From Gemmatimonadota bacterium (GTDB lineage: Bacteria; Gemmatimonadota; Gemmatimonadetes; Gemmatimonadales; Gemmatimonadaceae), in assembly GCA_028287235.1 (NCBI GenBank), contig JAQBQB010000018.1, positions 248,001 through 312,000 of the forward strand: 64,000 nucleotides of DNA, given 5' to 3'. The position numbers and the translations under genes were made by a program. How positions within the stretch are numbered: position 1 is the first letter of the stretch; each line of letters starts with the position of its first letter. Below, in pieces: positions 1 through 64,000 of the stretch. The notes under the pieces are model-generated. The model had not been told where the DNA came from, searched no databases, and worked only from the letters and a program-made list of their open reading frames with translations.

Positions 1-766
1 CGACGGCAATGAGTAGAACCACATGACGAGCGACGACACGGAGCGACGCGCGCTGCGTCTCGAAATACACGAGCGGCACCGCGGCGCCGAGCGCAACGTT
101 GGTGATGTACTCGTAGCTCGAGAGCGCGCGAAGCAAAACGAGTCCAAAGACTCCGGCGCACACGATCGGAATCCGCCAGCGATCGGACAGGCGCGGGTAG
201 GCGAGCCAGACGAACAATACCGGCAGATAGCAGGTCCAGATTTCCCAGTACAGACTCCGCGAGAACAGCACCAGCCAGTTTGACGCGGCGAGCAATACGA
301 CGCTCGATACTGCCGCGGCGAGTCCGAGCTCAGCGCGCGCCGCCGTCACGAGCGCCGCGAGCACGAGCGCCAGGGCCAGGGCGGTGAAGAGATGCAGCCG
401 CGCGATCGACAGGCCGGTTCGCTCGACGTCCGTGCCAGCCAGCCACGCCGCAATCGTCCCCTGTAACCCGAAGTGCGACAAGTATGCTTCTCGTCCCGCC
501 GCGTCGGCCCGAGCCGACGGCGGTCGCGAATACAGACGCTGCGTGTTGTGCGCCGCCGATGCCACCAGGAAGCCGCCGAAGAATGCATCGCGTCCCTCGG
601 CGTGCGTCACGATACGCTCAACGACGAGAGCATCCGAGTCTTCTTGAAAGCTCGCGAATTGCCCAGGGCCGCCGACGCCGAAGATGTTCGTCGCGAAGCT
701 CGCGAACAACGCGATTGTCGTTGCCGCGAAAAAGACCGCCTGCCGACCGCGCCTGCCAACGTTCAC
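1..766 (-). CDS. Polytopic membrane protein, partial (runs off left edge)
   Basis: An open frame reads leftward from a GTG at 766 to the window edge without a stop (about 255 codons visible). The GTG overlaps the TGA of the fucose synthase gene (GTGA), so translation is coupled. The N-terminus has a basic start followed by a hydrophobic helix, then a hydrophilic outer loop with an acidic QEDSDA motif near residue 42. Several more hydrophobic helices follow, including [20 protein letters not shown]-type segments and an aromatic [14 protein letters not shown] stretch. This layout resembles integral membrane glycosyltransferases or exopolysaccharide-cluster membrane proteins, but I do not recognise a family. 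Position after an RfaH-like regulator and GDP-fucose synthase argues for a role in surface polysaccharide assembly (inference). Confidence 0.7.
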
Positions 767-1752
767 GAGTGCGCGACGACCCGCGCGTCGGTGGGATTCT
801 GACAGGAGGCCTCGTTCGGCCGCACGCTCATCAAGAACGCCGCATACGCCCGTTCGATTCCGCTCTGCAGCGGCGTCCGCGGCCGCCACCCCAGCGCTTG
901 CAGCCGCGCGATGTCGAGCAGCTTTCGCGGCGGTCCGTCCGGCTTGCTCGTGTCGTACACGACGTCGCCCTCGTAGCCCACGACGCCCTTCACTAACTCC
1001 GCGAGCTCGCCGATGCGGATGTCCTCACCGCAGCCGATGTTCACGATGTGCATCGGATCGTCGTAGCGCTCCATGAGGAACACGCACGCTTCCGCCATGT
1101 CGTCCACATACAGGAACTCGCGGCGCGCGTTCCCGGTCCCCCAAATCGGCACGCTCGGCGCGCCCTGGACTCTTGCCTCGTGGAACTTCCGGATCAACGC
1201 CGGGAGCACGTGGCTGTTCAGCAAGTCGAAGTTGTCGCCCGGTCCGTAGAGGTTGGTCGGCATCACCGAGATGAAGTTCGATCCATACTGCCGGTGATAC
1301 GCCTGGCACATCTCGATGCCGGCAATCTTCGCGACCGCGTACGGCTGGTTGGTCGGCTCGAGGTAGCCGGAGAGGAGCGCGTCTTCGGTGATCGGCTGCA
1401 CGGCCTGGCGCGGATAGATGCACGAGCTGCCGAGGAACATCAGCTTCTCGACGCCGTACCGATGCGCGGCTTCGATCACGTTGCACTGGATGGCCAGATT
1501 GCTGCGGATGAATTCCGCGGGCAGCGTGTTGTTCGCGTGGATGCCGCCAACCTTGGCGGCGGCGAGGAACACATAGCGCGGGCGCGTCTCTTCAAAGAAC
1601 TCGAACACGCGCCGCTGGTCCTCGAGGTCCAGCTCGGCGCGCGGCCGGAGCAGCAGCGCCGAATAGCCGGCATCGACGAGCCGGCGAACGAGCGCCGAGC
1701 CGACGAGGCCGCGATGTCCGGCGACGTAGATCTTGTCGGTGAGCCGCATCAT
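763..1752 (-). CDS. fcl: GDP-L-fucose synthase
   Basis: An extended short-chain dehydrogenase that converts GDP-4-keto-6-deoxy-D-mannose to GDP-L-fucose with NADPH (epimerisation plus reduction), supplying fucose for surface polysaccharide. The N-terminus carries the dinucleotide motif [12 protein letters not shown]. The catalytic Tyr and Lys lie in [10 protein letters not shown], and family motifs LGSSCIYPR and [12 protein letters not shown] are present. About 329 aa, close to the usual 320. Two adjacent ATGs (1752, 1749) follow a GAGGGAG Shine-Dalgarno sequence; a longer upstream frame has no such support and is Arg-rich. The gene follows the RfaH-like gene by 45 bp, and its stop overlaps the start of the next membrane protein gene, so the three form one operon. 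Confidence 0.93.
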
Positions 1753-1796
1753 CTCCCTCGGTTGTTCTGCTGGGACCGGCGTGGGGCGGACGGCCG

Positions 1797-2222
1797 TCAG
1801 GCTGACCGCACACGAAAGCCGGCCTGCGCGAGCTTGACGAGCGCATTCACGCGCTCGCGCTCCCGTGTCGCGAAGAGCGCGTCCGGCGTCGGGACTCGCT
1901 CGATTTGTACGATTCCGTGTTCGTTCATCCGTGCGCGGAGCTGGGCGATCACGTCGGGCGGAACGCGCGCCGGCAGCTCGCCGCACTGGACCACGTAGAG
2001 CACGCCGAGCGTGTTGGCCAGCGGGCGTGGGCTGCGAGCGAAGGGCAGGCCGACGAAGAGATAGCGCGGGAAGAGCGGGCGCATTCCGGTGCGCGATCCC
2101 ACGCGAGGGAGCAGCGTGAGAAATCCCTGATGGCGGAGATTGATGTCAGCCCACGTCTCGGTGTGCGGCTTGGTATAGAGCAACAGCCACGAGACGTCGG
2201 AATCACAGCAAGGGACAGGCAC
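1797..2222 (-). CDS. RfaH/NusG-like specialised antiterminator, KOW core missing
   Basis: A NusG N-terminal (NGN) domain protein: [12 protein letters not shown] starts the domain, and [12 protein letters not shown] is the RNA-polymerase clamp-binding segment. The paralogue class (RfaH, LoaP, UpxY) binds elongating polymerase at one operon and stops premature termination in long polysaccharide operons. It heads a fucose/polysaccharide operon and sits directly behind an exact ops element. I chose the GTG at 2222 (141 aa), which has AGGA nine bases upstream; an earlier GTG at 2249 lies inside ops itself. After the NGN domain the protein goes straight to [14 protein letters not shown], which resembles the extreme end of a KOW domain. 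The usual GD-V-GPF-G core is absent, so the C-terminal domain looks internally deleted. Confidence 0.8.
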
Positions 2223-2245
2223 GGGCGAACATCCTGAGCTGACGA

Positions 2246-2258
2246 GCACGCTACCGCC
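2246..2258 (-). promoter_or_regulatory. ops (operon polarity suppressor) element
   Basis: On the minus strand the sequence reads GGCGGTAGCGTGC followed by TCGTC. As I recall the E. coli ops pause element that recruits RfaH, this is an identical 13-mer. It lies 24 bases before the start of the RfaH-like gene, on the same strand, in the leader of a polysaccharide operon. That is the expected place for RfaH recruitment, and it suggests the regulator controls its own transcript. Confidence 0.75.
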
Positions 2259-2546
2259 AGAATCTGCACCTGAGCGGCGGCGCGGATCCGGAAACGACCT
2301 CTTCCCCTATTCTCTGATTATGGAGCTGACGATCCGCTGCCCGTCATCGGGTGCGTACCCGGTTCGACGTCGCTCAAGCTTCGGGGGGCCGGCCAGAGGG
2401 ATGGACAGCTGCCGAGCGAACGTCAAAGCGCGTTCGAGATTACTCCTAGCGCCGCGTCGTGCCAGGGGAGGGGAGAGTCGATGCCCAAGATAAGGGCCGG
2501 CGCCTGGCGTGCAAGGACCACTTGTTTCCCGCCGGCAACGGAACTG

Positions 2547-3281
2547 TCACGGGCGGCTCGCCGTGGCCACGCGCAGGGCCACGAGCACCGCAACCAAGCT
2601 CTTCGCGCCCTCGGCGGTCAGTGTGTTGGCTCCCAGCGCCGCGCGGATCGTGGAGATCGCCTGGCCAATCGCCGGGGTCGCGCCGGTCGTCGTCGTCAAC
2701 CCGCCAATCGCGCCCACGGCGTTCGCCACGGCCGAAACCACCGTAGCCGGTACGCTCGCCGCGGTTAGGACGTTCGCCACCGCCGTGCTCGCCGCTTGAC
2801 CGTTCGCGGATGAGGGCGTCGTAATCGCATTGGCGATGGCCTGGCCCGTGGCCGGCGGCAGGCTGACGGTGATCGACCCACCGGCGGCCGTGGTCAGCGT
2901 CATGGATCCGGTCTGCAGTCCAGCGACGATCTGGGTCGGCGTGGACGTCACCCCGCCCCCGACCGTTCCCGAGGACGTCACCGTCACACCGGCGGAATTA
3001 GGGGTGGCCGAGCCGCCGCCGGCTGGGGCGCCGCCCGCGGCGCCGTTCCCGTTCCCGCTGCCGCTGCCGGAGGTGCTTCCAGAACCGCTTCCGGACGGCC
3101 CGTAGGTGTTGCCCGTCGTTCCGGAGCTCGAGCCGGTGTTCACTCCTGTATTGTCCGAGCCGTTCCCTGTGGGGGCGCGGCTGAACCCGATCCGGAAGCC
3201 GAAGCGATTCTGCGCACTCGCCGCCGAGGTGAGGCTGGCGACGAGTAACAGGCCGAGGATGACGGGGTTAACGCGTTTCAT
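2547..3281 (-). CDS. Secreted Gly/Ser/Thr-rich low-complexity protein
   Basis: About 244 aa with a clean signal peptide (MKRVNPVILGLLLVASL, then SAASAQ cleavage). A long Gly-Ser-Thr-Asn tract (about residues 35-85) follows, then a Thr/Ala/Val-rich C-terminal half with repeated VANVLTAASVPATV-like helices or strands. No catalytic motif or known family is recognised. An alternative TTG start at 3299 overlaps the stop of the preceding gene (TTGA), so the two are probably co-transcribed and possibly coupled. Composition suggests an extracellular or cell-surface structural protein. The gap to the ops element (about 290 bases) holds no gene or terminator I can recognise. Confidence 0.72.
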   Translation of the reverse strand: MKRVNPVILGLLLVASLTSAASAQNRFGFRIGFSRAPTGNGSDNTGVNTGSSSGTTGNTYGPSGSGSGSTSGSGSGNGNGAAGGAPAGGGSATPNSAGVTVTSSGTVGGGVTSTPTQIVAGLQTGSMTLTTAAGGSITVSLPPATGQAIANAITTPSSANGQAASTAVANVLTAASVPATVVSAVANAVGAIGGLTTTTGATPAIGQAISTIRAALGANTLTAEGAKSLVAVLVALRVATASRP

Positions 3282-3295
3282 AGTAATGATCCGTT

Positions 3296-4180
3296 TCAAT
3301 GATTCCGTCCCAATAGGTCGCTCACCTTCAATCCCATCCCCGCCCCGATGACCAGCCGAGCGCCGTCACCCGCGGTGTGCGTCAGATCCGCGAGGCCGAC
3401 CGAGACCACGAGCGGCGACCGCCGAAAGGGCACGAGCGACAATCCCGCGGCCAGATCCTGGCCGGTCCAATCTCCGATGAGCGATGCGCGCTCGTGAATC
3501 CGCAGCCCGACGCTGCCGAACGCGTTGACCCCCTTCTTGCCGGCGAGCAGATCCCGCTCCGGCAAGTATCGGCTGTTCCCCACGCCTGCGTTCCAGGCAA
3601 GGCTGCCGAAAAAGTCGTTCGCGTTCTCGCGCATCTGGACCGTGTGCGACACCACGCCATAGACGCTGGCACCGCCATCTGTCCCACCCCAGTTCGCCGC
3701 GTTCTCGAAGCCGACGGCGACGCCGTATGCGCCCGGGAGCACGCGGTGAATCTTGAGGCTCACGGAGCCGTTGGTTCCGACACCCTGTCGGAACGTGGAC
3801 GCCGAGTTGAGCACGACCTCGAGGCCCAGGTCGCGGGTAGGGCTGCCGAGGCCGAACCCGGCGGAGAGTGAGCCGTCGTGCGCGCGCGTGTAACGGGCGC
3901 GCGACTGGTAGCCGCCGCCGAAGAAGACGTCGCCCCACGACGCCCCCCATGCGCTGACCGAGCCCGAGCTGCTGCCCGGCTGCGCACGCAGCGCGGTCGT
4001 GACCATCTGTGCCGTGGTGGGAACCTGCACCGCGATCGCCGCGGCGTCGGCGATCAGGCTATCGAGGCGAAGCAACATCTGGCCCTTCGACGAATCTCCC
4101 TGCTGCGCCGCGGCTCCGCTGGCGCTCATGACAAGGAAAATGACCGCCGGAGCGCCCAAGCAGCGCAAACGCGGATTCAC
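3296..4180 (-). CDS. Secreted protein, possible beta-barrel, unknown function
   Basis: 294 aa from a GTG at 4180 that follows GGAGGG by four bases; the upstream ATG (4207) has no ribosome site. A signal peptide ends at SASGAAAQQ. The mature part starts with a short helical region (LLRLDSLIADAAAIAVQVP). Gly- and aromatic-rich alternating strands then dominate: DVFFGGGYQSRARY, GFGLGSPTRDLGLEVVL, YGVAVGFENAANWGG, VNAFGSVGLRIHERA, LVIGAGMGLKVSD. This pattern fits an outer-membrane or secreted beta-rich protein. No family is recognised. It overlaps or abuts the low-complexity secreted gene downstream, so both probably act at the cell surface. Confidence 0.72.
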   Translation of the reverse strand: MNPRLRCLGAPAVIFLVMSASGAAAQQGDSSKGQMLLRLDSLIADAAAIAVQVPTTAQMVTTALRAQPGSSSGSVSAWGASWGDVFFGGGYQSRARYTRAHDGSLSAGFGLGSPTRDLGLEVVLNSASTFRQGVGTNGSVSLKIHRVLPGAYGVAVGFENAANWGGTDGGASVYGVVSHTVQMRENANDFFGSLAWNAGVGNSRYLPERDLLAGKKGVNAFGSVGLRIHERASLIGDWTGQDLAAGLSLVPFRRSPLVVSVGLADLTHTAGDGARLVIGAGMGLKVSDLLGRNH

Positions 4181-4324
4181 GGGCCCTCCGGGGTTCGAGG
4201 CTCTCATTAATACGACTGAACGCACGATCACACCAGCCTGTTCGCGTGATCTCAATCTTCTTCTTGTGCTGCCGATACTCACCCACGGAGCGCGCAACGC
4301 CGCGCGCAGCAACGGAGACTTACC

Positions 4325-4873
4325 GTGGGTCATCTCAAGCTCGTCCTCGCTGTCATCGGTCTGTTTGGCATCGGCAGCACCTGGCAGCACCATCACGTCG
4401 ACTATGAAAAGCACCCGCCGCAGGTGCTCATCGTGGGCGCCGCGCGCGACACGCTGAACGCCGCCTACGCGGCGTACGAACAGCCCGCCGCCGCCGTCCC
4501 GTTCGTGGAGCAGGGCTTCTGCGCGCGCTCGTGGATCTCCTATCGCACGAGTTGGAACACCACCGTCATTCGCGTAACGAGCGTGGTTCGCTCGGAGACC
4601 GGCGCCTCGCCGATCCGTGTCTTCATCCCGTGCACGCAGTCCCAGAGCACGGGCGGTGGAATTGTCTTCCATACGCATCCGCCGCAGCAATGCGTGGTGA
4701 AAGGAAATTGGGCCGAGTGGTCGGACTGCGTGCCGTCCACCGACCACGCAGCCGCGTGCCGCCCCAGCGGCCTGGACCTCGCCGACACGCTCGAGCACAC
4801 GGCGATCCCCGCGCGCTTCATCGTCTGCGGGCGCGACCGATTCGTCTTCTATCACGGCACTGAAGCGCTGTAG
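4325..4873 (+). CDS. Exported JAMM/JAB-like metalloprotease-type protein
   Basis: 182 aa from a GTG with GGAG eight bases upstream. An N-terminal hydrophobic segment (LKLVLAVIGLFGIG) suggests export or membrane anchoring. Residues 111-151 contain GGIVFHTHPP followed by CRPSGLDLADTLE, which resembles the zinc signature of JAB/MPN (JAMM) domains (HxHP then PSxxD). The spacing between the His pair and the Asp is longer than usual, with a Cys-rich insertion (Cys 123, 135, 145) that may form disulfides outside the cytoplasm. Glu62 is a candidate catalytic residue. JAMM enzymes are isopeptidases or DNA-repair-associated proteins and are rarely exported. The assignment rests on the motif alone and is moderate. 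Confidence 0.55.
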   Translation: MGHLKLVLAVIGLFGIGSTWQHHHVDYEKHPPQVLIVGAARDTLNAAYAAYEQPAAAVPFVEQGFCARSWISYRTSWNTTVIRVTSVVRSETGASPIRVFIPCTQSQSTGGGIVFHTHPPQQCVVKGNWAEWSDCVPSTDHAAACRPSGLDLADTLEHTAIPARFIVCGRDRFVFYHGTEAL

Positions 4874-4893
4874 CGGCGCAACATGCTCCCTCT

Positions 4894-4922
4894 TGCGCAT
4901 ATGTCGGCTATCTACCTATCAT
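4894..4922 (+). promoter_or_regulatory. Promoter of ADOP-padR operon
   Basis: TTGCGC, a 17-base spacer, then TATCAT, about 35 bases before the ADOP start codon. The -10 and spacer lie inside a 43-bp palindrome, so the site is well placed for repression by the PadR protein encoded at the end of the operon. Confidence 0.45.
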
Positions 4923-4941
4923 AGGTAGACTATCGACATAT
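4899..4941. promoter_or_regulatory. 43-bp palindrome, candidate PadR operator
   Basis: An interrupted palindrome centred on base 4920: outer arms ATATGTCG/CGACATAT and inner arms TCTACCTAT/ATAGGTAGA match perfectly, and only the four bases between them do not. It covers the -10 region and the start of the leader. PadR family members bind such dyads. The right half (TAGACTATCGACATA) resembles TTAGACTGTCAAGGTA in front of the second padR gene at 24.9 kb. Confidence 0.65.
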
Positions 4942-4957
4942 CACCGCGGAGGGCGCC

Positions 4958-7639
4958 ATGTCGTTCATCGACGGACTGCGGCACCGGATGCGCGTCTGGA
5001 CCGGACGCGCGGCATACGAGCGTGCGCTTGGGGAGGAGGTCGACTTCCACCTCTCGCTCGATACCACCCAGCAAACGTCTGTGCACGGCAACGAGGCGGC
5101 GGACGCGGCCCGCCGGCGGTTCGGCAACGTCACCTATATAAAAGAAGAGACGCGTGCCGTAGCGGGGCTCGGCGCGTTCGACGGCATTGCCCAGGACGCG
5201 CGGCATCTGGCTCGGTCGCTCCGCCGGTCGCCCGGCTTCACGCTCGTCGCCATGCTCACGCTCGCGATCGGCATCGGCACGACGACGGCCGTGCTGAGCG
5301 TCGTCGACCACGTGCTGGTGCACTCGCTTCCGTTCCGCGACACCGGCCGTCTCATGACGCTGCTCGAGCGCGACGAGCACGGTGGATTCCGCGGACCGTC
5401 CTACCCCACGGTGCAGGACTGGCGGCGCGACGCCGGCGCACGCGAAGCGTTCGAGGACATCGCGTTTCTTCGCGGCGAGCCCATCATTCTCACTCGCCCG
5501 GACGGACCGGAGCGGATCCTCGCCGGCTTCGTCGATCCGGGCTTCTTCTCCATCCTCGGCGTCGCGCCGCTGCTCGGGCGCACGCTCGTCGAGGGCGACG
5601 AAAGCGCTGGTGCGCCACCCGTCGCGGTGCTCTCGTACGCGCTGTGGCAAGAGCGGTTCGGCGGTGATCCGGCAATCGTCGGAACGCGGATCAATCTCGA
5701 CAGTCTGCCCACGACGGTGGTGGGCGTGCTTCCCTTGGGCGCCGGGTATCCGACGTTTTCGTCGGTCTGGCAACCGATTGGCCACGACCGGAACCGCGCT
5801 CCACTCGAAAAGCGTGGTTTGCATGCCGATAGCCGCGTGATCGCGCGCCTCCGTCCCGGCGTCGACTCGGCGCGCGCCGCGACGCTGATGCGCGTCGTCG
5901 GCACACGGCTCGGCGCGGCTTATCCCGCCGAGCAGGCGCATTGGAGCGCCGCGATGTTCCCGCTGCGGAACGAGATCGTGGGGAACGTGCAACCGATGTT
6001 GCTCACGCTCGCCGGCGCCGCGGCGGTGGTGCTGCTCCTCGCCTGCGCGAACGTCGCCAATCTGCTGTTGGCGAGAATGTCGACTCGCTCGCGCGAGCTC
6101 GCGATTCGCAGCGCCATGGGTGCGTCGCGCGCCCGCCTTGCGCGACAGCAGCTCACCGAGAGTCTGCTGCTCGCGCTAGGCGGCGGCGCGCTCGGCGCGA
6201 CGATCGCGATCGTTGCCGTCACGCTCGCGCGAAAGCTTCCGTCGTCGCGGTTGCCGCGCGTGGAAGAGCTCACGGTCGACGCACGGGTGCTGGCGATCGC
6301 GGCCGGCGCGTCGTTGCTCACCGCGCTGCTCTGCGGCGTCTGGCCGGCGATGCGGGCGACGCGCGCGGCGAGCGGCGCGTCGCTCCGCACCGGCGCGTTC
6401 GGGTCGGTTGGAGGTCGCTCGGAGTCGCGCCTGCGACGGACGCTCGTCACCGTGCAGTTCGCGCTCGCGCTCATGTTGCTCGTCGGCGCCGGACTGCTGT
6501 TGCAAAGCTTCCGGCGAGTGTCGTCGGTCTCGGTGGGATTCGATCCGCGCGATCTGGTCACCGTCGCGATCCAGCCGTCGTCGATCGAAGCGTACCGCGA
6601 ACCGGCGCAGTCCGCGGCGCTGTATGCGCGGCTCATGACGGCGCTGCGTGCCGTGCCGGGCGTCGTCGACGTGGGCCTGGTCAATCATTTTCCGTTTGGC
6701 GGTGCGTCGATGGTCACCACCGCCGAAGTCGAAGGGCGTTCGGCGCTCGATACGTCGTCGAACCAGATTCTGTATCGCACGGCGTCCGACAGCTACCTCC
6801 GCACCATGAAGATGTCGCTCGCCGGCGGTCGTTGGTTCAGCGAGGCGGATATGCGGTCGCCCGAGGGCAGCTTCGTCATCAACGAGACGATGGCCAAGAA
6901 ATTCTGGCCTGGCGAATCGGCCGTCGGCAAGCGGCTCACGGTGCACCGCTCGTCGCAGGCGCGCGCAGACTTCGGCCAGCCGCTGCCTGGAACGGTCGTC
7001 GGCGTCGTCGCCAACGTGAGTCAATTCCAGCAGGACATCGTGCCGACGCCGGAAATCTTCGTGCCGTACACGCTGGAGGTCTGGCCGTGGGTCACGCTCG
7101 TCATTCGGACCCGCGACGGCGCGCGATCGATTCCGGCACTTCGCCGCGCCGTGCTCGCCGTCGAGCCGCGCTTGTTGTTGAATGGCGGTGTTGCGGGGCG
7201 CGGGTTCACCACGGTCGACGACCAGATCGCGACGACGCTCGAGCAGCGCCGGTTCGCGATGACGCTCGTGGGCCTCTTCGCCGGCTGTGCGCTCGTTCTG
7301 GCGGCGATCGGGATGTACGGCGTGATCGCCTACGGCATTACCCAGCGCACGCGAGAGATGGGCATTCGCAAGGCACTCGGCGCCACGGACCGGATGATCG
7401 CGTCATTAGTATTTCGTGAATCGATCCGGTTGACGGCGGCCGGTATCGTGCTCGGCTGCGCTGGAGCGTGGGGGGGCGCGACGCTGATCCGCGGGCTGCT
7501 CTACGACACGGGCGCCGCCGATCCGTTGACGTACGTGGTGACGATCGGGCTTCTGACGCTCGTCGCCCTGCTCGCGACCTACTTCCCGGCCCGCCGCGCG
7601 ACGCGTCTCGACCCCACGATCGCGATGCGGGGAGAATAG
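4958..7639 (+). CDS. ADOP-type permease (MacB-like periplasmic core plus FtsX domains)
   Basis: 893 aa, preceded by GCGGAGG and an ATG. An N-terminal permease prefix (about 1-70, LGEEVDFHLSLDT) is followed by DARHLARSLRRSPGFTLVA and a first transmembrane helix. Then come a MacB-like extracytoplasmic domain, an FtsX three-helix block (VVLLLACANVANLLLARMS, about 350-470), a second extracytoplasmic domain and a second FtsX block (MYGVIAYGITQRTREMGIRK) near the C-terminus. This duplicated architecture is the acidobacterial duplicated orphan permease class, which lacks its own ATPase and is usually linked to padR. Substrate is unknown. A padR gene follows after 2 bases. Confidence 0.92.
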   Translation: MSFIDGLRHRMRVWTGRAAYERALGEEVDFHLSLDTTQQTSVHGNEAADAARRRFGNVTYIKEETRAVAGLGAFDGIAQDARHLARSLRRSPGFTLVAMLTLAIGIGTTTAVLSVVDHVLVHSLPFRDTGRLMTLLERDEHGGFRGPSYPTVQDWRRDAGAREAFEDIAFLRGEPIILTRPDGPERILAGFVDPGFFSILGVAPLLGRTLVEGDESAGAPPVAVLSYALWQERFGGDPAIVGTRINLDSLPTTVVGVLPLGAGYPTFSSVWQPIGHDRNRAPLEKRGLHADSRVIARLRPGVDSARAATLMRVVGTRLGAAYPAEQAHWSAAMFPLRNEIVGNVQPMLLTLAGAAAVVLLLACANVANLLLARMSTRSRELAIRSAMGASRARLARQQLTESLLLALGGGALGATIAIVAVTLARKLPSSRLPRVEELTVDARVLAIAAGASLLTALLCGVWPAMRATRAASGASLRTGAFGSVGGRSESRLRRTLVTVQFALALMLLVGAGLLLQSFRRVSSVSVGFDPRDLVTVAIQPSSIEAYREPAQSAALYARLMTALRAVPGVVDVGLVNHFPFGGASMVTTAEVEGRSALDTSSNQILYRTASDSYLRTMKMSLAGGRWFSEADMRSPEGSFVINETMAKKFWPGESAVGKRLTVHRSSQARADFGQPLPGTVVGVVANVSQFQQDIVPTPEIFVPYTLEVWPWVTLVIRTRDGARSIPALRRAVLAVEPRLLLNGGVAGRGFTTVDDQIATTLEQRRFAMTLVGLFAGCALVLAAIGMYGVIAYGITQRTREMGIRKALGATDRMIASLVFRESIRLTAAGIVLGCAGAWGGATLIRGLLYDTGAADPLTYVVTIGLLTLVALLATYFPARRATRLDPTIAMRGE

Positions 7640-7641
7640 GC

Positions 7642-7980
7642 ATGCCAAAACGCTCATCGCGGAGCGACCTGCTCCCCGGCACGCTCGACATGCTGGTGCT
7701 GCACACGCTCACGTTGGGTTCGCTGCACGGCTACGCCATCGCGCAGCACATTGAGAAGCTGTCCGACGACGTGTTGCAGGTGGAGCAGGGGTCGCTCTAC
7801 CCGGCACTGGAGCGGCTGCAGAAAAAAGGGTGGGCGACGTCGAAGTGGGGTCAGAGTCCCACCGGCCGACGCGCGCGCTACTACACGATCACCGCGTCCG
7901 GGAGGAAGCAGTTAGGGGACGAGATCTCCGATTTCGACCGCGTGTTGCTGGCGATCAATCGAGTGCTGACGCGAGGGTAG
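7642..7980 (+). CDS. PadR-family transcriptional regulator
   Basis: 112 aa, short PadR type. It shows the hallmark LLPGTLDMLVLHTL, then GYAIAQHIEK and EQGSLYPALERLQKKGW of the winged-helix domain, and YYTITASGRKQL as the wing. The start follows GGAGAATAGGC. It is the second gene of the ADOP operon and most likely represses it through the palindrome at 4899-4941. The ligand is not predictable; members of this class often respond to small phenolics or drugs. Confidence 0.93.
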   Translation: MPKRSSRSDLLPGTLDMLVLHTLTLGSLHGYAIAQHIEKLSDDVLQVEQGSLYPALERLQKKGWATSKWGQSPTGRRARYYTITASGRKQLGDEISDFDRVLLAINRVLTRG

Positions 7981-8073
7981 GGACACTACGGGTTGTTCCA
8001 GTCCGTAAACGCGAATGGCCTCGAACGCGAGTCGATCGCTCGAAGCCATCCGGTCGGGCGGAAATCCAGCGCG

Positions 8074-9012
8074 TTACAATGCCGGCTGCGCCTCAGCTGC
8101 CGTGGCCGCGGCGGCGATGTTTTGCTCCCGGCGCGCTGCGCGCAGGAGACCGATGGCCGTATAGGTCACGACCACCACTACGAGCCACTGCACGGCGCTC
8201 ACGGGCATCGTCTTGACGATGAGCGCGGCGATCAGCACGGCGGGAAGGCCGGCCACCAGCATGCCGATCATGGCGCGCGCATCGTAGCTGCGCGCGCGGA
8301 CGAAGCGCACGCTCGCCAACGGCATCAGGAAGGCGCACGAGCCCATCATGATCGGGAATGCCGTGGTGGCGTTCATGCCGAGCAGGCCCACGAGGATCAT
8401 GCATGGCGCGTAGAGTCCGATGCCCAGCGTCATGAGAGCGCCAAGGGCGAAGTTCCCGAGGATGCCGACGACGAGCAGCGTGCCGCTCAATCCGAGAGCG
8501 TCGCCGCCGACCGGGGTGAGGTTGAGGTTCATGAAGACTCTGATGATCGCGAACGCCACGAGGCACAGGCCCATGCCGATCTGCACCTTGCGCCGCGGCC
8601 ACGACGCGACGACGCCGGCGCCGAGCCACGCGCCGGCCACGGCGGCGAGGATCAGCGCGATGAGCGTTTTGCTATCGACCGGCACGATCTTCGTATAGAT
8701 GTAGGCCTGGGCGACGGTCGGGAGCACGTACCCGATGTTGAGCGTGCCGGGAATTTGCTCGTCGCGAACCAACCGCCACTGGCGGAACATCGTGGTGGTC
8801 GTGGCGAACGAGCCCACGCCGAACGTGTCGAAGAAGTTCGCGATGAAGCTCACCCCCCAGATCGACGGCGGCGTCGTGAGCTTCTCGCCTTCCGCGGCTC
8901 GCGCGCGCAGCGCTCTGATGATGACCACCAGAAATCCAATGGTGACGAGTCCGAGCGCCACGAACAGCGCGTCACGTGCGGTGGTCGAGCCGGTGGCAAC
9001 GGGTGTCTGCAT
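8074..9012 (-). CDS. TauE/SafE-type anion permease
   Basis: 312 aa with about eight hydrophobic helices. Motifs include SFIANFFDTFGVGSFATTTT after the first helix, a repeated half with MTLGIGLYAPCMILVGLLGM, and a Lys/Arg-rich cytoplasmic linker after helix one. TauE/SafE proteins export sulfite, sulfoacetate or similar organic anions. It is transcribed divergently from the hydroxyproline operon and could share its control region, so it may move an intermediate of that pathway (inference). It converges with padR on the left. Confidence 0.78.
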   Translation of the reverse strand: MQTPVATGSTTARDALFVALGLVTIGFLVVIIRALRARAAEGEKLTTPPSIWGVSFIANFFDTFGVGSFATTTTMFRQWRLVRDEQIPGTLNIGYVLPTVAQAYIYTKIVPVDSKTLIALILAAVAGAWLGAGVVASWPRRKVQIGMGLCLVAFAIIRVFMNLNLTPVGGDALGLSGTLLVVGILGNFALGALMTLGIGLYAPCMILVGLLGMNATTAFPIMMGSCAFLMPLASVRFVRARSYDARAMIGMLVAGLPAVLIAALIVKTMPVSAVQWLVVVVVTYTAIGLLRAARREQNIAAAATAAEAQPAL

Positions 9013-9123
9013 GGGTCGCTTGAGAGGTCAGAAGGTGATCAGCAACTGTCTGGACGATGCCATCAGGACCGTGTCGGCGGTAGATGCGGTGCCGGGCGGG
9101 GCGGGAAAGCGACTTCGCGCTGC

Positions 9124-9152
9124 TTGCGAGGCTCTGAGCGCAAGGATACTGT
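9124..9152 (+). promoter_or_regulatory. Promoter of hydroxyproline operon
   Basis: TTGCGA, 17-base spacer, TACTGT, about 40 bases before the GntR start. The -10 is embedded in the palindrome at 9144-9156. Confidence 0.45.
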
Positions 9153-9156
9153 ATCC
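9144..9156. promoter_or_regulatory. Candidate GntR/FCD operator
   Basis: GGATACTGTATCC is a perfect 6-bp palindrome with one central base, overlapping the putative -10. FadR/FCD-type GntR regulators bind short dyads of this kind. Autoregulation by the first gene of the operon is the likely use. Confidence 0.5.
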
Positions 9157-9194
9157 ACTCCAATGCTTCTGATTTCCACATCCGCGGAGTAGGG

Positions 9195-9959
9195 ATGCCA
9201 CGACGCTTGCCCACAGATGCTAACCCGGCGACGGTGTTTTCGCCAAACGGCGGTTCGACTCGTCGTGGGATCGTTCCTATTCAGCGACAGACCATCGCCA
9301 GCATGACGGTGGAGGCGCTACGTGAGCGAATCCTACGCGGTGATTATCCGGACGGCGAGCCACTTCGGCAAGATGCGTTGGCCGAAGAGTTGGGCGTGAG
9401 CCGAATTCCAGTGCGCGAGGCGCTGCGGCAGCTCGAAGCGGAGGGGCTCGTCACTTTCAGCCCGCATCGCGGTGCGGTCGTGTCGAGCTTGTCGCTCGAG
9501 GAAATCGAAGAGCTATTTGAGCTACGCGCCGAGATCGAATGCGATTTGCTGCGCCGCGCCATTCCGAAGATGAACAAGGAGCAGCTCGATCGCGCCGTCG
9601 AAGTGCTCGACGAGTTCGAGGAGGCGCTGCACGCCGGTGAAGCGACGCGCTGGGGCCCGCTCAACTGGCACTTCCATGCGGCACTGTACGCACCGGCGAA
9701 CCGCAATTTCACGATGGGTGTGTTGCAGAAGCTGCATCAGCACAGCGATCGCTACTGCCGCATGCACGTGTTGTTGGCGCACGGCGGCGAACGCTCGGCG
9801 CGGGAGCATCGGGACATCGCCGCCGCCGTGGAGCGAAAGGATCCGTCGGCGGCGACCACGTTGATGCGCGCGCACATTCTCAGCGCGGGCTGTTCGCTGG
9901 TCGGACTCCTGAAGGAGCAGCGCGGGCTCAAGCTGTCCGCGCCCTCGAACGGACGGTGA
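9195..9959 (+). CDS. GntR-family (FCD) regulator of the hydroxyproline operon
   Basis: 254 aa. The winged helix-turn-helix spans about residues 35-100 (RERILRGDYPDGEPL, then DALAEELGVSRIPVREALRQ). The FCD ligand-binding domain follows, with ELFELRAEIECDLLR and metal-ligand-type His residues in NWHFHAAL and EHRDI. The ATG is preceded by CGGAGTAGGG. Its stop overlaps the GTG of the aldehyde dehydrogenase (GTGA). FCD regulators sense organic acids, and a hydroxyproline-pathway metabolite is the expected signal here (inference from context). Confidence 0.93.
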   Translation: MPRRLPTDANPATVFSPNGGSTRRGIVPIQRQTIASMTVEALRERILRGDYPDGEPLRQDALAEELGVSRIPVREALRQLEAEGLVTFSPHRGAVVSSLSLEEIEELFELRAEIECDLLRRAIPKMNKEQLDRAVEVLDEFEEALHAGEATRWGPLNWHFHAALYAPANRNFTMGVLQKLHQHSDRYCRMHVLLAHGGERSAREHRDIAAAVERKDPSAATTLMRAHILSAGCSLVGLLKEQRGLKLSAPSNGR

Positions 9960-11410
9960 GCGCGGCGACTCCGGCGCGACTTCGCCACTTCATCGGTGGC
10001 GAGTGGCGGGCGAGCGACTCCGACGCGTGGATCGTTGACGTCAATCCGTCGGATGCGGACGACATTGTCGCGCACGTGCCGCGCGGAACGTCGGACGACG
10101 TGCGCGACGCGGTGGCCGCCGCGTCCGTCGCGTTCGAAGGCTGGCGTGCGACCACCGGCCCGGCCCGCGCCGAGCTGCTGTACAACTGGGCGGCGGCCAT
10201 CGGCGGGCGGCATGAGGAGATGGCGCAACTCCTCGCGCGCGAGGTCGGCAAGCCGATTGGGGAAGCGCGCGGCGAAGTGGGGCGGTGCGTCACCATCCTG
10301 CGGTACTATGCCGGCGAAGCGGTGCGCACGACGGGGGACGTGATTCCCGCCCAGGCGCCCGGCGCGCTGCAGTTCAGCCTACGCCAACCGCTCGGCGTCG
10401 TCGCCCTCATCACGCCGTGGAACTTTCCGCTGGCCATTCCGCTCTGGAAAACCGCGCCGGCATTAGCATTCGGTAATACCATTGTTCTAAAGCCTGCCGA
10501 ATCGTCGTCGCAATGCGCGGTGCTGTTGGCGGAGACCGCGGCCACGGCGGGTTTGCCCACCGGCGTGTTCAACGTGCTCCTCGGCGCGGGCGACAGCGTC
10601 GGCGCCGCGCTCGTCGACGCGCCGGCCGTGCGCGCCGTGAGCTTCACCGGATCGGGGCGCATCGGCGCGGGCGTCGCCGCGGCGGCGGCCAAGCGGAACA
10701 TTCGGTATCAGACCGAGATGGGCGGTAAGAACGTCGCGATCGTGATGCCGGACGCCGATCTCCGCCAGGCCGCGGTGCTCACGGCGGGCGGCGCGATGCG
10801 CTACGCCGGCCAGAAGTGCACGGCCACGAGCCGCGTCGTCGTCGCGCGCGAGGTCGAGGCCGCATTTCTCGACGAGCTGCGCGCGCAGGTCGCGGCGTTG
10901 CCCATTGGTCCGGTCACCGACGCCGCGGCGGCGGTGGGTCCGGTGATCAGCGAGCAGTCCCGATCGTCGATTCGCGACGCGCTGGCCGGAATGGACGGCG
11001 AACGAATCTACGTCGGTAACATTCCGGCGTCGCCGGAGTTCGCGCGTGGCTTTTTCGTTCCGCCCACGATCGTGCGCGGCGCAGCGGCCGATTCCACGCT
11101 CGCCCAGCGCGAGCTCTTCGGGCCGGTGCTCGCGTCGTTCGCGGCCGACGATCTCGAGCACGCCATCGCGCTGGCGAATGGCACACCGTACGGCCTCAGT
11201 GCCGCGCTCTTTACGCGCGACTTGCGGAGCGCGCTGCGCTACGTCGATCGCATCGAAGCGGGCATGGTCCGCGTCAACGGCGACACCACCGGGGTGGACC
11301 CGCATGCACCCTTCGGAGGTATGAAGAGCTCGAGCTCCGGCACCCGTGAACAGGGCACGGCCGCACGCGATTTCTACACCGAGATCAAGACCGTTCAGAT
11401 CAATCCATGA
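9956..11410 (+). CDS. Alpha-ketoglutarate semialdehyde dehydrogenase
   Basis: 484-aa aldehyde dehydrogenase that would oxidise 2,5-dioxopentanoate to 2-oxoglutarate, the last step of hydroxyproline breakdown. It shows the Rossmann segment LITPWNFPLAIPLWK, the catalytic Glu in YQTEMGGKN (about residue 253) and the nucleophile in GQKCTATSR (about Cys287), plus ELFGPVLASF near the C-terminus. Start GTG overlaps the regulator stop, and its own stop overlaps the epimerase ATG. Substrate assignment rests on operon context; the fold and catalytic residues are directly visible. Confidence 0.92.
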   Translation: MSAATPARLRHFIGGEWRASDSDAWIVDVNPSDADDIVAHVPRGTSDDVRDAVAAASVAFEGWRATTGPARAELLYNWAAAIGGRHEEMAQLLAREVGKPIGEARGEVGRCVTILRYYAGEAVRTTGDVIPAQAPGALQFSLRQPLGVVALITPWNFPLAIPLWKTAPALAFGNTIVLKPAESSSQCAVLLAETAATAGLPTGVFNVLLGAGDSVGAALVDAPAVRAVSFTGSGRIGAGVAAAAAKRNIRYQTEMGGKNVAIVMPDADLRQAAVLTAGGAMRYAGQKCTATSRVVVAREVEAAFLDELRAQVAALPIGPVTDAAAAVGPVISEQSRSSIRDALAGMDGERIYVGNIPASPEFARGFFVPPTIVRGAAADSTLAQRELFGPVLASFAADDLEHAIALANGTPYGLSAALFTRDLRSALRYVDRIEAGMVRVNGDTTGVDPHAPFGGMKSSSSGTREQGTAARDFYTEIKTVQINP

Positions 11411-12354
11411 CGCCTGTTCCACCCATCATCCGCGTCGTCGACTCGCACACCGAGGGCGAGCCGACGCGCGTCATCGTCGATGGTTGGCCCGCGCCGGCCG
11501 GTGCGACGATGGAGGAACGACGCGAAGATCTTCGGCGTAACGCCGACCATCTTCGGCGCGCGGTGGTGTGCGAGCCGCGGGGCCATGCCGCCATCGTCGG
11601 CGCGCTGCTCACGCCGCCGGTGAACGCCGATTCACATTCCGGCGTCATCTTCTTCAACAACGGCACGTACCTCGGCATGTGCGGCCATGGTCTCATCGGC
11701 GTAGTGCGCACGCTGGCGTACCTCGGCCGCCTCACGCCGGGCGTCGTGCGCTTCGACACGCCCGTGGGGACGGTGTCGGCCGAGCTGAACGCCGACGGCT
11801 CGGTGACGATCGAGAACGTGGCAGCGCGTTGTCATGCGTTGGACGTGCGCGTCGAGGTGCCCGGCCTTGGCGTGGTCACGGGCGACGTGGGCTACGGCGG
11901 AAACTGGTTCTTCGTGACGCACGTTTCGCTGCCGCTCACGATGGCGAACGTACCGGAGCTCATGCGCACGACGCAGGCGATTCAGGATGCGATCGACGAC
12001 CAGGGCGTTGCCGGCGGCGCGCCGATCGATCACATCGAGCTGTCGGGACCGGCGATGCGCGCCGATGCCGACGCGCGGAACTTCGTGCTCTGCTCCGGCG
12101 GCGAGTACGATCGGTCGCCGTGCGGAACCGGAACATCCGCCGCGATGGCCATCCTCCACGCTCGCGGGAAGCTCGCCCTGGGCGACGAGTGGCAACAGGA
12201 GAGCATCACCGGAAGCCGCTTCACCGGTTGGCTCACCGAGGGGCCGGGTGGTGAGCTCATCCCGCACATTCGCGGTACAGCGTTCGTGACGGGCGAAGCG
12301 ACTTTGCGCTTCGATCCCGCCGATCCCTTTCAATTGGGCATCGGATCGCCGTGA
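11407..12354 (+). CDS. 4-hydroxyproline 2-epimerase
   Basis: 315-aa proline racemase-fold enzyme. Both catalytic thiols are present: Cys92 in LGMCGHGLIG and Cys239 in DRSPCGTGTSA. Retention of both marks an epimerase or racemase, since the dehydratase branch replaces the second. DSHTEGEPTR at the N-terminus is also typical. It interconverts trans-4-hydroxy-L-proline and cis-4-hydroxy-D-proline, feeding the dehydrogenase encoded next. ATGA overlap upstream, GTGA overlap downstream. Confidence 0.95.
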   Translation: MTPVPPIIRVVDSHTEGEPTRVIVDGWPAPAGATMEERREDLRRNADHLRRAVVCEPRGHAAIVGALLTPPVNADSHSGVIFFNNGTYLGMCGHGLIGVVRTLAYLGRLTPGVVRFDTPVGTVSAELNADGSVTIENVAARCHALDVRVEVPGLGVVTGDVGYGGNWFFVTHVSLPLTMANVPELMRTTQAIQDAIDDQGVAGGAPIDHIELSGPAMRADADARNFVLCSGGEYDRSPCGTGTSAAMAILHARGKLALGDEWQQESITGSRFTGWLTEGPGGELIPHIRGTAFVTGEATLRFDPADPFQLGIGSP

Positions 12355-13475
12355 GCGGAAGCTCCGACGCGATCGTCGTCGGTGCCGGTATCGTGGGCGC
12401 CGCATGCGCGGCGGCGCTGGCTCGAGACGGGTGGCGCGTCACGGTGCTCGAGCGATCGTTCGCCTCCGCCGGTACGACATCGGTTGGGATGGGTCACGTC
12501 GTGGCGATGGACGATTCACCGGAGCAGCTCGCGCTCACCGCCTACTCGGCGCGGCTTTGGCGCGAGCTGGCCCCCCGGCTCGACGCCCGGTCGGAGCTCG
12601 ACGTCTGCGGAACGCTGTGGGTCGCCGAGGACGATGCGCAGCTCGACGCCGTTCATGCGAAACGCGTCGTGTACGCGGCGGCCGGCATCGATGCCGAGCT
12701 GCTCGATGCCGCCGAGCTGGCGCGCGCTGAGCCGCGGTTGCGCGCCGGACTCCGCGGCGCCCTGCGGGTGCCCGCGGACAGCGTCGTCTATCCGCCTGGT
12801 GCCACACTTCGGCTACTCGAGTTTGCGCGCGCCGATGGAGCCACGCTCCGCGAAGGCGTCGAGGTTCTCGAGCTGTTGCCCAACGCGGTGCGTTGCGCGG
12901 GCGAGACGATCCGTGCCGACGTGGTGGTCAACGCCGCCGGTACGACGGCGCCGTCGCTCACGCGTGGGCTGCCGATCGTTCCGCGCAAAGGGCATCTCGC
13001 GATCACCGATCGGTATCCGCGCTTCTGTCGCCATCAGATCGTGGAGCTCGGGTATCTCACGAGCGCGCACGCCATGACGAACGAATCGGTGGCGTTCAAC
13101 ATCCAGCCTCGCGCGACCGGCCAGCTCTTGATCGGCTCGTCGCGCGAGCTGGTGGGGTGGGACGCTCGCATCAATCACGACATCCTTCGCCGGATGTTGG
13201 AGCGTGCGGCGTCGTTCATGCCGGCGCTGCGCGACCTGAGCGTCATCCGCTGCTGGACCGGCTTCCGTCCGGCGACGACGGACAAGTTGCCGCTGATCGG
13301 ACGATGGGAGCCGGTTCCCGGGTTATGGATTGCCGCCGGTCATGAAGGCCTCGGCATCACGACGTCGCTCGCGACCGCCGCGCTCATCGCCGACCAGCTC
13401 GCGGGCCGCGCGACGCAGATCGACGCGACATCCTATTCGCCGATGCGCGTACTCTCCGCCGGCACGGCGGCATGA
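12351..13475 (+). CDS. D-hydroxyproline dehydrogenase, DadA-like FAD subunit
   Basis: 374-aa DAO/DadA-family flavoprotein. AIVVGAGIVGAACAAAL at residues 5-21 is the FAD-binding GxGxxG motif. TTSVGMGHVVAMD and the C-terminal GLWIAAGHEGLGITTSLATA are family signatures. It lies between the epimerase and a small ferredoxin-like gene, matching the catalytic subunit of multi-subunit D-hydroxyproline dehydrogenases, which oxidise cis-4-hydroxy-D-proline to pyrroline-4-hydroxy-2-carboxylate. Both ends overlap neighbours by 4 bp. Confidence 0.9.
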   Translation: MSGSSDAIVVGAGIVGAACAAALARDGWRVTVLERSFASAGTTSVGMGHVVAMDDSPEQLALTAYSARLWRELAPRLDARSELDVCGTLWVAEDDAQLDAVHAKRVVYAAAGIDAELLDAAELARAEPRLRAGLRGALRVPADSVVYPPGATLRLLEFARADGATLREGVEVLELLPNAVRCAGETIRADVVVNAAGTTAPSLTRGLPIVPRKGHLAITDRYPRFCRHQIVELGYLTSAHAMTNESVAFNIQPRATGQLLIGSSRELVGWDARINHDILRRMLERAASFMPALRDLSVIRCWTGFRPATTDKLPLIGRWEPVPGLWIAAGHEGLGITTSLATAALIADQLAGRATQIDATSYSPMRVLSAGTAA

Positions 13476-13726
13476 GCGCGATCAATATCATCGTCGACGG
13501 CCGCACGCTCGCCGTCGAGGAGAACGCGACGGTCGCGGTCGCGCTGCTCGACGCGCGCGAGTACGCCTTTCGCACCTCCGTGTCTGGCGAGGCGCGCGGT
13601 CCGCTGTGCGGAATGGGCGTGTGTTACGAATGCCGCGTCACGATCGACGGCGTTCCGCATCGCCGAGCCTGTCTCGTCGTGGTTGCAGCGGGAATGCGCA
13701 TCGAGACGGCCGCAGCCCGCGCATGA
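13472..13726 (+). CDS. D-hydroxyproline dehydrogenase, small [2Fe-2S] subunit
   Basis: 84-aa ferredoxin-like protein with CGMGVCYEC (C-x4-C-x2-C) and a fourth Cys in RRACLVV, a plant-type [2Fe-2S] cluster. It begins with INIIVDGRTLAVEEN, a ubiquitin-like strand pair. Such proteins are the small electron-transfer subunit of DadA-type heteromeric dehydrogenases. Start overlaps the preceding stop (ATGA), and its stop overlaps the next ATG. Confidence 0.92.
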   Translation: MSAINIIVDGRTLAVEENATVAVALLDAREYAFRTSVSGEARGPLCGMGVCYECRVTIDGVPHRRACLVVVAAGMRIETAAARA

Positions 13727-15024
13727 CTCACACACTGCGCGAGTGCGACGTGCTGGTGGTGGGCGCCGGTCCGGCCGGGATGTCCGCCGCTGCTCGCGCG
13801 GCGGAGTCGGGCGCCCGCGCGATCGTCGCGGACGAAGGTGTTGCGCCGGGCGGACAGATCTGGCGCCCGGCGCTTCGGTCGTCGTCGCCGGTCGTTGCGC
13901 AGCGATGGGCCGCGCGGCTCGCCGGCAGCGGCGCGGTCGTGCTCCGCTCGACGTCGATCGTCGAACTGCGCCGCGGCGCGAACGATGGGTGGCTCGCACT
14001 CGCCGAATCGAACGATGGCGGCTTTCAGATCGCTGCTCGATCGATCGTTCTTGCCACCGGAGCTCGAGAGCGGTTTCTGCCCTTTCCGGGCTGGACTCTA
14101 CCGAACGTCGTCGGCATTGGCGGAGCGCAGGCGCTGCTCAAGTCCGGCATGTCGGTTCGTGGACGGCGCGTCGTCATCGCCGGCACCGGCCCGCTCATTT
14201 TTCCCGTGGCCGCTTCGTTGGCGCGTGCGGGCGCGATGCTGGTGGTCGTCGCCGAGCAGGCGCCGCGCCACAAGGTCCTTCGCTTCGCGGCTGGACTCTG
14301 GCGCTCGCCGGCGCTGCTCGCTCGAGCCGCCGCGTACCGCGCTGCATTTCTCCGAACGCCGTATGCGACCGGGACGTGGGTCGTCGCCGCGCATGGCGAG
14401 CCGGCCGTGCAGTCGGTGACGATTACCGATGGCGCGTCGACGCGCGCCATCGAATGCGATCTTCTCTGTGCGGCGTTCGGTCTCGTTCCGAACGTCGAGC
14501 TCGCGCGTCTCGCCGGCTGCGACGTGGCCGAGGGTCGAGTGATCGTCGACGCACGCCAGGCGACGTCGATGGCCGGTCTTTACTGCGCGGGCGAGCCGAC
14601 GGGAATTGGCGGCGTCGACCTGTCGCTCGCTGAAGGCGAGATCGCCGGACTCGCGGCCGCCGGACGCCAGGCCGATGCCGCGCTGCTCGGTCGAGCGTCC
14701 GCGCTTCGCCGCCATGCGGCCGCGATCGACGAGGCGTTCGCATTGCGCGCCGAGGTGAAGGCGCTGGCGAAGCCGGACACCATCGTCTGCCGGTGCGAGG
14801 ACGTGCGGATGCGCGAGCTCGATCCGAGGTGGTCGGCGCGCCAGGCCAAGCTCTACACGCGAGCGGGCATGGGGGCGTGCCAGGGTCGAATCTGCGGCTC
14901 GGCACTAGAATGTGTGATGGGCTGGCCGGCAGATTCGGTGCGACCGCCCACGCAACCCGTTCGCGTCTCGACATTTCTGCAAGACATACAGAGCGCACAG
15001 TCCCTCCCACACGGAGCGCATTGA
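13723..15024 (+). CDS. D-hydroxyproline dehydrogenase, NAD/FAD and [2Fe-2S] subunit
   Basis: 433-aa pyridine-nucleotide-disulfide oxidoreductase-like subunit. An N-terminal FAD motif (VLVVGAGPAGMSAAARAA) is followed by a second dinucleotide motif (VVIAGTGPLIFPVAASLARA, about 145-165). The C-terminal BFD-like iron-sulfur region has CRCED, then GACQGRICG. This architecture matches the alpha subunit of the opine/hydroxyproline dehydrogenase class, passing electrons onward from the DadA-like subunit. The start was set at the ATG overlapping the small subunit's stop; the frame extends further upstream but without support. Confidence 0.9.
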   Translation: MTHTLRECDVLVVGAGPAGMSAAARAAESGARAIVADEGVAPGGQIWRPALRSSSPVVAQRWAARLAGSGAVVLRSTSIVELRRGANDGWLALAESNDGGFQIAARSIVLATGARERFLPFPGWTLPNVVGIGGAQALLKSGMSVRGRRVVIAGTGPLIFPVAASLARAGAMLVVVAEQAPRHKVLRFAAGLWRSPALLARAAAYRAAFLRTPYATGTWVVAAHGEPAVQSVTITDGASTRAIECDLLCAAFGLVPNVELARLAGCDVAEGRVIVDARQATSMAGLYCAGEPTGIGGVDLSLAEGEIAGLAAAGRQADAALLGRASALRRHAAAIDEAFALRAEVKALAKPDTIVCRCEDVRMRELDPRWSARQAKLYTRAGMGACQGRICGSALECVMGWPADSVRPPTQPVRVSTFLQDIQSAQSLPHGAH

Positions 15025-15026
15025 CG

Positions 15027-15923
15027 ATGGAGCAACGCGATTGGCAGGGGGTTCTGCCGGCGATCACGACGCCCTTCCACGATTCGTTGGCGGTCGACCA
15101 CTCGCGGTTGGCGAAACACGTCGCGTGGTTGGTCCAGAACGGGTGCCGCGGTATCGTCGCGCTGGGATCGTTGGGCGAGGCGGCGACGCTCGAGCTCGAC
15201 GAGAAAGTAAGAATCCTCGAAACTTGCAAACACGCCGTCGGCGACCGCGTACCCGTCATCGCCGGCATCGCGGGGCTGAGCACCGCGCAGTCGGTGGACC
15301 TCGCGAAGCGCGCCGCCGCGGTTGGATGCGGCGGGCTAATGGTGCTTCCGCCGTACGTCTATCGCGGCGACTGGCGTGAGACCAAGGCACACTTCGACGC
15401 GATCATCGGCGCGACCGAGCTGTCCTGTCTGCTCTACAACAACCCCATCGCCTACGGTACCGACGTGTCGCCCGCGCAGATGGGCGAGCTCTCCGAACAC
15501 GCGAATCTGCACGCGGTGAAGGAGTCGAGCGGCGACGTGCGCCGCGTGACGGCGATCCGTGAAGCACTCGGCGATCGTCTGAATGTGCTCGCCGGAATGG
15601 ACGACGCGATCCTCGAGTCGATTCCCGTCGGCGCGGTGGGCTGGGTGGCGGGGCTCGTCAACGCATTGCCGGTCGAATCGGTTCGCGTGTTCGAGCTCGC
15701 GCGAAACGGCGAGTGGGAAGCGGCGCGTGCGCTGTACGACTGGTTTCTTCCGCTGCTGCGTCTCGACACGGTTCCTAAGTTCGTGCAGCTCATCAAGCTG
15801 GTGCAGAGCGAAGTGGGGCAGGGGAACGCCTCCGTCCGTCCGCCGCGGTTGTCGCTCGAGGGCGACGAGCGCGAGCAGGTGCTGGCACTCATCCGCGAAC
15901 GTCTCGCATGCCGGCCGGCGTAA
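15027..15923 (+). CDS. Pyrroline-4-hydroxy-2-carboxylate deaminase (DapA family)
   Basis: 298-aa TIM-barrel aldolase-family enzyme. The Schiff-base Lys165 lies in HAVKESSGD, and the proton-relay Tyr137 in LLYNNPIAYGTD. ALGSLGEAATL replaces the GTTGE loop of true dihydrodipicolinate synthase, arguing for a different keto-acid substrate. In this operon it should convert pyrroline-4-hydroxy-2-carboxylate to 2-oxoglutarate semialdehyde plus ammonia. The ATG lies 2 bases after the previous stop. Its 3' end overlaps the alkyltransferase-like gene by 16 bp. Confidence 0.92.
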   Translation: MEQRDWQGVLPAITTPFHDSLAVDHSRLAKHVAWLVQNGCRGIVALGSLGEAATLELDEKVRILETCKHAVGDRVPVIAGIAGLSTAQSVDLAKRAAAVGCGGLMVLPPYVYRGDWRETKAHFDAIIGATELSCLLYNNPIAYGTDVSPAQMGELSEHANLHAVKESSGDVRRVTAIREALGDRLNVLAGMDDAILESIPVGAVGWVAGLVNALPVESVRVFELARNGEWEAARALYDWFLPLLRLDTVPKFVQLIKLVQSEVGQGNASVRPPRLSLEGDEREQVLALIRERLACRPA

Positions 15924-16291
15924 AGGCGGGCGTAAATGCCGGCGTAACAGCGAAAGCGCCGACGTCGTACGATCGCATCTACGCCGCCGTGCGAAAGGTG
16001 CCTGCCGGCCGCGTGACGACGTATGGCGCGGTCGCACGCGTGGCCGGACTTCCCGGCCAGGCACGGCTGGTCGGCTACGCGCTCGCCAATCTACGAGACG
16101 GAACGGCGGTTCCCTGGCATCGCGTGATCAATGCACAGGGGAAGCTGAGTCTCGAGGCCGTGGGGTCGACCTCCGGTCTCACGCAGCGCGTTCGGCTGCA
16201 ACGCGAGGGCGTGCGCGTCGATGCGGCGGGCCGCGTGTCGCTCGCGAAGTTTGGGTGGCGGGTGAAGGAAAAGAATCCGCTGTTACCCTGA
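15908..16291 (+). CDS. Alkyltransferase-like DNA-binding protein (ATL)
   Basis: 127 aa, the C-terminal domain of O6-alkylguanine-DNA alkyltransferase alone. It shows the recognition region VPAGRVTTYGAVARVAGLP with the Arg finger segment. The reactive PCHRV motif is changed to PWHRV (VPWHRVINAQG), so it cannot accept alkyl groups. ATL proteins bind O6-alkylguanine and flag it for nucleotide-excision repair. It overlaps the deaminase gene by 16 bp and is read in another frame. Its TGA stop lies inside a dispersed repeat arm. Its presence as the last gene of a catabolic operon is unexpected. Confidence 0.9.
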   Translation: MPAGVKAGVNAGVTAKAPTSYDRIYAAVRKVPAGRVTTYGAVARVAGLPGQARLVGYALANLRDGTAVPWHRVINAQGKLSLEAVGSTSGLTQRVRLQREGVRVDAAGRVSLAKFGWRVKEKNPLLP

Positions 16292-16341
16292 GCGAAGCGA
16301 AGGATCGCTTTCGTCGCGCGGAGATTCTTCGCTGCGCTCAG
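16288..16341. repeat. REP-like inverted repeat
   Basis: Two 19-base arms (16288-16306 and 16323-16341) are inverted copies with two mismatches: CTGAGCGAAGCGAAGGATC and GATTCTTCGCTGCGCTCAG. Repeats of the form CCTGAGCGAAGCGAAGGATC are scattered in many bacterial genomes between genes. The left arm supplies the stop codon of the ATL gene. Confidence 0.65.
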
Positions 16342-16507
16342 GATGACCGCGTTGCTCAGATCCGGCGGCGACTCCGCGCAGCAGTTTGCTCATGGCGACT
16401 CTCGTGTGAGGTGACGTGACCTCGCGCCGGCAATGCAGGGACCGTACCCATGGGCACGCTGCCTGCAAAGTGGTCTGGCGATCTCTCCGATAACGCCGCC
16501 CGCACCG

Positions 16508-17785
16508 ATGCGCTTCATCATCGCCACGCACTACTTCGCCGGACTTGGTTTCGCGATTCGCCTGCGCGACGAGGGCCACGACGTCATCGTCGCGTATCGC
16601 GGCATCGACGATCGCCGCGCCACGGAATCGTACGACCTCGTCGGCAATGGACTCGTTCCGAAGCTGACGCTTCGCGAAGCGATCGACGACCGCGAGCGCT
16701 ACCGCGACGCGATCTGGATCTGGGACGAGAACCACAGCGTGGTGGAGAATGAGTTTCTGCGGAAGGAAGGGTTCCGCGTCTTCGGCGGCGGCGCGTACGC
16801 CGACACGATGGAGCACGATCGGGAGGCGTGTCTGGCGTTCGTGTCCAAGTACGGCGTCACGCCACCTCCGTCGTTCGCCTTCGACCATGCGTTGGGCGCC
16901 GTCGATTTCCTGGAGAAGCACACCGGCACGGCCTACGTGTACAAACCGGACCGCGGCGAGAATTACGAGACTTGGCTTCCGCAGTCGGCCACGGCGGCCG
17001 AGGCGAACCTCGAGCTCCGCCAGCACCTCCGCTCGTTGCGGAGCGATTCGCCCTTCGTGCTGCAGGAGCTCAAGGAGGGCATCGAGACCAACGTCGAAGT
17101 CTGGTTCGTCGATGGCGAGCCGCGCTTCGCGTTCATGTCGATCGAGTCGAAGAAGAAGCTCGCCGGCGACCTTGGCGACCTGATCGGCTGCGCGTTCGAC
17201 TTCACGTTCGCGATTCCCGTCGAGAGCCGCGCCGTGCAGGAAAGCGTGGGGCGGCTCTTTCCGGCGTACGCCGAGATGCGCTATACGGGCTTTGGCGACG
17301 CGAACTTCATCGCGGCGCGCGACGGCATCTGGTTCTTCGAAAAATGCGAGCGGTTCGGGTACAACGCGCATCCCAACCTGCTCTGGAACCTGAATCGCGA
17401 TTCGCTCGGCGACACGTTTGCATCGTTGGTGGACGGCAGCTTTCAGCCGAACTTCGCTCCAGGGTTCGGTGCGTCGTGCACGATGTACATGGATCACCGC
17501 GCCCCGGGAAAAGTCATACAGTTTCCCGAGGCCATCGCGCGCGACCTGTACTTGTACGACGTGTACAAGGAGGGCGATCTGTTACTGACCGCGGGCTACT
17601 ACGACGACGTGCTCGTCGCGAACGCCTTCGGCTACACGATTCCCACCGCGTGGGAGGCCGTGCTCGCCAAGGCCGAGTTGGTCAAGTTCCCCGGTCGCTC
17701 GTATCGGATCGACGGTGGAGGCACGAGCTACCCGTCGTCGCCGCTGCGCCGGTACGAGGCGCTCCAAGCGATGGGCTATCTCTGA
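16508..17785 (+). CDS. ATP-grasp ligase-like protein (PurD-like fold)
   Basis: 425 aa. MRFIIATHYFAGLGFAIRLR begins a small N-terminal domain like that of glycinamide ribonucleotide synthetase. ATP-grasp features follow: AYVYKPDRGENYE (phosphate-binding Lys), FVLQELKEGIETNVEVWFVD (adenine-binding strand) and GFGDANFIAARDGIWFFEK (metal-binding Glu). It is not canonical PurD; the real substrate pair is unknown. The ATG at 16508 starts the domain cleanly; upstream in-frame codons add a Pro-rich leader with no ribosome site. The gene stands alone between a REP-like repeat and a small outer-membrane protein gene. Confidence 0.75.
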   Translation: MRFIIATHYFAGLGFAIRLRDEGHDVIVAYRGIDDRRATESYDLVGNGLVPKLTLREAIDDRERYRDAIWIWDENHSVVENEFLRKEGFRVFGGGAYADTMEHDREACLAFVSKYGVTPPPSFAFDHALGAVDFLEKHTGTAYVYKPDRGENYETWLPQSATAAEANLELRQHLRSLRSDSPFVLQELKEGIETNVEVWFVDGEPRFAFMSIESKKKLAGDLGDLIGCAFDFTFAIPVESRAVQESVGRLFPAYAEMRYTGFGDANFIAARDGIWFFEKCERFGYNAHPNLLWNLNRDSLGDTFASLVDGSFQPNFAPGFGASCTMYMDHRAPGKVIQFPEAIARDLYLYDVYKEGDLLLTAGYYDDVLVANAFGYTIPTAWEAVLAKAELVKFPGRSYRIDGGGTSYPSSPLRRYEALQAMGYL

Positions 17786-17815
17786 GGGCACGAGCCACTC
17801 GCACTCCCGCGAGGA

Positions 17816-17837
17816 CGCGAAATCGTCCGATTTCGCG
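17816..17837. repeat. 22-bp palindrome
   Basis: CGCGAAATCG, two bases, CGATTTCGCG: a perfect 10-bp dyad about 30 bases after the ATP-grasp gene. It has no T-run, so it is not a classic terminator. It could be an operator or an RNA-stabilising hairpin. Confidence 0.45.
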
Positions 17838-17987
17838 GACAACGAGCGAAGCGATGCCAAAACGGTGAAACGCCTAAGCGGAACACGGACAACGAGTTCG
17901 CGTGGCCTCACGCGACAATCGCGACCTGGTCCCCCGTCTGCCTTGCCATGAGAGTGAGTCGTACGTGCAGTTCAACACTCAGCTCTC

Positions 17988-18623
17988 ATGTCCATGCGCA
18001 GCATTCGTCGCGTTGTATTGGCCGCAGCGATGGTCGCGGTGTCTTCTCCCGCGTTCGCTCAGGCACCGGGATCGGGGACGGTCCTTCATGTCTCTCCCTA
18101 TCTCGGCTACATGGTGTTCGGCAACTATCTGAACGGCCCGCTTGGCACGAGCCTGAGCAATGCTCCCGGGGCACTCTACGGCACGCAGGTCGGCCTGTCG
18201 CTCGCGCCGAACCTGTCGCTCATCGGAAACCTTGGATATTCGGCGTCCGACATGAAAATCGGCATCCCGTTCCTCGGCGGCGTCTCGGTGGGGCACAGCT
18301 CGATGCTGATCTATGACGCCGGTCTCGAGTACAATCTCGGAAGTGCAAAGGCGGGAAGAACGGCGCTCTCGCCGTTCGTGCAAGCCGGCGTTGGTGCCAT
18401 GCGCTACGACATCAATGCATCGGTGCTGACGACCACCGCGACAAACCTCGCGGGGAACGTAGGTGTGGGTGCCGATTTCACGATCGCGAAAGGCATGGCC
18501 CTTCGTGTGCTCGCGAAAGACTACATCGGAAAGTTCAACTTCCAGGACGCGACCGGACTCGGCATCAACGGCGCGACGGCGCACAACTGGGCGCTGACGG
18601 CGGGGATGCGCTTCGATTTCTAG
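17988..18623 (+). CDS. Small outer-membrane beta-barrel protein
   Basis: 211 aa with a signal peptide (MSMRSIRRVVLAAAMVAVSS, cleavage at AFAQ). The mature part has alternating amphipathic strands: VSPYLGYMVFGNYL, YGTQVGLSLAPNLSLIGNLGYS, SPFVQAGVGAMRYD, LAGNVGVGADFTIAKGMALRV. It ends in AGMRFDF, with a C-terminal Phe typical of barrel insertion. Size and pattern fit an OmpA/OmpX-like eight-strand barrel. Function is unknown. It is monocistronic between the ATP-grasp gene and a MITE-like element. Confidence 0.83.
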   Translation: MSMRSIRRVVLAAAMVAVSSPAFAQAPGSGTVLHVSPYLGYMVFGNYLNGPLGTSLSNAPGALYGTQVGLSLAPNLSLIGNLGYSASDMKIGIPFLGGVSVGHSSMLIYDAGLEYNLGSAKAGRTALSPFVQAGVGAMRYDINASVLTTTATNLAGNVGVGADFTIAKGMALRVLAKDYIGKFNFQDATGLGINGATAHNWALTAGMRFDF

Positions 18624-18685
18624 ATCTCGGGCGGGGCCGAGCAACGGCTCGATTGGCCTCGACTGCCACGACTTGCCGCTACGCT

Positions 18686-18957
18686 GGGACGACTCCGTCA
18701 TTTTGTTCACGGATGACGCGGATGACGCTGATCTAAGAACGATCGCTCCTCAGCAGTGAAATCTCCGGCCCAACGAGCCCGGACGATTTTTTCTTGGGCA
18801 CAGCCGCTCGGGACGCCGTTCGAAGCGTCCCGAGCGTCTTTTCCAACGAAAAGTTCGTCCGGGCTCGTTGCGTACGGAATCGTCAACGCGCATGGAGCGA
18901 TCCGGCCCTTTGCGCGTTCATCCGCGTCATCCGCGAACAAAATGCCGGAATCGTCCC
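18686..18957. mobile_element. MITE-like palindromic element, copy 1
   Basis: A 272-bp noncoding unit. Terminal inverted repeats of about 40 bp (18686-18727 and 18915-18957) differ at only a few bases and contain CATTTTGTTC and CGGATGACGCGGAT. An internal inverted pair CAACGAGCCCGGAC (18771-18784) and GTCCGGGCTCGTTG (18857-18870) nests inside, so the whole element can fold as one long hairpin. A second copy in the same orientation lies at 52983-53283. No transposase is encoded; it would be a non-autonomous element. It fills the gap before the SET gene. Confidence 0.8.
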
Positions 18958-19031
18958 GGCCTGGGAGCAGGTCGAGCCGCCACTCAAACAGAGTGGTTAG
19001 TTTTATCCGACGAATCGACTCATACGCCTCC

Positions 19032-19601
19032 ATGCCGACTACAAAAAAATCTCTTCTGAAGAAGCGCGTCGCCACCAAGCGACCGTCGAAATCGACTTCC
19101 AAGAAACGCGCACGCCCCTCCGCGCCGGGTCGCGCCGGTCCCGTCAACGAATGGATGGAGCTTCGCCGCTCGGCGATCCACGGGCTTGGCGCCTTCGCGC
19201 GCCAGGACATTCCGAAGGACACCGAGATCATCGAGTACGTCGGCGAGAAGATCGGCAACCGCGAGGCCGATCGCCGGTACAACGACGCGGCGATGAAGCG
19301 GCATCATACTTTTCTGTTCATTCTGAACGACCGCACGTGCGTGGACGCGGCGTTCGACGGCAACGAGTCGCGCTTCCTCAACCACTCGTGCGCGCCGAAC
19401 TGCGAAGCGGTGATCTCGCGCGGACACATCTGGCTGTCGGCCATCAAGGCAATCCCGAAGGGAACTGAGCTCGTATACGACTATCAGTTCGAGGACGACC
19501 CCAAGTACACGGAAGAGGATCTCCGCTTCTACGCCTGCAAGTGTGGCGCGCCGAACTGCCGCGGCACCATCGTCAAGACGAAGCGCAAGCTCAAGAAATG
19601 A
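19032..19601 (+). CDS. SET-domain protein lysine methyltransferase
   Basis: 189 aa. A Lys/Arg-rich tail (residues 1-35) precedes a SET domain: IHGLGAFARQDIPK, the SAM-binding and pseudoknot motif RFLNHSCAPNCE (NHSC 117-120), and the catalytic Tyr in ELVYDYQF (149-151). A post-SET zinc-type cluster, CKCGAPNCRG, follows with Cys169, 171 and 176, then a basic C-tail. Retention of post-SET cysteines makes it eukaryote-like, as in chlamydial and other bacterial SET proteins that modify DNA-binding or ribosomal proteins. Start at the first ATG after the MITE. Its TGA overlaps the next ATG. Confidence 0.9.
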   Translation: MPTTKKSLLKKRVATKRPSKSTSKKRARPSAPGRAGPVNEWMELRRSAIHGLGAFARQDIPKDTEIIEYVGEKIGNREADRRYNDAAMKRHHTFLFILNDRTCVDAAFDGNESRFLNHSCAPNCEAVISRGHIWLSAIKAIPKGTELVYDYQFEDDPKYTEEDLRFYACKCGAPNCRGTIVKTKRKLKK

Positions 19602-20485
19602 CCGCGCTGCGGGCGTTGCTCGCCGGCACGGTGGACTACGCCGGGCTCTTTCCACCGGCGGGCGCCGACATGCCGGCGGCGGTCAGCAACTACGCCGCCT
19701 ATCGTGCCGACGACAACGCCTGGATGCTCGGGCGCTTCGTCGTGCCCGTCGCTCGGTTGGGGGAATTCGAGGACGCGCACGCCGCGCTGCAAACCGGCGA
19801 CGATCCGGAGTGGCGTCTCTCGGCGCTCGTCGGCCCCGACGTCGAGCAGGACGTCGCCCGCGTGCGCGCGTTCAACGCGGCGCATGTCGGTCGCGCGTCT
19901 GTCGATTCGCTCGAGGCGAAGCTGCCGACGGAAGACGCGATTCGCCGCGCGGCGGTCGCAACGTCGGGTGATGCGTTTTCGCTGTTCGCCGAGATCCCGG
20001 CGCACGACGACCCGGCGCCGCTCGTCGCCGCAATCCACGCGGCCGGCATTGCGGCGAAGATCAGAACCGGCGGTACGACTGCCGATGCGTTCCCTCCGCC
20101 GGACGCCGTTGTCCGTTTCATTCGCCGGTGCATTGGCGCAGGCGTTCGCTTCAAGGCCACGGCAGGGCTGCATCACCCGCTGCGCGCGGAATATCCGGTG
20201 ACCTACGACGCAGGTGCGCCGGTGGCCACGATGTACGGTTACCTCAACGTATTTCTCGCGGCGGCCTTCATGGCGGAAGGCATGAGCGACGCGGACGCGG
20301 TGCAGCTCCTCGAGGAGCGCTCGGCGAATGCGTTCGCTGTTGCATCGTCGTCGATCGGATGGGGCGACTTTCACGTCACCGCCGTGCAGCTCCGCCGAAT
20401 TCGCACCGCCGTCGCGGTGTCGTTCGGGTCGTGCTCCTTCCGCGAGCCAGTCGACGAGTTGCGCGCCTTGGGGATTCTCGGATGA
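19598..20485 (+). CDS. Conserved protein of unknown function, coupled to fumarylacetoacetase
   Basis: 295 aa, start ATG overlapping the SET gene stop and stop overlapping the fumarylacetoacetase ATG. No family is recognised. Notable segments are GTVDYAGLFPPAGADMPAAV at the N-terminus, AAKIRTGGTTADAFPPPDA and GVRFKATAGLHHPLR in the middle, and SIGWGDFHVTA near the end. Alternating strand and helix segments, with KIRTGG and FKATAGLHH at strand ends, resemble a TIM barrel. The coupling suggests it works with fumarylacetoacetase in aromatic amino-acid breakdown (inference). Confidence 0.8.
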   Translation: MTALRALLAGTVDYAGLFPPAGADMPAAVSNYAAYRADDNAWMLGRFVVPVARLGEFEDAHAALQTGDDPEWRLSALVGPDVEQDVARVRAFNAAHVGRASVDSLEAKLPTEDAIRRAAVATSGDAFSLFAEIPAHDDPAPLVAAIHAAGIAAKIRTGGTTADAFPPPDAVVRFIRRCIGAGVRFKATAGLHHPLRAEYPVTYDAGAPVATMYGYLNVFLAAAFMAEGMSDADAVQLLEERSANAFAVASSSIGWGDFHVTAVQLRRIRTAVAVSFGSCSFREPVDELRALGILG

Positions 20486-21837
20486 CGCCGCTCGACGAGA
20501 CGCACGACCCTACCCGGAAAAGCTGGGTCGAGTCGGCGAATGACGCGGCGACGGACTTTCCGATTCAGAACTTGCCGTTCGGCGTGTTCCGGCGCGCGGA
20601 CTCCGACGAGTCGTTCCGCGTCGGTGTGGCGATCGGCGATCAGATCGTCGACGTGGTCGCGTGCTCGGAGGCGGGGTTGCTCAGCGGCGACGATGCGCTC
20701 GCGGCCGATCGCTGCCGGCATCCGGGCCTCAATGCGTTGATGGAGGCAGGCCCCGAGGCGGCGCGCCGGCTGCGTCGCGCGCTCAGCGATCTGTTGCGCG
20801 TGGGATCGTCGGTCTTCGAGCGCGATCCGGCGATCGCTTCGCACATCCTCGTACCGATGAAGGACGCCGAGCTCACGCTGCCCGCGGCGATCGGCGATTA
20901 CACCGATTTCTATGCGTCGATCCAGCACGCGACGAACGTCGGCAGCATGTTCCGTCCCGACAACCCGCTGCTGCCCAACTACAAGTGGGTACCGATCGGC
21001 TATCACGGCCGCGCGTCGTCGATCGTTGCCAGCGGCTCGGGCATTCGCCGGCCGCTGGGCCAGACGCGTGACGGCACCGACGGTCCGCCGTCATTCGGTC
21101 CGAGCCGTCGGCTCGACTACGAGCTCGAGATGGGTGTGTTCATCGGCAGCGGAAACGCGCTCGGTTCACCGATACCGATCGACGAAGCGGAGCGGCACGT
21201 CTTCGGCCTCTGTCTGCTCAACGACTGGTCGGCGCGCGACATTCAGACGTGGGAGTACCAGCCGCTCGGCCCCTTTCTCGCCAAGAATTTCGCGACGACG
21301 CTGTCGCCCTGGGTGGTGACGGTGGACGCGCTCGCGCCGTACCGTGCGCCCGCGTATCGGCGGCCCACCGGCGATCCGGCACCGCTGCCGTATCTTTATT
21401 CGCACGATGATACTAATTCAGGCGGATTCGACATCTCGTTGGAGCTCGATCTGAGCTCCGCCGCGATGCGGGACGGCGGAATGAAACCGCTGCGCGTCAG
21501 CACCGGCAGCTTCACCGAGATCTACTGGACGGTCGCGCAACTCGTGACGCACCACGCGAGCAACGGCTGCAACCTGCGCGCAGGCGACCTGCTCGGCAGC
21601 GGCACCGTGTCGGGCGCGGCGAAAGAGTCGCGCGGCAGCCTCCTCGAGCGAACGTGGCGTGGCACCGAGCCACTGCAACTGCCAACGGGCGAGACGCGCG
21701 CCTTCCTCGAAGACGGCGACGAGGTCACGATCCGCGGCTACTGCGCGCGCGGCGAGGACGGCCGTCCGCGAATCGGCTTCGGCGAATGCCGCGGACGCGT
21801 GCTACCCGCGCTTCCGGCGCACGCGTCAGCCGTGTAG
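20482..21837 (+). CDS. fahA: Fumarylacetoacetase
   Basis: 451 aa. It hydrolyses fumarylacetoacetate to fumarate and acetoacetate, the last step of tyrosine/homogentisate breakdown. N-terminal SH3-like part begins DFPIQNLPFGVFRR. The catalytic region reads DFYASIQHATNVGSMFRP and VPIGYHGRASSIVASG. Metal ligands lie in YELEMGVFIG and LLNDWSARDIQTWEYQ, and LGSGTVSG is near the C-terminus. Start ATG overlaps the unknown gene's stop. The 3' end overlaps the convergent ADOP permease gene by 12 bp. No other tyrosine-pathway gene is in the window. Confidence 0.95.
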   Translation: MTPLDETHDPTRKSWVESANDAATDFPIQNLPFGVFRRADSDESFRVGVAIGDQIVDVVACSEAGLLSGDDALAADRCRHPGLNALMEAGPEAARRLRRALSDLLRVGSSVFERDPAIASHILVPMKDAELTLPAAIGDYTDFYASIQHATNVGSMFRPDNPLLPNYKWVPIGYHGRASSIVASGSGIRRPLGQTRDGTDGPPSFGPSRRLDYELEMGVFIGSGNALGSPIPIDEAERHVFGLCLLNDWSARDIQTWEYQPLGPFLAKNFATTLSPWVVTVDALAPYRAPAYRRPTGDPAPLPYLYSHDDTNSGGFDISLELDLSSAAMRDGGMKPLRVSTGSFTEIYWTVAQLVTHHASNGCNLRAGDLLGSGTVSGAAKESRGSLLERTWRGTEPLQLPTGETRAFLEDGDEVTIRGYCARGEDGRPRIGFGECRGRVLPALPAHASAV

Positions 21838-24507
21838 CGCCGTCGTCGGATCGACCGCGGTCGCGCGTCGTGCGGGAACGATCGTCGCCAACAGCGCGAC
21901 GAGGAGCAGCACCGCCGTGACGGCGAAGAAGGTGAGCGGATCGTTCGCGCTCACACCGTAGAGCGAGCCTTGCAGCAGCCGCGTCGCCCAGGTCGCGAGC
22001 AGCGCGCCCAGCACTGCGCCGGCGATGACCGGACGCAATCCTTGCCACGTCATCAGCCGGACGATTTGCGCCGGCGTAGCGCCGAGCGCCATGCGCACGC
22101 CGATCTCGTGGGTGCGCAGCGTGACGAAATACGCGATGACACTGTAGATCCCCGCCGCGGCAAGCAGCAGTCCGACCACGCCGAGCGTCGTGAGCAGCAT
22201 CAGGTGGAAGCGCGACTCGGCCATGGAGTCGCCGAGCTGGGCCTGCAACGTCGCCACGTTGTACACGGGCAGCGTGGGATCGACCGAACGAACCGCGGCG
22301 CGCAGCGCCGGGGTGAGCGCGGCGGCATCGCCGTTCCGGGCGCGGAGCACGACGGTCATCGTGCGGTTGATCCAGCTCCACGCCTCCGCTGGCGCCTGCG
22401 CCATCGGCAGGTAGAACTCCGGCGCGACGTCGACCGTGGGCCCGCGCGACCGCACGTCGGCGGCCACGCCAACCACCGTCTTCCACTTCGGATCGTCCGG
22501 TGCGCCTTCGCAACACGCAACGCGCTTTCCGAGCGGGTTGTCCCCCTTCCAGAGCGCTTTGGCCAAGCTCGCGCTCACCACCATGACGCGAATGCCGCCC
22601 GCGATGTCCTGCTCGTTGATGTCGCGGCCCGCGATGAGCGGAATCTTCATCGTCGCGAGAAATCCCGGCGAGACCATGCGCAGCCGTGCGTCCACCGCGT
22701 GCGCGATGTCCATGACGCTGCCTTCGGGGATGAGGCCATTCGACCCGCCGCCCGGTCCGAGCGGCGCCTGCGACGCAACGGCGACCGCCTGAACTCCCGG
22801 CCGGTTCTTCAACTCGGCGACGATGCGCTCGAAGCTCTGCTTTGCTTCCTCGCCGCCTTGCTTGTAATCGGTGGGGCGCAGCGCAACGCGCGCCGACAAC
22901 ACGCCGCGTGTGTCGAAACCTGGATCCACCTTGTTGAGATAGATGGCGCTTCGAATCAACAGTCCCGCGCCGACGAGCAGCGTGAGCGCGATGCCCACCT
23001 CCGCCGTTACGAGCACACCGCGGATCCGGTCGCGCGCACTGGCGACCGCGGTCCGTCCACCTTCGCGCAGCGAGGCCTGCAAGTTTCCACTCGCCGCACG
23101 CAACGCCGGCACGAGTCCGAACAGCACGCTGCTCGCCACGGCGAGACCGAGCGAGAACAGGAGCACCCAGCCGTCGATGCGCGTGCCGGCGAGGCGCGGA
23201 ATGCTCGCCGGCGCGGCGCCGATGAGGACGTGGATGCCGCCCCACGCGATGGCCAGGCCGAGCAGCGTGGAGAAGAGCGACAACACCATGCTCTCGGTGA
23301 GGAGCTGGCGCAGGATGCGCGCTCGACCGGCGCCAATCGCCGTGCGAATCGCCAATTCCTTCGAGCGCGCGGCGCCGCGCGCGAGCAACAGGTTGGCCAC
23401 GTTGCCGCAGGCGATCAGCAGCACGCAGGTAACCGCGCCGAGGAGAACGAGCAGCCGCGTGCGATAGTCGCCGACGATCGTCTCGGTGAGCGGCTGCAGG
23501 TGCACGCCGCCCTCCGCGTTCGTCTTCGGGTACTCCACGGACATCTGCTTGGCGATCGCGTCCATCTCGCGCTGTGCAGCGGCGAGCGACACCGCCGGCT
23601 TCAGCCGCGCGACGATCGTGAAGTAGTGCTCGTCGTGTTGCGCGATGCGATCCGGCGTGAACGCGGCCGGCATCCAGAGCTGTTCGTGCGAGTCGGTGGG
23701 ATCGAAGCTCGCGGGCATGATGCCCACCACGGTGTATGGCCGCTGGTTCAACGTGACCGTCCGACCGACGATCTCGCGGTCGCCCGCGAAGTAGCGATGC
23801 CAGAAGCCGTCGCTCAGCACCACCACGTTGTCGCGGCCCGGCGTGTCTTCGTCCGCCGTGAAGACGCGTCCGAGCTGCGGCTTCACACCGTACACGTTGA
23901 AGAATCCCGCCGTGGCCTCGGCGCCGGTGACGCGGTCGGGCGAGTCGCCCTGCGCGACGGTGACTCCTTTCAAGTTGACCGCCGCGATGTCCGCGAAGCT
24001 CGTCGAGCGTTTGCGCCAATCGGTGAAGTCACCCGCCGACACACTGCCGTCCCGCCCCTTCCACGACGTGAAGACGATGGCCAGACGCTCGGGTTGTGGA
24101 TAGGGCAGTGGACGAAGCACCACGGCTTCGACGGCGCTGAAGATCGCGGTGGTCGCGCCCACGCCCAACGCGAGCGTGAGCACCGCGACCGCGGTGAACG
24201 CCGGCGCCTTGGCCAACTGACGAAAGGCGAAGCGAACGTCGTGCGCGAGCTCGCCGAAATATTCCGTGCGCTGCATGTCACGCTCCCGTTGGTTGCCGAT
24301 CGACCGACAGGCCGCGTTCACTGCACGGATGTCGCCGAATCGCGCTTCAGCGGCGGCGCGAGCCGCGGCCGGATCCATTCCGCGCGCTACGAGCTCGCGC
24401 GTTCGCATCTCGACGTGAAAGCCCAATTCGGCGTCGACTTCGTCTTCCACGCTGGCCTTCCAGAGGAACGACGCCAACTGCCGGCGCGTGCGCCCGAGTG
24501 TGGCCAC
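21826..24507 (-). CDS. ADOP-type permease (MacB/FtsX-like), second copy
   Basis: 893 aa, the same length and architecture as the copy at 5-7.6 kb: permease prefix (VEDEVDAELGFHVEMRTREL), DVRFAFRQLAKAPAFTAVAV plus helix one, and a MacB-like extracytoplasmic domain. An FtsX block (VLLIACGNVANLLLARGAAR), a second extracytoplasmic domain and a final FtsX block (YSVIAYFVTLRTHEIGVRMA) follow. The GTG at 24507 lies 2 bases after the padR stop, so padR is first in this operon (reverse of the other pair). It ends with a 12-bp overlap into the fumarylacetoacetase gene. Substrate unknown. Confidence 0.92.
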   Translation of the reverse strand: MATLGRTRRQLASFLWKASVEDEVDAELGFHVEMRTRELVARGMDPAAARAAAEARFGDIRAVNAACRSIGNQRERDMQRTEYFGELAHDVRFAFRQLAKAPAFTAVAVLTLALGVGATTAIFSAVEAVVLRPLPYPQPERLAIVFTSWKGRDGSVSAGDFTDWRKRSTSFADIAAVNLKGVTVAQGDSPDRVTGAEATAGFFNVYGVKPQLGRVFTADEDTPGRDNVVVLSDGFWHRYFAGDREIVGRTVTLNQRPYTVVGIMPASFDPTDSHEQLWMPAAFTPDRIAQHDEHYFTIVARLKPAVSLAAAQREMDAIAKQMSVEYPKTNAEGGVHLQPLTETIVGDYRTRLLVLLGAVTCVLLIACGNVANLLLARGAARSKELAIRTAIGAGRARILRQLLTESMVLSLFSTLLGLAIAWGGIHVLIGAAPASIPRLAGTRIDGWVLLFSLGLAVASSVLFGLVPALRAASGNLQASLREGGRTAVASARDRIRGVLVTAEVGIALTLLVGAGLLIRSAIYLNKVDPGFDTRGVLSARVALRPTDYKQGGEEAKQSFERIVAELKNRPGVQAVAVASQAPLGPGGGSNGLIPEGSVMDIAHAVDARLRMVSPGFLATMKIPLIAGRDINEQDIAGGIRVMVVSASLAKALWKGDNPLGKRVACCEGAPDDPKWKTVVGVAADVRSRGPTVDVAPEFYLPMAQAPAEAWSWINRTMTVVLRARNGDAAALTPALRAAVRSVDPTLPVYNVATLQAQLGDSMAESRFHLMLLTTLGVVGLLLAAAGIYSVIAYFVTLRTHEIGVRMALGATPAQIVRLMTWQGLRPVIAGAVLGALLATWATRLLQGSLYGVSANDPLTFFAVTAVLLLVALLATIVPARRATAVDPTTALHG

Positions 24508-24509
24508 CG

Positions 24510-24851
24510 TCAGGCGGTGGGAACGAGCACGACGGAGACGGCCTGGGCGAACTCGGCCCACTCAGTGGTCTCGAGCTTGAGCTGGCGTTTGCCGCGCGTG
24601 GTGAGCTTGTAGAACTTGGCTTTGCGGCCCAGCTCCGACGTGCCCCATTCGGCTTCGATCCAGCCTTTGCGCTCCATGCGATAGAGCGCCGGATAGAGCG
24701 ATCCCTCTTCGATCTGAATCGCGTTCTGCGTCGTGTCCTCGAGCCAGCGCGCGACGGCGTAGCCGTGCCGCGGTCCCCAGCTCAGGGTCTTGAGCACGAG
24801 CGCGTCGAGCGTGCCGTGGAGGCGGTCCTTCGTCGATTCGGTGGCGGCCAT
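24510..24851 (-). CDS. PadR-family transcriptional regulator, second copy
   Basis: 113-aa short PadR protein: LHGTLDALVLKTLSWGPRHG, GYAVARWLEDTTQ, EEGSLYPALYRMERKGW and FYKLTTRGKRQLKLET. It is the first gene of a two-gene operon with the ADOP permease and reads divergently from the DUF4403 gene. The promoter in front of it is flanked by an inverted repeat, consistent with self-repression. Confidence 0.94.
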   Translation of the reverse strand: MAATESTKDRLHGTLDALVLKTLSWGPRHGYAVARWLEDTTQNAIQIEEGSLYPALYRMERKGWIEAEWGTSELGRKAKFYKLTTRGKRQLKLETTEWAEFAQAVSVVLVPTA

Positions 24852-24859
24852 TGTCCCGT

Positions 24860-24912
24860 TACCTAGACAGTCTTTGCCTACGGTAGGGCGGGATACTTAG
24901 ACTGTCAAGGTA
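24860..24912. promoter_or_regulatory. Inverted repeat, candidate PadR operator
   Basis: TACCTAGACAGTC (24860-24872) and GACTGTCAAGGTA (24900-24912) are inverted copies with one mismatch, centred on 24886. They bracket the promoter of padR-ADOP and reach the start of the DUF4403 gene, so one regulator could control both directions. The arm shares TAGACT-TC-A--TA with the palindrome at 4899-4941. Confidence 0.6.
24880..24908 (-). promoter_or_regulatory. Promoter of padR-ADOP operon
   Basis: On the minus strand TTGACA (24908-24903), a 17-base spacer, then TACCGT (24885-24880), with the start codon about 30 bases further on. The -35 is a perfect consensus and lies within the right operator arm. 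Confidence 0.6.
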
Positions 24913-24925
24913 TTAAATTGTGCGC

Positions 24926-26311
24926 ATGCAATCGCTCGCGCTTCGCGTACTCCCATGGCTCGGCCTTCTCGTCGGCGGCGCATGTGCCAGCCACTTCGAC
25001 GTTCCCAGTCCGAGCGTCACCGCGCCGGCCGCGGCCACCGTACCGCCGATCGAGCCGGCGACCATCGTGCTGCCCGTCTCGATCGCGATGTCCACGCTGC
25101 GCGCGCGCATCGACTCGGTCTTTCCTCCCGCCGACAGCCTCGATCGCGCCAAGTGTAGCGCAATTGGAGGGCTCGTGTGCCACCAGTACGTGTATCGGCG
25201 CGACAGCCTCGATCTCCGCATGCTCGGCGAGCGCATCACGCTGTTCACGCGGCTGCGCTTTCGCGGACGCGTCGCGCTTCCAGGGGTCGGCGGCATCGCG
25301 AGCTGCGGGTACGCGCCCGAGGAGATGCGCCGCGCCGAGCTGCGCTTCGCGACGAATCTCTACTGGCGCACCGACTGGCGGCTCGCCTCGCGCGGCACCG
25401 TGCTCGCCCCCGACATTCTCGACCCTTGCCAGGTGACGCTGCTGCGCGTCGACGCCACGCCCACGATGAAGCGACTCATCGAAGGGCAGCTCACGCATCT
25501 CAAGCAGCAGTTCGACTCGATCGTGCCCGCGCTCGCCGACCTGCGGCCTGCCGCCGATTCGATGTGGCGCACGATGCAGCGTCCCTTTGCCGTAGACTCG
25601 GCGTCGACGGTCTGGTTCGCGATGCAACCCGACGGCGCGAGCCTCGCCGCCTTGACCGGCACGGGGTCCGCCGTCAACACCGCGATCGTGCTCACCGCGC
25701 ATCCACGCGTCGTCGTCGGCGCGAAGCCGGCCACGGACGCGCGGCCGTTGCCGCCGCTCACGCTCGCCGGAAAGCCGAGGGGCATCCATGTACCGCTCGA
25801 GATCGAGGTGCCGTTCGACGACTTGAGCAAACGCGCAACGGCGCTGTTGTCGGGCGAAGTGGCGGGGAAGGGCATCACCGTCGGCGACATCGCCGTGTGG
25901 GGATCGGGCGATACAGCTGTGGTGAAGGTCAACGTGCAGGGGCGCGTGTCCGGCGCGCTTTATCTGTTGGGGCGCATTGGCTACGACGCGGCGTCGCGGT
26001 CGGTGCTGATCGGCGATCTGCGCTACACACTCGAGAGCAGCAGCAAGATGTCGAGCATCAAAGCCACCCTCGGCGCGCCGCGCATTCGCCACGCGCTCGA
26101 CGAAGCGACGGGCCATGGACGCCTCGCGATCGGCGAGCAGCTCGACCGCGTTCACCGGCAGCTCGGCGATCAGCTCAACCGCGAGCTCGCTCCGGGGCTC
26201 ACGCTGTCGGGCGACGTTTACGACGTTCGCATCGATCGGCTGTACACGTCACAGCGCGCGTTCGTGCTGCGAGTGGTGTTCGACGGCGAGGCCCGGCTCG
26301 ACGTGAAGTAG
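24926..26311 (+). CDS. DUF4403-family lipoprotein
   Basis: About 461 aa. A hydrophobic signal peptide ends in LLVGGAC, a plausible though weak lipobox. The mature N-terminus has PATIVLPVSIAMSTLRARID, the characteristic opening of DUF4403 proteins, and the length fits. Later segments (GIHVPLEIEVPFDDLSKRA, TLSGDVYDVRIDRLYTSQRA) look like a long curved beta structure. Function is unknown; proteins of this family are predicted envelope proteins. ATG 24926 was chosen over GTG 24920; both abut the PadR operator. Transcribed divergently from padR, converging on the LysM gene. Confidence 0.82.
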   Translation: MQSLALRVLPWLGLLVGGACASHFDVPSPSVTAPAAATVPPIEPATIVLPVSIAMSTLRARIDSVFPPADSLDRAKCSAIGGLVCHQYVYRRDSLDLRMLGERITLFTRLRFRGRVALPGVGGIASCGYAPEEMRRAELRFATNLYWRTDWRLASRGTVLAPDILDPCQVTLLRVDATPTMKRLIEGQLTHLKQQFDSIVPALADLRPAADSMWRTMQRPFAVDSASTVWFAMQPDGASLAALTGTGSAVNTAIVLTAHPRVVVGAKPATDARPLPPLTLAGKPRGIHVPLEIEVPFDDLSKRATALLSGEVAGKGITVGDIAVWGSGDTAVVKVNVQGRVSGALYLLGRIGYDAASRSVLIGDLRYTLESSSKMSSIKATLGAPRIRHALDEATGHGRLAIGEQLDRVHRQLGDQLNRELAPGLTLSGDVYDVRIDRLYTSQRAFVLRVVFDGEARLDVK

Positions 26312-26339
26312 CGACGCGCCGAATCGCAGCCTCACGACC

Positions 26340-27152
26340 TCACAGCGCGGGCCGCACCATCAACACCTGCCCCACGCGAATGTTGTTGTTCGGCAGCTTG
26401 TTCCACGCGCGAACCTTATCCGGCGTCGTATTCCAGATCGTCGCGATGCTGCCGATCGCGTCGCCGCGGCGGACGGTGTAGAACTTCGGCTTCCGCCGAT
26501 CGACTTCCGCGGTCTTGCGCTGTGCCTCCGCCTTCGCGAGGAATTTGATCTGCTCCGCGGTCTGCGCGACGGCCTTGTCGTGCCGCACGTCCATCGCCAC
26601 GACCATCAAGTCCGCCTTGGGCCAGATCGACGACGGCACGCCGAGCCGGAGCGTTTCATTCGGCGTGTGAATCACGATCGCCTTCGCGAACCCGAAGAAG
26701 GTGCGTCCCGCCGACACGCGTACCAGCGTGTCGATTGGAAAGCTGCGCTCCTCGAACGTCGGCGGAAGATCGGGAGCCGCGAGGAGATCGCGCGGCTCGA
26801 GGCCGAGGTACAACAGGCGCTTGTTCGTGAGCACGAGCAAGCCGCGCGTCGCACGGAAGTAGTCGATCGCCGGCCGCTTGAACACCGACACGGAGTGGAT
26901 CACGTGTTCGCCCGGCTGCAGCGTGTTCAACTGCAGCTCGCGTTCGGCGATGGTGCGCGTATCGCGCGGATCGGTGCGCACGGCATGCACGACGAGTTGC
27001 GCGACGATGGCGATCGCGACGAGCGCCGCCCCGATCACCGCATACATCGTCGACGGTTGCATGCCCCGCTTTTTCTTGATGCGACCCGGGCGTCGTTCGG
27101 CCGATTGTGGAGGCGTATCGGCGGAGGAGCCGGCGGGAATCGAGCTGCCCAT
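26340..27152 (-). CDS. Membrane-anchored LysM-domain protein
   Basis: 270 aa. A polar N-terminus with a basic patch (RRPGRIKKKRG) precedes one transmembrane helix (residues 36-57). A central domain follows (ERELQLNTLQPGEHVIHSV and TRGLLVLTNKRLLYLGLEP) that resembles a bacterial PH-like domain. A C-terminal LysM repeat begins at FYTVRRGDAIGSIATIW and ends RVGQVLMVRP, which should bind peptidoglycan. The protein would link the inner membrane to the wall. Convergent with the DUF4403 gene and divergent from the lytic transglycosylase gene. Confidence 0.82.
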   Translation of the reverse strand: MGSSIPAGSSADTPPQSAERRPGRIKKKRGMQPSTMYAVIGAALVAIAIVAQLVVHAVRTDPRDTRTIAERELQLNTLQPGEHVIHSVSVFKRPAIDYFRATRGLLVLTNKRLLYLGLEPRDLLAAPDLPPTFEERSFPIDTLVRVSAGRTFFGFAKAIVIHTPNETLRLGVPSSIWPKADLMVVAMDVRHDKAVAQTAEQIKFLAKAEAQRKTAEVDRRKPKFYTVRRGDAIGSIATIWNTTPDKVRAWNKLPNNNIRVGQVLMVRPAL

Positions 27153-27261
27153 GTGGTGTTTCGTGTTGGAGTGCGCGCCTCGCGGTGTCGCGCGGCGCGC
27201 TTCAACCTACTCGCTGACAAAAAGGATGCCGCGAGGGCGGAAAGAATACATATGGTTCAGG

Positions 27262-27290
27262 TTGCGTCAGCCCGAAAAAAATGCTACCCT
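27262..27290 (+). promoter_or_regulatory. Promoter of lytic transglycosylase gene
   Basis: TTGCGT, 17-base spacer, TACCCT. It predicts a transcript start near 27297 and a leader of about 65 to 160 bases depending on which start codon is used. Confidence 0.4.
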
Positions 27291-27361
27291 GAGCGTCCTA
27301 ACACGTTGGTAGCTCTACAATTGGATGAGCTCGGCGCGCGCGGATTGGAACCCTATCCGCT

Positions 27362-28225
27362 GTGCCCGGTACCACTTACGTGTCTCGGGACTGCCGGGGC
27401 CGCTCGTTCCCAGTCCTTCGTTCACCCCGCCGTTCCCGCATCCGGGAGGTCCGCATTCCGTCAAAGCACTCGTTCTGGACGCAAATCGGGCTTGGCATCG
27501 GAGCAACTGCGGCGATTGTCGTTGCCGCCAATCTGACCCATCCGTTTTACGTCAGCCGGGAACCCGTCGCTTCGGCGATCATCGAGCACAAGTACGTCGA
27601 CTCGACGGAGCTGCGCGCGCCGTGGCTGCATGCCACCGCCGAGGTCGCTCTGAAGACTCCGCAGTTTCTGCTCGACCGTGAGCTGTTCGCCATGGACCTG
27701 CTGCGTACCGGCAAGGTGAATCAGAGCCGCGCGCGGTCATTGGCTGACGTCGCCGTGCGCGAAGCCTACACCCGCAAGATTCCGCCCGCGCTCGTCCTTG
27801 GCGTCATGCTCACAGAGAACGACGAGCTCAAGTCGGCGGCGCGCTCGCGCGTCGGCGCCGTGGGACTCATGCAGGTTTCGCCGCGCCCGTGGCGCGGTCT
27901 CGGACGCAAGTTCGGAACGAACGTCCGCACCGATTCCACGAACCTGAAATACGGCGTGTTCATCCTCGGGTGGGTTACCGGGAAAGCCACCGACCTCGTC
28001 GACAACCGCGACGACGCGTGGCGCAAGGCGTTGCTCCGCTACAACGGCTGCGTGCGCGGCCGCAACACGAGCAACTGCCACGACTATCCCGACGTAGTAC
28101 GCCGCCAAGTGCAGCTGTCGGCGCGCGCCACGTGCCGCGGCGCCGATTTCGATCATTGCGTCGTCGCGCCGATGTGGCTCGCACGCCGTGACGCGGAAGA
28201 CACGACCACGTCTCAACAGCCGTAG
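27362..28225 (+). CDS. SLT-type lytic transglycosylase
   Basis: Up to 287 aa. The catalytic domain has LGVMLTENDELKSAAR with the general-acid Glu, then VGAVGLMQVSPRPW, the SLT signature, and a conserved LRYNGCVRGRN region. It cleaves peptidoglycan in the periplasm. A hydrophobic anchor (IGLGIGATAAIVVAA) should follow a short basic start. The GTG at 27362 is the only standard start codon but adds an Arg/Pro-rich stretch of about 31 residues with no ribosome site. An in-frame ATT at 27455 follows GGGAGGT by four bases and would give a normal signal anchor (256 aa). Either start is possible. Confidence 0.85.
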   Translation: MPGTTYVSRDCRGRSFPVLRSPRRSRIREVRIPSKHSFWTQIGLGIGATAAIVVAANLTHPFYVSREPVASAIIEHKYVDSTELRAPWLHATAEVALKTPQFLLDRELFAMDLLRTGKVNQSRARSLADVAVREAYTRKIPPALVLGVMLTENDELKSAARSRVGAVGLMQVSPRPWRGLGRKFGTNVRTDSTNLKYGVFILGWVTGKATDLVDNRDDAWRKALLRYNGCVRGRNTSNCHDYPDVVRRQVQLSARATCRGADFDHCVVAPMWLARRDAEDTTTSQQP

Positions 28226-28306
28226 CCGTCCCCGTAGAGACCCTTCCGCGCGTCGGCACACCGTGGGATGTTTCACGGAATGCTCAGCTCGACTGGCGAA
28301 CGCGCC

Positions 28307-29050
28307 ATGCTTACCGCGGATCACGTCTCGAAGCGCTTCGGAGCCGTCGCCGCCCTCGATGACGTGTCGCTCGATGTTCTCGCGGGCGCGTCCGTCGCGC
28401 TGGTCGGCGAGAGTGGATCGGGCAAGACCACGCTGCTTCGCTGCTTCAATCGGCTCGTCGATCCGGACAGCGGCACCGTTCGAGTAGACGGCGAAGACGT
28501 CTCCACGACCGACCCGGTGCGACTTCGGCGGCGAATTGGTTACGTGCCGCAGGACGGCGGACTGCTTCCGCACTGGCGCGTGCAACGCAACGTCGAGCTC
28601 GTGCTGCGACTCACCGAGCGCGCCGATGCGGGCGACCGCGCGCGCGATGCGCTCGTGCTCGTCGGCCTCGATCCGGCGCAGTTCGCCGAACGGTGGCCAA
28701 CCGAGCTGTCGGGCGGTCAACGGCAGCGTGTGGCGATCGCCCGAGCGCTCGCGTCGGAGCCCAAGGTGGTGCTGCTCGACGAGCCCTTCGGCGCGCTCGA
28801 CGCCATCACGCGCGCCGAACTGCAGGACGCGTTCATCGCGCTCCGCGAACGAGTCTCGATGACGAGCGTGCTCGTGACGCACGACCTGCACGAGGCGCTG
28901 CTCATCGCCACGCACGTCGTCGTGATGCGCCGCGGCCGTATCGAGCAGGTGGCGTCGCCCCGAGAGTTGTTGGACGCGCCGGCCACGGAGTACGTGCGCA
29001 CGCTGCTGCACCGCGCACGCGTCGACCGGCATGCGGCGGTGGCGTCGTGA
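28307..29050 (+). CDS. ABC importer ATPase, choline/betaine class (possible EgtV)
   Basis: 247 aa from the ATG at 28307 (an in-frame ATG lies at 28268). Walker A GESGSGKTT (34-42), signature LSGGQRQRVAIARALA, Walker B VVLLDEPFGALD and the switch His in VLVTHDLHEA are all present. It belongs to the OpuCA/ProV-like family but lacks the C-terminal CBS domains of osmosensing members. Its stop overlaps the GTG of the fused permease gene, which is joined to egtB. The substrate is therefore plausibly ergothioneine rather than an osmolyte (inference). Confidence 0.9.
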   Translation: MLTADHVSKRFGAVAALDDVSLDVLAGASVALVGESGSGKTTLLRCFNRLVDPDSGTVRVDGEDVSTTDPVRLRRRIGYVPQDGGLLPHWRVQRNVELVLRLTERADAGDRARDALVLVGLDPAQFAERWPTELSGGQRQRVAIARALASEPKVVLLDEPFGALDAITRAELQDAFIALRERVSMTSVLVTHDLHEALLIATHVVVMRRGRIEQVASPRELLDAPATEYVRTLLHRARVDRHAAVAS

Positions 29051-30576
29051 TCGCCGCAATTGCGCTTGCGGCGCTGCTGCAGACAGGCGCCGCTCCGGCG
29101 CGCCCGGTAGTAGTGGCGTCGAAACCGTTCGGCGAGTCGTATCTGCTCGCCGAGATGTTCTCGCAATTGCTCGAAGCACGCGGCTTCCGCGTCGATCGGC
29201 GGCCGGGGCTCGGAGCAACGGACATCGCCTTCCGCGCGCTGCGTGGCGGGGCGATCGACGTCTATCCCGAATACACCGGCACCGGTCTGCTCGCCATCCT
29301 CGGCGAGCAACCGCTCGGCACGGCGGCCGCGGTGTATCAACGCGTGTCCCGGGAATTTCGAACGCGCTTCAACGTGCGCTGGCTTCCGCCACTGGGGTTC
29401 GAGAACAGCTACGCCATCGCCGTGCGCCGGGCGACGGCCGACTCGCTGCACCTGGCGACGTTGAGCGATCTGGCGCGCGTCGGCCAATCGCTGCGCGCCG
29501 GACTCACGCCGGACTTCATCGGACGCGCCGACGGCTTGCCAGGTTTGCAACGTGCCTATGGTCTCGCCTTTCGCGAGGTGCGAACGCTCGTGCCGGCGGT
29601 GAAGTATCAGGGGCTGGCGACTGGGCAGGTGGACGTGATCGACGGATACTCCACCGACGGTCTCATCGCGCGCTACGACCTCGTCGTCCTGCGCGACGAT
29701 CGCCATTTCTTCCCGCCGTATGAAGCGGCGGCGCTGGCCGCGGGCCGGTTGGCCACGGAGTTGCCCGGCGCCGTCGCCGCGTTGACCGAGCTCAGTGGCA
29801 GGCTCGACGAGGCGCGCATGCGCGCGTTGAACAAGCGCGTCGAAGTGGATGGCACCGCGGTGCGCGTCGTCGCACGCGATGCGCTCACGTCGCTGGGACT
29901 GGTCGGCGCTGGAATCGCCGCCGCGAGTCCGAGCGCCGACGTTCCGCGCCAAGGGTTGATGAGCTATCTCAATGGGGAGCGCGACGCGATCGCACGGCTC
30001 ACGGCACGGCACATCGAGCTCGTTGCGCTGTCGCTGCTCGCGGCGCTTCTCATCGCGCTGCCCCTCGGGCTGCTCCTCGAGCGCCAAGCCCGGCACGCCG
30101 AGGGGGTCATTCGCGCGGTGGGCGTGTTGCAGACCCTTCCCGGAATTGCCCTGCTGGCGTTCATGATTCCGTTGCTCGGCATCGGCGTTGTGCCCGCGCT
30201 GGTCGCGCTCGTGCTGTACTCGCTCTACCCCATCGTGCGAAACACCTACACCGGCGTTCGCGACGCCGATCCGGCCGCCGTTGCCGCGGCGCGCGCGCTG
30301 GGGATGACGGATGCACAAATTCTAGGTCACGTTCGCCTTCCGCTGGCCGCGCCGGTCATCATGGCCGGTATACGGACCGCGGCGGTGATCGACGTCGGCA
30401 CGGCCACGCTCGCGGCCTTCATCGGCGCGGGCGGGTTAGGGGAGCCGATTGTGGCTGGACTCGCGCTCTCCGACACGCGCATGATTCTTTCAGGGGCAAT
30501 CCCCGCTGCACTGCTTGCCATCGGCGTCGACGCCGGCTTGGGAGTCGTTGAACGCTGGACTCGACCCGGACCCTAA
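29047..30576 (+). CDS. Fused substrate-binding/permease protein (possible EgtU-type)
   Basis: 509 aa. A signal-type N-terminus leads into a type-II binding domain (about 20-300) with VVVASKPFGESYLLAEM, DVYPEYTGTGL and GFENSYAIAV, all typical of OpuC-like receptors. The membrane domain (about 315-505) has LVALSLLAALLIALPLGLLL, GVLQTLPGIALLAFMIPLLG and the ATPase-coupling loop AARALGMTDAQILGHVRLPL. As I recall, fused members such as OpuF and EgtU usually carry the permease first; here the receptor comes first. GTG overlaps the ATPase stop; its TAA overlaps the egtB ATG (TAATG). Confidence 0.9.
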   Translation: MIAAIALAALLQTGAAPARPVVVASKPFGESYLLAEMFSQLLEARGFRVDRRPGLGATDIAFRALRGGAIDVYPEYTGTGLLAILGEQPLGTAAAVYQRVSREFRTRFNVRWLPPLGFENSYAIAVRRATADSLHLATLSDLARVGQSLRAGLTPDFIGRADGLPGLQRAYGLAFREVRTLVPAVKYQGLATGQVDVIDGYSTDGLIARYDLVVLRDDRHFFPPYEAAALAAGRLATELPGAVAALTELSGRLDEARMRALNKRVEVDGTAVRVVARDALTSLGLVGAGIAAASPSADVPRQGLMSYLNGERDAIARLTARHIELVALSLLAALLIALPLGLLLERQARHAEGVIRAVGVLQTLPGIALLAFMIPLLGIGVVPALVALVLYSLYPIVRNTYTGVRDADPAAVAAARALGMTDAQILGHVRLPLAAPVIMAGIRTAAVIDVGTATLAAFIGAGGLGEPIVAGLALSDTRMILSGAIPAALLAIGVDAGLGVVERWTRPGP

Positions 30577-31865
30577 TGCGAGAACAGATCGCCGAACGTC
30601 TCGACGAAGCGCGGGCTCGCACGCTCGCGCTAGTCGACCCGCTGACCGATGACGACCTCCATCGGCAGCACGACCCCTTGATGAGTCCCATCATCTGGGA
30701 TCTCGGGCACATCGCGCACTTCGAGGAGCTCTGGCTCGTCCGCAACCTCGAAGGTCCGGTGGAGTTCGGCGAGATGCCGGGCATGTTCAATCCGTTCGAG
30801 CACCCCCGGCGAGTGCGCGGCGAGCTGCAGCTGCCGTCGCTCGACGAATGCCGGGATCTCATGCAAGAGATCCGATCGCGGGTGCTCGCGCGGATGTCCG
30901 AGGTGCGGTTCGACGGTGACGATCCACTCCTTCGCGACGGGTACGTGTATTCGATGGTGCTGCAGCATGAGTACCAGCACAACGAAACGATCCTGCAGAC
31001 GATGCAGCTCAAGCAGGGCATGCCGTACCGCGCGCCGCGCGCCTATGTCATTCCTCGCGCGCCGGCGATCGCCGACCGTGCCGCGATGGTTCGGTTTCCC
31101 GGCGGACGCGTGCGACTTGGCACCGACGATCGGTCTGCGGCGTACGACAACGAGCGACCGGCCCACGAGGTCGACGTCGCGCCCTTCTCGATCGACGTGT
31201 TCCCGGTGACGAACGGCGCGTTCATGGAATTCATTCGCGCCGGCGGCTACACTCGGCGCGATCTGTGGTCCGATGCCGGTTGGGCGTGGCTCGATGAGGC
31301 GATGGTGGACGCGCCGAAGTATTGGATGCGCGACGGAGACGCCTGGTGTACGCGCGTCATGGACAGCGTGACGCCGGTGGATCCCAATCTCGCGGTGTGT
31401 CATGTGTCGTACCACGAGGCTGACGCGTACGCGCGCTTCGCCGGCAAGCGGCTGCCCACCGAGCAGGAATGGGAGGTCGCCGCAGGGTGGGATTCCGCTG
31501 CCAACCGCATGCGCGCCTTTCCCTGGGGCGACGAGCCGGCCACTCCGGAGCGCGCCAATGTCGATCAACTTTCCTTCGCCGTCGCGCCGATCGGCGCCTA
31601 CGCACAGAATTGGTCGGCGCTGGGCTGCTACGGAATGATCGGCGACGTGTGGGAGTGGACGTCGAGCGATTTTCATAAGTATCCCGGCTACGAGACCTTT
31701 CCGTACCCGGAATACTCCGAGCTCTTTTTCGGGCCGGAGTACAAGGTGCTGCGCGGCGGCTCCTGGGCTACGCGCTCCGGTGTGATCAGAAACAGCTTTC
31801 GCAATTGGGACTATCCCATTCGGCGACAGATCTTCAGCGGCCTTCGGTGTGCCAGCGATGACTAG
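30576..31865 (+). CDS. egtB: Ergothioneine biosynthesis sulfoxide synthase EgtB
   Basis: 429 aa. An N-terminal DinB-like domain holds the iron ligands: His in WDLGHIAHFEE and the HEYQHNE motif (about 131-137). The C-terminal formylglycine-generating-enzyme-like domain starts at VRFPGGRVRLG and includes FPWGDEPATPERANVD and VWEWTSSDF. EgtB couples hercynine to gamma-glutamylcysteine (or cysteine) with oxygen. Start ATG overlaps the permease stop by one base, and its stop overlaps the egtD start by 8 bp. Residue support for the cluster identity is strong because egtD follows. Confidence 0.94.
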   Translation: MREQIAERLDEARARTLALVDPLTDDDLHRQHDPLMSPIIWDLGHIAHFEELWLVRNLEGPVEFGEMPGMFNPFEHPRRVRGELQLPSLDECRDLMQEIRSRVLARMSEVRFDGDDPLLRDGYVYSMVLQHEYQHNETILQTMQLKQGMPYRAPRAYVIPRAPAIADRAAMVRFPGGRVRLGTDDRSAAYDNERPAHEVDVAPFSIDVFPVTNGAFMEFIRAGGYTRRDLWSDAGWAWLDEAMVDAPKYWMRDGDAWCTRVMDSVTPVDPNLAVCHVSYHEADAYARFAGKRLPTEQEWEVAAGWDSAANRMRAFPWGDEPATPERANVDQLSFAVAPIGAYAQNWSALGCYGMIGDVWEWTSSDFHKYPGYETFPYPEYSELFFGPEYKVLRGGSWATRSGVIRNSFRNWDYPIRRQIFSGLRCASDD

Positions 31866-32847
31866 TGGACCTCTTCGTTCGACCGGTGCATGGGAGCTCG
31901 ACGCCGCCGAAGCCCGCAAGCGGCAGATGCTCGCCGAAGTACGCGCGGGACTCGAGCGCACGCCGCGCGAGCTTCCACCCAAGTACTTCTACGACGAGCG
32001 AGGCTCGAACCTGTTCGAGGAGATCACGCGTCTCCCCGAGTATTATCTCACGCGCGCCGAGCGTGAAATTCTGCTCGCGCACGCGCTGGAGATCGTGTCG
32101 ATCACGGCGCCGCGCACGCTCGTCGAGCTCGGCGCCGGCAGTGCGGCGAAGACGCGCATCCTCATCGGCGCCATGCAGTCGCGTGTCGCCAACGTGACGT
32201 ACGTGCCGGTCGACGTCAGCGAGGAGTTTCTCCAGCAGACGCGCGACGCGCTGCTCCGTGAAAATCCGACGCTCGACGTCGAACCCGTCGTCGCCGACAT
32301 CGGTGCGTCGCTCGACCTGCCGGCGACGCTCGCCGAGCCGGCGCTCTTCGCCTTTCTCGGCAGCACGATTGGCAACTTCGACTGGACGGGTGCCGTGTCG
32401 CTCCTGCGCCGCGTGCGTGCACAGATGCGCCCCGGCGATCGCTTTCTGCTCGGTACCGACCTGCGAAAGGATCGCGCGACGATCGAAGCGGCGTACAACG
32501 ACAGCGCCGGCGTGACCGCGGAGTTCAACCGCAACATGCTGCGCGTGCTGAACGCCGAGCTCGGGGCTAATTTCGACCCCGAGCGATTCGAGCACCGCGC
32601 GTTCTACGACGAGGAGCATCATCGTATCGAGATGCATCTGCACTCGATCGGTGCGCAGACGGTCGAGCTGCCGGGGATTGGATCGATAGCGTTCGACGAT
32701 GGCGAGAACATTTGCACGGAGCTGAGTCACAAATACGACCGCGAGGCGGTAGATACCCTCGCGGCGACCGCGCGGCTTCGCGTGACGCACTGGTTCACCG
32801 ACTCGAAGTCGCGGTTTGCGCTTTCGGTCCTCGAGCCGCTGGCGTGA
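31858..32847 (+). CDS. egtD: L-histidine N-alpha-methyltransferase EgtD
   Basis: 329 aa. It trimethylates histidine to hercynine with SAM. Family signatures: PPKYFYDERGSNLFEEIT near the N-terminus, LVELGAGSAAKTRILI as SAM motif I, FLGSTIGNFDW, and a C-terminal ENICTELSHKYDRE followed by the hydrophobic VTHWFTDSKSRFAL tail. ATG 31858 was chosen over GTG 31849. Its stop overlaps the egtA GTG (GTGA). Confidence 0.95.
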   Translation: MTSGPLRSTGAWELDAAEARKRQMLAEVRAGLERTPRELPPKYFYDERGSNLFEEITRLPEYYLTRAEREILLAHALEIVSITAPRTLVELGAGSAAKTRILIGAMQSRVANVTYVPVDVSEEFLQQTRDALLRENPTLDVEPVVADIGASLDLPATLAEPALFAFLGSTIGNFDWTGAVSLLRRVRAQMRPGDRFLLGTDLRKDRATIEAAYNDSAGVTAEFNRNMLRVLNAELGANFDPERFEHRAFYDEEHHRIEMHLHSIGAQTVELPGIGSIAFDDGENICTELSHKYDREAVDTLAATARLRVTHWFTDSKSRFALSVLEPLA

Positions 32848-34127
32848 CGAGCGTGGCGATCTCGCCCGAGCGCTTCGCCGCGCTGCGCGACGGCATTCAC
32901 CGGCGGTCGTTTGCGCCGGCGGTCGACGCGCGTCGCGTTGGCGCCGAGGTCGAGCTGATCGCCTATGACGCGGCAACCAACGTCCCGCTGCCGCTGCTCG
33001 ACGCAAGGCGGGGCCTGATCCGGCTATTGCGTCGGCACGCACCGGCACTCGGTTGGACCGAGCGACAGAGCTACAGTCCGGTTCCCGGGTTCGACATTGG
33101 CGGGGAGGCGATCGTCAGCTTCGAGCCGGGAGGGCAGATCGAGATCAGCAGCGCAGCTTGTCCGACGGCATCCGCGCTCGTGGCGCTGCTGCGCGATAGC
33201 GTCGCACCGCTGCGGTCAGCACTCGCGGCCGACGGCGTTCGGCTCGACTCCGTGGGCATCGACCCGTTCAACGACGCGCCGTCGATTCCGCAGCAACTTC
33301 CGCTCGAACGGTACGAGCGGATGACGGAATACTTCGAGCGGATCGGTCCGTTCGGTATTCGCATGATGCGCCAGACCGCGGCGATCCAGGTCTCGCTCGA
33401 CCGCGGGCCACATCCTGCGACGCGCTGGCGGCTGCTGAACGATCTCGCACCGTATCTGACGGCCATCTTTGCCAACTCGACGCACTATTTAGGCGTCGAC
33501 ACGGGACATCGGAGCTATCGCGCGAATTGCTGGCGGATGCTGGATCCGACACGCACCGGCGTCGCGCTACCCCACGAGGATCCGGCGGCCGCATATACGC
33601 GCTTCGCGCTCGGCGCGAACGACATGATGCGTGTCGATGCGGACGGTACCTACCGTTCGTTCGGCGAGTGGCTCGCGGCCGATTCCGGGAACGAGCTGTG
33701 GGAGAATCATCTTACCACGCTCTTTCCCGAAGTGCGGCCGCGCGGGCACTACGAGGTTCGCTCCTGCGACGCGATCGATCCCGATTGGTACGCAGTCCCG
33801 ATCGTGATCCTTTGCGGTCTCGCGTACGACGCCCGCGCCGCTGCCGAAGCCGCGCTGTTGGCGAGCGAGAGCCGCGCGCTCCTCCGCACCGCGGGCGAGC
33901 GCGGCTTGAGCGACACAGCCATCGCGCGCACCGCCCGCGACCTGTTTCAGCTCGCGCTCGACGGCGCGCGCCGTCTCGGCGACGACTACGCGGGCAGCGC
34001 CGAGATCGACGTCGCCCAGCAGTTCTACGATCAGTTCACCGCGCGCGATCGGACGCCTGCCGACGATGTGCCGCCCGCGTACTTGGCGCGGATGCGCACC
34101 GTTCGCTCGAGATCGTCGCGCGTCTGA
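32844..34127 (+). CDS. egtA: Glutamate-cysteine ligase EgtA-like (GCS2 family)
   Basis: 427 aa. Family motifs: RRVGAEVELIAYD, FEPGGQIEISS, MMRQTAAIQVSLD and HEDPAAAYTRFALGAN. It makes gamma-glutamylcysteine, the sulfur donor used by mycobacterial-type EgtB. The GTG overlaps the egtD stop. The last 97 bp overlap the 3' end of the M1 aminopeptidase gene on the other strand. No egtC (amidohydrolase) or egtE (lyase) gene is next to it, so the later steps must be encoded elsewhere or done by other enzymes. Confidence 0.88.
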   Translation: MTSVAISPERFAALRDGIHRRSFAPAVDARRVGAEVELIAYDAATNVPLPLLDARRGLIRLLRRHAPALGWTERQSYSPVPGFDIGGEAIVSFEPGGQIEISSAACPTASALVALLRDSVAPLRSALAADGVRLDSVGIDPFNDAPSIPQQLPLERYERMTEYFERIGPFGIRMMRQTAAIQVSLDRGPHPATRWRLLNDLAPYLTAIFANSTHYLGVDTGHRSYRANCWRMLDPTRTGVALPHEDPAAAYTRFALGANDMMRVDADGTYRSFGEWLAADSGNELWENHLTTLFPEVRPRGHYEVRSCDAIDPDWYAVPIVILCGLAYDARAAAEAALLASESRALLRTAGERGLSDTAIARTARDLFQLALDGARRLGDDYAGSAEIDVAQQFYDQFTARDRTPADDVPPAYLARMRTVRSRSSRV

Positions 34128-36670
34128 AGAATTTTCTGGCGCAGATCGCGCGGTAGCTTCGGGCGGCGCGCGAGGAACGAGTCGATCTCAGCGAGCGCCT
34201 GCGCCGACTTTTGTCCGCCGATGAATCCTCCGATCCACGACCCGAGGAAAAAGATTCGGCGATTCTGCTGGATCCACGGCAGGCTGTCGAGCGCGGGAAC
34301 GAGGTAGGGAAGGGTAAGTGCGGCGTCATCCGGCGCGTTGAAGGTGCGGAGACTCGCCGTCGCCCAGTCCTCGTTCAGCGTCGTGTCGCGGAAATAGCGA
34401 TCGAAGTATTCGCGCTTGACGGTGGCGAGCGGCCGCGCGGCGCCGGCGACGAACGCGCTGCGCCTGGCACCCGCGGTCGTGTCGCGACGCGTCTCGGCGG
34501 CGAGCAGCGCATCGGCGTTGCCGGCGCGCCGCTCGATCAGATGGTTCACGGTCGACCACCTCGTCGGTTGGCGCAGCGGGATGCCCGCGGTCGACGAGCT
34601 GTCGAGCCACGCCGTGAGCCGAGCGATGGCGGCCGGCGATCGCGCTACGCCGATGTAGGCGTCGAGCTGATTCTTTCTCACGCCGTATGCGCGCGACGCA
34701 TCGGAGGCGCCGGCGAGCAGCAGACTCTCGACCGGGCCGGCGACCGTCGCCTGCTGCTCCGCCGACAGGTAGCTCGACAGCGAGCGCGTGATGCGTGAGA
34801 CGATGCCCGACGAAATCTGTTCGTCCTGCTCCGCCGGCAGCTCGCGCACGGCGGTCGCGACGAACGCTGATGGCGCGAGCCGTGCGTCGCGCACGAGGTC
34901 CCAGAGCGCGCCCCAGAGCATCGCGCGGAGGAATGGGTCGCGCACCTCGCCGACGTGGCTCTGCAACCATTGCGTGCTGCGCGCGTCGAGCATGACGAGC
35001 CCGTACGCGTTGTCGTTCGCGTTGGCGAAGACGAAGTCTGGTGCCGGCCGCCCCGCGACCGCGGCAACCACCGTGGTCTCGGCGCGAATCTCGACTGGCA
35101 CGGACTCGACGGCTCCGTGCGACCAGAGCGCAAGCTCGGTGCGCATCGGCCAGACGCCGCGACCGGAGAGCGGCTGCGCGGCATGTTGAATGAGGCGAAG
35201 GCGCTTGATCTTTCCGTCGGCGACCTCGATCTGCTGCTCGAGCACCGGCATGCCGGGGCGCAGGATGTACGCGCGTCCCCAGTCGGCGAGCGGGCGGTTC
35301 GCCGCGGCCCCGATCGCGGTGAGGAGGTCCTGCCACGTCGCGTTGCCGTAGGCGTGCGCGATGAGGAAAGTGTGAACGCCGGCGCGGAACGCCGAGTCGC
35401 CGACGAGATAGTTGAGCTGCTTGAGGATTCCGGGCGCTTTGTTGTACACGATCGCGCCGTAGTTGCTCTTGGCCTGGTCGAGATTGGCGAGCTGCTGCCA
35501 GACCGGCGTAGTGCCCGCCGTTTGGTCGACGTCGTAGGCGGCGGGCTTGTTTCGGAGGTAGAAGGACATCCACGGATTCGGAAGTCCTTCCAGATCCTGC
35601 ATCTTCGCCGCCATGTAGGTCGCGAAGCCTTCCTTGAGCCACAGATCGTCGAACCACTTCATCGTCACGTCGTCGCCGAACCAATGGTGAGCGACTTCAT
35701 GATAGATCGTCGCGCGGCGTCCAAGGCGTTGGTTCAGCGTCGGCGGCTCGCGGTAGATGAACGATTCCTCATTGAACATCGTGACGCCGGGGTGCTCCAT
35801 ACCGCCGAACGGAAATGCCGGCGAGAGCATGTACTGGAATTGCTGAAACGGATACTTGACGCCGAAATAGTTCTCGAGCGACGCCAGCGCCGATCCTACC
35901 TGGGCCTGTAGCGAGTCCACCTCGACTTCCTTCGCGCGCGTAGCACGAACCCAGAGCGCGGTGTTGCGCGGCCCGCCCTTGAACTCGGTCCACGGGCCGG
36001 CGGCGAAGGCGAACAGGTACGTCGGCAGCGGATCCGTTTGGCGGAAGTGAAACACCGTTCCGGAGCCGGTGGTATCGAGCTTCTCCGTCACGCCGTTGGC
36101 GATGGCGTTCCAGTGGGCCGGCACCTGCAGGGCGAGCGTCAGCCTCGCTTTGAGATCGGGCTGATCGAAGCAGGGGAACAACAGGTTCGCGTCGGACGGC
36201 ACGAGCAGGGTGTACAGGTAGTTCGCGCCGTCCTTGTCGTCATGGAACTTGATGATCGCCGCGCCGGCCGCCGCGATGCGCGTCGTGAAATCCGCCGTCA
36301 CGACGTTCTCACCGGCGCGAACCGCCGATGCGGGAATCGTGAGATGCGCGCCGTTGAACGTCGTCGTCGCCGACCCGCCGTTGACCATCACTTTGGACAA
36401 CGACGGGCCGCGAAAGTCGAGGATGATGTCGGCCGACCGCTTGGCGATGAAGTGCACCGCAATGTGACCGCGCGCCGTGTCGGGCTGGTCGACCGAGAGC
36501 GTCATCTCGTACCGAATGCCGCTCAGCAACGACGAGCGCTGTGCGGCCAGCTCGCGGGACACCCCGGGGCCGGTGAGCGGGTCTGCCGGCTGGGCGAATC
36601 TCCCACCGACGGCCGCGGTGACGGCGAACAACGGACCAACGAGCGACGAAATCCGAATGAATGAGTGCAT
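34031..36670 (-). CDS. M1-family metalloaminopeptidase, exported
   Basis: 879 aa. A signal peptide (LVGPLFAVTAAVGG) is followed by the M1 N-terminal beta domain. The catalytic part has GGMEHPGVTMFNE (variant of the GxMEN substrate motif), zinc motif HEVAHHW with the third ligand Glu in WLKEGFATYM, and a C-terminal HEAT-like helical domain. It should trim N-terminal residues from peptides in the periplasm or outside. ATG 36670 was preferred to GTG 36694, which adds charged residues before the signal peptide. Neither has a clear ribosome site. The 3' end overlaps egtA by 97 bp. Confidence 0.93.
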   Translation of the reverse strand: MHSFIRISSLVGPLFAVTAAVGGRFAQPADPLTGPGVSRELAAQRSSLLSGIRYEMTLSVDQPDTARGHIAVHFIAKRSADIILDFRGPSLSKVMVNGGSATTTFNGAHLTIPASAVRAGENVVTADFTTRIAAAGAAIIKFHDDKDGANYLYTLLVPSDANLLFPCFDQPDLKARLTLALQVPAHWNAIANGVTEKLDTTGSGTVFHFRQTDPLPTYLFAFAAGPWTEFKGGPRNTALWVRATRAKEVEVDSLQAQVGSALASLENYFGVKYPFQQFQYMLSPAFPFGGMEHPGVTMFNEESFIYREPPTLNQRLGRRATIYHEVAHHWFGDDVTMKWFDDLWLKEGFATYMAAKMQDLEGLPNPWMSFYLRNKPAAYDVDQTAGTTPVWQQLANLDQAKSNYGAIVYNKAPGILKQLNYLVGDSAFRAGVHTFLIAHAYGNATWQDLLTAIGAAANRPLADWGRAYILRPGMPVLEQQIEVADGKIKRLRLIQHAAQPLSGRGVWPMRTELALWSHGAVESVPVEIRAETTVVAAVAGRPAPDFVFANANDNAYGLVMLDARSTQWLQSHVGEVRDPFLRAMLWGALWDLVRDARLAPSAFVATAVRELPAEQDEQISSGIVSRITRSLSSYLSAEQQATVAGPVESLLLAGASDASRAYGVRKNQLDAYIGVARSPAAIARLTAWLDSSSTAGIPLRQPTRWSTVNHLIERRAGNADALLAAETRRDTTAGARRSAFVAGAARPLATVKREYFDRYFRDTTLNEDWATASLRTFNAPDDAALTLPYLVPALDSLPWIQQNRRIFFLGSWIGGFIGGQKSAQALAEIDSFLARRPKLPRDLRQKILQTRDDLERTVRIRAKYAGGTSSAGVRSRAVN

Positions 36671-36755
36671 TTCAAAAGGTCGTTCTCGCGTCACGGGTGG
36701 TGCAAGCCCGTATTACGTTTCCAGCTCGTCTCACTCCTTTCGCCCCACGACTGCC

Positions 36756-37256
36756 ATGACCGTCATCATCGAGCTGCTGCATCCCGACGCCCAGGCGCCC
36801 AAACGCGCGACACCAGGGTCTGCGGGATACGATCTATTCGCCTACCTCGAGGCGCGGGCGATCAAGTGCTCCGATGGCGAGCGAATCTGGGACACGTCGG
36901 CAAGCTCCGATCAGGGCGAGTCGTCGTTCATGCTCGAGCCACAGGTGACGGCGTTGATTCCCCTCGGTTTCAAGGCGCGGCTTCCCGAAGGGATCGAAGC
37001 GCAGATCCGTCCTCGCAGTGGAACGAGCTTCAAGAAGGGCCTGCAGATTCCGAACGCTCCGGGCACGATCGACTCCGACTACCCCGATGAGTGGATGGTC
37101 ATCCTTCGCAACCCAACCGCTCGCGCGATCCGAATCGACCACGGCGAGCGAATCGCGCAGATGGTGTTGGCGCGCTACGAGGCGCTGCCGATTGAAGCCG
37201 GCAAGGTCGGCGTCACGACGACACGCGTGGGCGGCTTCGGAAGCACGGGACGTTAA
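36756..37256 (+). CDS. dut: dUTP diphosphatase
   Basis: 166 aa with all five trimeric dUTPase motifs: PGSAGYDLFA, RPRSGTSFKKG, NAPGTIDSDYPDEW, RIAQMVLARYE and GGFGSTGR. It hydrolyses dUTP to dUMP, keeping uracil out of DNA and supplying dTMP synthesis. A 25-residue insertion (KCSDGERIWDTSASSDQG) follows motif one and is longer than in E. coli Dut. The start is the first ATG before motif one. Divergent from the M1 peptidase gene with an 85-bp gap. Confidence 0.94.
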   Translation: MTVIIELLHPDAQAPKRATPGSAGYDLFAYLEARAIKCSDGERIWDTSASSDQGESSFMLEPQVTALIPLGFKARLPEGIEAQIRPRSGTSFKKGLQIPNAPGTIDSDYPDEWMVILRNPTARAIRIDHGERIAQMVLARYEALPIEAGKVGVTTTRVGGFGSTGR

Positions 37257-37288
37257 CGGTCACGCCCTGACGGATCCATTACCGCAGG

Positions 37289-37726
37289 TCACCGTGTAAA
37301 GAGGTACGTTCCGAATCCGCCGGTGCCGCGAAAGTCCCACGCCAGCCGGCCGCTTGCCGGCACCGTGATCACGGCGACCGTGTCGTTCGGGATCACACCG
37401 TGAAGCACGAAGGCCTGCGTGGGCAGCCGTCCGAGCGCGAACGTGTCCACGCGCGTGAAGGCCACCGCGGGCGACGTGCCTGTCTCGCGCGCCTCGGACG
37501 CCTGCGAGAACACGAGGTGCCCGGCGTCGAGAAACACGACCGAGCCGCTGCGAATCACGGTGGAACCGCCGGTGGCGGGCGTGGTCGCCACCGTGCCCGG
37601 AATGCTGATCTTGTTGACCGACGCCAACGAGTAGGCGCCGGTGAACGGATCGCTGGCCGGAGAGGTGACCTCGGCCGCGCTGCACGCGGCGGCAACAGCA
37701 AGGAGGGCGAGCCGGCGAACGCTCAT
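37289..37726 (-). CDS. Putative lipoprotein, unknown function
   Basis: 145 aa. MSVRRLALLAVAAACSAA has a lipobox-like AAAC at residue 15. The mature part is rich in Thr, Val and Gly with regular strands (YSLASVNKISIPGTV, SVVFLDAGHLVFSQ, TVAVITVPASGRLAWDFRG), suggesting a small beta-sandwich. No family is recognised. A structured RNA ending in a terminator lies about 100 bases upstream on the same strand and could act as its attenuator. Confidence 0.72.
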   Translation of the reverse strand: MSVRRLALLAVAAACSAAEVTSPASDPFTGAYSLASVNKISIPGTVATTPATGGSTVIRSGSVVFLDAGHLVFSQASEARETGTSPAVAFTRVDTFALGRLPTQAFVLHGVIPNDTVAVITVPASGRLAWDFRGTGGFGTYLFTR

Positions 37727-37824
37727 GTCGGGCCTCGGACTGCGGATCGGGCTGCGGAGAGGATGCGAGAACGCTCATCGTAGGTACGCACGTATCTGTG
37801 CGACGATCGGTTTCGGCATTCCGC

Positions 37825-37872
37825 AAAAAAAGAGGTGGGGCCTACCGTGGCAAGCGCCACCGTAGACCCCAC
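37825..37872 (-). terminator. Rho-independent terminator of structured RNA
   Basis: On the minus strand a 17-bp stem with two mismatches (GTGGGG at one end, CCCCAC at the other, four-base loop) is followed by CTC and seven T residues. It ends the small RNA described at 37825-38030. Confidence 0.8.
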
Positions 37873-37923
37873 AAAACTCTTGGCCGGAACTGACAGGCTT
37901 CCGGTCGGCTAAGCTGTTGAGGC

Positions 37924-37968
37924 TTAGCGGCTTCCGGCGATCCTGCCGTTACGTGTTCCGCTAGACAA
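37924..37968 (-). CDS. 14-aa peptide with extreme Shine-Dalgarno
   Basis: TTG start at 37968, TAA at 37924. The peptide is MSSGTRNGRIAGSR, basic and Gly/Ser/Arg-rich. The ribosome site AGGAGGTGATCC (37981-37970) matches the 16S 3' tail over 12 consecutive bases, with seven bases from GGAGG to the TTG. That is far stronger than any other site in the window. Too short for family assignment. It could be a leader peptide or a functional small protein. Confidence 0.5.
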   Translation of the reverse strand: MSSGTRNGRIAGSR

Positions 37969-38036
37969 TGGATCACCTCCTCTGTTTCGGGTTCGACTTG
38001 ATTGATCGCGAGCGTTTCCTCGCGACGCACATTCGT

Positions 38037-38065
38037 ACCCTATCAACCGTGCACGGGTTCCGCAA
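38037..38065 (-). promoter_or_regulatory. Promoter of structured small RNA
   Basis: On the minus strand TTGCGG (38065-38060), 17-base spacer, TAGGGT (38042-38037). It belongs to the same TTGCG-17-TA pattern seen at 4894, 9124 and 27262. Confidence 0.5.
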
Positions 38066-38191
38066 CTGTGTCGCCGCGCTTTCCACGGCCGAATTTCCGG
38101 CCGCGCATGCGCCCAATGCACGACGCTTGCCGCGGGCGGCGTGCCGGGCGAGCTTCTCTCGTCCGGAACGCTTTCTCCCTCCAGTCGACGA

Positions 38192-40870
38192 ATGCCCACC
38201 TCGTCCTTTCCGCTCGCGCCCGCCTTGCTCATTGCCGGCGGCATGCTCGCCACCGCTCAGCAGCCAACGACGTCGACAACGGCGACGACGTACGCGCGTG
38301 CGGCGCAGGAATGGCAGCGTGGGAACTATCCCACGGCGCTCCAGGATCTGATCGCCGTGGTGTCGGCGGCCGACGGCGCCGCGTATCTCGAGCGCGCTGC
38401 ACTGTTGACCGGCGAGGTGTACAAGACGACCGAGCTTACCACCGACGGACGATCGGTACGCTGGGGAACGTCCGCGAACTTCGCGTCGTACGAGACCGGC
38501 GCCGGCCGCGGCCGCGTCACGCGCGTGCTCGACATGAAGGGGGCGCCGCGCCAGATCGCCGAGGTGCATGGCTCGAGCTTCGTCTTCGCTCCGGGCGATG
38601 CGCGCGCCGCCTACATCGCGGTGCGTGAAACGCCGGAGCTCGAGAAGGCTCGGCAGGATCTGGATCGCGCAACGAAGGATGCCGATCGCGCGGCGCAGCA
38701 AGCCGCGCAAACGGAGATCACCAGCCTCGAGGCGGAGAGCGCCGCGATCGTGCTTCGCGACCTGCGCACGCAGCAGGAGCGCTCGCTCACCGACGGGGGA
38801 CTGCGCAAAGTTTCGATGAGCTGGTCCACCGACGGCACAACGCTGTACGTCGTCGGGGCACGGAACGGCGACGCACGCAAGACCGACCTGTTTGCGTTAA
38901 AGGTCGATGGCGGAGCCGTCGCCGCGTTGACGACCGATGACAGCGTGAAGACCGACGCCGTCGCGATTCCCGGCGGACGATACGTCTTGTTCACCGCCGG
39001 CGGCCGCAATCCGCTTGCGCGCGGCGGCGGCGGCACCGGTGGACGCGGCGGCCCGGCCCGCGCCGCCGCGTTCGGCTTGCTCGATCTGCAAACCGGCTCG
39101 ACGCAGTACTACACCGGATCCGCTCCGGCCTTCGCCGCAAACGGATCGGCCATCGCGTTCGTCTCGAAGAGCGGGCCGGAGTTCACCGTCAACGTCGTCG
39201 CGCTTCCGGCGACGGGCGCGCCAGTGGTCGTTCGTCATACCACGGACTCGCTTGCCGCGCCCGCACTGTCGCCGTCGGGCAAGCTCGTCGCGTATCAGAT
39301 GATGCCCGAGCACGATTGGGAGATCTACACGGTGGGCCGCGACGGCGCGGGCGAGTCGCGCGTCACGCGCGAGATCCAGCACGACGTGCTCCCGCGCTTC
39401 ATCGACGAATCGTGCATCGTCGCGGTGCAGGGCGAGCCGCGCCACCGCCGGTCGTTTCTCTACGACCTCAGCGCGCACACGCGCACGCGGCTGTTCGACA
39501 ACAACACCGTTCGCACCATCGCGCCGGAGTACGAATGGGCGGCAAGCCCCGACGGCAACAAGCTGCTCATCGTCGCCGAGCGCGACGGCGACACGGTATC
39601 GCCCGAGCGTGGCGTGTACGTGATGGATTTATCGCAGAAAGTTACTAAATCGGAGCTCCTCGCACGCTTCGCGCGCAACCTCGCGGTGGAGCAGCGGCTC
39701 CGCGCGAACGGCGTGGCGTCGTTCAAGACGATCGCACCCCAGGTCCGCAGGGTTGTCTCGCAGATCGCCACCGATCGGGTGTATACGTACGAGAAGTCGC
39801 TGTTCGACTTCGATTCGAAGCACGTCACCAAGCCCGGAAACGCGAAGGCGCGCCAGTATCTGTTCGATACGTACACGTCGTTTGGCTACAAGCCGGTGAT
39901 GCAGGAGTTCGACACGCGCGCCACGCCAGCCGCGCCGTCGGCGCACACGGCGAACGTCTACGTCACGCTCGAGGGCACGGTCAATCCGGAGTTGATCTAC
40001 GTCGTCGGCGCGCACTTCGACTCGCGCGCCGAAGGACCGGGGGCGGACGACAACACCTCCGGCACCGCGGAGCTGCTCGAGGCGGCGCGCGTGCTCGCCA
40101 AGAATCCGCTGCCCGCCACCGTGGTCTTCGTCTCGTTCACCGGAGAAGAGGCGGGTCTCCTCGGCAGCCGCGAGTTCGTGCGCCAGGCCGGCGTCAACAA
40201 GTGGCGCATTGTGGGCGCGCTCAACAACGACATGATCGGGTGGGCGAACGACAACCGACTCGACAACACGATCCGCTACTCGAATCCCGGCATTCGCGAC
40301 ATCCAGCACGCGGCGGCGATGCAGTTCTCGAATCTCATCACTTACGACGCGCTGTATTACAAGAGCACCGATGCGCAGGCGTTCTACGATGGATGGGGCG
40401 ACATCGTCGGTGGCATCGGGTCGTACCCGGTGCTCGGCAATCCGCACTACCACATGCCGCACGACAATCTCGAGTACCAGAATCACCAGCTCATCGCCGA
40501 AGTCGGGAAGACGACGGCGGCGACGATCATGCTTCTCGCGTCGAGCCCGTCGCGGCTCACGGGGCTGACCGTCGCGAGCTACGACGGGAAGTCGGCCGAG
40601 CTGACGTGGGCGCCGAGTCCGGAGAAGGGAGTTCGGAAGTACGTCGTGGCGTGGGGCGCCGACGTCGCGGCGTCGTCGGTCGCGCCGGCTGCGCTGGCGT
40701 CCACTGCCGCGCACTCCGTTGTGGTGACCGGGACGCGGGCGAAGATCAGTGGCATTGCGCCGGGGACGATCGTGGCCGTGAAGGCGGTCAACGACCGCGG
40801 CGTCGAGGGTTGGGATTGGGCGCGAATCGTCGTGGGCCAATCCAAGACCGGAGTCGCGTCCGATCGCTGA
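38192..40870 (+). CDS. M28-family metallopeptidase with N-terminal propeller and C-terminal Fn3-like domain
   Basis: 892 aa. A signal peptide is followed by a TolB/WD40-like propeller (about 60-480, with a Gly-rich loop GGGGTGGRGG and a coiled ELEKARQDLDRATKDADRAA insert). The M28 catalytic domain (about 560-790) has zinc ligands in VVGAHFDSR and GADDNTSGTAELLEA, catalytic Glu in SFTGEEAGLLGS, and His in HYHMPHDNLEYQNHQ. The last 90 residues (LTGLTVASYDGKSAELTWAP) resemble fibronectin type III. It is an extracytoplasmic aminopeptidase or carboxypeptidase. ATG 38192 opens the signal peptide directly. Confidence 0.9.
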   Translation: MPTSSFPLAPALLIAGGMLATAQQPTTSTTATTYARAAQEWQRGNYPTALQDLIAVVSAADGAAYLERAALLTGEVYKTTELTTDGRSVRWGTSANFASYETGAGRGRVTRVLDMKGAPRQIAEVHGSSFVFAPGDARAAYIAVRETPELEKARQDLDRATKDADRAAQQAAQTEITSLEAESAAIVLRDLRTQQERSLTDGGLRKVSMSWSTDGTTLYVVGARNGDARKTDLFALKVDGGAVAALTTDDSVKTDAVAIPGGRYVLFTAGGRNPLARGGGGTGGRGGPARAAAFGLLDLQTGSTQYYTGSAPAFAANGSAIAFVSKSGPEFTVNVVALPATGAPVVVRHTTDSLAAPALSPSGKLVAYQMMPEHDWEIYTVGRDGAGESRVTREIQHDVLPRFIDESCIVAVQGEPRHRRSFLYDLSAHTRTRLFDNNTVRTIAPEYEWAASPDGNKLLIVAERDGDTVSPERGVYVMDLSQKVTKSELLARFARNLAVEQRLRANGVASFKTIAPQVRRVVSQIATDRVYTYEKSLFDFDSKHVTKPGNAKARQYLFDTYTSFGYKPVMQEFDTRATPAAPSAHTANVYVTLEGTVNPELIYVVGAHFDSRAEGPGADDNTSGTAELLEAARVLAKNPLPATVVFVSFTGEEAGLLGSREFVRQAGVNKWRIVGALNNDMIGWANDNRLDNTIRYSNPGIRDIQHAAAMQFSNLITYDALYYKSTDAQAFYDGWGDIVGGIGSYPVLGNPHYHMPHDNLEYQNHQLIAEVGKTTAATIMLLASSPSRLTGLTVASYDGKSAELTWAPSPEKGVRKYVVAWGADVAASSVAPAALASTAAHSVVVTGTRAKISGIAPGTIVAVKAVNDRGVEGWDWARIVVGQSKTGVASDR

Positions 40871-40915
40871 CCGATTCGTAGAACTTCCGGACTGCTCGGC
40901 TCGTAGGACTGTGCA

Positions 40916-41677
40916 ATGACAGCCGCCACTCGTTCAGCCGTGCCCGCTCGCCGCACCTCGTACTTCGCGCTGAGCAAGTCGCACCGCTACAGCATTCTCT
41001 TCGCGCTGCCGCTCCTCCTCGGCTACGAGGGCCTCGCGGCGCTCCTCGCGCAACCCGGAAAGGCCGAGCTGCGCAATGGCGCCGACGCCATGCTGCGATC
41101 GCTGTTCATCGCGATCTCCGGCACGTACGGCTCGGCGATCTTCATGGCGCTCATCATTCTGATCGGCGTGGGGCTCGTGATCCGCGACATCCGCGCGAGC
41201 CGCGACCGCATTCGCCCGATCATTTTTGCCGGCATGCTCGCCGAATCGGTGGCGCTCGCGGCACTGTTTGGAATCGTCATTGGGCTTGCGACCGCGAAGC
41301 TGCTCGGCACGCTGCACGCGCTGAGCATCAGCCCTCTCACTGAAACCAGTTGGACCACGCGCCTGATGCTGTCGCTGGGCGCGGGCCTGTACGAAGAGCT
41401 GTTCTTTCGCGTGCTGCTCGTCACCGGGCTCGCCGCCGGCGCGCGCATCGTGCTCGGGTTTGGACGCCGGGCCGCCGGCATCACCGCCGCGGTCCTGGGC
41501 GCGTTCATCTTTTCGGCGTTTCACTACATCGGTCCGTACGGCGACCCGCTCGAGCTGCAGTCGTTCGTGTTCCGCATGTTGAGCGGCCTGGCGTTCAGCG
41601 GTCTCTATCTGCTGCGAGGGTTCGGCGTCACGGCGTGGACGCACGCGCTGTACGATGCGTTCCTGCTGTTGACGTAG
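40916..41677 (+). CDS. CPBP intramembrane metalloprotease
   Basis: 253 aa with about six to eight hydrophobic helices. Active-site motifs of the CPBP/Rce1-like (Abi) family: EELFFR in LYEELFFRVLLVTG, FSAFHYIG (FxxxH), and HALYDAF near the end. The family includes prenyl-protein endopeptidases and bacteriocin self-immunity proteins. The substrate here is unknown. It follows the M28 peptidase gene by 45 bp, probably in one transcript. Confidence 0.87.
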   Translation: MTAATRSAVPARRTSYFALSKSHRYSILFALPLLLGYEGLAALLAQPGKAELRNGADAMLRSLFIAISGTYGSAIFMALIILIGVGLVIRDIRASRDRIRPIIFAGMLAESVALAALFGIVIGLATAKLLGTLHALSISPLTETSWTTRLMLSLGAGLYEELFFRVLLVTGLAAGARIVLGFGRRAAGITAAVLGAFIFSAFHYIGPYGDPLELQSFVFRMLSGLAFSGLYLLRGFGVTAWTHALYDAFLLLT

Positions 41678-41696
41678 AGCGGCCAGATCGGTTCTG

Positions 41697-42674
41697 CTAG
41701 CCCAGAGCCGCCGCGAACTCCCGAACCACGTCCCGCGCCGACTCCACGGAATGAATCCCGGAGACGCTCTTGCCGGCCTGCCAGTAGTCGTTCGAGCCGG
41801 CCGAGCTCAAGGCGTTCTTTTTGAGCCGCCGGAGCGACCGCAGCGCGTAGATGCTCCGCATCCAGTACTTCATCTTGCGGTGCTTGAGCATGTACCGTGC
41901 GATGGGCCCGGCACGAAGGCCCAAGCCCCGGATGTAGTCGTTGTTGATCACCGCCACCGGGAGGCCGGTGAGCCGCTCGGTGAGGACGATGTCGGCCGGC
42001 GAGGCGTTGACGATCGCCTGCTTATAATCGGCGCTGGCCAGGCACTCGGTGGTCGCGATGAACCGGGTGCCCATCTGGACGCCGGCGTAGCCGAGGTCGA
42101 GCATGCGTCGGAAGGTGGCCGGATCGCCCACGCCGCCGGCGCAGATGACGGGCAGCCCGAGGTCCTCCAGTTGGTCAAACAGAGCTTCGGGCGACAGCTT
42201 GCCGGCATGTCCGCCGGCCACGTTGTTGACCGCGATCAGGCCATGGACGCCGCCGTCGATCGCCTTCTGAGCCCACCGACGCTCGGTCACGTCGTGGTAG
42301 ACCACACCCCCCACCTGGGCTGCTTTGTCCACCACCCACCGCGGGTTTCCGAGCGACGTGACGAAGAACCGGACGCCCTCTTCGAGCGCGATGTCGACCC
42401 ACTTGTGGACCCGTTGCATGTAGGCCGCGGAGGACTGCTCGATCAGGGCGTTCACGCCAAAAGGGCGGGGGGTCGCCTGCTTGATCATGCGGAGCCCTTC
42501 GCGGAAATCGTGGCCGTAGACGTAGGTCATCGACACCGGCTGGACGACGCCGATCGCTCCGGCGTCGGACACGGCGGCGACGAGCTCCGGATTGGTGCAC
42601 GGGTACATGGCGCCGCAAATGAGCGGGACGTCGATGCCAACTTGGCGCGTAAAGGCAGTGTCCTTCGGCGTCAT
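41697..42674 (-). CDS. Nitronate monooxygenase-like FMN enzyme
   Basis: 325 aa TIM-barrel flavoprotein of the NPD/2-nitropropane dioxygenase family. LICGAMYPCTNPELVAAVSD opens the barrel. NNVAGGHAGK is the catalytic-His loop, and PVICAGGVGDPATFRRML then GYAGVQMGTRFIATTE bind FMN phosphate. The C-terminal part is a basic helical extension (YMLKHRKMKYWMRSIYALRS) unusual for the family. Related enzymes oxidise nitronates or act as enoyl reductases. An in-frame GTG at 42704 could add ten residues. The upstream control region is strikingly AT-rich. Confidence 0.87.
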   Translation of the reverse strand: MTPKDTAFTRQVGIDVPLICGAMYPCTNPELVAAVSDAGAIGVVQPVSMTYVYGHDFREGLRMIKQATPRPFGVNALIEQSSAAYMQRVHKWVDIALEEGVRFFVTSLGNPRWVVDKAAQVGGVVYHDVTERRWAQKAIDGGVHGLIAVNNVAGGHAGKLSPEALFDQLEDLGLPVICAGGVGDPATFRRMLDLGYAGVQMGTRFIATTECLASADYKQAIVNASPADIVLTERLTGLPVAVINNDYIRGLGLRAGPIARYMLKHRKMKYWMRSIYALRSLRRLKKNALSSAGSNDYWQAGKSVSGIHSVESARDVVREFAAALG

Positions 42675-42738
42675 GACGCGCAACTGTTCGTGCGCAACGG
42701 ACACAAAAATGCCGCTCCGCGGAGTGTGGATAAACGCA

Positions 42739-42756
42739 TGATAATGTACATGATCA
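42739..42756. promoter_or_regulatory. 18-bp palindrome in AT-rich control region
   Basis: TGATAATGTACATGATCA: perfect ATGTACAT core with TGAT/ATCA flanks and one mismatched pair. It lies in a roughly 90-base AT-rich stretch in front of the monooxygenase gene, within otherwise very GC-rich DNA, and is a likely operator or regulator site. The remainder of this gap (42757-42910) shows a GATGT/ACATC dyad and a GTTCGGG/CCCGAAC hairpin but no gene. Confidence 0.5.
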
Positions 42757-42910
42757 ATAGATGCATAACTGCTTATTGGAAACCAAGATACGCAATAATC
42801 ACAAATCTAACACCGATGTGTACATCGTTCGGGTTCGCCCCGAACTCCGTGGAATAACTCGATGGTTGACCGAATGACGGTAGCCATCCTGCGCCTCCCT
42901 GACAACAGAA

Positions 42911-42942
42911 ACGGGGCGAGCCGGAATGCCGGCCCGCCCCGT
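42911..42942 (-). terminator. Terminator hairpin after SGNH hydrolase gene
   Basis: ACGGGGCG and CGCCCCGT form the base of a long GC-rich hairpin 22 bases after the SGNH stop. On the minus strand it is followed by TTCTGTT, a weak T-rich tail. Confidence 0.6.
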
Positions 42943-42963
42943 TCCGATGTCGTACTCAACTCG

Positions 42964-44196
42964 TCACGAGGTCGGCAGGGCGACGAGCGACGTCGCGTAC
43001 TTGGCGTTGATGATCTTGATCAGATCGTTCGTGATGAGGACGTGTGCCGCACCGCTGGGATGCACGCCGTCCAGTGAGAAGTACAGCCCAAATGGCTGGG
43101 CGCTGGTGAGGTTCGGGAAGGCCGGAATCGCACCGGTCGCCTTGAGACCGGCGAGCGTCGGGTTGGGATCGTAGTACGCGAAGCCGATGCTGTCTGCCTT
43201 GGCCTTGATGTAGGCGTTGTATCCGTTGATCGTCGCCGTCACAGTTGCCTGCTCAGTGGGGTCGAGCACCAGCAGGTCGCCCAGATCGGTCGGTCCACCG
43301 CCCGAGATCTTCTGGCAGAAGACCGTTCCCGGAAAGCCCGCCGGCCGCGCCCTGATGGCCGTGAGGTACTGAAAGTCGATCAGCGAGTTTGCCCCTGCAC
43401 CGGTGCAGGTCACCAGGTCTGGCGTGACCGGACGTCCGGCCACTTGAGTCGCCGCGGCCAGCACAGTCGGACTGGCGAGCAGTTGCGCCGAGAACATGAG
43501 CGGCGTCGCCGCGACCTGCACGACGCCGATCAGGACGCCTTTGAGGCTAGGCGCGCCAGCGGTCAGCGCGTTGATGGTCTTGGCGTAGTTGGTCACGAAG
43601 GTTGCCACCGGCGTCGCGGTGGACGGCAGGCCGCTCAACGCCGGCTGCAGGATGTCGTTGTTGCCAACCCAGACCGTCGCAAAGGTCGGCTTCGCGTCCA
43701 GCGCCTTCTGCACCATCGTTTCGCCGCCCAGGAACAGCTCGACCAGGGTGTTGGCGTTCGGTCCGACCACGGCCGTCGGGTCGGCCGAGGCGATTCCCGG
43801 CACCGCGACGTTGTTGATGACCGCGGTGACGGAGGCTGGACTCCGAAGCAGGCAGGTCGAGGCCGTCGACGCCGCGGAACCGGTCAGCGTCACGCGAGTC
43901 TGGGTCAGGAAATTATTCACCGGTGGGGCGCACCCGGGCATGACGAGTGACGGGTAGGCGAATCGGGTCCCCATCTGCTTGGCGAGCAAGACTGGATAGG
44001 CCAGACGCTGGGTGGAGTCGTTGATGCCGCCGGACTGATATCCAGCCGTGATGCTGTTTCCGAGCGACACGTAGCTTTGGAAGATCGGGTCGGCGACGGG
44101 TGGAACGACGAGATGCGTGTCGCTGTTACACGCGACCATCGCGCCGACGGCGCCCAGCAGCAGGGCACCGCGAACTACTGTATGCGAGCGAGACAT
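42964..44196 (-). CDS. SGNH/GDSL-family hydrolase lipoprotein
   Basis: 410 aa. Signal peptide with lipobox-like GAMVAC places it on a membrane. Esterase blocks: the nucleophile Ser in YVSLGNSITAGYQ, the oxyanion Asn in VWVGNNDIL, and the catalytic Asp-His pair in FSLDGVHPSGAAHV. It likely hydrolyses acyl esters in the envelope. It lies 22 bases after a FadL-type porin gene on the same strand, suggesting joint release and uptake of fatty acids. Confidence 0.9.
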   Translation of the reverse strand: MSRSHTVVRGALLLGAVGAMVACNSDTHLVVPPVADPIFQSYVSLGNSITAGYQSGGINDSTQRLAYPVLLAKQMGTRFAYPSLVMPGCAPPVNNFLTQTRVTLTGSAASTASTCLLRSPASVTAVINNVAVPGIASADPTAVVGPNANTLVELFLGGETMVQKALDAKPTFATVWVGNNDILQPALSGLPSTATPVATFVTNYAKTINALTAGAPSLKGVLIGVVQVAATPLMFSAQLLASPTVLAAATQVAGRPVTPDLVTCTGAGANSLIDFQYLTAIRARPAGFPGTVFCQKISGGGPTDLGDLLVLDPTEQATVTATINGYNAYIKAKADSIGFAYYDPNPTLAGLKATGAIPAFPNLTSAQPFGLYFSLDGVHPSGAAHVLITNDLIKIINAKYATSLVALPTS

Positions 44197-44217
44197 CCGT
44201 TGGTCTCCTGGGCGGCG

Positions 44218-45615
44218 TTAAAAGGAAGCCTTGAGCGTGAACGAGAACACGTTGGCCGACAGGTGGTACACGCCAGAGTTCAGCTGGTCGGCCGTCTGCG
44301 TGGAGCTCGTGCGCTCGACGATGCGGCCACGGGCGCCCGGCGTCGCGACGTGCGAGTACGCGCCGTCCAACGTCCACCGGTGCATGATCGGAATTCCCGC
44401 GCCAAAGGTCCAATACGTACGATCCTGCTCCGGTAGCAGCGGCGTGACCGTCTCCGGCGGTGCGGCGCTGGCCACACCGGCGAAGCCGGCGCGCAGCTTC
44501 CAGCCGTCGGTCGGAATCGTGTACTCCGCGCCGAGCCGGATGGCCGACGAGTTGTTGTAGCTCTCGAGCAGGTTGCGGTTCGAGCCGCTCGCCGGGCCCT
44601 GGAACGCCACCGGCAGCACGTCGAAGCGCTTCCAGCCGATCCAGGCGTAGTCGGCCTCGAGCAGCCAGTTCTTGTAGCCCGAATACGCCAGGCCGCCCTG
44701 GATCTGCGCCGGGTGCGTGATCTTCGTGCTGGCCTTCTGGGCGACGAGTGAGCCACCGGTCCTGAATTGCGGGGCGACCAGCGAATCGATCGGCGTGCCG
44801 GCGGTGAACGGCGCCTGTACGGTGCCACCCACGATGAGCCCCGTGAAGATCTGGCTGAACGTCGCGTCGGCGTTGTCGTACTTGAAATCCACCGGCGTCA
44901 GAAACCGCGCGCCCACGCTCCATTGCGGCGTCGGCTGGCCGTTGATCGCGATCTGCGCGCCGTACCCCATCGCGCTGCCCTTGAGCCGCGCCCGCGCGAA
45001 CTCCGTACCCGCGGCCACGCCGAGCTGGCCGAAGGTGGGTCCGCCGGCCGACGTCGCCTGGCTCGACAGGTCAACCCCCTGGATGAGCTCCACCGTGGAA
45101 TGCCCGATGATCGGTCCACCGCCGATCGACCACTTGGGCGTGATCTGCCAGGCCACGTTCGGCTGGACGTAGATCGTCGCGAGCGACGCCTTCTTCGCCG
45201 AGAAGCGGCCGGGGAACGAATCGGTCCACTGGGAAGTGAGGCCGTACGGCACGTACACGCCCACGCCCCACGCCAGTTTGCTGGTGGGCGAATGATAGTT
45301 CACGAAGACGTGCGGAATGAACGACGTGGGGACGTCGGCATTCCAGACGCGGAGCGTCGTGTCCTGCGTGAAGCTGCCCTTCACGGCGATCCATGCCCCG
45401 CCAGCCGTGATGTTCCAGCCCGACAGTTGCGTCGCGGCGGCGGAGTTCCAGTAGATCGTGGAGGCATCGCGGCAGGGAGCCGCCGTGGTGGCGTAGCCGC
45501 GGGAAACGGCGCACGACCCAATCTCGTTCAATCCGAATGCCTGCGCCGAGAGCGCGGCCGGGACGGCGAGAGCAACGGACGAGAGCAACAACCGTGTGAC
45601 ACGGTGAACCATCAT
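44218..45615 (-). CDS. OmpP1/FadL-family outer-membrane hydrophobic-compound porin
   Basis: About 465 aa. A signal peptide (VTRLLLSSVALAVPAALSAQ) precedes AFGLNEIGSCAVSRGYA, the FadL N-terminal plug region, then the NPA-like variant STIYWNSAA. The 14-strand barrel ends in SANVFSFTLKASF. It should let long-chain fatty acids or hydrocarbons cross the outer membrane. AGGAGG lies six bases before the ATG at 45615; the ATG at 45621 abuts the ribosome site and is less likely. Followed by the SGNH esterase gene. Confidence 0.9.
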   Translation of the reverse strand: MMVHRVTRLLLSSVALAVPAALSAQAFGLNEIGSCAVSRGYATTAAPCRDASTIYWNSAAATQLSGWNITAGGAWIAVKGSFTQDTTLRVWNADVPTSFIPHVFVNYHSPTSKLAWGVGVYVPYGLTSQWTDSFPGRFSAKKASLATIYVQPNVAWQITPKWSIGGGPIIGHSTVELIQGVDLSSQATSAGGPTFGQLGVAAGTEFARARLKGSAMGYGAQIAINGQPTPQWSVGARFLTPVDFKYDNADATFSQIFTGLIVGGTVQAPFTAGTPIDSLVAPQFRTGGSLVAQKASTKITHPAQIQGGLAYSGYKNWLLEADYAWIGWKRFDVLPVAFQGPASGSNRNLLESYNNSSAIRLGAEYTIPTDGWKLRAGFAGVASAAPPETVTPLLPEQDRTYWTFGAGIPIMHRWTLDGAYSHVATPGARGRIVERTSSTQTADQLNSGVYHLSANVFSFTLKASF

Positions 45616-45762
45616 CTCCATCCTCCTGGTGATTTACACGAGCGTTCGGGCGCAATATAGGGCGAACCCGGAGTGCTGTCGCGCAAAAACGCTTGTTGCG
45701 AGGCATCGTCGTCGCCTCGCGCTGTCCGATCCCACCATTAGACGAGAGTTCCGGGACGTTCG

Positions 45763-48657
45763 CTAGGGGTTGAGGACAAGACTCACGTAGGCGCGGACCT
45801 TCCGGCGGAATGGCGCGTCGAGCGACTCGCCCACGCCGATCTGGGCGCGGGCCGCGGGGGTACCGGCCATCGGAATCGCGGCCACCGACTGCGACCACTC
45901 GAGCCCCACGACGCGCTGCCATTGGGCAAACCGGCTGCCGGCAACCGCCGTGCTCCCGGCCCACCAGTAGGCCGCAAGCGGACGCGTCGCCAGGTTGGCG
46001 CGATACGCAAACACTGATGAGCCTATGCTAATTGCCGCGGGAAGGACGGGCATCGCGATCCGCTGCGTGAGCAACGCCCGGTCGATCACCAGCGACGGCC
46101 CGCCGCCGAGCGCGAACCGCTCGAACGGCGGGGCATCGCGGTTCGTGCGGCCATAGCTAGCCGAGGCGGACAGCGGGAGCAGGCCTCCGGCATCCGCGTA
46201 GCTCACCGTGGCCAGGCCCCGGTAGAACTGGGTGCCGAACGAGCGTCCGACCGTGAAGTTGCCGCCTAGGGTTTCCGTCCGGCTGGACAGGTCGGCGCGC
46301 TGCGTCCACGCCGCTGCGCCGTCGGCGAACAGCAGCGTGCGCGCGACTGACTCCGCGGATGCCACGCTCGCGCCGGCGCGATAACGCGCGCCCCAGCGGT
46401 CGAATTGCTCCGAGCCGTCGAGTGAAAGCGCGGCGCCCGCGAGCCGCGTGTCCAGGTCGAACGCTACCGGCACGCGCACTCGGCTGTCGCTGATCCGCTG
46501 TTCGGCGTCGAACACCTCCGCGCGAATCCCCGGGCGCGTGCCACGCCAGGTCATCGTGAGCGCGCCTCCGCGCCAACTGGCCGGGTCGCCCAACGCGACC
46601 GTTGCGAGCAGTTCGCTCTGGCCGATGAGATCGGCGCTCACGACGCTCACCGCGGCGCTCGCGCCGTCGGCGTCGACGGCCCCGTGCGGAATCCAGCGCA
46701 GCGATCGAGGCGTGAGACCAAACGGTCGCGGATCCGACATCGGATTCGTCGCCAGGCCCGTGCGACTCTCCGGGGGTATTTGCGTGGCCGCCGTGGGCGC
46801 CGCGGGCGGCACGGCGAGTGACGGCGACGCTGCGGCTACCGTGTTCCGCAGCGGAACCGATCGAAGGTCGTAGCCGCGCGCGTAGAGCGAGAGAAACCAG
46901 ACGGAGCCGCGCGCCGGCTCGGGCGCAACCGCCGCGCCGAACACCGCGGTGAGAGCGGAGGACTCGAGCGTGGCAATGTTGATCCGTTCGACGTTCGGCA
47001 CGCCGCCTTGCTCGGAGACGTCGGCGATCTCCGTCGGCGACAACCAGGCGGGATCGTAGTGATTCGCGCTGTCGCGCAGGGCCGGCACTGCGAGGGCCGC
47101 AGTGGCCGTATCGACGATGGCGAGGCGCCACCGTCCGAGCTCGTGCACCGACACCACGATCCTGCCGCCGTTCGGCTCGAGTCGAGGGCGATAGAACGAT
47201 CGCGTCGGGCCACCGTGCAGCAGCGTGCGCACGGTGCCGTCGGCGAGATTCACCATCGCGAGGTCGCACCAGCCGCCATGACACTGAATGGCGACGGCCG
47301 AGCGTCCGTCGCGGCTCGGATCGGCTTCGCGCAGCGATGCACCGTTCGTCACGCGGCGGACCGAGCGCCGCGCAGGGTCCCAGAGATAGAGGTCCGGCTC
47401 GAACGATCCGTCGCCCCGCGACGTGTTGCGCCAGAGGAGCACGCGGCCGTCGCCAAGGAATCGCGGGCCTTCGTATGAGCCGGCCGGCGAGCGAAGCGTG
47501 GCCAGCGTCTTCTTGGGCGGCGGGTAGATCTGCTTCGCCGGCACATCCTCGGGATCGGATTTTCGCAGCAACGAGTCGCGCCGTGCGCGGGCGGTGTCCG
47601 GCTCCGGAGCGGTTCGCCAGATGACGACGCGCGCGCGCGCCACTGGCGATCGAACGACGAGCGCCACGCGCTGTCCGTCGGGCGAGATCGCGGGGTCTCC
47701 GGTGTCCCAGCTCAGGCGCTGCACGATGGCCCCGGTGTCCGCACGCGTCCACGTGTCGCGGATCCGCCGCTTGGCGTCCACCGCGTTCACCGTCAGGTCT
47801 GCCGTGAAGCGGCCGTACAGGACGCGCGCACTTTCGCCGAACACGCCGGTGAACGCTTCGTCGAAGCCGCGATCCTGCTTGGCGCTCATCCGCCGCCAGA
47901 GGTGCACGAGACTCGAGTCTCCGTTGCGCTGCACGAGCCACTCGAGGAATGCCGAACCGGCGAGATAGGCGAACTCGCCGCCCTGGTACGCCCCCCACGC
48001 GTCGAGCTGCTCGTAGCGCGGCAGCTGACCTTCGATCGCCCACTCGCGCAAGAACGCCGGACGCCACACGCCATGCGGACGGCCGGAGCCGGTCACTCGG
48101 CCTTCGACGTACGTGGCATACCCCTCGATCACCCACCGTGGGGCCTTGAGGGGGATGGGGCCGAGATCGACGGGCAGCACCTGCCACAACCGGCGCACGC
48201 CGGCGTTCCGCGACGGACGCGTGAGATGCGCGATGTGCGTGAACTCGTGCGCAATGAGCGTCGCTCCCCAATCGCGGAACTCGCCGATGTCGTCGCGCGG
48301 GCTGGGTGGCGCCGCCCAGAGATTGATCACGGGACGATCGAGAAAGGGCCAGGCGGACCCGTTGGGACTCTGATACGGATCGTCCACCACCACGTGCGTC
48401 TTCCGGCTCGGCGCGTACCCAACGTCGCGCGCGACCGCCGAGTCGATCGCTTCGATGTGCGATGCGACGTCGCGCGTCCATGCCTCGAGGTCCACCGGGT
48501 AGTGGAAGGCGAAATGCTCCGTTTCGATCGTCCGCCAGGGCAGCCAGGAGCGGACGACGAATTGCGCGTGGAGCGTGGCCGGCGGCGCGACGCAGAGGAG
48601 GGTGCATAGAAAAAGGACGGGGAAGATCCCCGTCCTCGTCCGCGTGCTCCTCAGCAC
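45763..48657 (-). CDS. Three-module envelope protein: zinc protease, beta-propeller, outer-membrane barrel
   Basis: 964 aa. A signal peptide (RTRTGIFPVLFLCTLLCVAP, ending LHAQ) precedes a gluzincin-like protease: HEFTH at 137-141 and a third ligand Glu178 in WVIEGYATYVEG. A TolB-like propeller follows (AISPDGQRVALVV, YEGPRFLGDGRVLLWR, PDLYLWDPARRSVRRV). The C-terminal third has regular amphipathic strands (GGNFTVGRSFGTQFYRGLAT, SVFAYRANLATRPLAAYWW) like a surface barrel. The GTG at 48657 gives a normal signal peptide (48672 is another GTG). The coding sequence of the signal peptide includes a terminator-like hairpin. Substrate unknown. Confidence 0.85.
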   Translation of the reverse strand: MLRSTRTRTGIFPVLFLCTLLCVAPPATLHAQFVVRSWLPWRTIETEHFAFHYPVDLEAWTRDVASHIEAIDSAVARDVGYAPSRKTHVVVDDPYQSPNGSAWPFLDRPVINLWAAPPSPRDDIGEFRDWGATLIAHEFTHIAHLTRPSRNAGVRRLWQVLPVDLGPIPLKAPRWVIEGYATYVEGRVTGSGRPHGVWRPAFLREWAIEGQLPRYEQLDAWGAYQGGEFAYLAGSAFLEWLVQRNGDSSLVHLWRRMSAKQDRGFDEAFTGVFGESARVLYGRFTADLTVNAVDAKRRIRDTWTRADTGAIVQRLSWDTGDPAISPDGQRVALVVRSPVARARVVIWRTAPEPDTARARRDSLLRKSDPEDVPAKQIYPPPKKTLATLRSPAGSYEGPRFLGDGRVLLWRNTSRGDGSFEPDLYLWDPARRSVRRVTNGASLREADPSRDGRSAVAIQCHGGWCDLAMVNLADGTVRTLLHGGPTRSFYRPRLEPNGGRIVVSVHELGRWRLAIVDTATAALAVPALRDSANHYDPAWLSPTEIADVSEQGGVPNVERINIATLESSALTAVFGAAVAPEPARGSVWFLSLYARGYDLRSVPLRNTVAAASPSLAVPPAAPTAATQIPPESRTGLATNPMSDPRPFGLTPRSLRWIPHGAVDADGASAAVSVVSADLIGQSELLATVALGDPASWRGGALTMTWRGTRPGIRAEVFDAEQRISDSRVRVPVAFDLDTRLAGAALSLDGSEQFDRWGARYRAGASVASAESVARTLLFADGAAAWTQRADLSSRTETLGGNFTVGRSFGTQFYRGLATVSYADAGGLLPLSASASYGRTNRDAPPFERFALGGGPSLVIDRALLTQRIAMPVLPAAISIGSSVFAYRANLATRPLAAYWWAGSTAVAGSRFAQWQRVVGLEWSQSVAAIPMAGTPAARAQIGVGESLDAPFRRKVRAYVSLVLNP
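48610..48635 (-). terminator. Terminator-like hairpin inside a signal-peptide coding region
   Basis: On the minus strand GGACGGGGA, TCT, TCCCCGTCC (perfect 9-bp stem) is followed directly by five T residues. It lies 72 bases after the stop of the 58-aa gene and 22-47 bases into the next reading frame. It may end the short upstream transcript or attenuate the large gene. Confidence 0.7.
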
Positions 48658-48706
48658 TCGTGTTGAGCGCACGCCGCTACAAGTCGCTACGCGCCGCGAC
48701 GGCGGC

Positions 48707-48883
48707 TCAGCGCTGCGGGGTACCGCGCCGAGTCCCGAGGCGATCCATGACCCAGGTGGCCGGGATCACGAAGAGTGGCGTGAGGAAGAACCCCAGCAGG
48801 GTGTTGAGCCAGATCAACGCGATGTAAAAGCAACCGAGTCCCAGGCCGACCCAAAGGGTTCCAAGCGGACCGTGAGTTTCCAA
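48707..48883 (-). CDS. 58-aa two-helix membrane protein
   Basis: A small gene starting at TTG 48883, with AGGAG seven bases upstream. The protein begins METHGPLGTLWVGLGLGCFY and has two predicted transmembrane helices (about 8-28 and 31-46), ending DRLGTRRGTPQR. Function unknown. Reading frames that extend further upstream are Arg-rich and antisense to tilS, so they are not real. A strong terminator follows inside the next gene. A candidate -10 (TATACT, 48943-48938) lies upstream. Confidence 0.68.
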   Translation of the reverse strand: METHGPLGTLWVGLGLGCFYIALIWLNTLLGFFLTPLFVIPATWVMDRLGTRRGTPQR

Positions 48884-48981
48884 GCGCGCGCTCCTGAAAA
48901 GCTTCAAAGGCTTCGAGAGGTGAACCGAACGCCGGAAGTATAGTCGGGCCAATTCACGCGTTCCAGTGGTTTCGAATGGTT

Positions 48982-49021
48982 CCGTGAATGGTTCACGGTG
49001 CCGGGCGGGGGACCGCCCGGC
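48982..49021 (+). promoter_or_regulatory. Two tandem hairpins before tilS
   Basis: CCGTGAA-TGG-TTCACGG (48982-48998) and GCCGGGCGG-GGGA-CCGCCCGGC (49000-49021) are adjacent perfect stems ending 24 bases before the tilS start. They lack T-runs. They could be a leader structure or block read-through between the divergent genes. Confidence 0.4.
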
Positions 49022-49045
49022 CGTACATCTCGCTATCTTCCATGT

Positions 49046-50374
49046 GTGAGTCTTCGCGATACGACATCCGTTCGTCAGTCGGTGCGCGCCGCCCTGAGGC
49101 CGCGCGCCCGCGTCGTGCTCGCCGTCTCTGGCGGGCTCGATTCCATGGTCCTCCTCGACGCGGCAGCCGCAACGGTTCCGCGCGACCAGCTCCTCGTCGC
49201 CACATACGATCACGGAACCGGCACGGCCGCCACGGCTGCGCTGGAGCTCGTCGAGCGATGCGCCGGCGCGCTCGGAATCGAGTTCGTCGGCGGCCAAACG
49301 AGCGTGCCGCTCGAGACGGAAGCCGAGTTGCGCGACGCGCGCTGGGCGTTCCTGCGCGCCACCGCGGAGAAAGCCAATGCGGTCATCTCGACGGCGCACA
49401 GCTCCGACGACCAGGTCGAGACGATTCTCATGCGGGTGTTGCGCGACGCCGGCGCCCGTGGCTTGGCAGGACTGTTCGCCGAGAGCGACGTCGTGCGCCC
49501 GTTGCTGCGCCTCACCCGCCGCGATCTGGCGCGCTACGCGCGCGCGCAGGGACTGACGTGGGTCGAAGATCCGTCGAACACATCGCCCAGATTTCTTCGC
49601 AATCGGGTCCGCCACGACCTGCTGCCCGCGCTGCGGCACGTTCGGCTCGGGATCGACGCCGACCTGCTCGCGCTGGCGCGCAAAGCTGCACGCTGGCGCA
49701 CCGACGTGGAGAGCTTCGTCGCGACGCAGATCGAGCTTCGGACATTTGGCGAGACGGCGGGATTGGATGTGTGCGCCTCGGCGTTGAGTGCGCGCTCGGT
49801 GACCGAGCTGTGCATTCTTTGGCCGGCGATTGCGGCGCATGCTGGCCTCGCGCTGGACCGGCGCGGAATCGTGCGCCTCGCCGAGTTCACGAAGGACGGC
49901 CGAGTGGGGTCGCGCATCCAACTGTCGGGCGGCTGGGAGGTCACCCGATCGCGTGACGCGCTCCAGCTTCGGGCGTCGAACGAAGACAAGCCAACTCCCG
50001 AGCCGTTGGCGTTGTCAAACGATACGCAGTGGGGCGATTGGTTCTTCCGCCCCGCGTCGCAGGACGCGAGCGCCGAGGTAGGTTCGGATATCGGCTCGGA
50101 CAGTTGGTCGGCCTGGCTCCCCATCGACCGGCCGCTGTCGGTTCGGATTTGGGAGGCCGGCGACGCGATGGCCTCTCCGGACGGATCGCCGCCGCGGAAG
50201 GTGAAGCACTTCCTGTCGGACGCCGGTGTGACCGGACACGAACGCACGGGGTGGCCCGTAGTGCTGGCGGGTGATCAGATCGTCTGGATCCCCGGAGTTC
50301 GCCGCAGCGACGCGGCAACCGTACGGTCCGGCCGGCCGGGTTTACCTTTCGTGTGTGAATACTTCAACCGCTGA
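49046..50374 (+). CDS. tilS: tRNA(Ile) lysidine synthase
   Basis: 442 aa PP-loop enzyme. VVLAVSGGLDSMVLLD carries the ATP-binding SGGLDS motif (28-33). TAHSSDDQVETILMRVLRDAG and DPSNTSPRFLRNRVRHDLLP are TilS signatures, and a C-terminal TilS domain includes VKHFLSDAGV. It changes the wobble C of tRNA-Ile(CAU) to lysidine so it reads AUA. GTG 49046 opens the conserved region; the longer frame upstream runs through a hairpin. Its end overlaps the hpt start by 20 bp. Confidence 0.93.
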   Translation: MSLRDTTSVRQSVRAALRPRARVVLAVSGGLDSMVLLDAAAATVPRDQLLVATYDHGTGTAATAALELVERCAGALGIEFVGGQTSVPLETEAELRDARWAFLRATAEKANAVISTAHSSDDQVETILMRVLRDAGARGLAGLFAESDVVRPLLRLTRRDLARYARAQGLTWVEDPSNTSPRFLRNRVRHDLLPALRHVRLGIDADLLALARKAARWRTDVESFVATQIELRTFGETAGLDVCASALSARSVTELCILWPAIAAHAGLALDRRGIVRLAEFTKDGRVGSRIQLSGGWEVTRSRDALQLRASNEDKPTPEPLALSNDTQWGDWFFRPASQDASAEVGSDIGSDSWSAWLPIDRPLSVRIWEAGDAMASPDGSPPRKVKHFLSDAGVTGHERTGWPVVLAGDQIVWIPGVRRSDAATVRSGRPGLPFVCEYFNR

Positions 50375-50905
50375 TCCGCGACTGCTCGGTCGCACCGTTC
50401 GCCGCATCGTCTACAGTAAAGATCAGATCGCGGAACGCGTTCATGAGCTCGGCGTCGAGATCACGAAGTCGTATCCGGACGGTGAGCTGCTGGTGCTCGG
50501 ACTCTTGAAGGGCAGCTTTATATTTCTCAGCGACTTGGTGCGGGAGGTTACGCGTCCGCTTCAGGTCGACTTCCTGGTGGCATCCAGTTACGGGGATTCC
50601 ACCGTATCCAGCGGGAATGTGCGCCTCCTCTACGATCCCGAAACGGAGCTCGAGGGGAAACACATTTTGCTGGTGGAAGACATCGTCGACACCGGACGAA
50701 CGCTGAGCCGGCTCATGGACCTGCTCCAGGCACGGAAACCGCAATCGGTCGAGATCTGCGCGTTGTTGCACAAGCACCTCGCGACAGAGCTCCGATATCC
50801 GACGCGGTTCATCGGGTTCGATGCACCCAATGAGTTCCTGGTGGGGTATGGGTTGGATCACGCAGAAAATTTCCGGCACATTCCGTACATAGCGAGCCTG
50901 CAGTA

Positions 50906-50906
<1 letters not shown>
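50355..50906 (+). CDS. hpt: Hypoxanthine phosphoribosyltransferase
   Basis: 183 aa. The PRPP-binding motif is HILLVEDIVDTGRTLSRLMD; LLVLGLLKGSFIFLSDL and FVASSYGDSTVSSG-type loop segments complete the active site. It salvages hypoxanthine (and guanine). GTG 50355 overlaps the end of tilS; its TAA shares a base with the ftsH ATG (TAATG). The tilS-hpt-ftsH order is the same as in Bacillus. Confidence 0.95.
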
Positions 50907-52891
<1,985 letters not shown>

Positions 52892-52912
52892 CGCGCTAGG
52901 GATTGTGACGGG

Positions 52913-52947
52913 AACGGGAGCCGGTTTGGCTCCCGTTTCTTTTTTTG
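52913..52947 (+). terminator. Rho-independent terminator after ftsH
   Basis: AACGGGAGCC, five-base loop, GGCTCCCGTT (perfect 10-bp stem), followed by TCTTTTTTT. It closes the tilS-hpt-ftsH transcript before the MITE-like element. Confidence 0.92.
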
Positions 52948-52982
52948 TCGGCGATTGTCTTGGATCGGCGCGCCGCAACGCC

Positions 52983-53283
52983 GGGAAGACTCCGTCGTTT
53001 TTGTTCACGGATGACGCGGATCGCGCGGAACAGGCCGGATCGCTCCGTGAGGCGCGAGAGTTCCTCGCCCCAACGAGCCCGGACGAATTTTGCTTTGGAA
53101 CAGACGCTCGGGACAGTTCGATTGGCTTCCCGGGCGTCTGTTCCAAGAAAGAGTTGGTCCGGGCTCGTTGCGCACGGTGGTCTCGATGCGCACGGAGCGA
53201 TCCGGCCGTTTCCGCGGTTGTTTCAGCGTCATCCGCGAACAAAATGACGGAATCATCCCGAGAACAAAATGACGGAACCATCC
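52983..53283. mobile_element. MITE-like palindromic element, copy 2, with duplicated end
   Basis: The same element as at 18686-18957, in the same orientation: left terminal repeat 52983-53025, internal arms CAACGAGCCCGGAC (53071-53084) and GTCCGGGCTCGTTG (53157-53170), right terminal repeat ending at 53259. A further GAACAAAATGACGGAACCAT unit (53261-53280) repeats the right end, a tandem end duplication. The inner loop sequence differs between copies while pairing is kept (GGAACAGACGC with GCGTCTGTTCC here). It lies between the ftsH terminator and folP and fills that gap. Confidence 0.8.
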
Positions 53284-53322
53284 GACTGCGTGGCCGGTTC
53301 CGGACGCGATAGCTTTCTCGCC

Positions 53323-54180
53323 ATGCTCTTCCGCCACGCCACCGGCGCTCTCTCGCTCGACAGGCCACGCCTTTTCGGGATTGTGAACGTCACGCCCGAC
53401 AGTTTCAGCGACGGTGGAGTTCTGCGGTCGTTGGACGACGTGCGCCGTCACGTGGACCGCATGGTTTCCGAAGGCGTGGACGTGATCGACGTCGGCGGGG
53501 AATCGACGCGGCCGCAGGGCGCGCGTCCGGTCGACGCGGAGGAAGAGCTTCGTCGCATCGTGCCGGCGATCGGCGCGATCGTGCTCGATCATCCCGGCGT
53601 GCCGGTGTCGGTCGACACGGTGAAAGCGCGCGTTGCGCGCGAGGCGTTGAATGCCGGGGCGTCGATCGTGAACGACGTCTCGGGCTTTCGGCTCGATCCG
53701 GAGATGCCGTTCGTCTGCGCGCGCGGCGCGGCGGGGGTTGTCTTGATGCACTCCCGTGGCGACGTTGCCGACATGGCTACGTTCGTGCACGCGGAGTATG
53801 GAGAGGACATGCCCGGCGAGGTGATCGCCGAGCTGCGGACGTGCATCCAAGTCGCGGAGCGTGGCGGCGTGGAGCGCGAGCGGATCGTGCTCGACCCGGG
53901 CATCGGATTCTCCAAGCGCGGCGACGACTCGCTGCGCGTGCTCGGCTCGTTGCGTCGGTTCACGGCGCTCGGACTTCCGATTCTCGTGGGCGTCTCGCGG
54001 AAGCGATTCATCGGCGAGATCACGAAGGTGTCGACGCCCGCCGACCGGATCGCGGGCACGGTGGGCGCCAACGTCGCGGCGTTGGACCGCGGCGCGATGC
54101 TTTTTCGCGTGCACGACGTGAAGCCGTCGCGCGACGCGCTCGACGTCGCCTGGGCGATCCTGCAGAGCGCGCCGGAATGA
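53323..54180 (+). CDS. folP: Dihydropteroate synthase
   Basis: 285 aa TIM barrel. Motifs: FGIVNVTPDSFSDGG, IDVGGESTRPQGARPV, VSVDTVKARVA, IVLDPGIGFSKRGDD and ILVGVSRKRFIGEI. It joins p-aminobenzoate to the pterin pyrophosphate for folate synthesis and is the sulfonamide target. ATG 53323 was chosen; an in-frame ATG at 53269 lies inside the duplicated end of the MITE and would add a non-conserved leader. Its stop overlaps the cdaA ATG. Confidence 0.95.
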   Translation: MLFRHATGALSLDRPRLFGIVNVTPDSFSDGGVLRSLDDVRRHVDRMVSEGVDVIDVGGESTRPQGARPVDAEEELRRIVPAIGAIVLDHPGVPVSVDTVKARVAREALNAGASIVNDVSGFRLDPEMPFVCARGAAGVVLMHSRGDVADMATFVHAEYGEDMPGEVIAELRTCIQVAERGGVERERIVLDPGIGFSKRGDDSLRVLGSLRRFTALGLPILVGVSRKRFIGEITKVSTPADRIAGTVGANVAALDRGAMLFRVHDVKPSRDALDVAWAILQSAPE

Positions 54181-54977
54181 GCATTCTCGAACAGCTCCGG
54201 CTGTTGCATCCCGGGTGGCGCGACGTGCTCGAGGTCGCGATCGTGAGCGTCGTGGCGTACCGCGTGCTGCTGCTCGTGCATCGGACGCGCGCCATGCAGG
54301 TGCTCGGCGGCGTGATCGTGCTCGCGCTCGCGTACGGGCTCGCGTCGGCGCTGCACCTCAACATGATTCTCTACCTGCTCACGCTCGTCTTCAGCTACGG
54401 CGCGATCGCGCTGCTCGTCGTCTTCGCGCCGGAGCTGCGCGCGGGGCTCGCGCAGATCGGACGCTCGCCCATGTCGCGTCTGTTCTCGCACATGGCCGGC
54501 AGCGAGATCGGCGAGGAGGTGGCGGAGGCGGTGGAGCGGCTGAGCCGGTCGGGCATCGGCGCCATTGTCGCGATCGAGCGCGACGTGTCGCTCGAGCCCT
54601 ACGTGCAATCGGGCTCCGAGATGCATGCGAAAGTCTCGGCCGATCTGCTGGCGACGATCTTCACGCCGTACTCGCCGCTCCACGACGGCGCCGTGATCAT
54701 TCGCGGCGACACGATCATCGGGGCCGGGTGCATCCTGCCGCTCTCGCAGGCCTCGCTCATCGACCGCTCGCTCGGCACGCGGCATCGCGCCGCGCTGGGA
54801 TTGAGCGAGGAGACGGACGCGCTGGTGGTCGTCGTCTCGGAGGAGACGGCGACGATCACCGTGGCGGCGAACGGCCGCCTCTGGCGCGACTTCACGCCGG
54901 CGCAGGTCCGCGATCTCGTGTCGGGCAAGTCGCTACGCGAAGTGTCGCACGAGGCGGGACTCGAAGTCCACTCGTGA
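54177..54977 (+). CDS. cdaA: Membrane diadenylate cyclase CdaA
   Basis: 266 aa. Three N-terminal transmembrane helices (about 16-36, 41-60, 63-83) precede a DAC domain with SPLHDGAVIIRGD (DGA 170-172) and LGTRHRAALGLSEETDALV (RHR 202-204), the ATP-binding and catalytic motifs. It makes c-di-AMP, which controls potassium and osmolyte balance and wall homeostasis. ATGA overlap with folP, GTGA overlap with the next gene. No cdaR or glmM is adjacent. Confidence 0.95.
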   Translation: MSILEQLRLLHPGWRDVLEVAIVSVVAYRVLLLVHRTRAMQVLGGVIVLALAYGLASALHLNMILYLLTLVFSYGAIALLVVFAPELRAGLAQIGRSPMSRLFSHMAGSEIGEEVAEAVERLSRSGIGAIVAIERDVSLEPYVQSGSEMHAKVSADLLATIFTPYSPLHDGAVIIRGDTIIGAGCILPLSQASLIDRSLGTRHRAALGLSEETDALVVVVSEETATITVAANGRLWRDFTPAQVRDLVSGKSLREVSHEAGLEVHS

Positions 54978-56929
54978 CGGAACGCCGCGCGGGATGGATC
55001 GCGGGCGGCGGGCTGCTCGCGATCTACATTGCGACCCTGGCGCCGGGCGTCACCTTCTGGGACGCGGGCGAGTTCATCGCGGCCGCGCATTCGCTGGGCA
55101 TTCCGCACCCGCCCGGCACGCCGCTGTTCGTCGTCGCGCTGAACGCGTGGGCGCGGCTGCTGTGGTTTCTTCCGTTCGCCACGGCGACGAACTTGTTCTC
55201 CGCCGTGTCCACCGCGAGCGCGGGAGCGCTCACCGCGTGGTCGATCGCGCGGGCGAGTCGGCTTCCGTGGCTCGGATTGGCGGCTGGAATCACCGCCGGC
55301 GCGATGACGTCTGTCTGGCAGAACGCGACCGAGACCGAAGTCTACGCGGCGTCACTCGTGGTATCGATCGCCGCGATCGTCGTGGCGGATCTGGCCGGAC
55401 GGTCGGGCGAACGGCGTTGGCTCGTGCTGGCCGCGTATCTTCTCGCGCTGGCGGTGCCGCTGCATCTGAGCGTTCTCGTGGCCGCGCCGGTCGTGGTCTA
55501 TCTCGTGTCCGATCGTGGCGAGGGCACATGGGATCTCGCGGCGGGCGCTGCGATGCTCGGCGTGGCGGTGTGCGTCCTCGGCGTGGGGCGTCTATCGATC
55601 GGACTCGCAGTCGTGGGGCTGGCGATCGTCGCCGCGAGCGCGATGCGATTCCCGCGCGTGCGGCCGCTCGAGCTTAGCGCCGCGTCGGGCATCGCGACGG
55701 CGCTCGCCGTTGCCGGCTCCGCGCTGCTCATCATGCTCGTGCGCGCACGACACGATCCGGCGATCAACCAGGCAGATCCGAGCTCGCTGCAGCAGTTGGC
55801 GTACGTCGTGGGCCGGCGGCAGTACGACCTGCCCGGCATGTGGCCGCGACAGGCGCCGGTGTGGCTGCAGCTCGCGAACTGGTTCGAATATGCGGATTGG
55901 CAGTTCGCGCTGTCGTTCGCGCCAACGGTGATCCCCACGGTGTGGCGCGTGTTGGTGACCATTGCGTTCGCCGCGCTCGGCGTCGTCGGCGCGCGGCGGC
56001 AGTGGGAGCTCGATCGCCGCGGCTGGCGCGCGTACGTGCTGCTGTTCGCCTGCGGTACCGTCGGAGTTGCGGCGTATCTGAATATGAAGGCCGGGGCGTC
56101 ATTCGGGTGGGGATTCATTCCGGACGGTGCACGTCACGAGGCACGCGACCGCGACTATTTCTTCGTGCTCGGATTCTGGGCGTGGGGCGTGTGGGCCGGC
56201 ATGGGCGCAGTGACCGTCGCGCGTCGTGTGGGGCTTCCGGTTGTCGCGGGGCTGGTGCTGGCCGCGCTCCCGATCGCGCTCAACTGGTCCGCGGTCAATC
56301 GGCGATCGGAGCCCGAGGCGAGCCTTCCGCGCGAGGTGGCGTTGGCATTGCTCGACTCCCTCCCGCCGCGAACGGTGTTGTTCGTGGCCGGGGACAACGA
56401 CACGTACCCCGTGTGGTACCTGCAACAAGTGGAAGGGCGGCGGCGGGACGTGACGGTGATAACGATGCCGTTGCTCGGCGCGCAGTGGTACGGCCGCGAG
56501 CTCGCGCGGCGGGAGCATCTGCTGAGCGGCGGAGCCCAGGGCGACATGCTAGGTCTCTCGAAGCAGATCGCCGGGTCGGCGCGGGCGTCGGGCCGGCCGG
56601 TGGCGGTGGCGGTGACGGTTCCGGCGTTCGATCGGAACCGTATTGGCCACGACTGGACGGTTAGTCGGTTCGCCTATCTCGAGCGCGCGCCTGCGCCAAC
56701 TACGAATAACCACTTAAATAGCTTTACTCAGGTTGTCGCAGTGGATACGACGGCCAACGCAGATGCTGCGGCTCGGGTGGCGCTTTGGAAAGGCGGACGC
56801 ACGTTGCACGGCTCCGTAGACCCGGTGCACGATTATTTTTTCTCGGTCCTCGACTGCCCGAAATTGGTGCTGCAACCGCCGTCGAAGGCTCGGCTCGCTT
56901 CACTTGATTCAACTTGTAACCTCCGGTAA
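54974..56929 (+). CDS. DUF2723-family polytopic membrane protein (putative glycosyltransferase)
   Basis: 651 aa. The N-terminus has the family hallmark VTFWDAGEFIAAAHSLGIPH followed by PPGTPLFVVAL. About eleven hydrophobic helices follow, then a soluble C-terminal region with PRTVLFVAGDNDTYPVWYLQ. Acidic residues in the first outer loop (WDAGE) resemble the catalytic loop of GT-C transferases such as protein O-mannosyltransferases. A role in glycosylating envelope molecules is likely but unproven. GTG overlaps the cdaA stop. The last 250 bp are less GC-rich than the rest. Confidence 0.87.
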   Translation: MTERRAGWIAGGGLLAIYIATLAPGVTFWDAGEFIAAAHSLGIPHPPGTPLFVVALNAWARLLWFLPFATATNLFSAVSTASAGALTAWSIARASRLPWLGLAAGITAGAMTSVWQNATETEVYAASLVVSIAAIVVADLAGRSGERRWLVLAAYLLALAVPLHLSVLVAAPVVVYLVSDRGEGTWDLAAGAAMLGVAVCVLGVGRLSIGLAVVGLAIVAASAMRFPRVRPLELSAASGIATALAVAGSALLIMLVRARHDPAINQADPSSLQQLAYVVGRRQYDLPGMWPRQAPVWLQLANWFEYADWQFALSFAPTVIPTVWRVLVTIAFAALGVVGARRQWELDRRGWRAYVLLFACGTVGVAAYLNMKAGASFGWGFIPDGARHEARDRDYFFVLGFWAWGVWAGMGAVTVARRVGLPVVAGLVLAALPIALNWSAVNRRSEPEASLPREVALALLDSLPPRTVLFVAGDNDTYPVWYLQQVEGRRRDVTVITMPLLGAQWYGRELARREHLLSGGAQGDMLGLSKQIAGSARASGRPVAVAVTVPAFDRNRIGHDWTVSRFAYLERAPAPTTNNHLNSFTQVVAVDTTANADAAARVALWKGGRTLHGSVDPVHDYFFSVLDCPKLVLQPPSKARLASLDSTCNLR

Positions 56930-56940
56930 ATTGCAACGTT

Positions 56941-57624
56941 ATGCCGTTTCCTGACCTCCCGATGCGGCTGCGCGACGTGCGTGACCGGATCGATGCCGCA
57001 ACGCGACGCGGCGGTCACGGCCAGGCGGTAACGATCGTCGCCGTCACGAAAACTCACGGCCCCGATGCCGTTCAGGCCGCGGCAGACGCGGGGCTTGGCG
57101 ACGTCGGCGAAAACCGGGTACAGGAGGCGCTGCCGAAAATGGACGCGCTCGCGGTTCCGGTTCGGTGGCACCTCATTGGGCATTTGCAGCGCAACAAAGT
57201 GAAGTCCCTCGCCAGGTTCGACCTGTTCCAGGCGCTCGACAGCGCCCGTCTCGCCGACGCCGTCCACGGCCTCGCCGCGGCCAACACAAAGCCCGTCGAT
57301 GTGTTGGTCCAGGTGAACGTCGCGGGCGAGGCGACGAAGGGTGGTTTCGAGCGCCCGGAGTGGGCGGCCGAGGCGGAGCGGATGCGGGGGTTGGATGGAC
57401 TTCGTGTCCGCGGCGTAATGACGATGGCGCCGCTCGATGCGGACGAGCATATGTTGCGGACCGTGTTCGCCGGCGCGCGCGAGGCGCGCGACGTATGGCG
57501 GGCAGCCGGGCACGAGGCACCGGAGTTGTCGATGGGTATGTCGAACGACTTCGAGGTCGCAGTCGAGGAAGGCGCTACGCTGGTGCGCCTGGGGACGATT
57601 CTCTTCGGAGCGAGATCCGCATGA
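56941..57624 (+). CDS. yggS: YggS-type PLP homeostasis protein
   Basis: 227 aa, PLP-binding TIM barrel without enzymatic activity. The PLP lysine lies in IVAVTKTHG. Further motifs are GENRVQEALPKM, WHLIGHLQRNKVK, VLVQVNVAGEATKGGF and ELSMGMSNDFEVAVEEGATLVRLG. It buffers vitamin B6 and affects amino-acid balance. In Bacillus its homologue is in the ylm-divIVA cluster; here too divIVA follows directly (ATGA overlap). Confidence 0.94.
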   Translation: MPFPDLPMRLRDVRDRIDAATRRGGHGQAVTIVAVTKTHGPDAVQAAADAGLGDVGENRVQEALPKMDALAVPVRWHLIGHLQRNKVKSLARFDLFQALDSARLADAVHGLAAANTKPVDVLVQVNVAGEATKGGFERPEWAAEAERMRGLDGLRVRGVMTMAPLDADEHMLRTVFAGAREARDVWRAAGHEAPELSMGMSNDFEVAVEEGATLVRLGTILFGARSA

Positions 57625-58151
57625 TCGACGAGACCTTTCATCTGACACCGCTCGACGTGCGGCGCTACGAGTTCGGCAAAGCGCTGCGCGGCTACGACCC
57701 GGAGCGCGTCAACCAGTTCCGCGAGCAGGTTGCCGAGGAGCTGGAGCGGCTGTCGCGCGTGAACCAGGACCTCGACGCCAAGGCGCGCGGCTTCCACGAG
57801 CAGCTGCGCGCGTTCCGCGAGCGCGACAAGGCGATCAATGAAGCGCTCATTTCGGCGCAGCAGCTGCGCGGCGAGATCCGCGAGCAGGCCGAGAAGGAAG
57901 GGCAGCTCGTCATTCGCGAAGCGCGCGCCGACGCCGACAAGATGATCGACGAAGCGCGCAGCGAGATCCGCCGGATCGAGGACCAGCTGGCGTCGCTCGA
58001 TCGTGCGCGCCGCGCCTACCTCGCGCAGCTCCGCGTGCTCGTCGAGCGGCAGCTGTCGGAGATCAACGCGGCGGAGCAGTCGCCGCCCGACGCCGGCGTG
58101 CGCGACACCGCCGGCGCCCCCGCCTGGATGGGATCGCTCGTCAAGGAATGA
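57621..58151 (+). CDS. divIVA: DivIVA-domain polar/septal scaffold protein
   Basis: 176 aa. It starts FHLTPLDVRRYEFGKALRGY, the DivIVA N-terminal membrane-binding crossed-loop region, then DPERVNQFREQVAEELERL. A long coiled coil (about 35-140) follows, with a Pro-rich tail ending AWMGSLVKE. DivIVA recognises curved membrane and organises growth or division. Overlaps yggS (ATGA) and pnp (ATGA). Its retention beside ileS follows the Gram-positive arrangement. Confidence 0.92.
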   Translation: MIDETFHLTPLDVRRYEFGKALRGYDPERVNQFREQVAEELERLSRVNQDLDAKARGFHEQLRAFRERDKAINEALISAQQLRGEIREQAEKEGQLVIREARADADKMIDEARSEIRRIEDQLASLDRARRAYLAQLRVLVERQLSEINAAEQSPPDAGVRDTAGAPAWMGSLVKE

Positions 58152-59017
58152 CAACCGTTCCGACGCATTCGTTGTCGGCGCAGCACTCCGCGCCGAACAT
58201 TCACGCATTGGAGTTCGCCGAAGAGGCGGCCGCCGTGGTGCGCGAGCGCTTCAGCATGCGCCCCGACGCGGCAATCATCCTCGGCACGGGCCTGGGCGCG
58301 CTGGCCGACGAGATCGACGCCGACGCGGTGATCGAGTACGGCGAGATCCCGGGCTTTCCGCTCTCGACCGTCGAGTCGCACCACGGCCGCCTGCTCTGCG
58401 GAACGCTTGGCGGCAAGACCGTGATCGCCATGCAGGGGCGCTTCCATCGCTACGAGGGCTATTCGCTGCAGCAGGTGACGTTCCCCGTTCGCGTGCTGCG
58501 CGCGTTGGGCGCCGACACGCTGATCGTGTCGAACGCCTGCGGCGGCCTCAATCCCCTATGGAACGCGGGCGACGTGATGCTGATCGCCGACCACATCAAC
58601 CTGTTGGGCGACAGTCCGCTCATCGGCGCGAACGACGACCGGCTCGGCGTGCGCTTTCCCGACCTGTCGGCTCCGTACGACGCCGGCCTGCGCGCGCTCG
58701 CGAACCGCGTGGCGGCGCAGCGGTCCGTCGCGCTGCGCGAAGGCGTTTACGTTGCCGTGACGGGCCCGAATCTCGAAACGCGCGCCGAGTACCGATTCCT
58801 GCGCGCGATCGGCGCCGACGTCGTCGGCATGTCGACCGTGCCCGAGGTTCTCGTCGCCATTCACGCTGGAATGCGAGTGCTTGGTCTTTCCATCATCACC
58901 GACATGTGCCTCCCCGACGCGCTGGAGCCGGCGACGGTCGAGCGCATCATCGCCATCGCCAAGCACGCCGAGCCGAAGCTGACGCAGGTGGTGCGCGGCG
59001 TGTTGGAGGGCCTGTGA
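58148..59017 (+). CDS. pnp: Purine-nucleoside phosphorylase
   Basis: 289 aa, trimeric PNP class: AAIILGTGLGALADEI (phosphate loop), VESHHGRLLCGTL, MQGRFHRYEGYS, VSNACGGLNP, GPNLETRAEYRFLR and VGMSTVPEVLVAIHAGM. The C-terminal SIITDMCLPDALEP corresponds to the base-binding region. It splits inosine and guanosine (type II, trimeric). It sits between divIVA and ileS with 4-bp overlaps on both sides, an insertion relative to the Bacillus order. Here pnp denotes the nucleoside phosphorylase, not polynucleotide phosphorylase. Confidence 0.94.
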   Translation: MTTVPTHSLSAQHSAPNIHALEFAEEAAAVVRERFSMRPDAAIILGTGLGALADEIDADAVIEYGEIPGFPLSTVESHHGRLLCGTLGGKTVIAMQGRFHRYEGYSLQQVTFPVRVLRALGADTLIVSNACGGLNPLWNAGDVMLIADHINLLGDSPLIGANDDRLGVRFPDLSAPYDAGLRALANRVAAQRSVALREGVYVAVTGPNLETRAEYRFLRAIGADVVGMSTVPEVLVAIHAGMRVLGLSIITDMCLPDALEPATVERIIAIAKHAEPKLTQVVRGVLEGL

Positions 59018-62000
59018 CCGCGATTCCGACGACGCGCTTCGAGCCGCTGCCGCCCGACCGTCCGGCGGACGACGTCGAGCGCGAGCTGCTCGCGCGCTGG
59101 GAGGACGAGCAGCTCTTCCAACAGACGCTGACGGGCCGCGAGAGCGCGCCGACATTCGTATTCTTTGAAGGTCCGCCCACGGCGAACGGCCGGCCGGGAA
59201 TCCATCACGTCTTCGCGCGCACGATCAAGGATCTCTTCTGCCGCCACCGCGCCATGAAGGGGTTTCGTGTCGATCGGAAGGCGGGCTGGGACACGCATGG
59301 CCTGCCGGTGGAGATCGAGGTCGAGAAGCAGCTCGGCATCAGCGGCAAGCAGCAGATCGAGGCGCTCGGCGTAGCGGAGTTCAACCGGCTGTGCCGGGAG
59401 AGCGTGTTCAAATACCGCGCCGAATGGGAGCAGCTCAGCGCGCGCATGGCGTACTGGCTCGACTACGAGCATCCGTACGTCACCTTCTCGAACGACTACG
59501 TCGAGAGCGTGTGGTGGGCGCTCAAGACGATGTTCGACAAGAAGCTGCTCTATCGCGGGCACAAGATCCTGCCGTACTGCCCGCGCTGCGGCACGGCGCT
59601 GTCGAGCCACGAGCTGGCGCTCGGCTATCAGGACGTCGAGGATCCGAGCGTCTACATCGCGCTGGAGCTCGAGGAGGGTGGCCGCCGGATCCTGGTGTGG
59701 ACGACCACGCCATGGACGCTCGTGTCGAACACGGCGCTCGCGGTGCACCCGGAGCTCGACTACGTCGAGCTGGTTCGGCGGGAACAGGACAAGGATCAGA
59801 GAACTCTCATCCTCGCCGAGTCGCGCGTGCGCGCCGTGCTCGGCGAGGACTACGATAGCCGGTGGGCGGTGGTGCGGCGGTTGCGGGGCGCGGATCTCGT
59901 TGGGCTGCGGTACAAGCGGCCGCTCGACCTGCTCGAGTTTCCCCCCGACACGGTGCACGAAGTCATCGTCGGCGAAGAGTTCGTGTCGGCAGACGACGGC
60001 AGCGGCGTGGTGCACATGTCGCCGGCGTTCGGCGCGGACGACTACGCGGCGGGCTTGCGGCACAACCTCGCTTTTCTCCAGCCGCTCGACGCGCGCGCGC
60101 GCTTTCCCGAGTCGATGCCGATCGTCGGCGGGCTGTTCTTCAAGGATGCCGACGCGCTGCTCACCGAGGAGCTCGAGCGCCGCGGCGTGTTGTTCCGCGC
60201 CGGGCGCGCGGTGCACTCGTATCCGCATTGCTGGCGGTGCGGCACGCCGCTGCTCTACTACGCGCGCACGTCCTGGTTCATCCGCACCACCGCGGTGCGC
60301 GAGGCGATGATGGCGCGCAACGCCCGCGTCGACTGGCATCCGCCGTCGGTGGGCGAGGGGCGGTTTGGCGAGTGGCTCAAGAACAACATCGATTGGGCGA
60401 TCTCACGCGACCGGTACTGGGGCACGCCGCTGCCCGTGTGGATCTGCGAGGCGGATGCGGCGCACGTGGACTGCGTCGGCAGCTACGCGGAGCTCGCGGA
60501 GCGTGCCGGCGAAACGCTGCCGCACGACTTCGATCCGCACCGGCCGAACATCGATCGGTACACGTGGAAGTGCCGCGAGCCTGGGTGCATCGGCACGATG
60601 CGGCGCGCTCCGGAAGTGATCGACACCTGGTTCGACTCGGGGTCGATGTCCTTTGCGCAGTGGCACTATCCGTTCGAGAACGCCGAAAAGTTCGCCGACC
60701 AATTTCCGGCCGACTTCATCGCTGAGGGGGTGGACCAGACGCGCGGGTGGTTCTACTCGCTGCTGGCCATCGCCACGGCGCTTGGCGACGCGCTGCCGAA
60801 CAACTCCGACAAGTTGGAGGCGTCGCCGTACAAGGCCGTGGTCGTGAACGACATGGTGCTGGACCAGCAGGGCGTCAAGATGTCGAAGAGCCGCGGCAAC
60901 ATCGTGGATCCCTGGCTGATGTTCGAGCGGCACGGGGTCGACGCGGTGCGGCTGTTCCTCATCGCGTCGAGCAACCCGTGGCTGCCGCGCGCCTTCGATG
61001 AAAAGCTGCTCGCCGAGCAGGCGGGTCGGTTCCTGCGGACGTTCAAGAACGTGTACTCGGGCATTTTCGCGCAGTACGCGAACTTTGGCTGGGCGCCGTC
61101 GCCGCAGGATCCGCCGGTGTCGGCGCGGCCGGTGATCGACCGGTGGATGATCAGCCGGCTCGCGGGTCTCGAGCGCGCCGTCGACCAGTCGCTCGACGTG
61201 TACGACGCGACGGCGGCGGCGCGCGCGATCATCGAGTTCGTGGACGACGATCTCGCGAACTGGTACGTCCGTCTGAACCGCGCGCGCTTCTACGACGTCG
61301 ACGGCGAGGACAACCGCGCGGCGTTCGTCACGCTCCACGAGGTGCTCGTCTCCGTCTGCCGCCTGCTCGCCCCGTTCGCGCCCTTCGTGAGCGACTGGGT
61401 GCATCGGGAGCTGACGGGCGAGAGCGTGCACCTCGCGCCGTTCGTGACGGAGCGTGCTGATCGGGGTGACGCAACGCTCGACGCGGCGATGGATGCCATC
61501 CGTACGCTGGCGCGCCTCGGGCGCGCGGTGCGCGAAGACATCGGCATCAAGGTGCGTCAACCGCTCGCGCGGATGGTGTGCGTGGCGCCGAACGTTCGCG
61601 AGGCGGCGCTCGCGCCGCTCATCCCGCTGCTCGCGGCGGAGCTCAACGTCAAGGAAGTCGAATTCGCGAGCTCGGGCGACGCGCTCGTCACGCTGGAAGC
61701 GAAACCAAATTTTCGCGCGCTGGGTAAGAAGTTTGGAAAGAAGACGCCGCTGGCCGCGCAGGCGGTCGGGGCGTTCACCGGCGAGCAATTACGTCAATTC
61801 CTGCACGACGAGCCGTTGGTCGTTAGCGTTGATGGGGAATCGCACCAGCTCGGTCCGGACGATCTCACGATCGTGCGCCGCGCGTCGGGCAGTCTGGCGG
61901 TGCAGGAGGATGCCGGCTTCTTCGTGGCGCTGGATCCGGCGCTCACGCCGGAGCTGAAGCAGGAAGGGCATGCGCGGGAACTGATTAGCCGGGTACAACG

Positions 62001-62223
62001 TATGCGAAAGGAGTCGGGGTTCGCGGTGAGCGACCGCATCGTGCTGAGCGTGGCGGGTCCCGACGAAGTGCACGTGGTCGTGGAAGCGCACGGCGCGTGG
62101 ATCGCTGAGGAAGTGCTGGCAGCCGAGCTCGTGTTCGCGGGCGAGGCGACGCAGGGAAAAGACATGCACGCTATCGATCTCGACGGGATCACGGCCTTCG
62201 TGGCCATCACCAGGATAGAGTAG
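59014..62223 (+). CDS. ileS: Isoleucyl-tRNA synthetase
   Basis: 1069 aa class-I synthetase. The HIGH variant is in PTANGRPGIHHVF (62-65), CP1 editing domain includes VWTTTPWTLVSNTALAVHP, and KMSKS lies in QGVKMSKSRGNIVDPW (about 622). The catalytic DQTRGWFYSL segment and C-terminal anticodon domain are intact. Length and the C-terminal extension fit the type-2 (eukaryote-like, often mupirocin-tolerant) IleS class. GTG overlaps the pnp stop. A DksA-like gene follows after 2 bases. Confidence 0.96.
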   Translation: MTAIPTTRFEPLPPDRPADDVERELLARWEDEQLFQQTLTGRESAPTFVFFEGPPTANGRPGIHHVFARTIKDLFCRHRAMKGFRVDRKAGWDTHGLPVEIEVEKQLGISGKQQIEALGVAEFNRLCRESVFKYRAEWEQLSARMAYWLDYEHPYVTFSNDYVESVWWALKTMFDKKLLYRGHKILPYCPRCGTALSSHELALGYQDVEDPSVYIALELEEGGRRILVWTTTPWTLVSNTALAVHPELDYVELVRREQDKDQRTLILAESRVRAVLGEDYDSRWAVVRRLRGADLVGLRYKRPLDLLEFPPDTVHEVIVGEEFVSADDGSGVVHMSPAFGADDYAAGLRHNLAFLQPLDARARFPESMPIVGGLFFKDADALLTEELERRGVLFRAGRAVHSYPHCWRCGTPLLYYARTSWFIRTTAVREAMMARNARVDWHPPSVGEGRFGEWLKNNIDWAISRDRYWGTPLPVWICEADAAHVDCVGSYAELAERAGETLPHDFDPHRPNIDRYTWKCREPGCIGTMRRAPEVIDTWFDSGSMSFAQWHYPFENAEKFADQFPADFIAEGVDQTRGWFYSLLAIATALGDALPNNSDKLEASPYKAVVVNDMVLDQQGVKMSKSRGNIVDPWLMFERHGVDAVRLFLIASSNPWLPRAFDEKLLAEQAGRFLRTFKNVYSGIFAQYANFGWAPSPQDPPVSARPVIDRWMISRLAGLERAVDQSLDVYDATAAARAIIEFVDDDLANWYVRLNRARFYDVDGEDNRAAFVTLHEVLVSVCRLLAPFAPFVSDWVHRELTGESVHLAPFVTERADRGDATLDAAMDAIRTLARLGRAVREDIGIKVRQPLARMVCVAPNVREAALAPLIPLLAAELNVKEVEFASSGDALVTLEAKPNFRALGKKFGKKTPLAAQAVGAFTGEQLRQFLHDEPLVVSVDGESHQLGPDDLTIVRRASGSLAVQEDAGFFVALDPALTPELKQEGHARELISRVQRMRKESGFAVSDRIVLSVAGPDEVHVVVEAHGAWIAEEVLAAELVFAGEATQGKDMHAIDLDGITAFVAITRIE

Positions 62224-62225
62224 CA

Positions 62226-62642
62226 ATGCCGACGACCAACAGCCCGAAGAAGCCGAAAGGCATGAACAAAAAGTCGTTGTTGCACTTCGAGAAGCGGTTG
62301 CAAGACGAGCGCAGGCGCGTGCTCAAGGAGCTCGGGCGCGCGGACGAAGCGTTCGGCACGACGCCGCAGGGTGCGGACGGCGATTTGAGCAGCTACTCGT
62401 TCCACATGGCCGACCAGGGCACGGACGCGATGGAGCGCGAAAAGGCGTTCCTGTTCGCGAGCCAGGAAGGGCGCTTCCTCTGGCACATCGACGAGGCGCT
62501 CCGCCGGCTCTATCGCTCGCCGGAAACGTTCGGCAAGTGCCACCAGTGCGGCAACGAGATCGCCTTCGAGCGCCTGGATGCGCTCCCACACGCGCGCTAT
62601 TGCATCGATTGCAAGCAGCGTGAGGAAGATGCGAAGAAGTAA
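62226..62642 (+). CDS. DksA/TraR-family zinc-finger protein
   Basis: 138 aa. A basic N-terminus leads into a helical hairpin (LLHFEKRLQDERRRVLKELG), then the C4 zinc finger CHQCG and CIDCKQ near the end. Acidic residues in FHMADQGTDAMEREKA lie near the hairpin tip. It may enter the RNA polymerase secondary channel like DksA. Position between ileS and lspA matches ylyA of Bacillus. Its last 14 bases overlap lspA. Confidence 0.9.
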   Translation: MPTTNSPKKPKGMNKKSLLHFEKRLQDERRRVLKELGRADEAFGTTPQGADGDLSSYSFHMADQGTDAMEREKAFLFASQEGRFLWHIDEALRRLYRSPETFGKCHQCGNEIAFERLDALPHARYCIDCKQREEDAKK

Positions 62643-63168
62643 CTCCGGGCTCTTTTGGCCCGTGCTGGTTCTGGTCGCGGCGGTCGACTTTTGCACGAAG
62701 GCGCTCGCGGTGAGCCGGTTGGTGCCGCAGCGCATGCCGCACGACGTCTACGGCGAGGTGGTTCGTTTCACGCTCGTCTACAATCCGGGTGCCGCGTTCG
62801 GGTTGCACGTGGGCGCGTATTCGCGCGGGATCTTCATGGTCCTGACGATCGTGGCGCTCGTGATCCTCGGTCGTCTGTATGCGGCGACGCGGGCGGGTGA
62901 CGTGGTTCGCACGTTGTCGTTGGCGCTGGTGTGCGGCGGCGCCGTTGGAAATCTGATCGACCGCATTCGCTCGGGGTCGGGTGTCGTGGACTTCATCGAC
63001 ATCGGCTTCGGCGACTCGCGGTGGCCGACCTTCAACATCGCCGACATGGCGGTGAGCCTCGGGGCATTTCTGCTCGCCTGGGTGCTGTGGGGAGAGGACA
63101 CCGAGATCGAGAGTGTGCCGGTGCCCGCGCCGGCCGCAGTGACGGCCGAGCCTCGGGAGCTCTCGTAA
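62629..63168 (+). CDS. lspA: Lipoprotein signal peptidase, first copy
   Basis: 179 aa, four transmembrane helices. Conserved boxes: VDFCTKALAV (box A), VYNPGAAFGLHVGA (box B), CGGAVGNLIDRIRSGSGVVD with catalytic Asp in NLIDR, and FNIADMAVSLGAFLL with the second Asp. It cleaves prolipoprotein signal peptides after lipidation. ATG 62629 was chosen (GTG 62620 is possible); both overlap the DksA-like gene. A second lspA follows after 13 bases. Confidence 0.94.
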   Translation: MRRSNSGLFWPVLVLVAAVDFCTKALAVSRLVPQRMPHDVYGEVVRFTLVYNPGAAFGLHVGAYSRGIFMVLTIVALVILGRLYAATRAGDVVRTLSLALVCGGAVGNLIDRIRSGSGVVDFIDIGFGDSRWPTFNIADMAVSLGAFLLAWVLWGEDTEIESVPVPAPAAVTAEPRELS

Positions 63169-63181
63169 CATCGCGCACGAC

Positions 63182-63727
63182 ATGAGTTCGTCAGCCAAGA
63201 ACGGCCGCGTGTTCTGGACCGCGGCCGTCGTCGTAATCATTCTCGACGTCATCACCAAACAGCTGGCGGTCGCCCGCTTGCTGCCGGAGCACGTTCCCCA
63301 TCAGATCATCGGGGACGTGGTGCGCTTCACGCTGGCGTACAATCCGGGCGCCGCGTTCAGCATGTCGCTCGGTCCGAACTCGCGCTACTTCTTCGGCGCG
63401 TTCGCCGTGCTGGCGCTATTCATCCTCTGGCGCCTGTACCGAACGACCGAGCCGGGAGACGGCACGCGCGTCTTCGCGCTCGGGCTGGCGTGGGGAGGCG
63501 CGGCCGGGAATCTCGTCGACCGCTTCTACTCGCCGCGCGGCGTCGTCGACTTCATCGACATCGGCTACCACGACGTCCGCTTCTGGACGTTCAACGTGGC
63601 CGACTCCGCGGTGACCGTGGGCGCACTGCTGCTCGCCTTCGTGCTGTGGAAGGAAGACCGGAAGGCGTTGGCGATCGCGGCGGCCGAAGCCGCGGCGCGA
63701 GACGAAGCGCCGTTCTCGACGTCGTGA
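63182..63727 (+). CDS. lspA: Lipoprotein signal peptidase, second copy
   Basis: 181 aa, the same family and box pattern as the preceding gene: LDVITKQLAV, AYNPGAAFSMSLGP, GGAAGNLVDRFYSPRGVVDF and FNVADSAVTVGALLLAF, with both catalytic Asp residues kept. Identity to the first copy is clear but moderate, so this is an old tandem duplication. It may process a different set of lipoproteins. The stop begins a tandem repeat. Confidence 0.94.
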   Translation: MSSSAKNGRVFWTAAVVVIILDVITKQLAVARLLPEHVPHQIIGDVVRFTLAYNPGAAFSMSLGPNSRYFFGAFAVLALFILWRLYRTTEPGDGTRVFALGLAWGGAAGNLVDRFYSPRGVVDFIDIGYHDVRFWTFNVADSAVTVGALLLAFVLWKEDRKALAIAAAEAAARDEAPFSTS

Positions 63728-63770
63728 GCGCGCGGGGCGTGAGCGCGCGGGGCGTGAGCGCGCGGGGGCG
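63725..63770 (+). repeat. Tandem 15-base repeat (three units)
   Basis: TGAGCGCGCGGGGCG occurs twice, followed by a third copy with one extra G. The first TGA is the stop of the second lspA. Because the unit is a multiple of three, each copy gives another in-frame stop. Probably slippage; not a CRISPR. Confidence 0.7.
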
Positions 63771-63815
63771 ACTAACTTCCATCAGCGCACGTCCCGCCCC
63801 TCGTTCCCACCCCGC

Positions 63816-64000
63816 ATGTCATCGTCCCAATCGCACGCCCTGACCGCTCCCGACGACGCTCCGCGCCTGGACGTCCTGATCGCCGGCCATCTCGACATCT
63901 CCCGGAATCAGGCCGCCACGCTGATCGCCGAAGGCCGCGTCATGATCGACGGCCGCCGGGAGAAGGCGAGCTACAAGGCTCGGGCGGGTGAAGAAGTAAC
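63816..64000 (+). CDS. RluD-like pseudouridine synthase, N-terminal part (cut by right edge)
   Basis: 61 codons are visible from ATG 63816. After a polar start, PRLDVLIAGHLDISRNQAAT and LIAEGRVMIDGRREKASYKA form an S4 RNA-binding domain as in RluD/RluC-family rRNA pseudouridine synthases. The catalytic domain would lie beyond the window. Position after lspA matches ylyB in Bacillus and rluD in many bacteria. Confidence 0.82.
   Translation, partial: MSSSQSHALTAPDDAPRLDVLIAGHLDISRNQAATLIAEGRVMIDGRREKASYKARAGEEV

Follow-up and report, generated by a model that had tools for sequence, protein, structure and literature searches.

Leader peptides and attenuators, such as that of trp, combine a strong Shine-Dalgarno (SD) sequence with an open reading frame (ORF) of about 14 codons, which lies within alternative hairpins and is accompanied by a terminator. 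Rfam lists CC2171 (RF01867), an RNA from Caulobacter, as an sRNA gene, and its homologue in Mesorhizobium huakuii, MH_s33, is transcribed and was observed as a 215-nt RNA by RNA-seq (PMC5596092). In Caulobacter, 75% of the genes lack an SD, and two ncRNAs reported earlier (Landt) are in fact translated (PMC4117421). No function for CC2171 was found in the papers that we searched, and literature text searches for the motif described here, for CC2171 together with Caulobacter and for ribosome decoys returned nothing relevant. Extended SD sequences, in which pairing with the anti-SD is longer than usual, are found in mRNAs of Staphylococcus aureus (PMC13009471).

Here we describe an element from a 64,000-nucleotide stretch of Gemmatimonadota DNA, referred to below as the window, which resembles each of these systems in part. 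As in leader-peptide attenuators, there is a strong SD, an ORF of ~14 codons, alternative hairpins and a terminator; unlike them, the element has no run of regulatory codons and lacks a conserved co-oriented gene downstream, its conserved neighbor being convergent. Like CC2171, whose model consensus is cAAcaAucGAAAGGAGGUGAUCCAGUGUCUC, it has an intrinsic 3' terminator and the arrangement of a stand-alone sRNA gene with a short ORF behind a perfect SD, and the AGGAGGUGAUCC-A-NUG-UCU block of CC2171 is present in the window as AGGAGGTGATCCATTGTCT. CC2171 differs in its GTG start and its ORF of about 22-26 codons, whereas the window copy has a TTG start and 14 codons, and adds a 5' hairpin and the contiguous anti-SD GGATCGCC. 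In S. aureus, the extended SD serves initiation at protein genes, whereas here we are concerned with a tiny stand-alone RNA that has an internal anti-SD.

Features of the element in the window

The initial annotation of this locus had described a promoter, a perfect hairpin, an SD, a TTG-initiated ORF, a sequence duplication and a terminator, and direct reading of the minus strand from 38065 to 37825 located all of them, as listed in Table 1; a simple, generic scan found neither the promoter nor the terminator site of the window RNA. The promoter boxes, TTGCGGAAC...TAGGGTA, are kept in 6/6 genomes of the genus, in which the intervening DNA has diverged, and the 5' hairpin is found in this genus only.

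Table 1. Positions of features of the element within the window
Feature	Position	Strand	Basis
-35-like box TTGCGG, extending as TTGCGGAAC	38060-38065	minus	sequence; box common to 6/6 genomes of the genus
-10-like box TAGGGT, 17-nt spacer to -35-like box	38037-38042	minus	sequence and genus comparison
5' hairpin, perfect 7 bp, TCGCGAG/CTCGCGA	38006-38025	minus	sequence, folding, genus comparison
Perfect SD AGGAGGTGATCC	37970-37981, plus A at 37969	minus	sequence; near-invariant in all relatives
14-codon ORF, TTG start, TCT second codon, TAA stop, peptide MSSGTRNGRIAGSR	37924-37968	minus	sequence
Internal anti-SD GGATCGCC, codons R-I-A	37936-37943	minus	pairs over 8 bp with GGTGATCC of the SD
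Duplicated CCGGAAGCC	37937-37929 and 37904-37896	minus	sequence
P2, ORF side	37960-37955 and 37947-37942	minus	MFE; within 37885-37960
P2, 3'UTR side	37890-37885 (with 37960-37955) and 37897-37892 (with 37947-37942)	minus	MFE
P3 hairpin GCTAAGC/GCTTAGC, stop codon inside	37908-37928	minus	folding and alignment
Intrinsic terminator	long GC stem 37872-37835, then T-run to 37825	minus	sequence, folding

The organism's own 16S rRNA (L269) has the 3' end ...GCGGCTGGATCACCTCCTTAAC, also read as GGCTGGATCACCTCCTTAAC, and the SD with its additional A (AGGAGGTGATCCA) is therefore complementary to that tail over 13 nt; the 12-base match reported previously is thereby borne out and slightly extended. Considered by itself, the 12-mer is within chance expectation for a 5.7-Mb genome, in which it occurs at 3 sites (the 16S antisense, one site within a CDS, and the element) versus about 0.7 expected. 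It is conservation in relatives that sets the element above chance. Folding of the window RNA gave z = -5.1 (0/200 shuffles), and both sequence and structure were found to be conserved in close relatives, which supports the earlier view that this is a real structured RNA, and one not previously described in the phylum.

Relatives of the element and their connection to CC2171

A DNA search of the Gemmatimonadaceae family detected copies in 59/179 genomes, although a chance origin is possible for the weakest of them. Use of a 19-mer with ≤2 mismatches extended this to 74 of the 179 genomes (43/105 good genomes; 19/35 genera) against 1 for the reversed control, and in every match bar one, which is chance-like, the mismatches were located outside AGGAGGTGAT. 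Presence is patchy by genus, and the element is missing from several well-sampled genera; it is therefore not a general requirement of ribosome biology.

A scan of 84,980 species for AGGAGGTGATCMWTTGYCTA returned at least 117 stretches, and the matches listed come from Gemmatimonadota, Alphaproteobacteria, Nitrospinota, Eisenbacteria, Neomarinimicrobiota and a few otherwise-named bins. By pattern search, copies were found in 70/298 genomes of Gemmatimonadota, 25/289 of Alphaproteobacteria and 26/77 of the Nitrospinota group (the phylum of a Nitrospinaceae bin), and reversed-pattern controls for the searches gave 0 to 1 matches. Left out of the 26 was one of 27 matches, L261, an ordinary long gene of 324 aa that resembles a 2-oxoacid dehydrogenase subunit and has a near-perfect site with the extended SD AGGAGGTGATCTA. 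Nearly all copies have a perfect SD, NTG-TCT and a frame of 11-35 codons, and a terminator is usual; NTG-TCT is kept across phyla. Exceptions among the species-scan matches listed are L090, with 121 codons, which is probably an ordinary gene, and L170, with 81 codons. The latter has seemingly lost its stop and L138 has an ambiguous base; these may be decaying copies or sequencing errors. The same 20-mer is also carried by 11 viral contigs (L175-L185) ahead of a conserved gene of 65 aa, and these, which represent one phage gene, were judged to be unrelated.

At the Rfam gathering threshold there was no match in the window. The window copy scored 13.1 bits against RF01867 (E 1.1), for which the gathering score is 75 bits, and its alignment, which covers model positions 1-159 of 159, is not significant. 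Relatives from 2 groups aligned end to end with better scores: L029 of Gemmatimonadota at E 0.0035 and L251 of the Nitrospinota group at E 0.0088. The alphaproteobacterial copies found through the motif proved to be CC2171 matches, with 7 loci above gathering and more at E 2.6e-12 to 7e-4, and the RF01867 model also reached, end to end, alphaproteobacterial copies with ATG or TTG starts. Among 14 control genomes, CC2171 was detected in Caulobacter vibrioides only. By these sequence comparisons, the window element is joined to CC2171 through intermediates, although at Rfam's gathering score it does not qualify as a member. The copies from different phyla are likely homologous rather than convergent on a good ribosome site, because of their common NTG-TCT and architecture and the CC2171 scores. 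The description of the RNA as previously unrecorded thus holds for the phylum, but it overstated the isolation of an element related to CC2171. CC2171 itself can be recast as one probable lineage of a family that is spread over several phyla, and that is built on the strongest possible ribosome site and on a frame conserved in its existence, not its content.

Intrinsic structure of the RNA

The 3'UTR forms a helix with the latter portion of the ORF (P2 in the window RNA), and this helix covaries in 3 lineages, with 0/500 shuffles in each. In the 14-codon Gemmatimonadaceae copies, 10/11 pairs of the main helix have changed on both sides, and the covariation value was 0.386 versus 0.178 for shuffled alignments. 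In the 21-codon group the helix is 92.9% paired with compensatory changes at 6/10 pairs, and in the Nitrospinota group, where the stop codon is placed in the loop of the P3 hairpin inside the ORF:3'UTR helix, we observed 82 double-change cells versus 34 after shuffling. It had also been proposed that 2 hairpins could re-pair through the duplicated CCGGAAGCC; the duplication is present, but was seen only in this genus, and the ORF:3'UTR helix is the general feature.

The internal anti-SD is a property of the 14-codon Gemmatimonadaceae group, in which 29/32 copies have it at p≤0.1, and of a few others, and is not universal. In the Nitrospinota group and in the 30/31-codon alphaproteobacterial copies, SD:anti-SD pairing was no better than in shuffles. 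In the window's family, 92.9% of the cells of the SD:anti-SD helix are paired, versus 22-54% in slid controls, with a predicted pair probability of 0.82-0.94, and L031 shows one compensated pair (GGTGATCA with TGATTGCC). The covariation test for this helix, which gave 37/500 shuffles, has almost no power, as there is no variation in the SD. The anti-SD shares bases with P2, and the 2 helices would therefore be mutually exclusive. Calculated energies were -97.1 kcal/mol for the closed state and -91.6 kcal/mol for the SD-open state, and about -28 kcal/mol for the duplex with 16S rRNA versus about -12 kcal/mol for an ordinary SD; the SD switch and its energetics are thus predictions of the folding model.

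Proposed mode of action

We give roughly even chances to the proposal that the element is a ribosome-gated, stand-alone RNA, which would function through 30S binding or through its translation and not through its peptide. A regulatory RNA that titrates or senses ribosomes was among the possibilities raised in the initial annotation and is still the leading one, given that the element is stand-alone, that its SD, frame and stop are conserved and that its ORF:3'UTR helix covaries; the transcription of MH_s33 and the lack of Hfq in the family, described below, also accord with it. We infer that the window RNA is transcribed and translated and that it senses ribosomes. It would be a minimal mRNA that recruits a 30S subunit and is translated for 14 codons. 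When free, the RNA of the window genome and of its family would keep its SD masked in the 8-bp helix with GGATCGCC, which copies the 16S tail within the RNA itself. That helix would be outcompeted by a free 30S subunit, the tail of which could pair over 13 nt. Binding of the subunit would expose the ORF, such that P2 could form, and translating ribosomes would reset the switch, with the ORF:3'UTR helix formed or melted accordingly. The RNA might in this way act as a switch or buffer that responds to free ribosomes, and its output, in trans, would come either from the retention of 30S subunits or from the exposure of a region for pairing. A broader proposal, which we offer tentatively as a possibility only, is that stand-alone RNAs bearing a sequence complementary to the 16S tail, together in certain lineages with a copy of the tail itself, form a cross-phylum class that measures or buffers free 30S subunits by means of one minimal round of translation. 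Whether small RNAs sense or buffer free ribosomes in bacteria is a testable question raised by these observations.

Somewhat unlikely, in our judgment, is that the element is a trans-acting, Hfq-independent base-pairing sRNA of dual function, translated incidentally and with ribosome binding mainly setting its stability or exposure. The element is indeed stand-alone, structured, terminated and kin to a catalogued sRNA, and conservation of its peptide, as described below, is inconsistent. Also, no Hfq (PF17209) was detected in 179 Gemmatimonadaceae-family genomes, while control genomes matched as expected, and sRNAs in this family must therefore work without a recognizable Hfq. Yet the best-conserved part of the RNA is the ribosome site and start rather than a seed region, and the sequence following the ORF diverges fast between lineages. 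Co-occurrence of the element with bS21 (Ribosomal_S21) was uninformative because bS21 is near-universal. Some genomes (G114, G116 and G109) have 2 or 3 bS21 genes, and the window genome has a single one that scored 67.7 bits, versus about 80 in many relatives.

Conservation of the reading frame and of its product

Frame and stop are retained in nearly all copies, and frame lengths are constant within lineages, at 14, 17, 20, 21, 23-26 or 30-31 codons. In the Nitrospinota-group alignment, indels inside the ORF are all of 3 nt, whereas those in the 3'UTR are of any length. Peptides of the different lineages have only M-S in common, and the motif GATCGCC is read in 2 frames by different groups, as R-I-A or as D-R. 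Synonymous change in frame 0 was in excess of the other frames in the 14-codon group (0.33 vs 0.21/0.16), but not in the 21-codon (0.18 vs 0.29/0.25), 20-codon (0.14 vs 0.23/0.21) and Nitrospinota (0.16 vs 0.11/0.20) groups. On these alignments, purifying selection on the peptide is not consistent across groups, although some constraint is possible in the 14-codon group, given its frame 0 excess. With the frame kept, synonymous change not consistently favored and only M-S in common, translation as such seems to count for more than the peptide made, with a possible exception in the 14-codon group.

These observations bear upon the earlier suggestion of a short-peptide mRNA, of which the conserved frame and stop stand and the functional peptide is weakened. 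That the RNA is the mRNA for a functional tiny protein, of 14 aa in the window, would accord with the retained frame and with the 14-codon Gemmatimonadaceae group, where RIAGSR-like ends recur beside the frame 0 excess; we consider it improbable in view of the other groups, which lack such an excess, and of the 2 readings of GATCGCC. Conservation of the start, second codon, frame and stop also argues against an antisense-like RNA that acts on the 16S 3' end in rRNA maturation or turnover, a role in which translation would be irrelevant and none of these would be needed. Complementarity of 12-15 nt to the 16S tail, which exceeds the requirement for an SD, does speak for such an RNA, but we hold it to be quite improbable.

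Genomic context

The stand-alone character assigned above to the ribosome-gated RNA is taken from its neighborhoods. Neighbor genes were called by codon-position score; longest-ORF calling is unreliable in GC-rich DNA. In 10 relatives that have the locus, the conserved neighbor is a convergent dUTPase, and no homologue of the window's lipoprotein gene was present there. The next genes in other lineages, named by sequence inspection and not by profile search, are unrelated (xylulokinase-like, acyl-CoA dehydrogenase-like, MFS, XerC-like and a CPBP protease), and we saw no neighbor genes common to different lineages. Judged by this variation between lineages, the missing lipoprotein gene and the convergent dUTPase, the element is an independent gene for an RNA of roughly 200 nt and not a leader. 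For the same reasons a leader-peptide attenuator of the lipoprotein gene, as suggested in the initial annotation and by the leader-like anatomy in the window genome, where that gene lies about 100 bases off in the same orientation, is very improbable indeed.

Downstream genes are mixed in orientation, with 82 on the same strand and 68 on the opposite strand. A terminator-like hairpin follows 139/155 of the relatives' copies, versus 52/151 control windows, and the other 16/155 have no recognizable terminator within 150 nt. The lipoprotein-like gene of the window (37289-37726, minus strand) may be a recent insertion or a fast-evolving gene.
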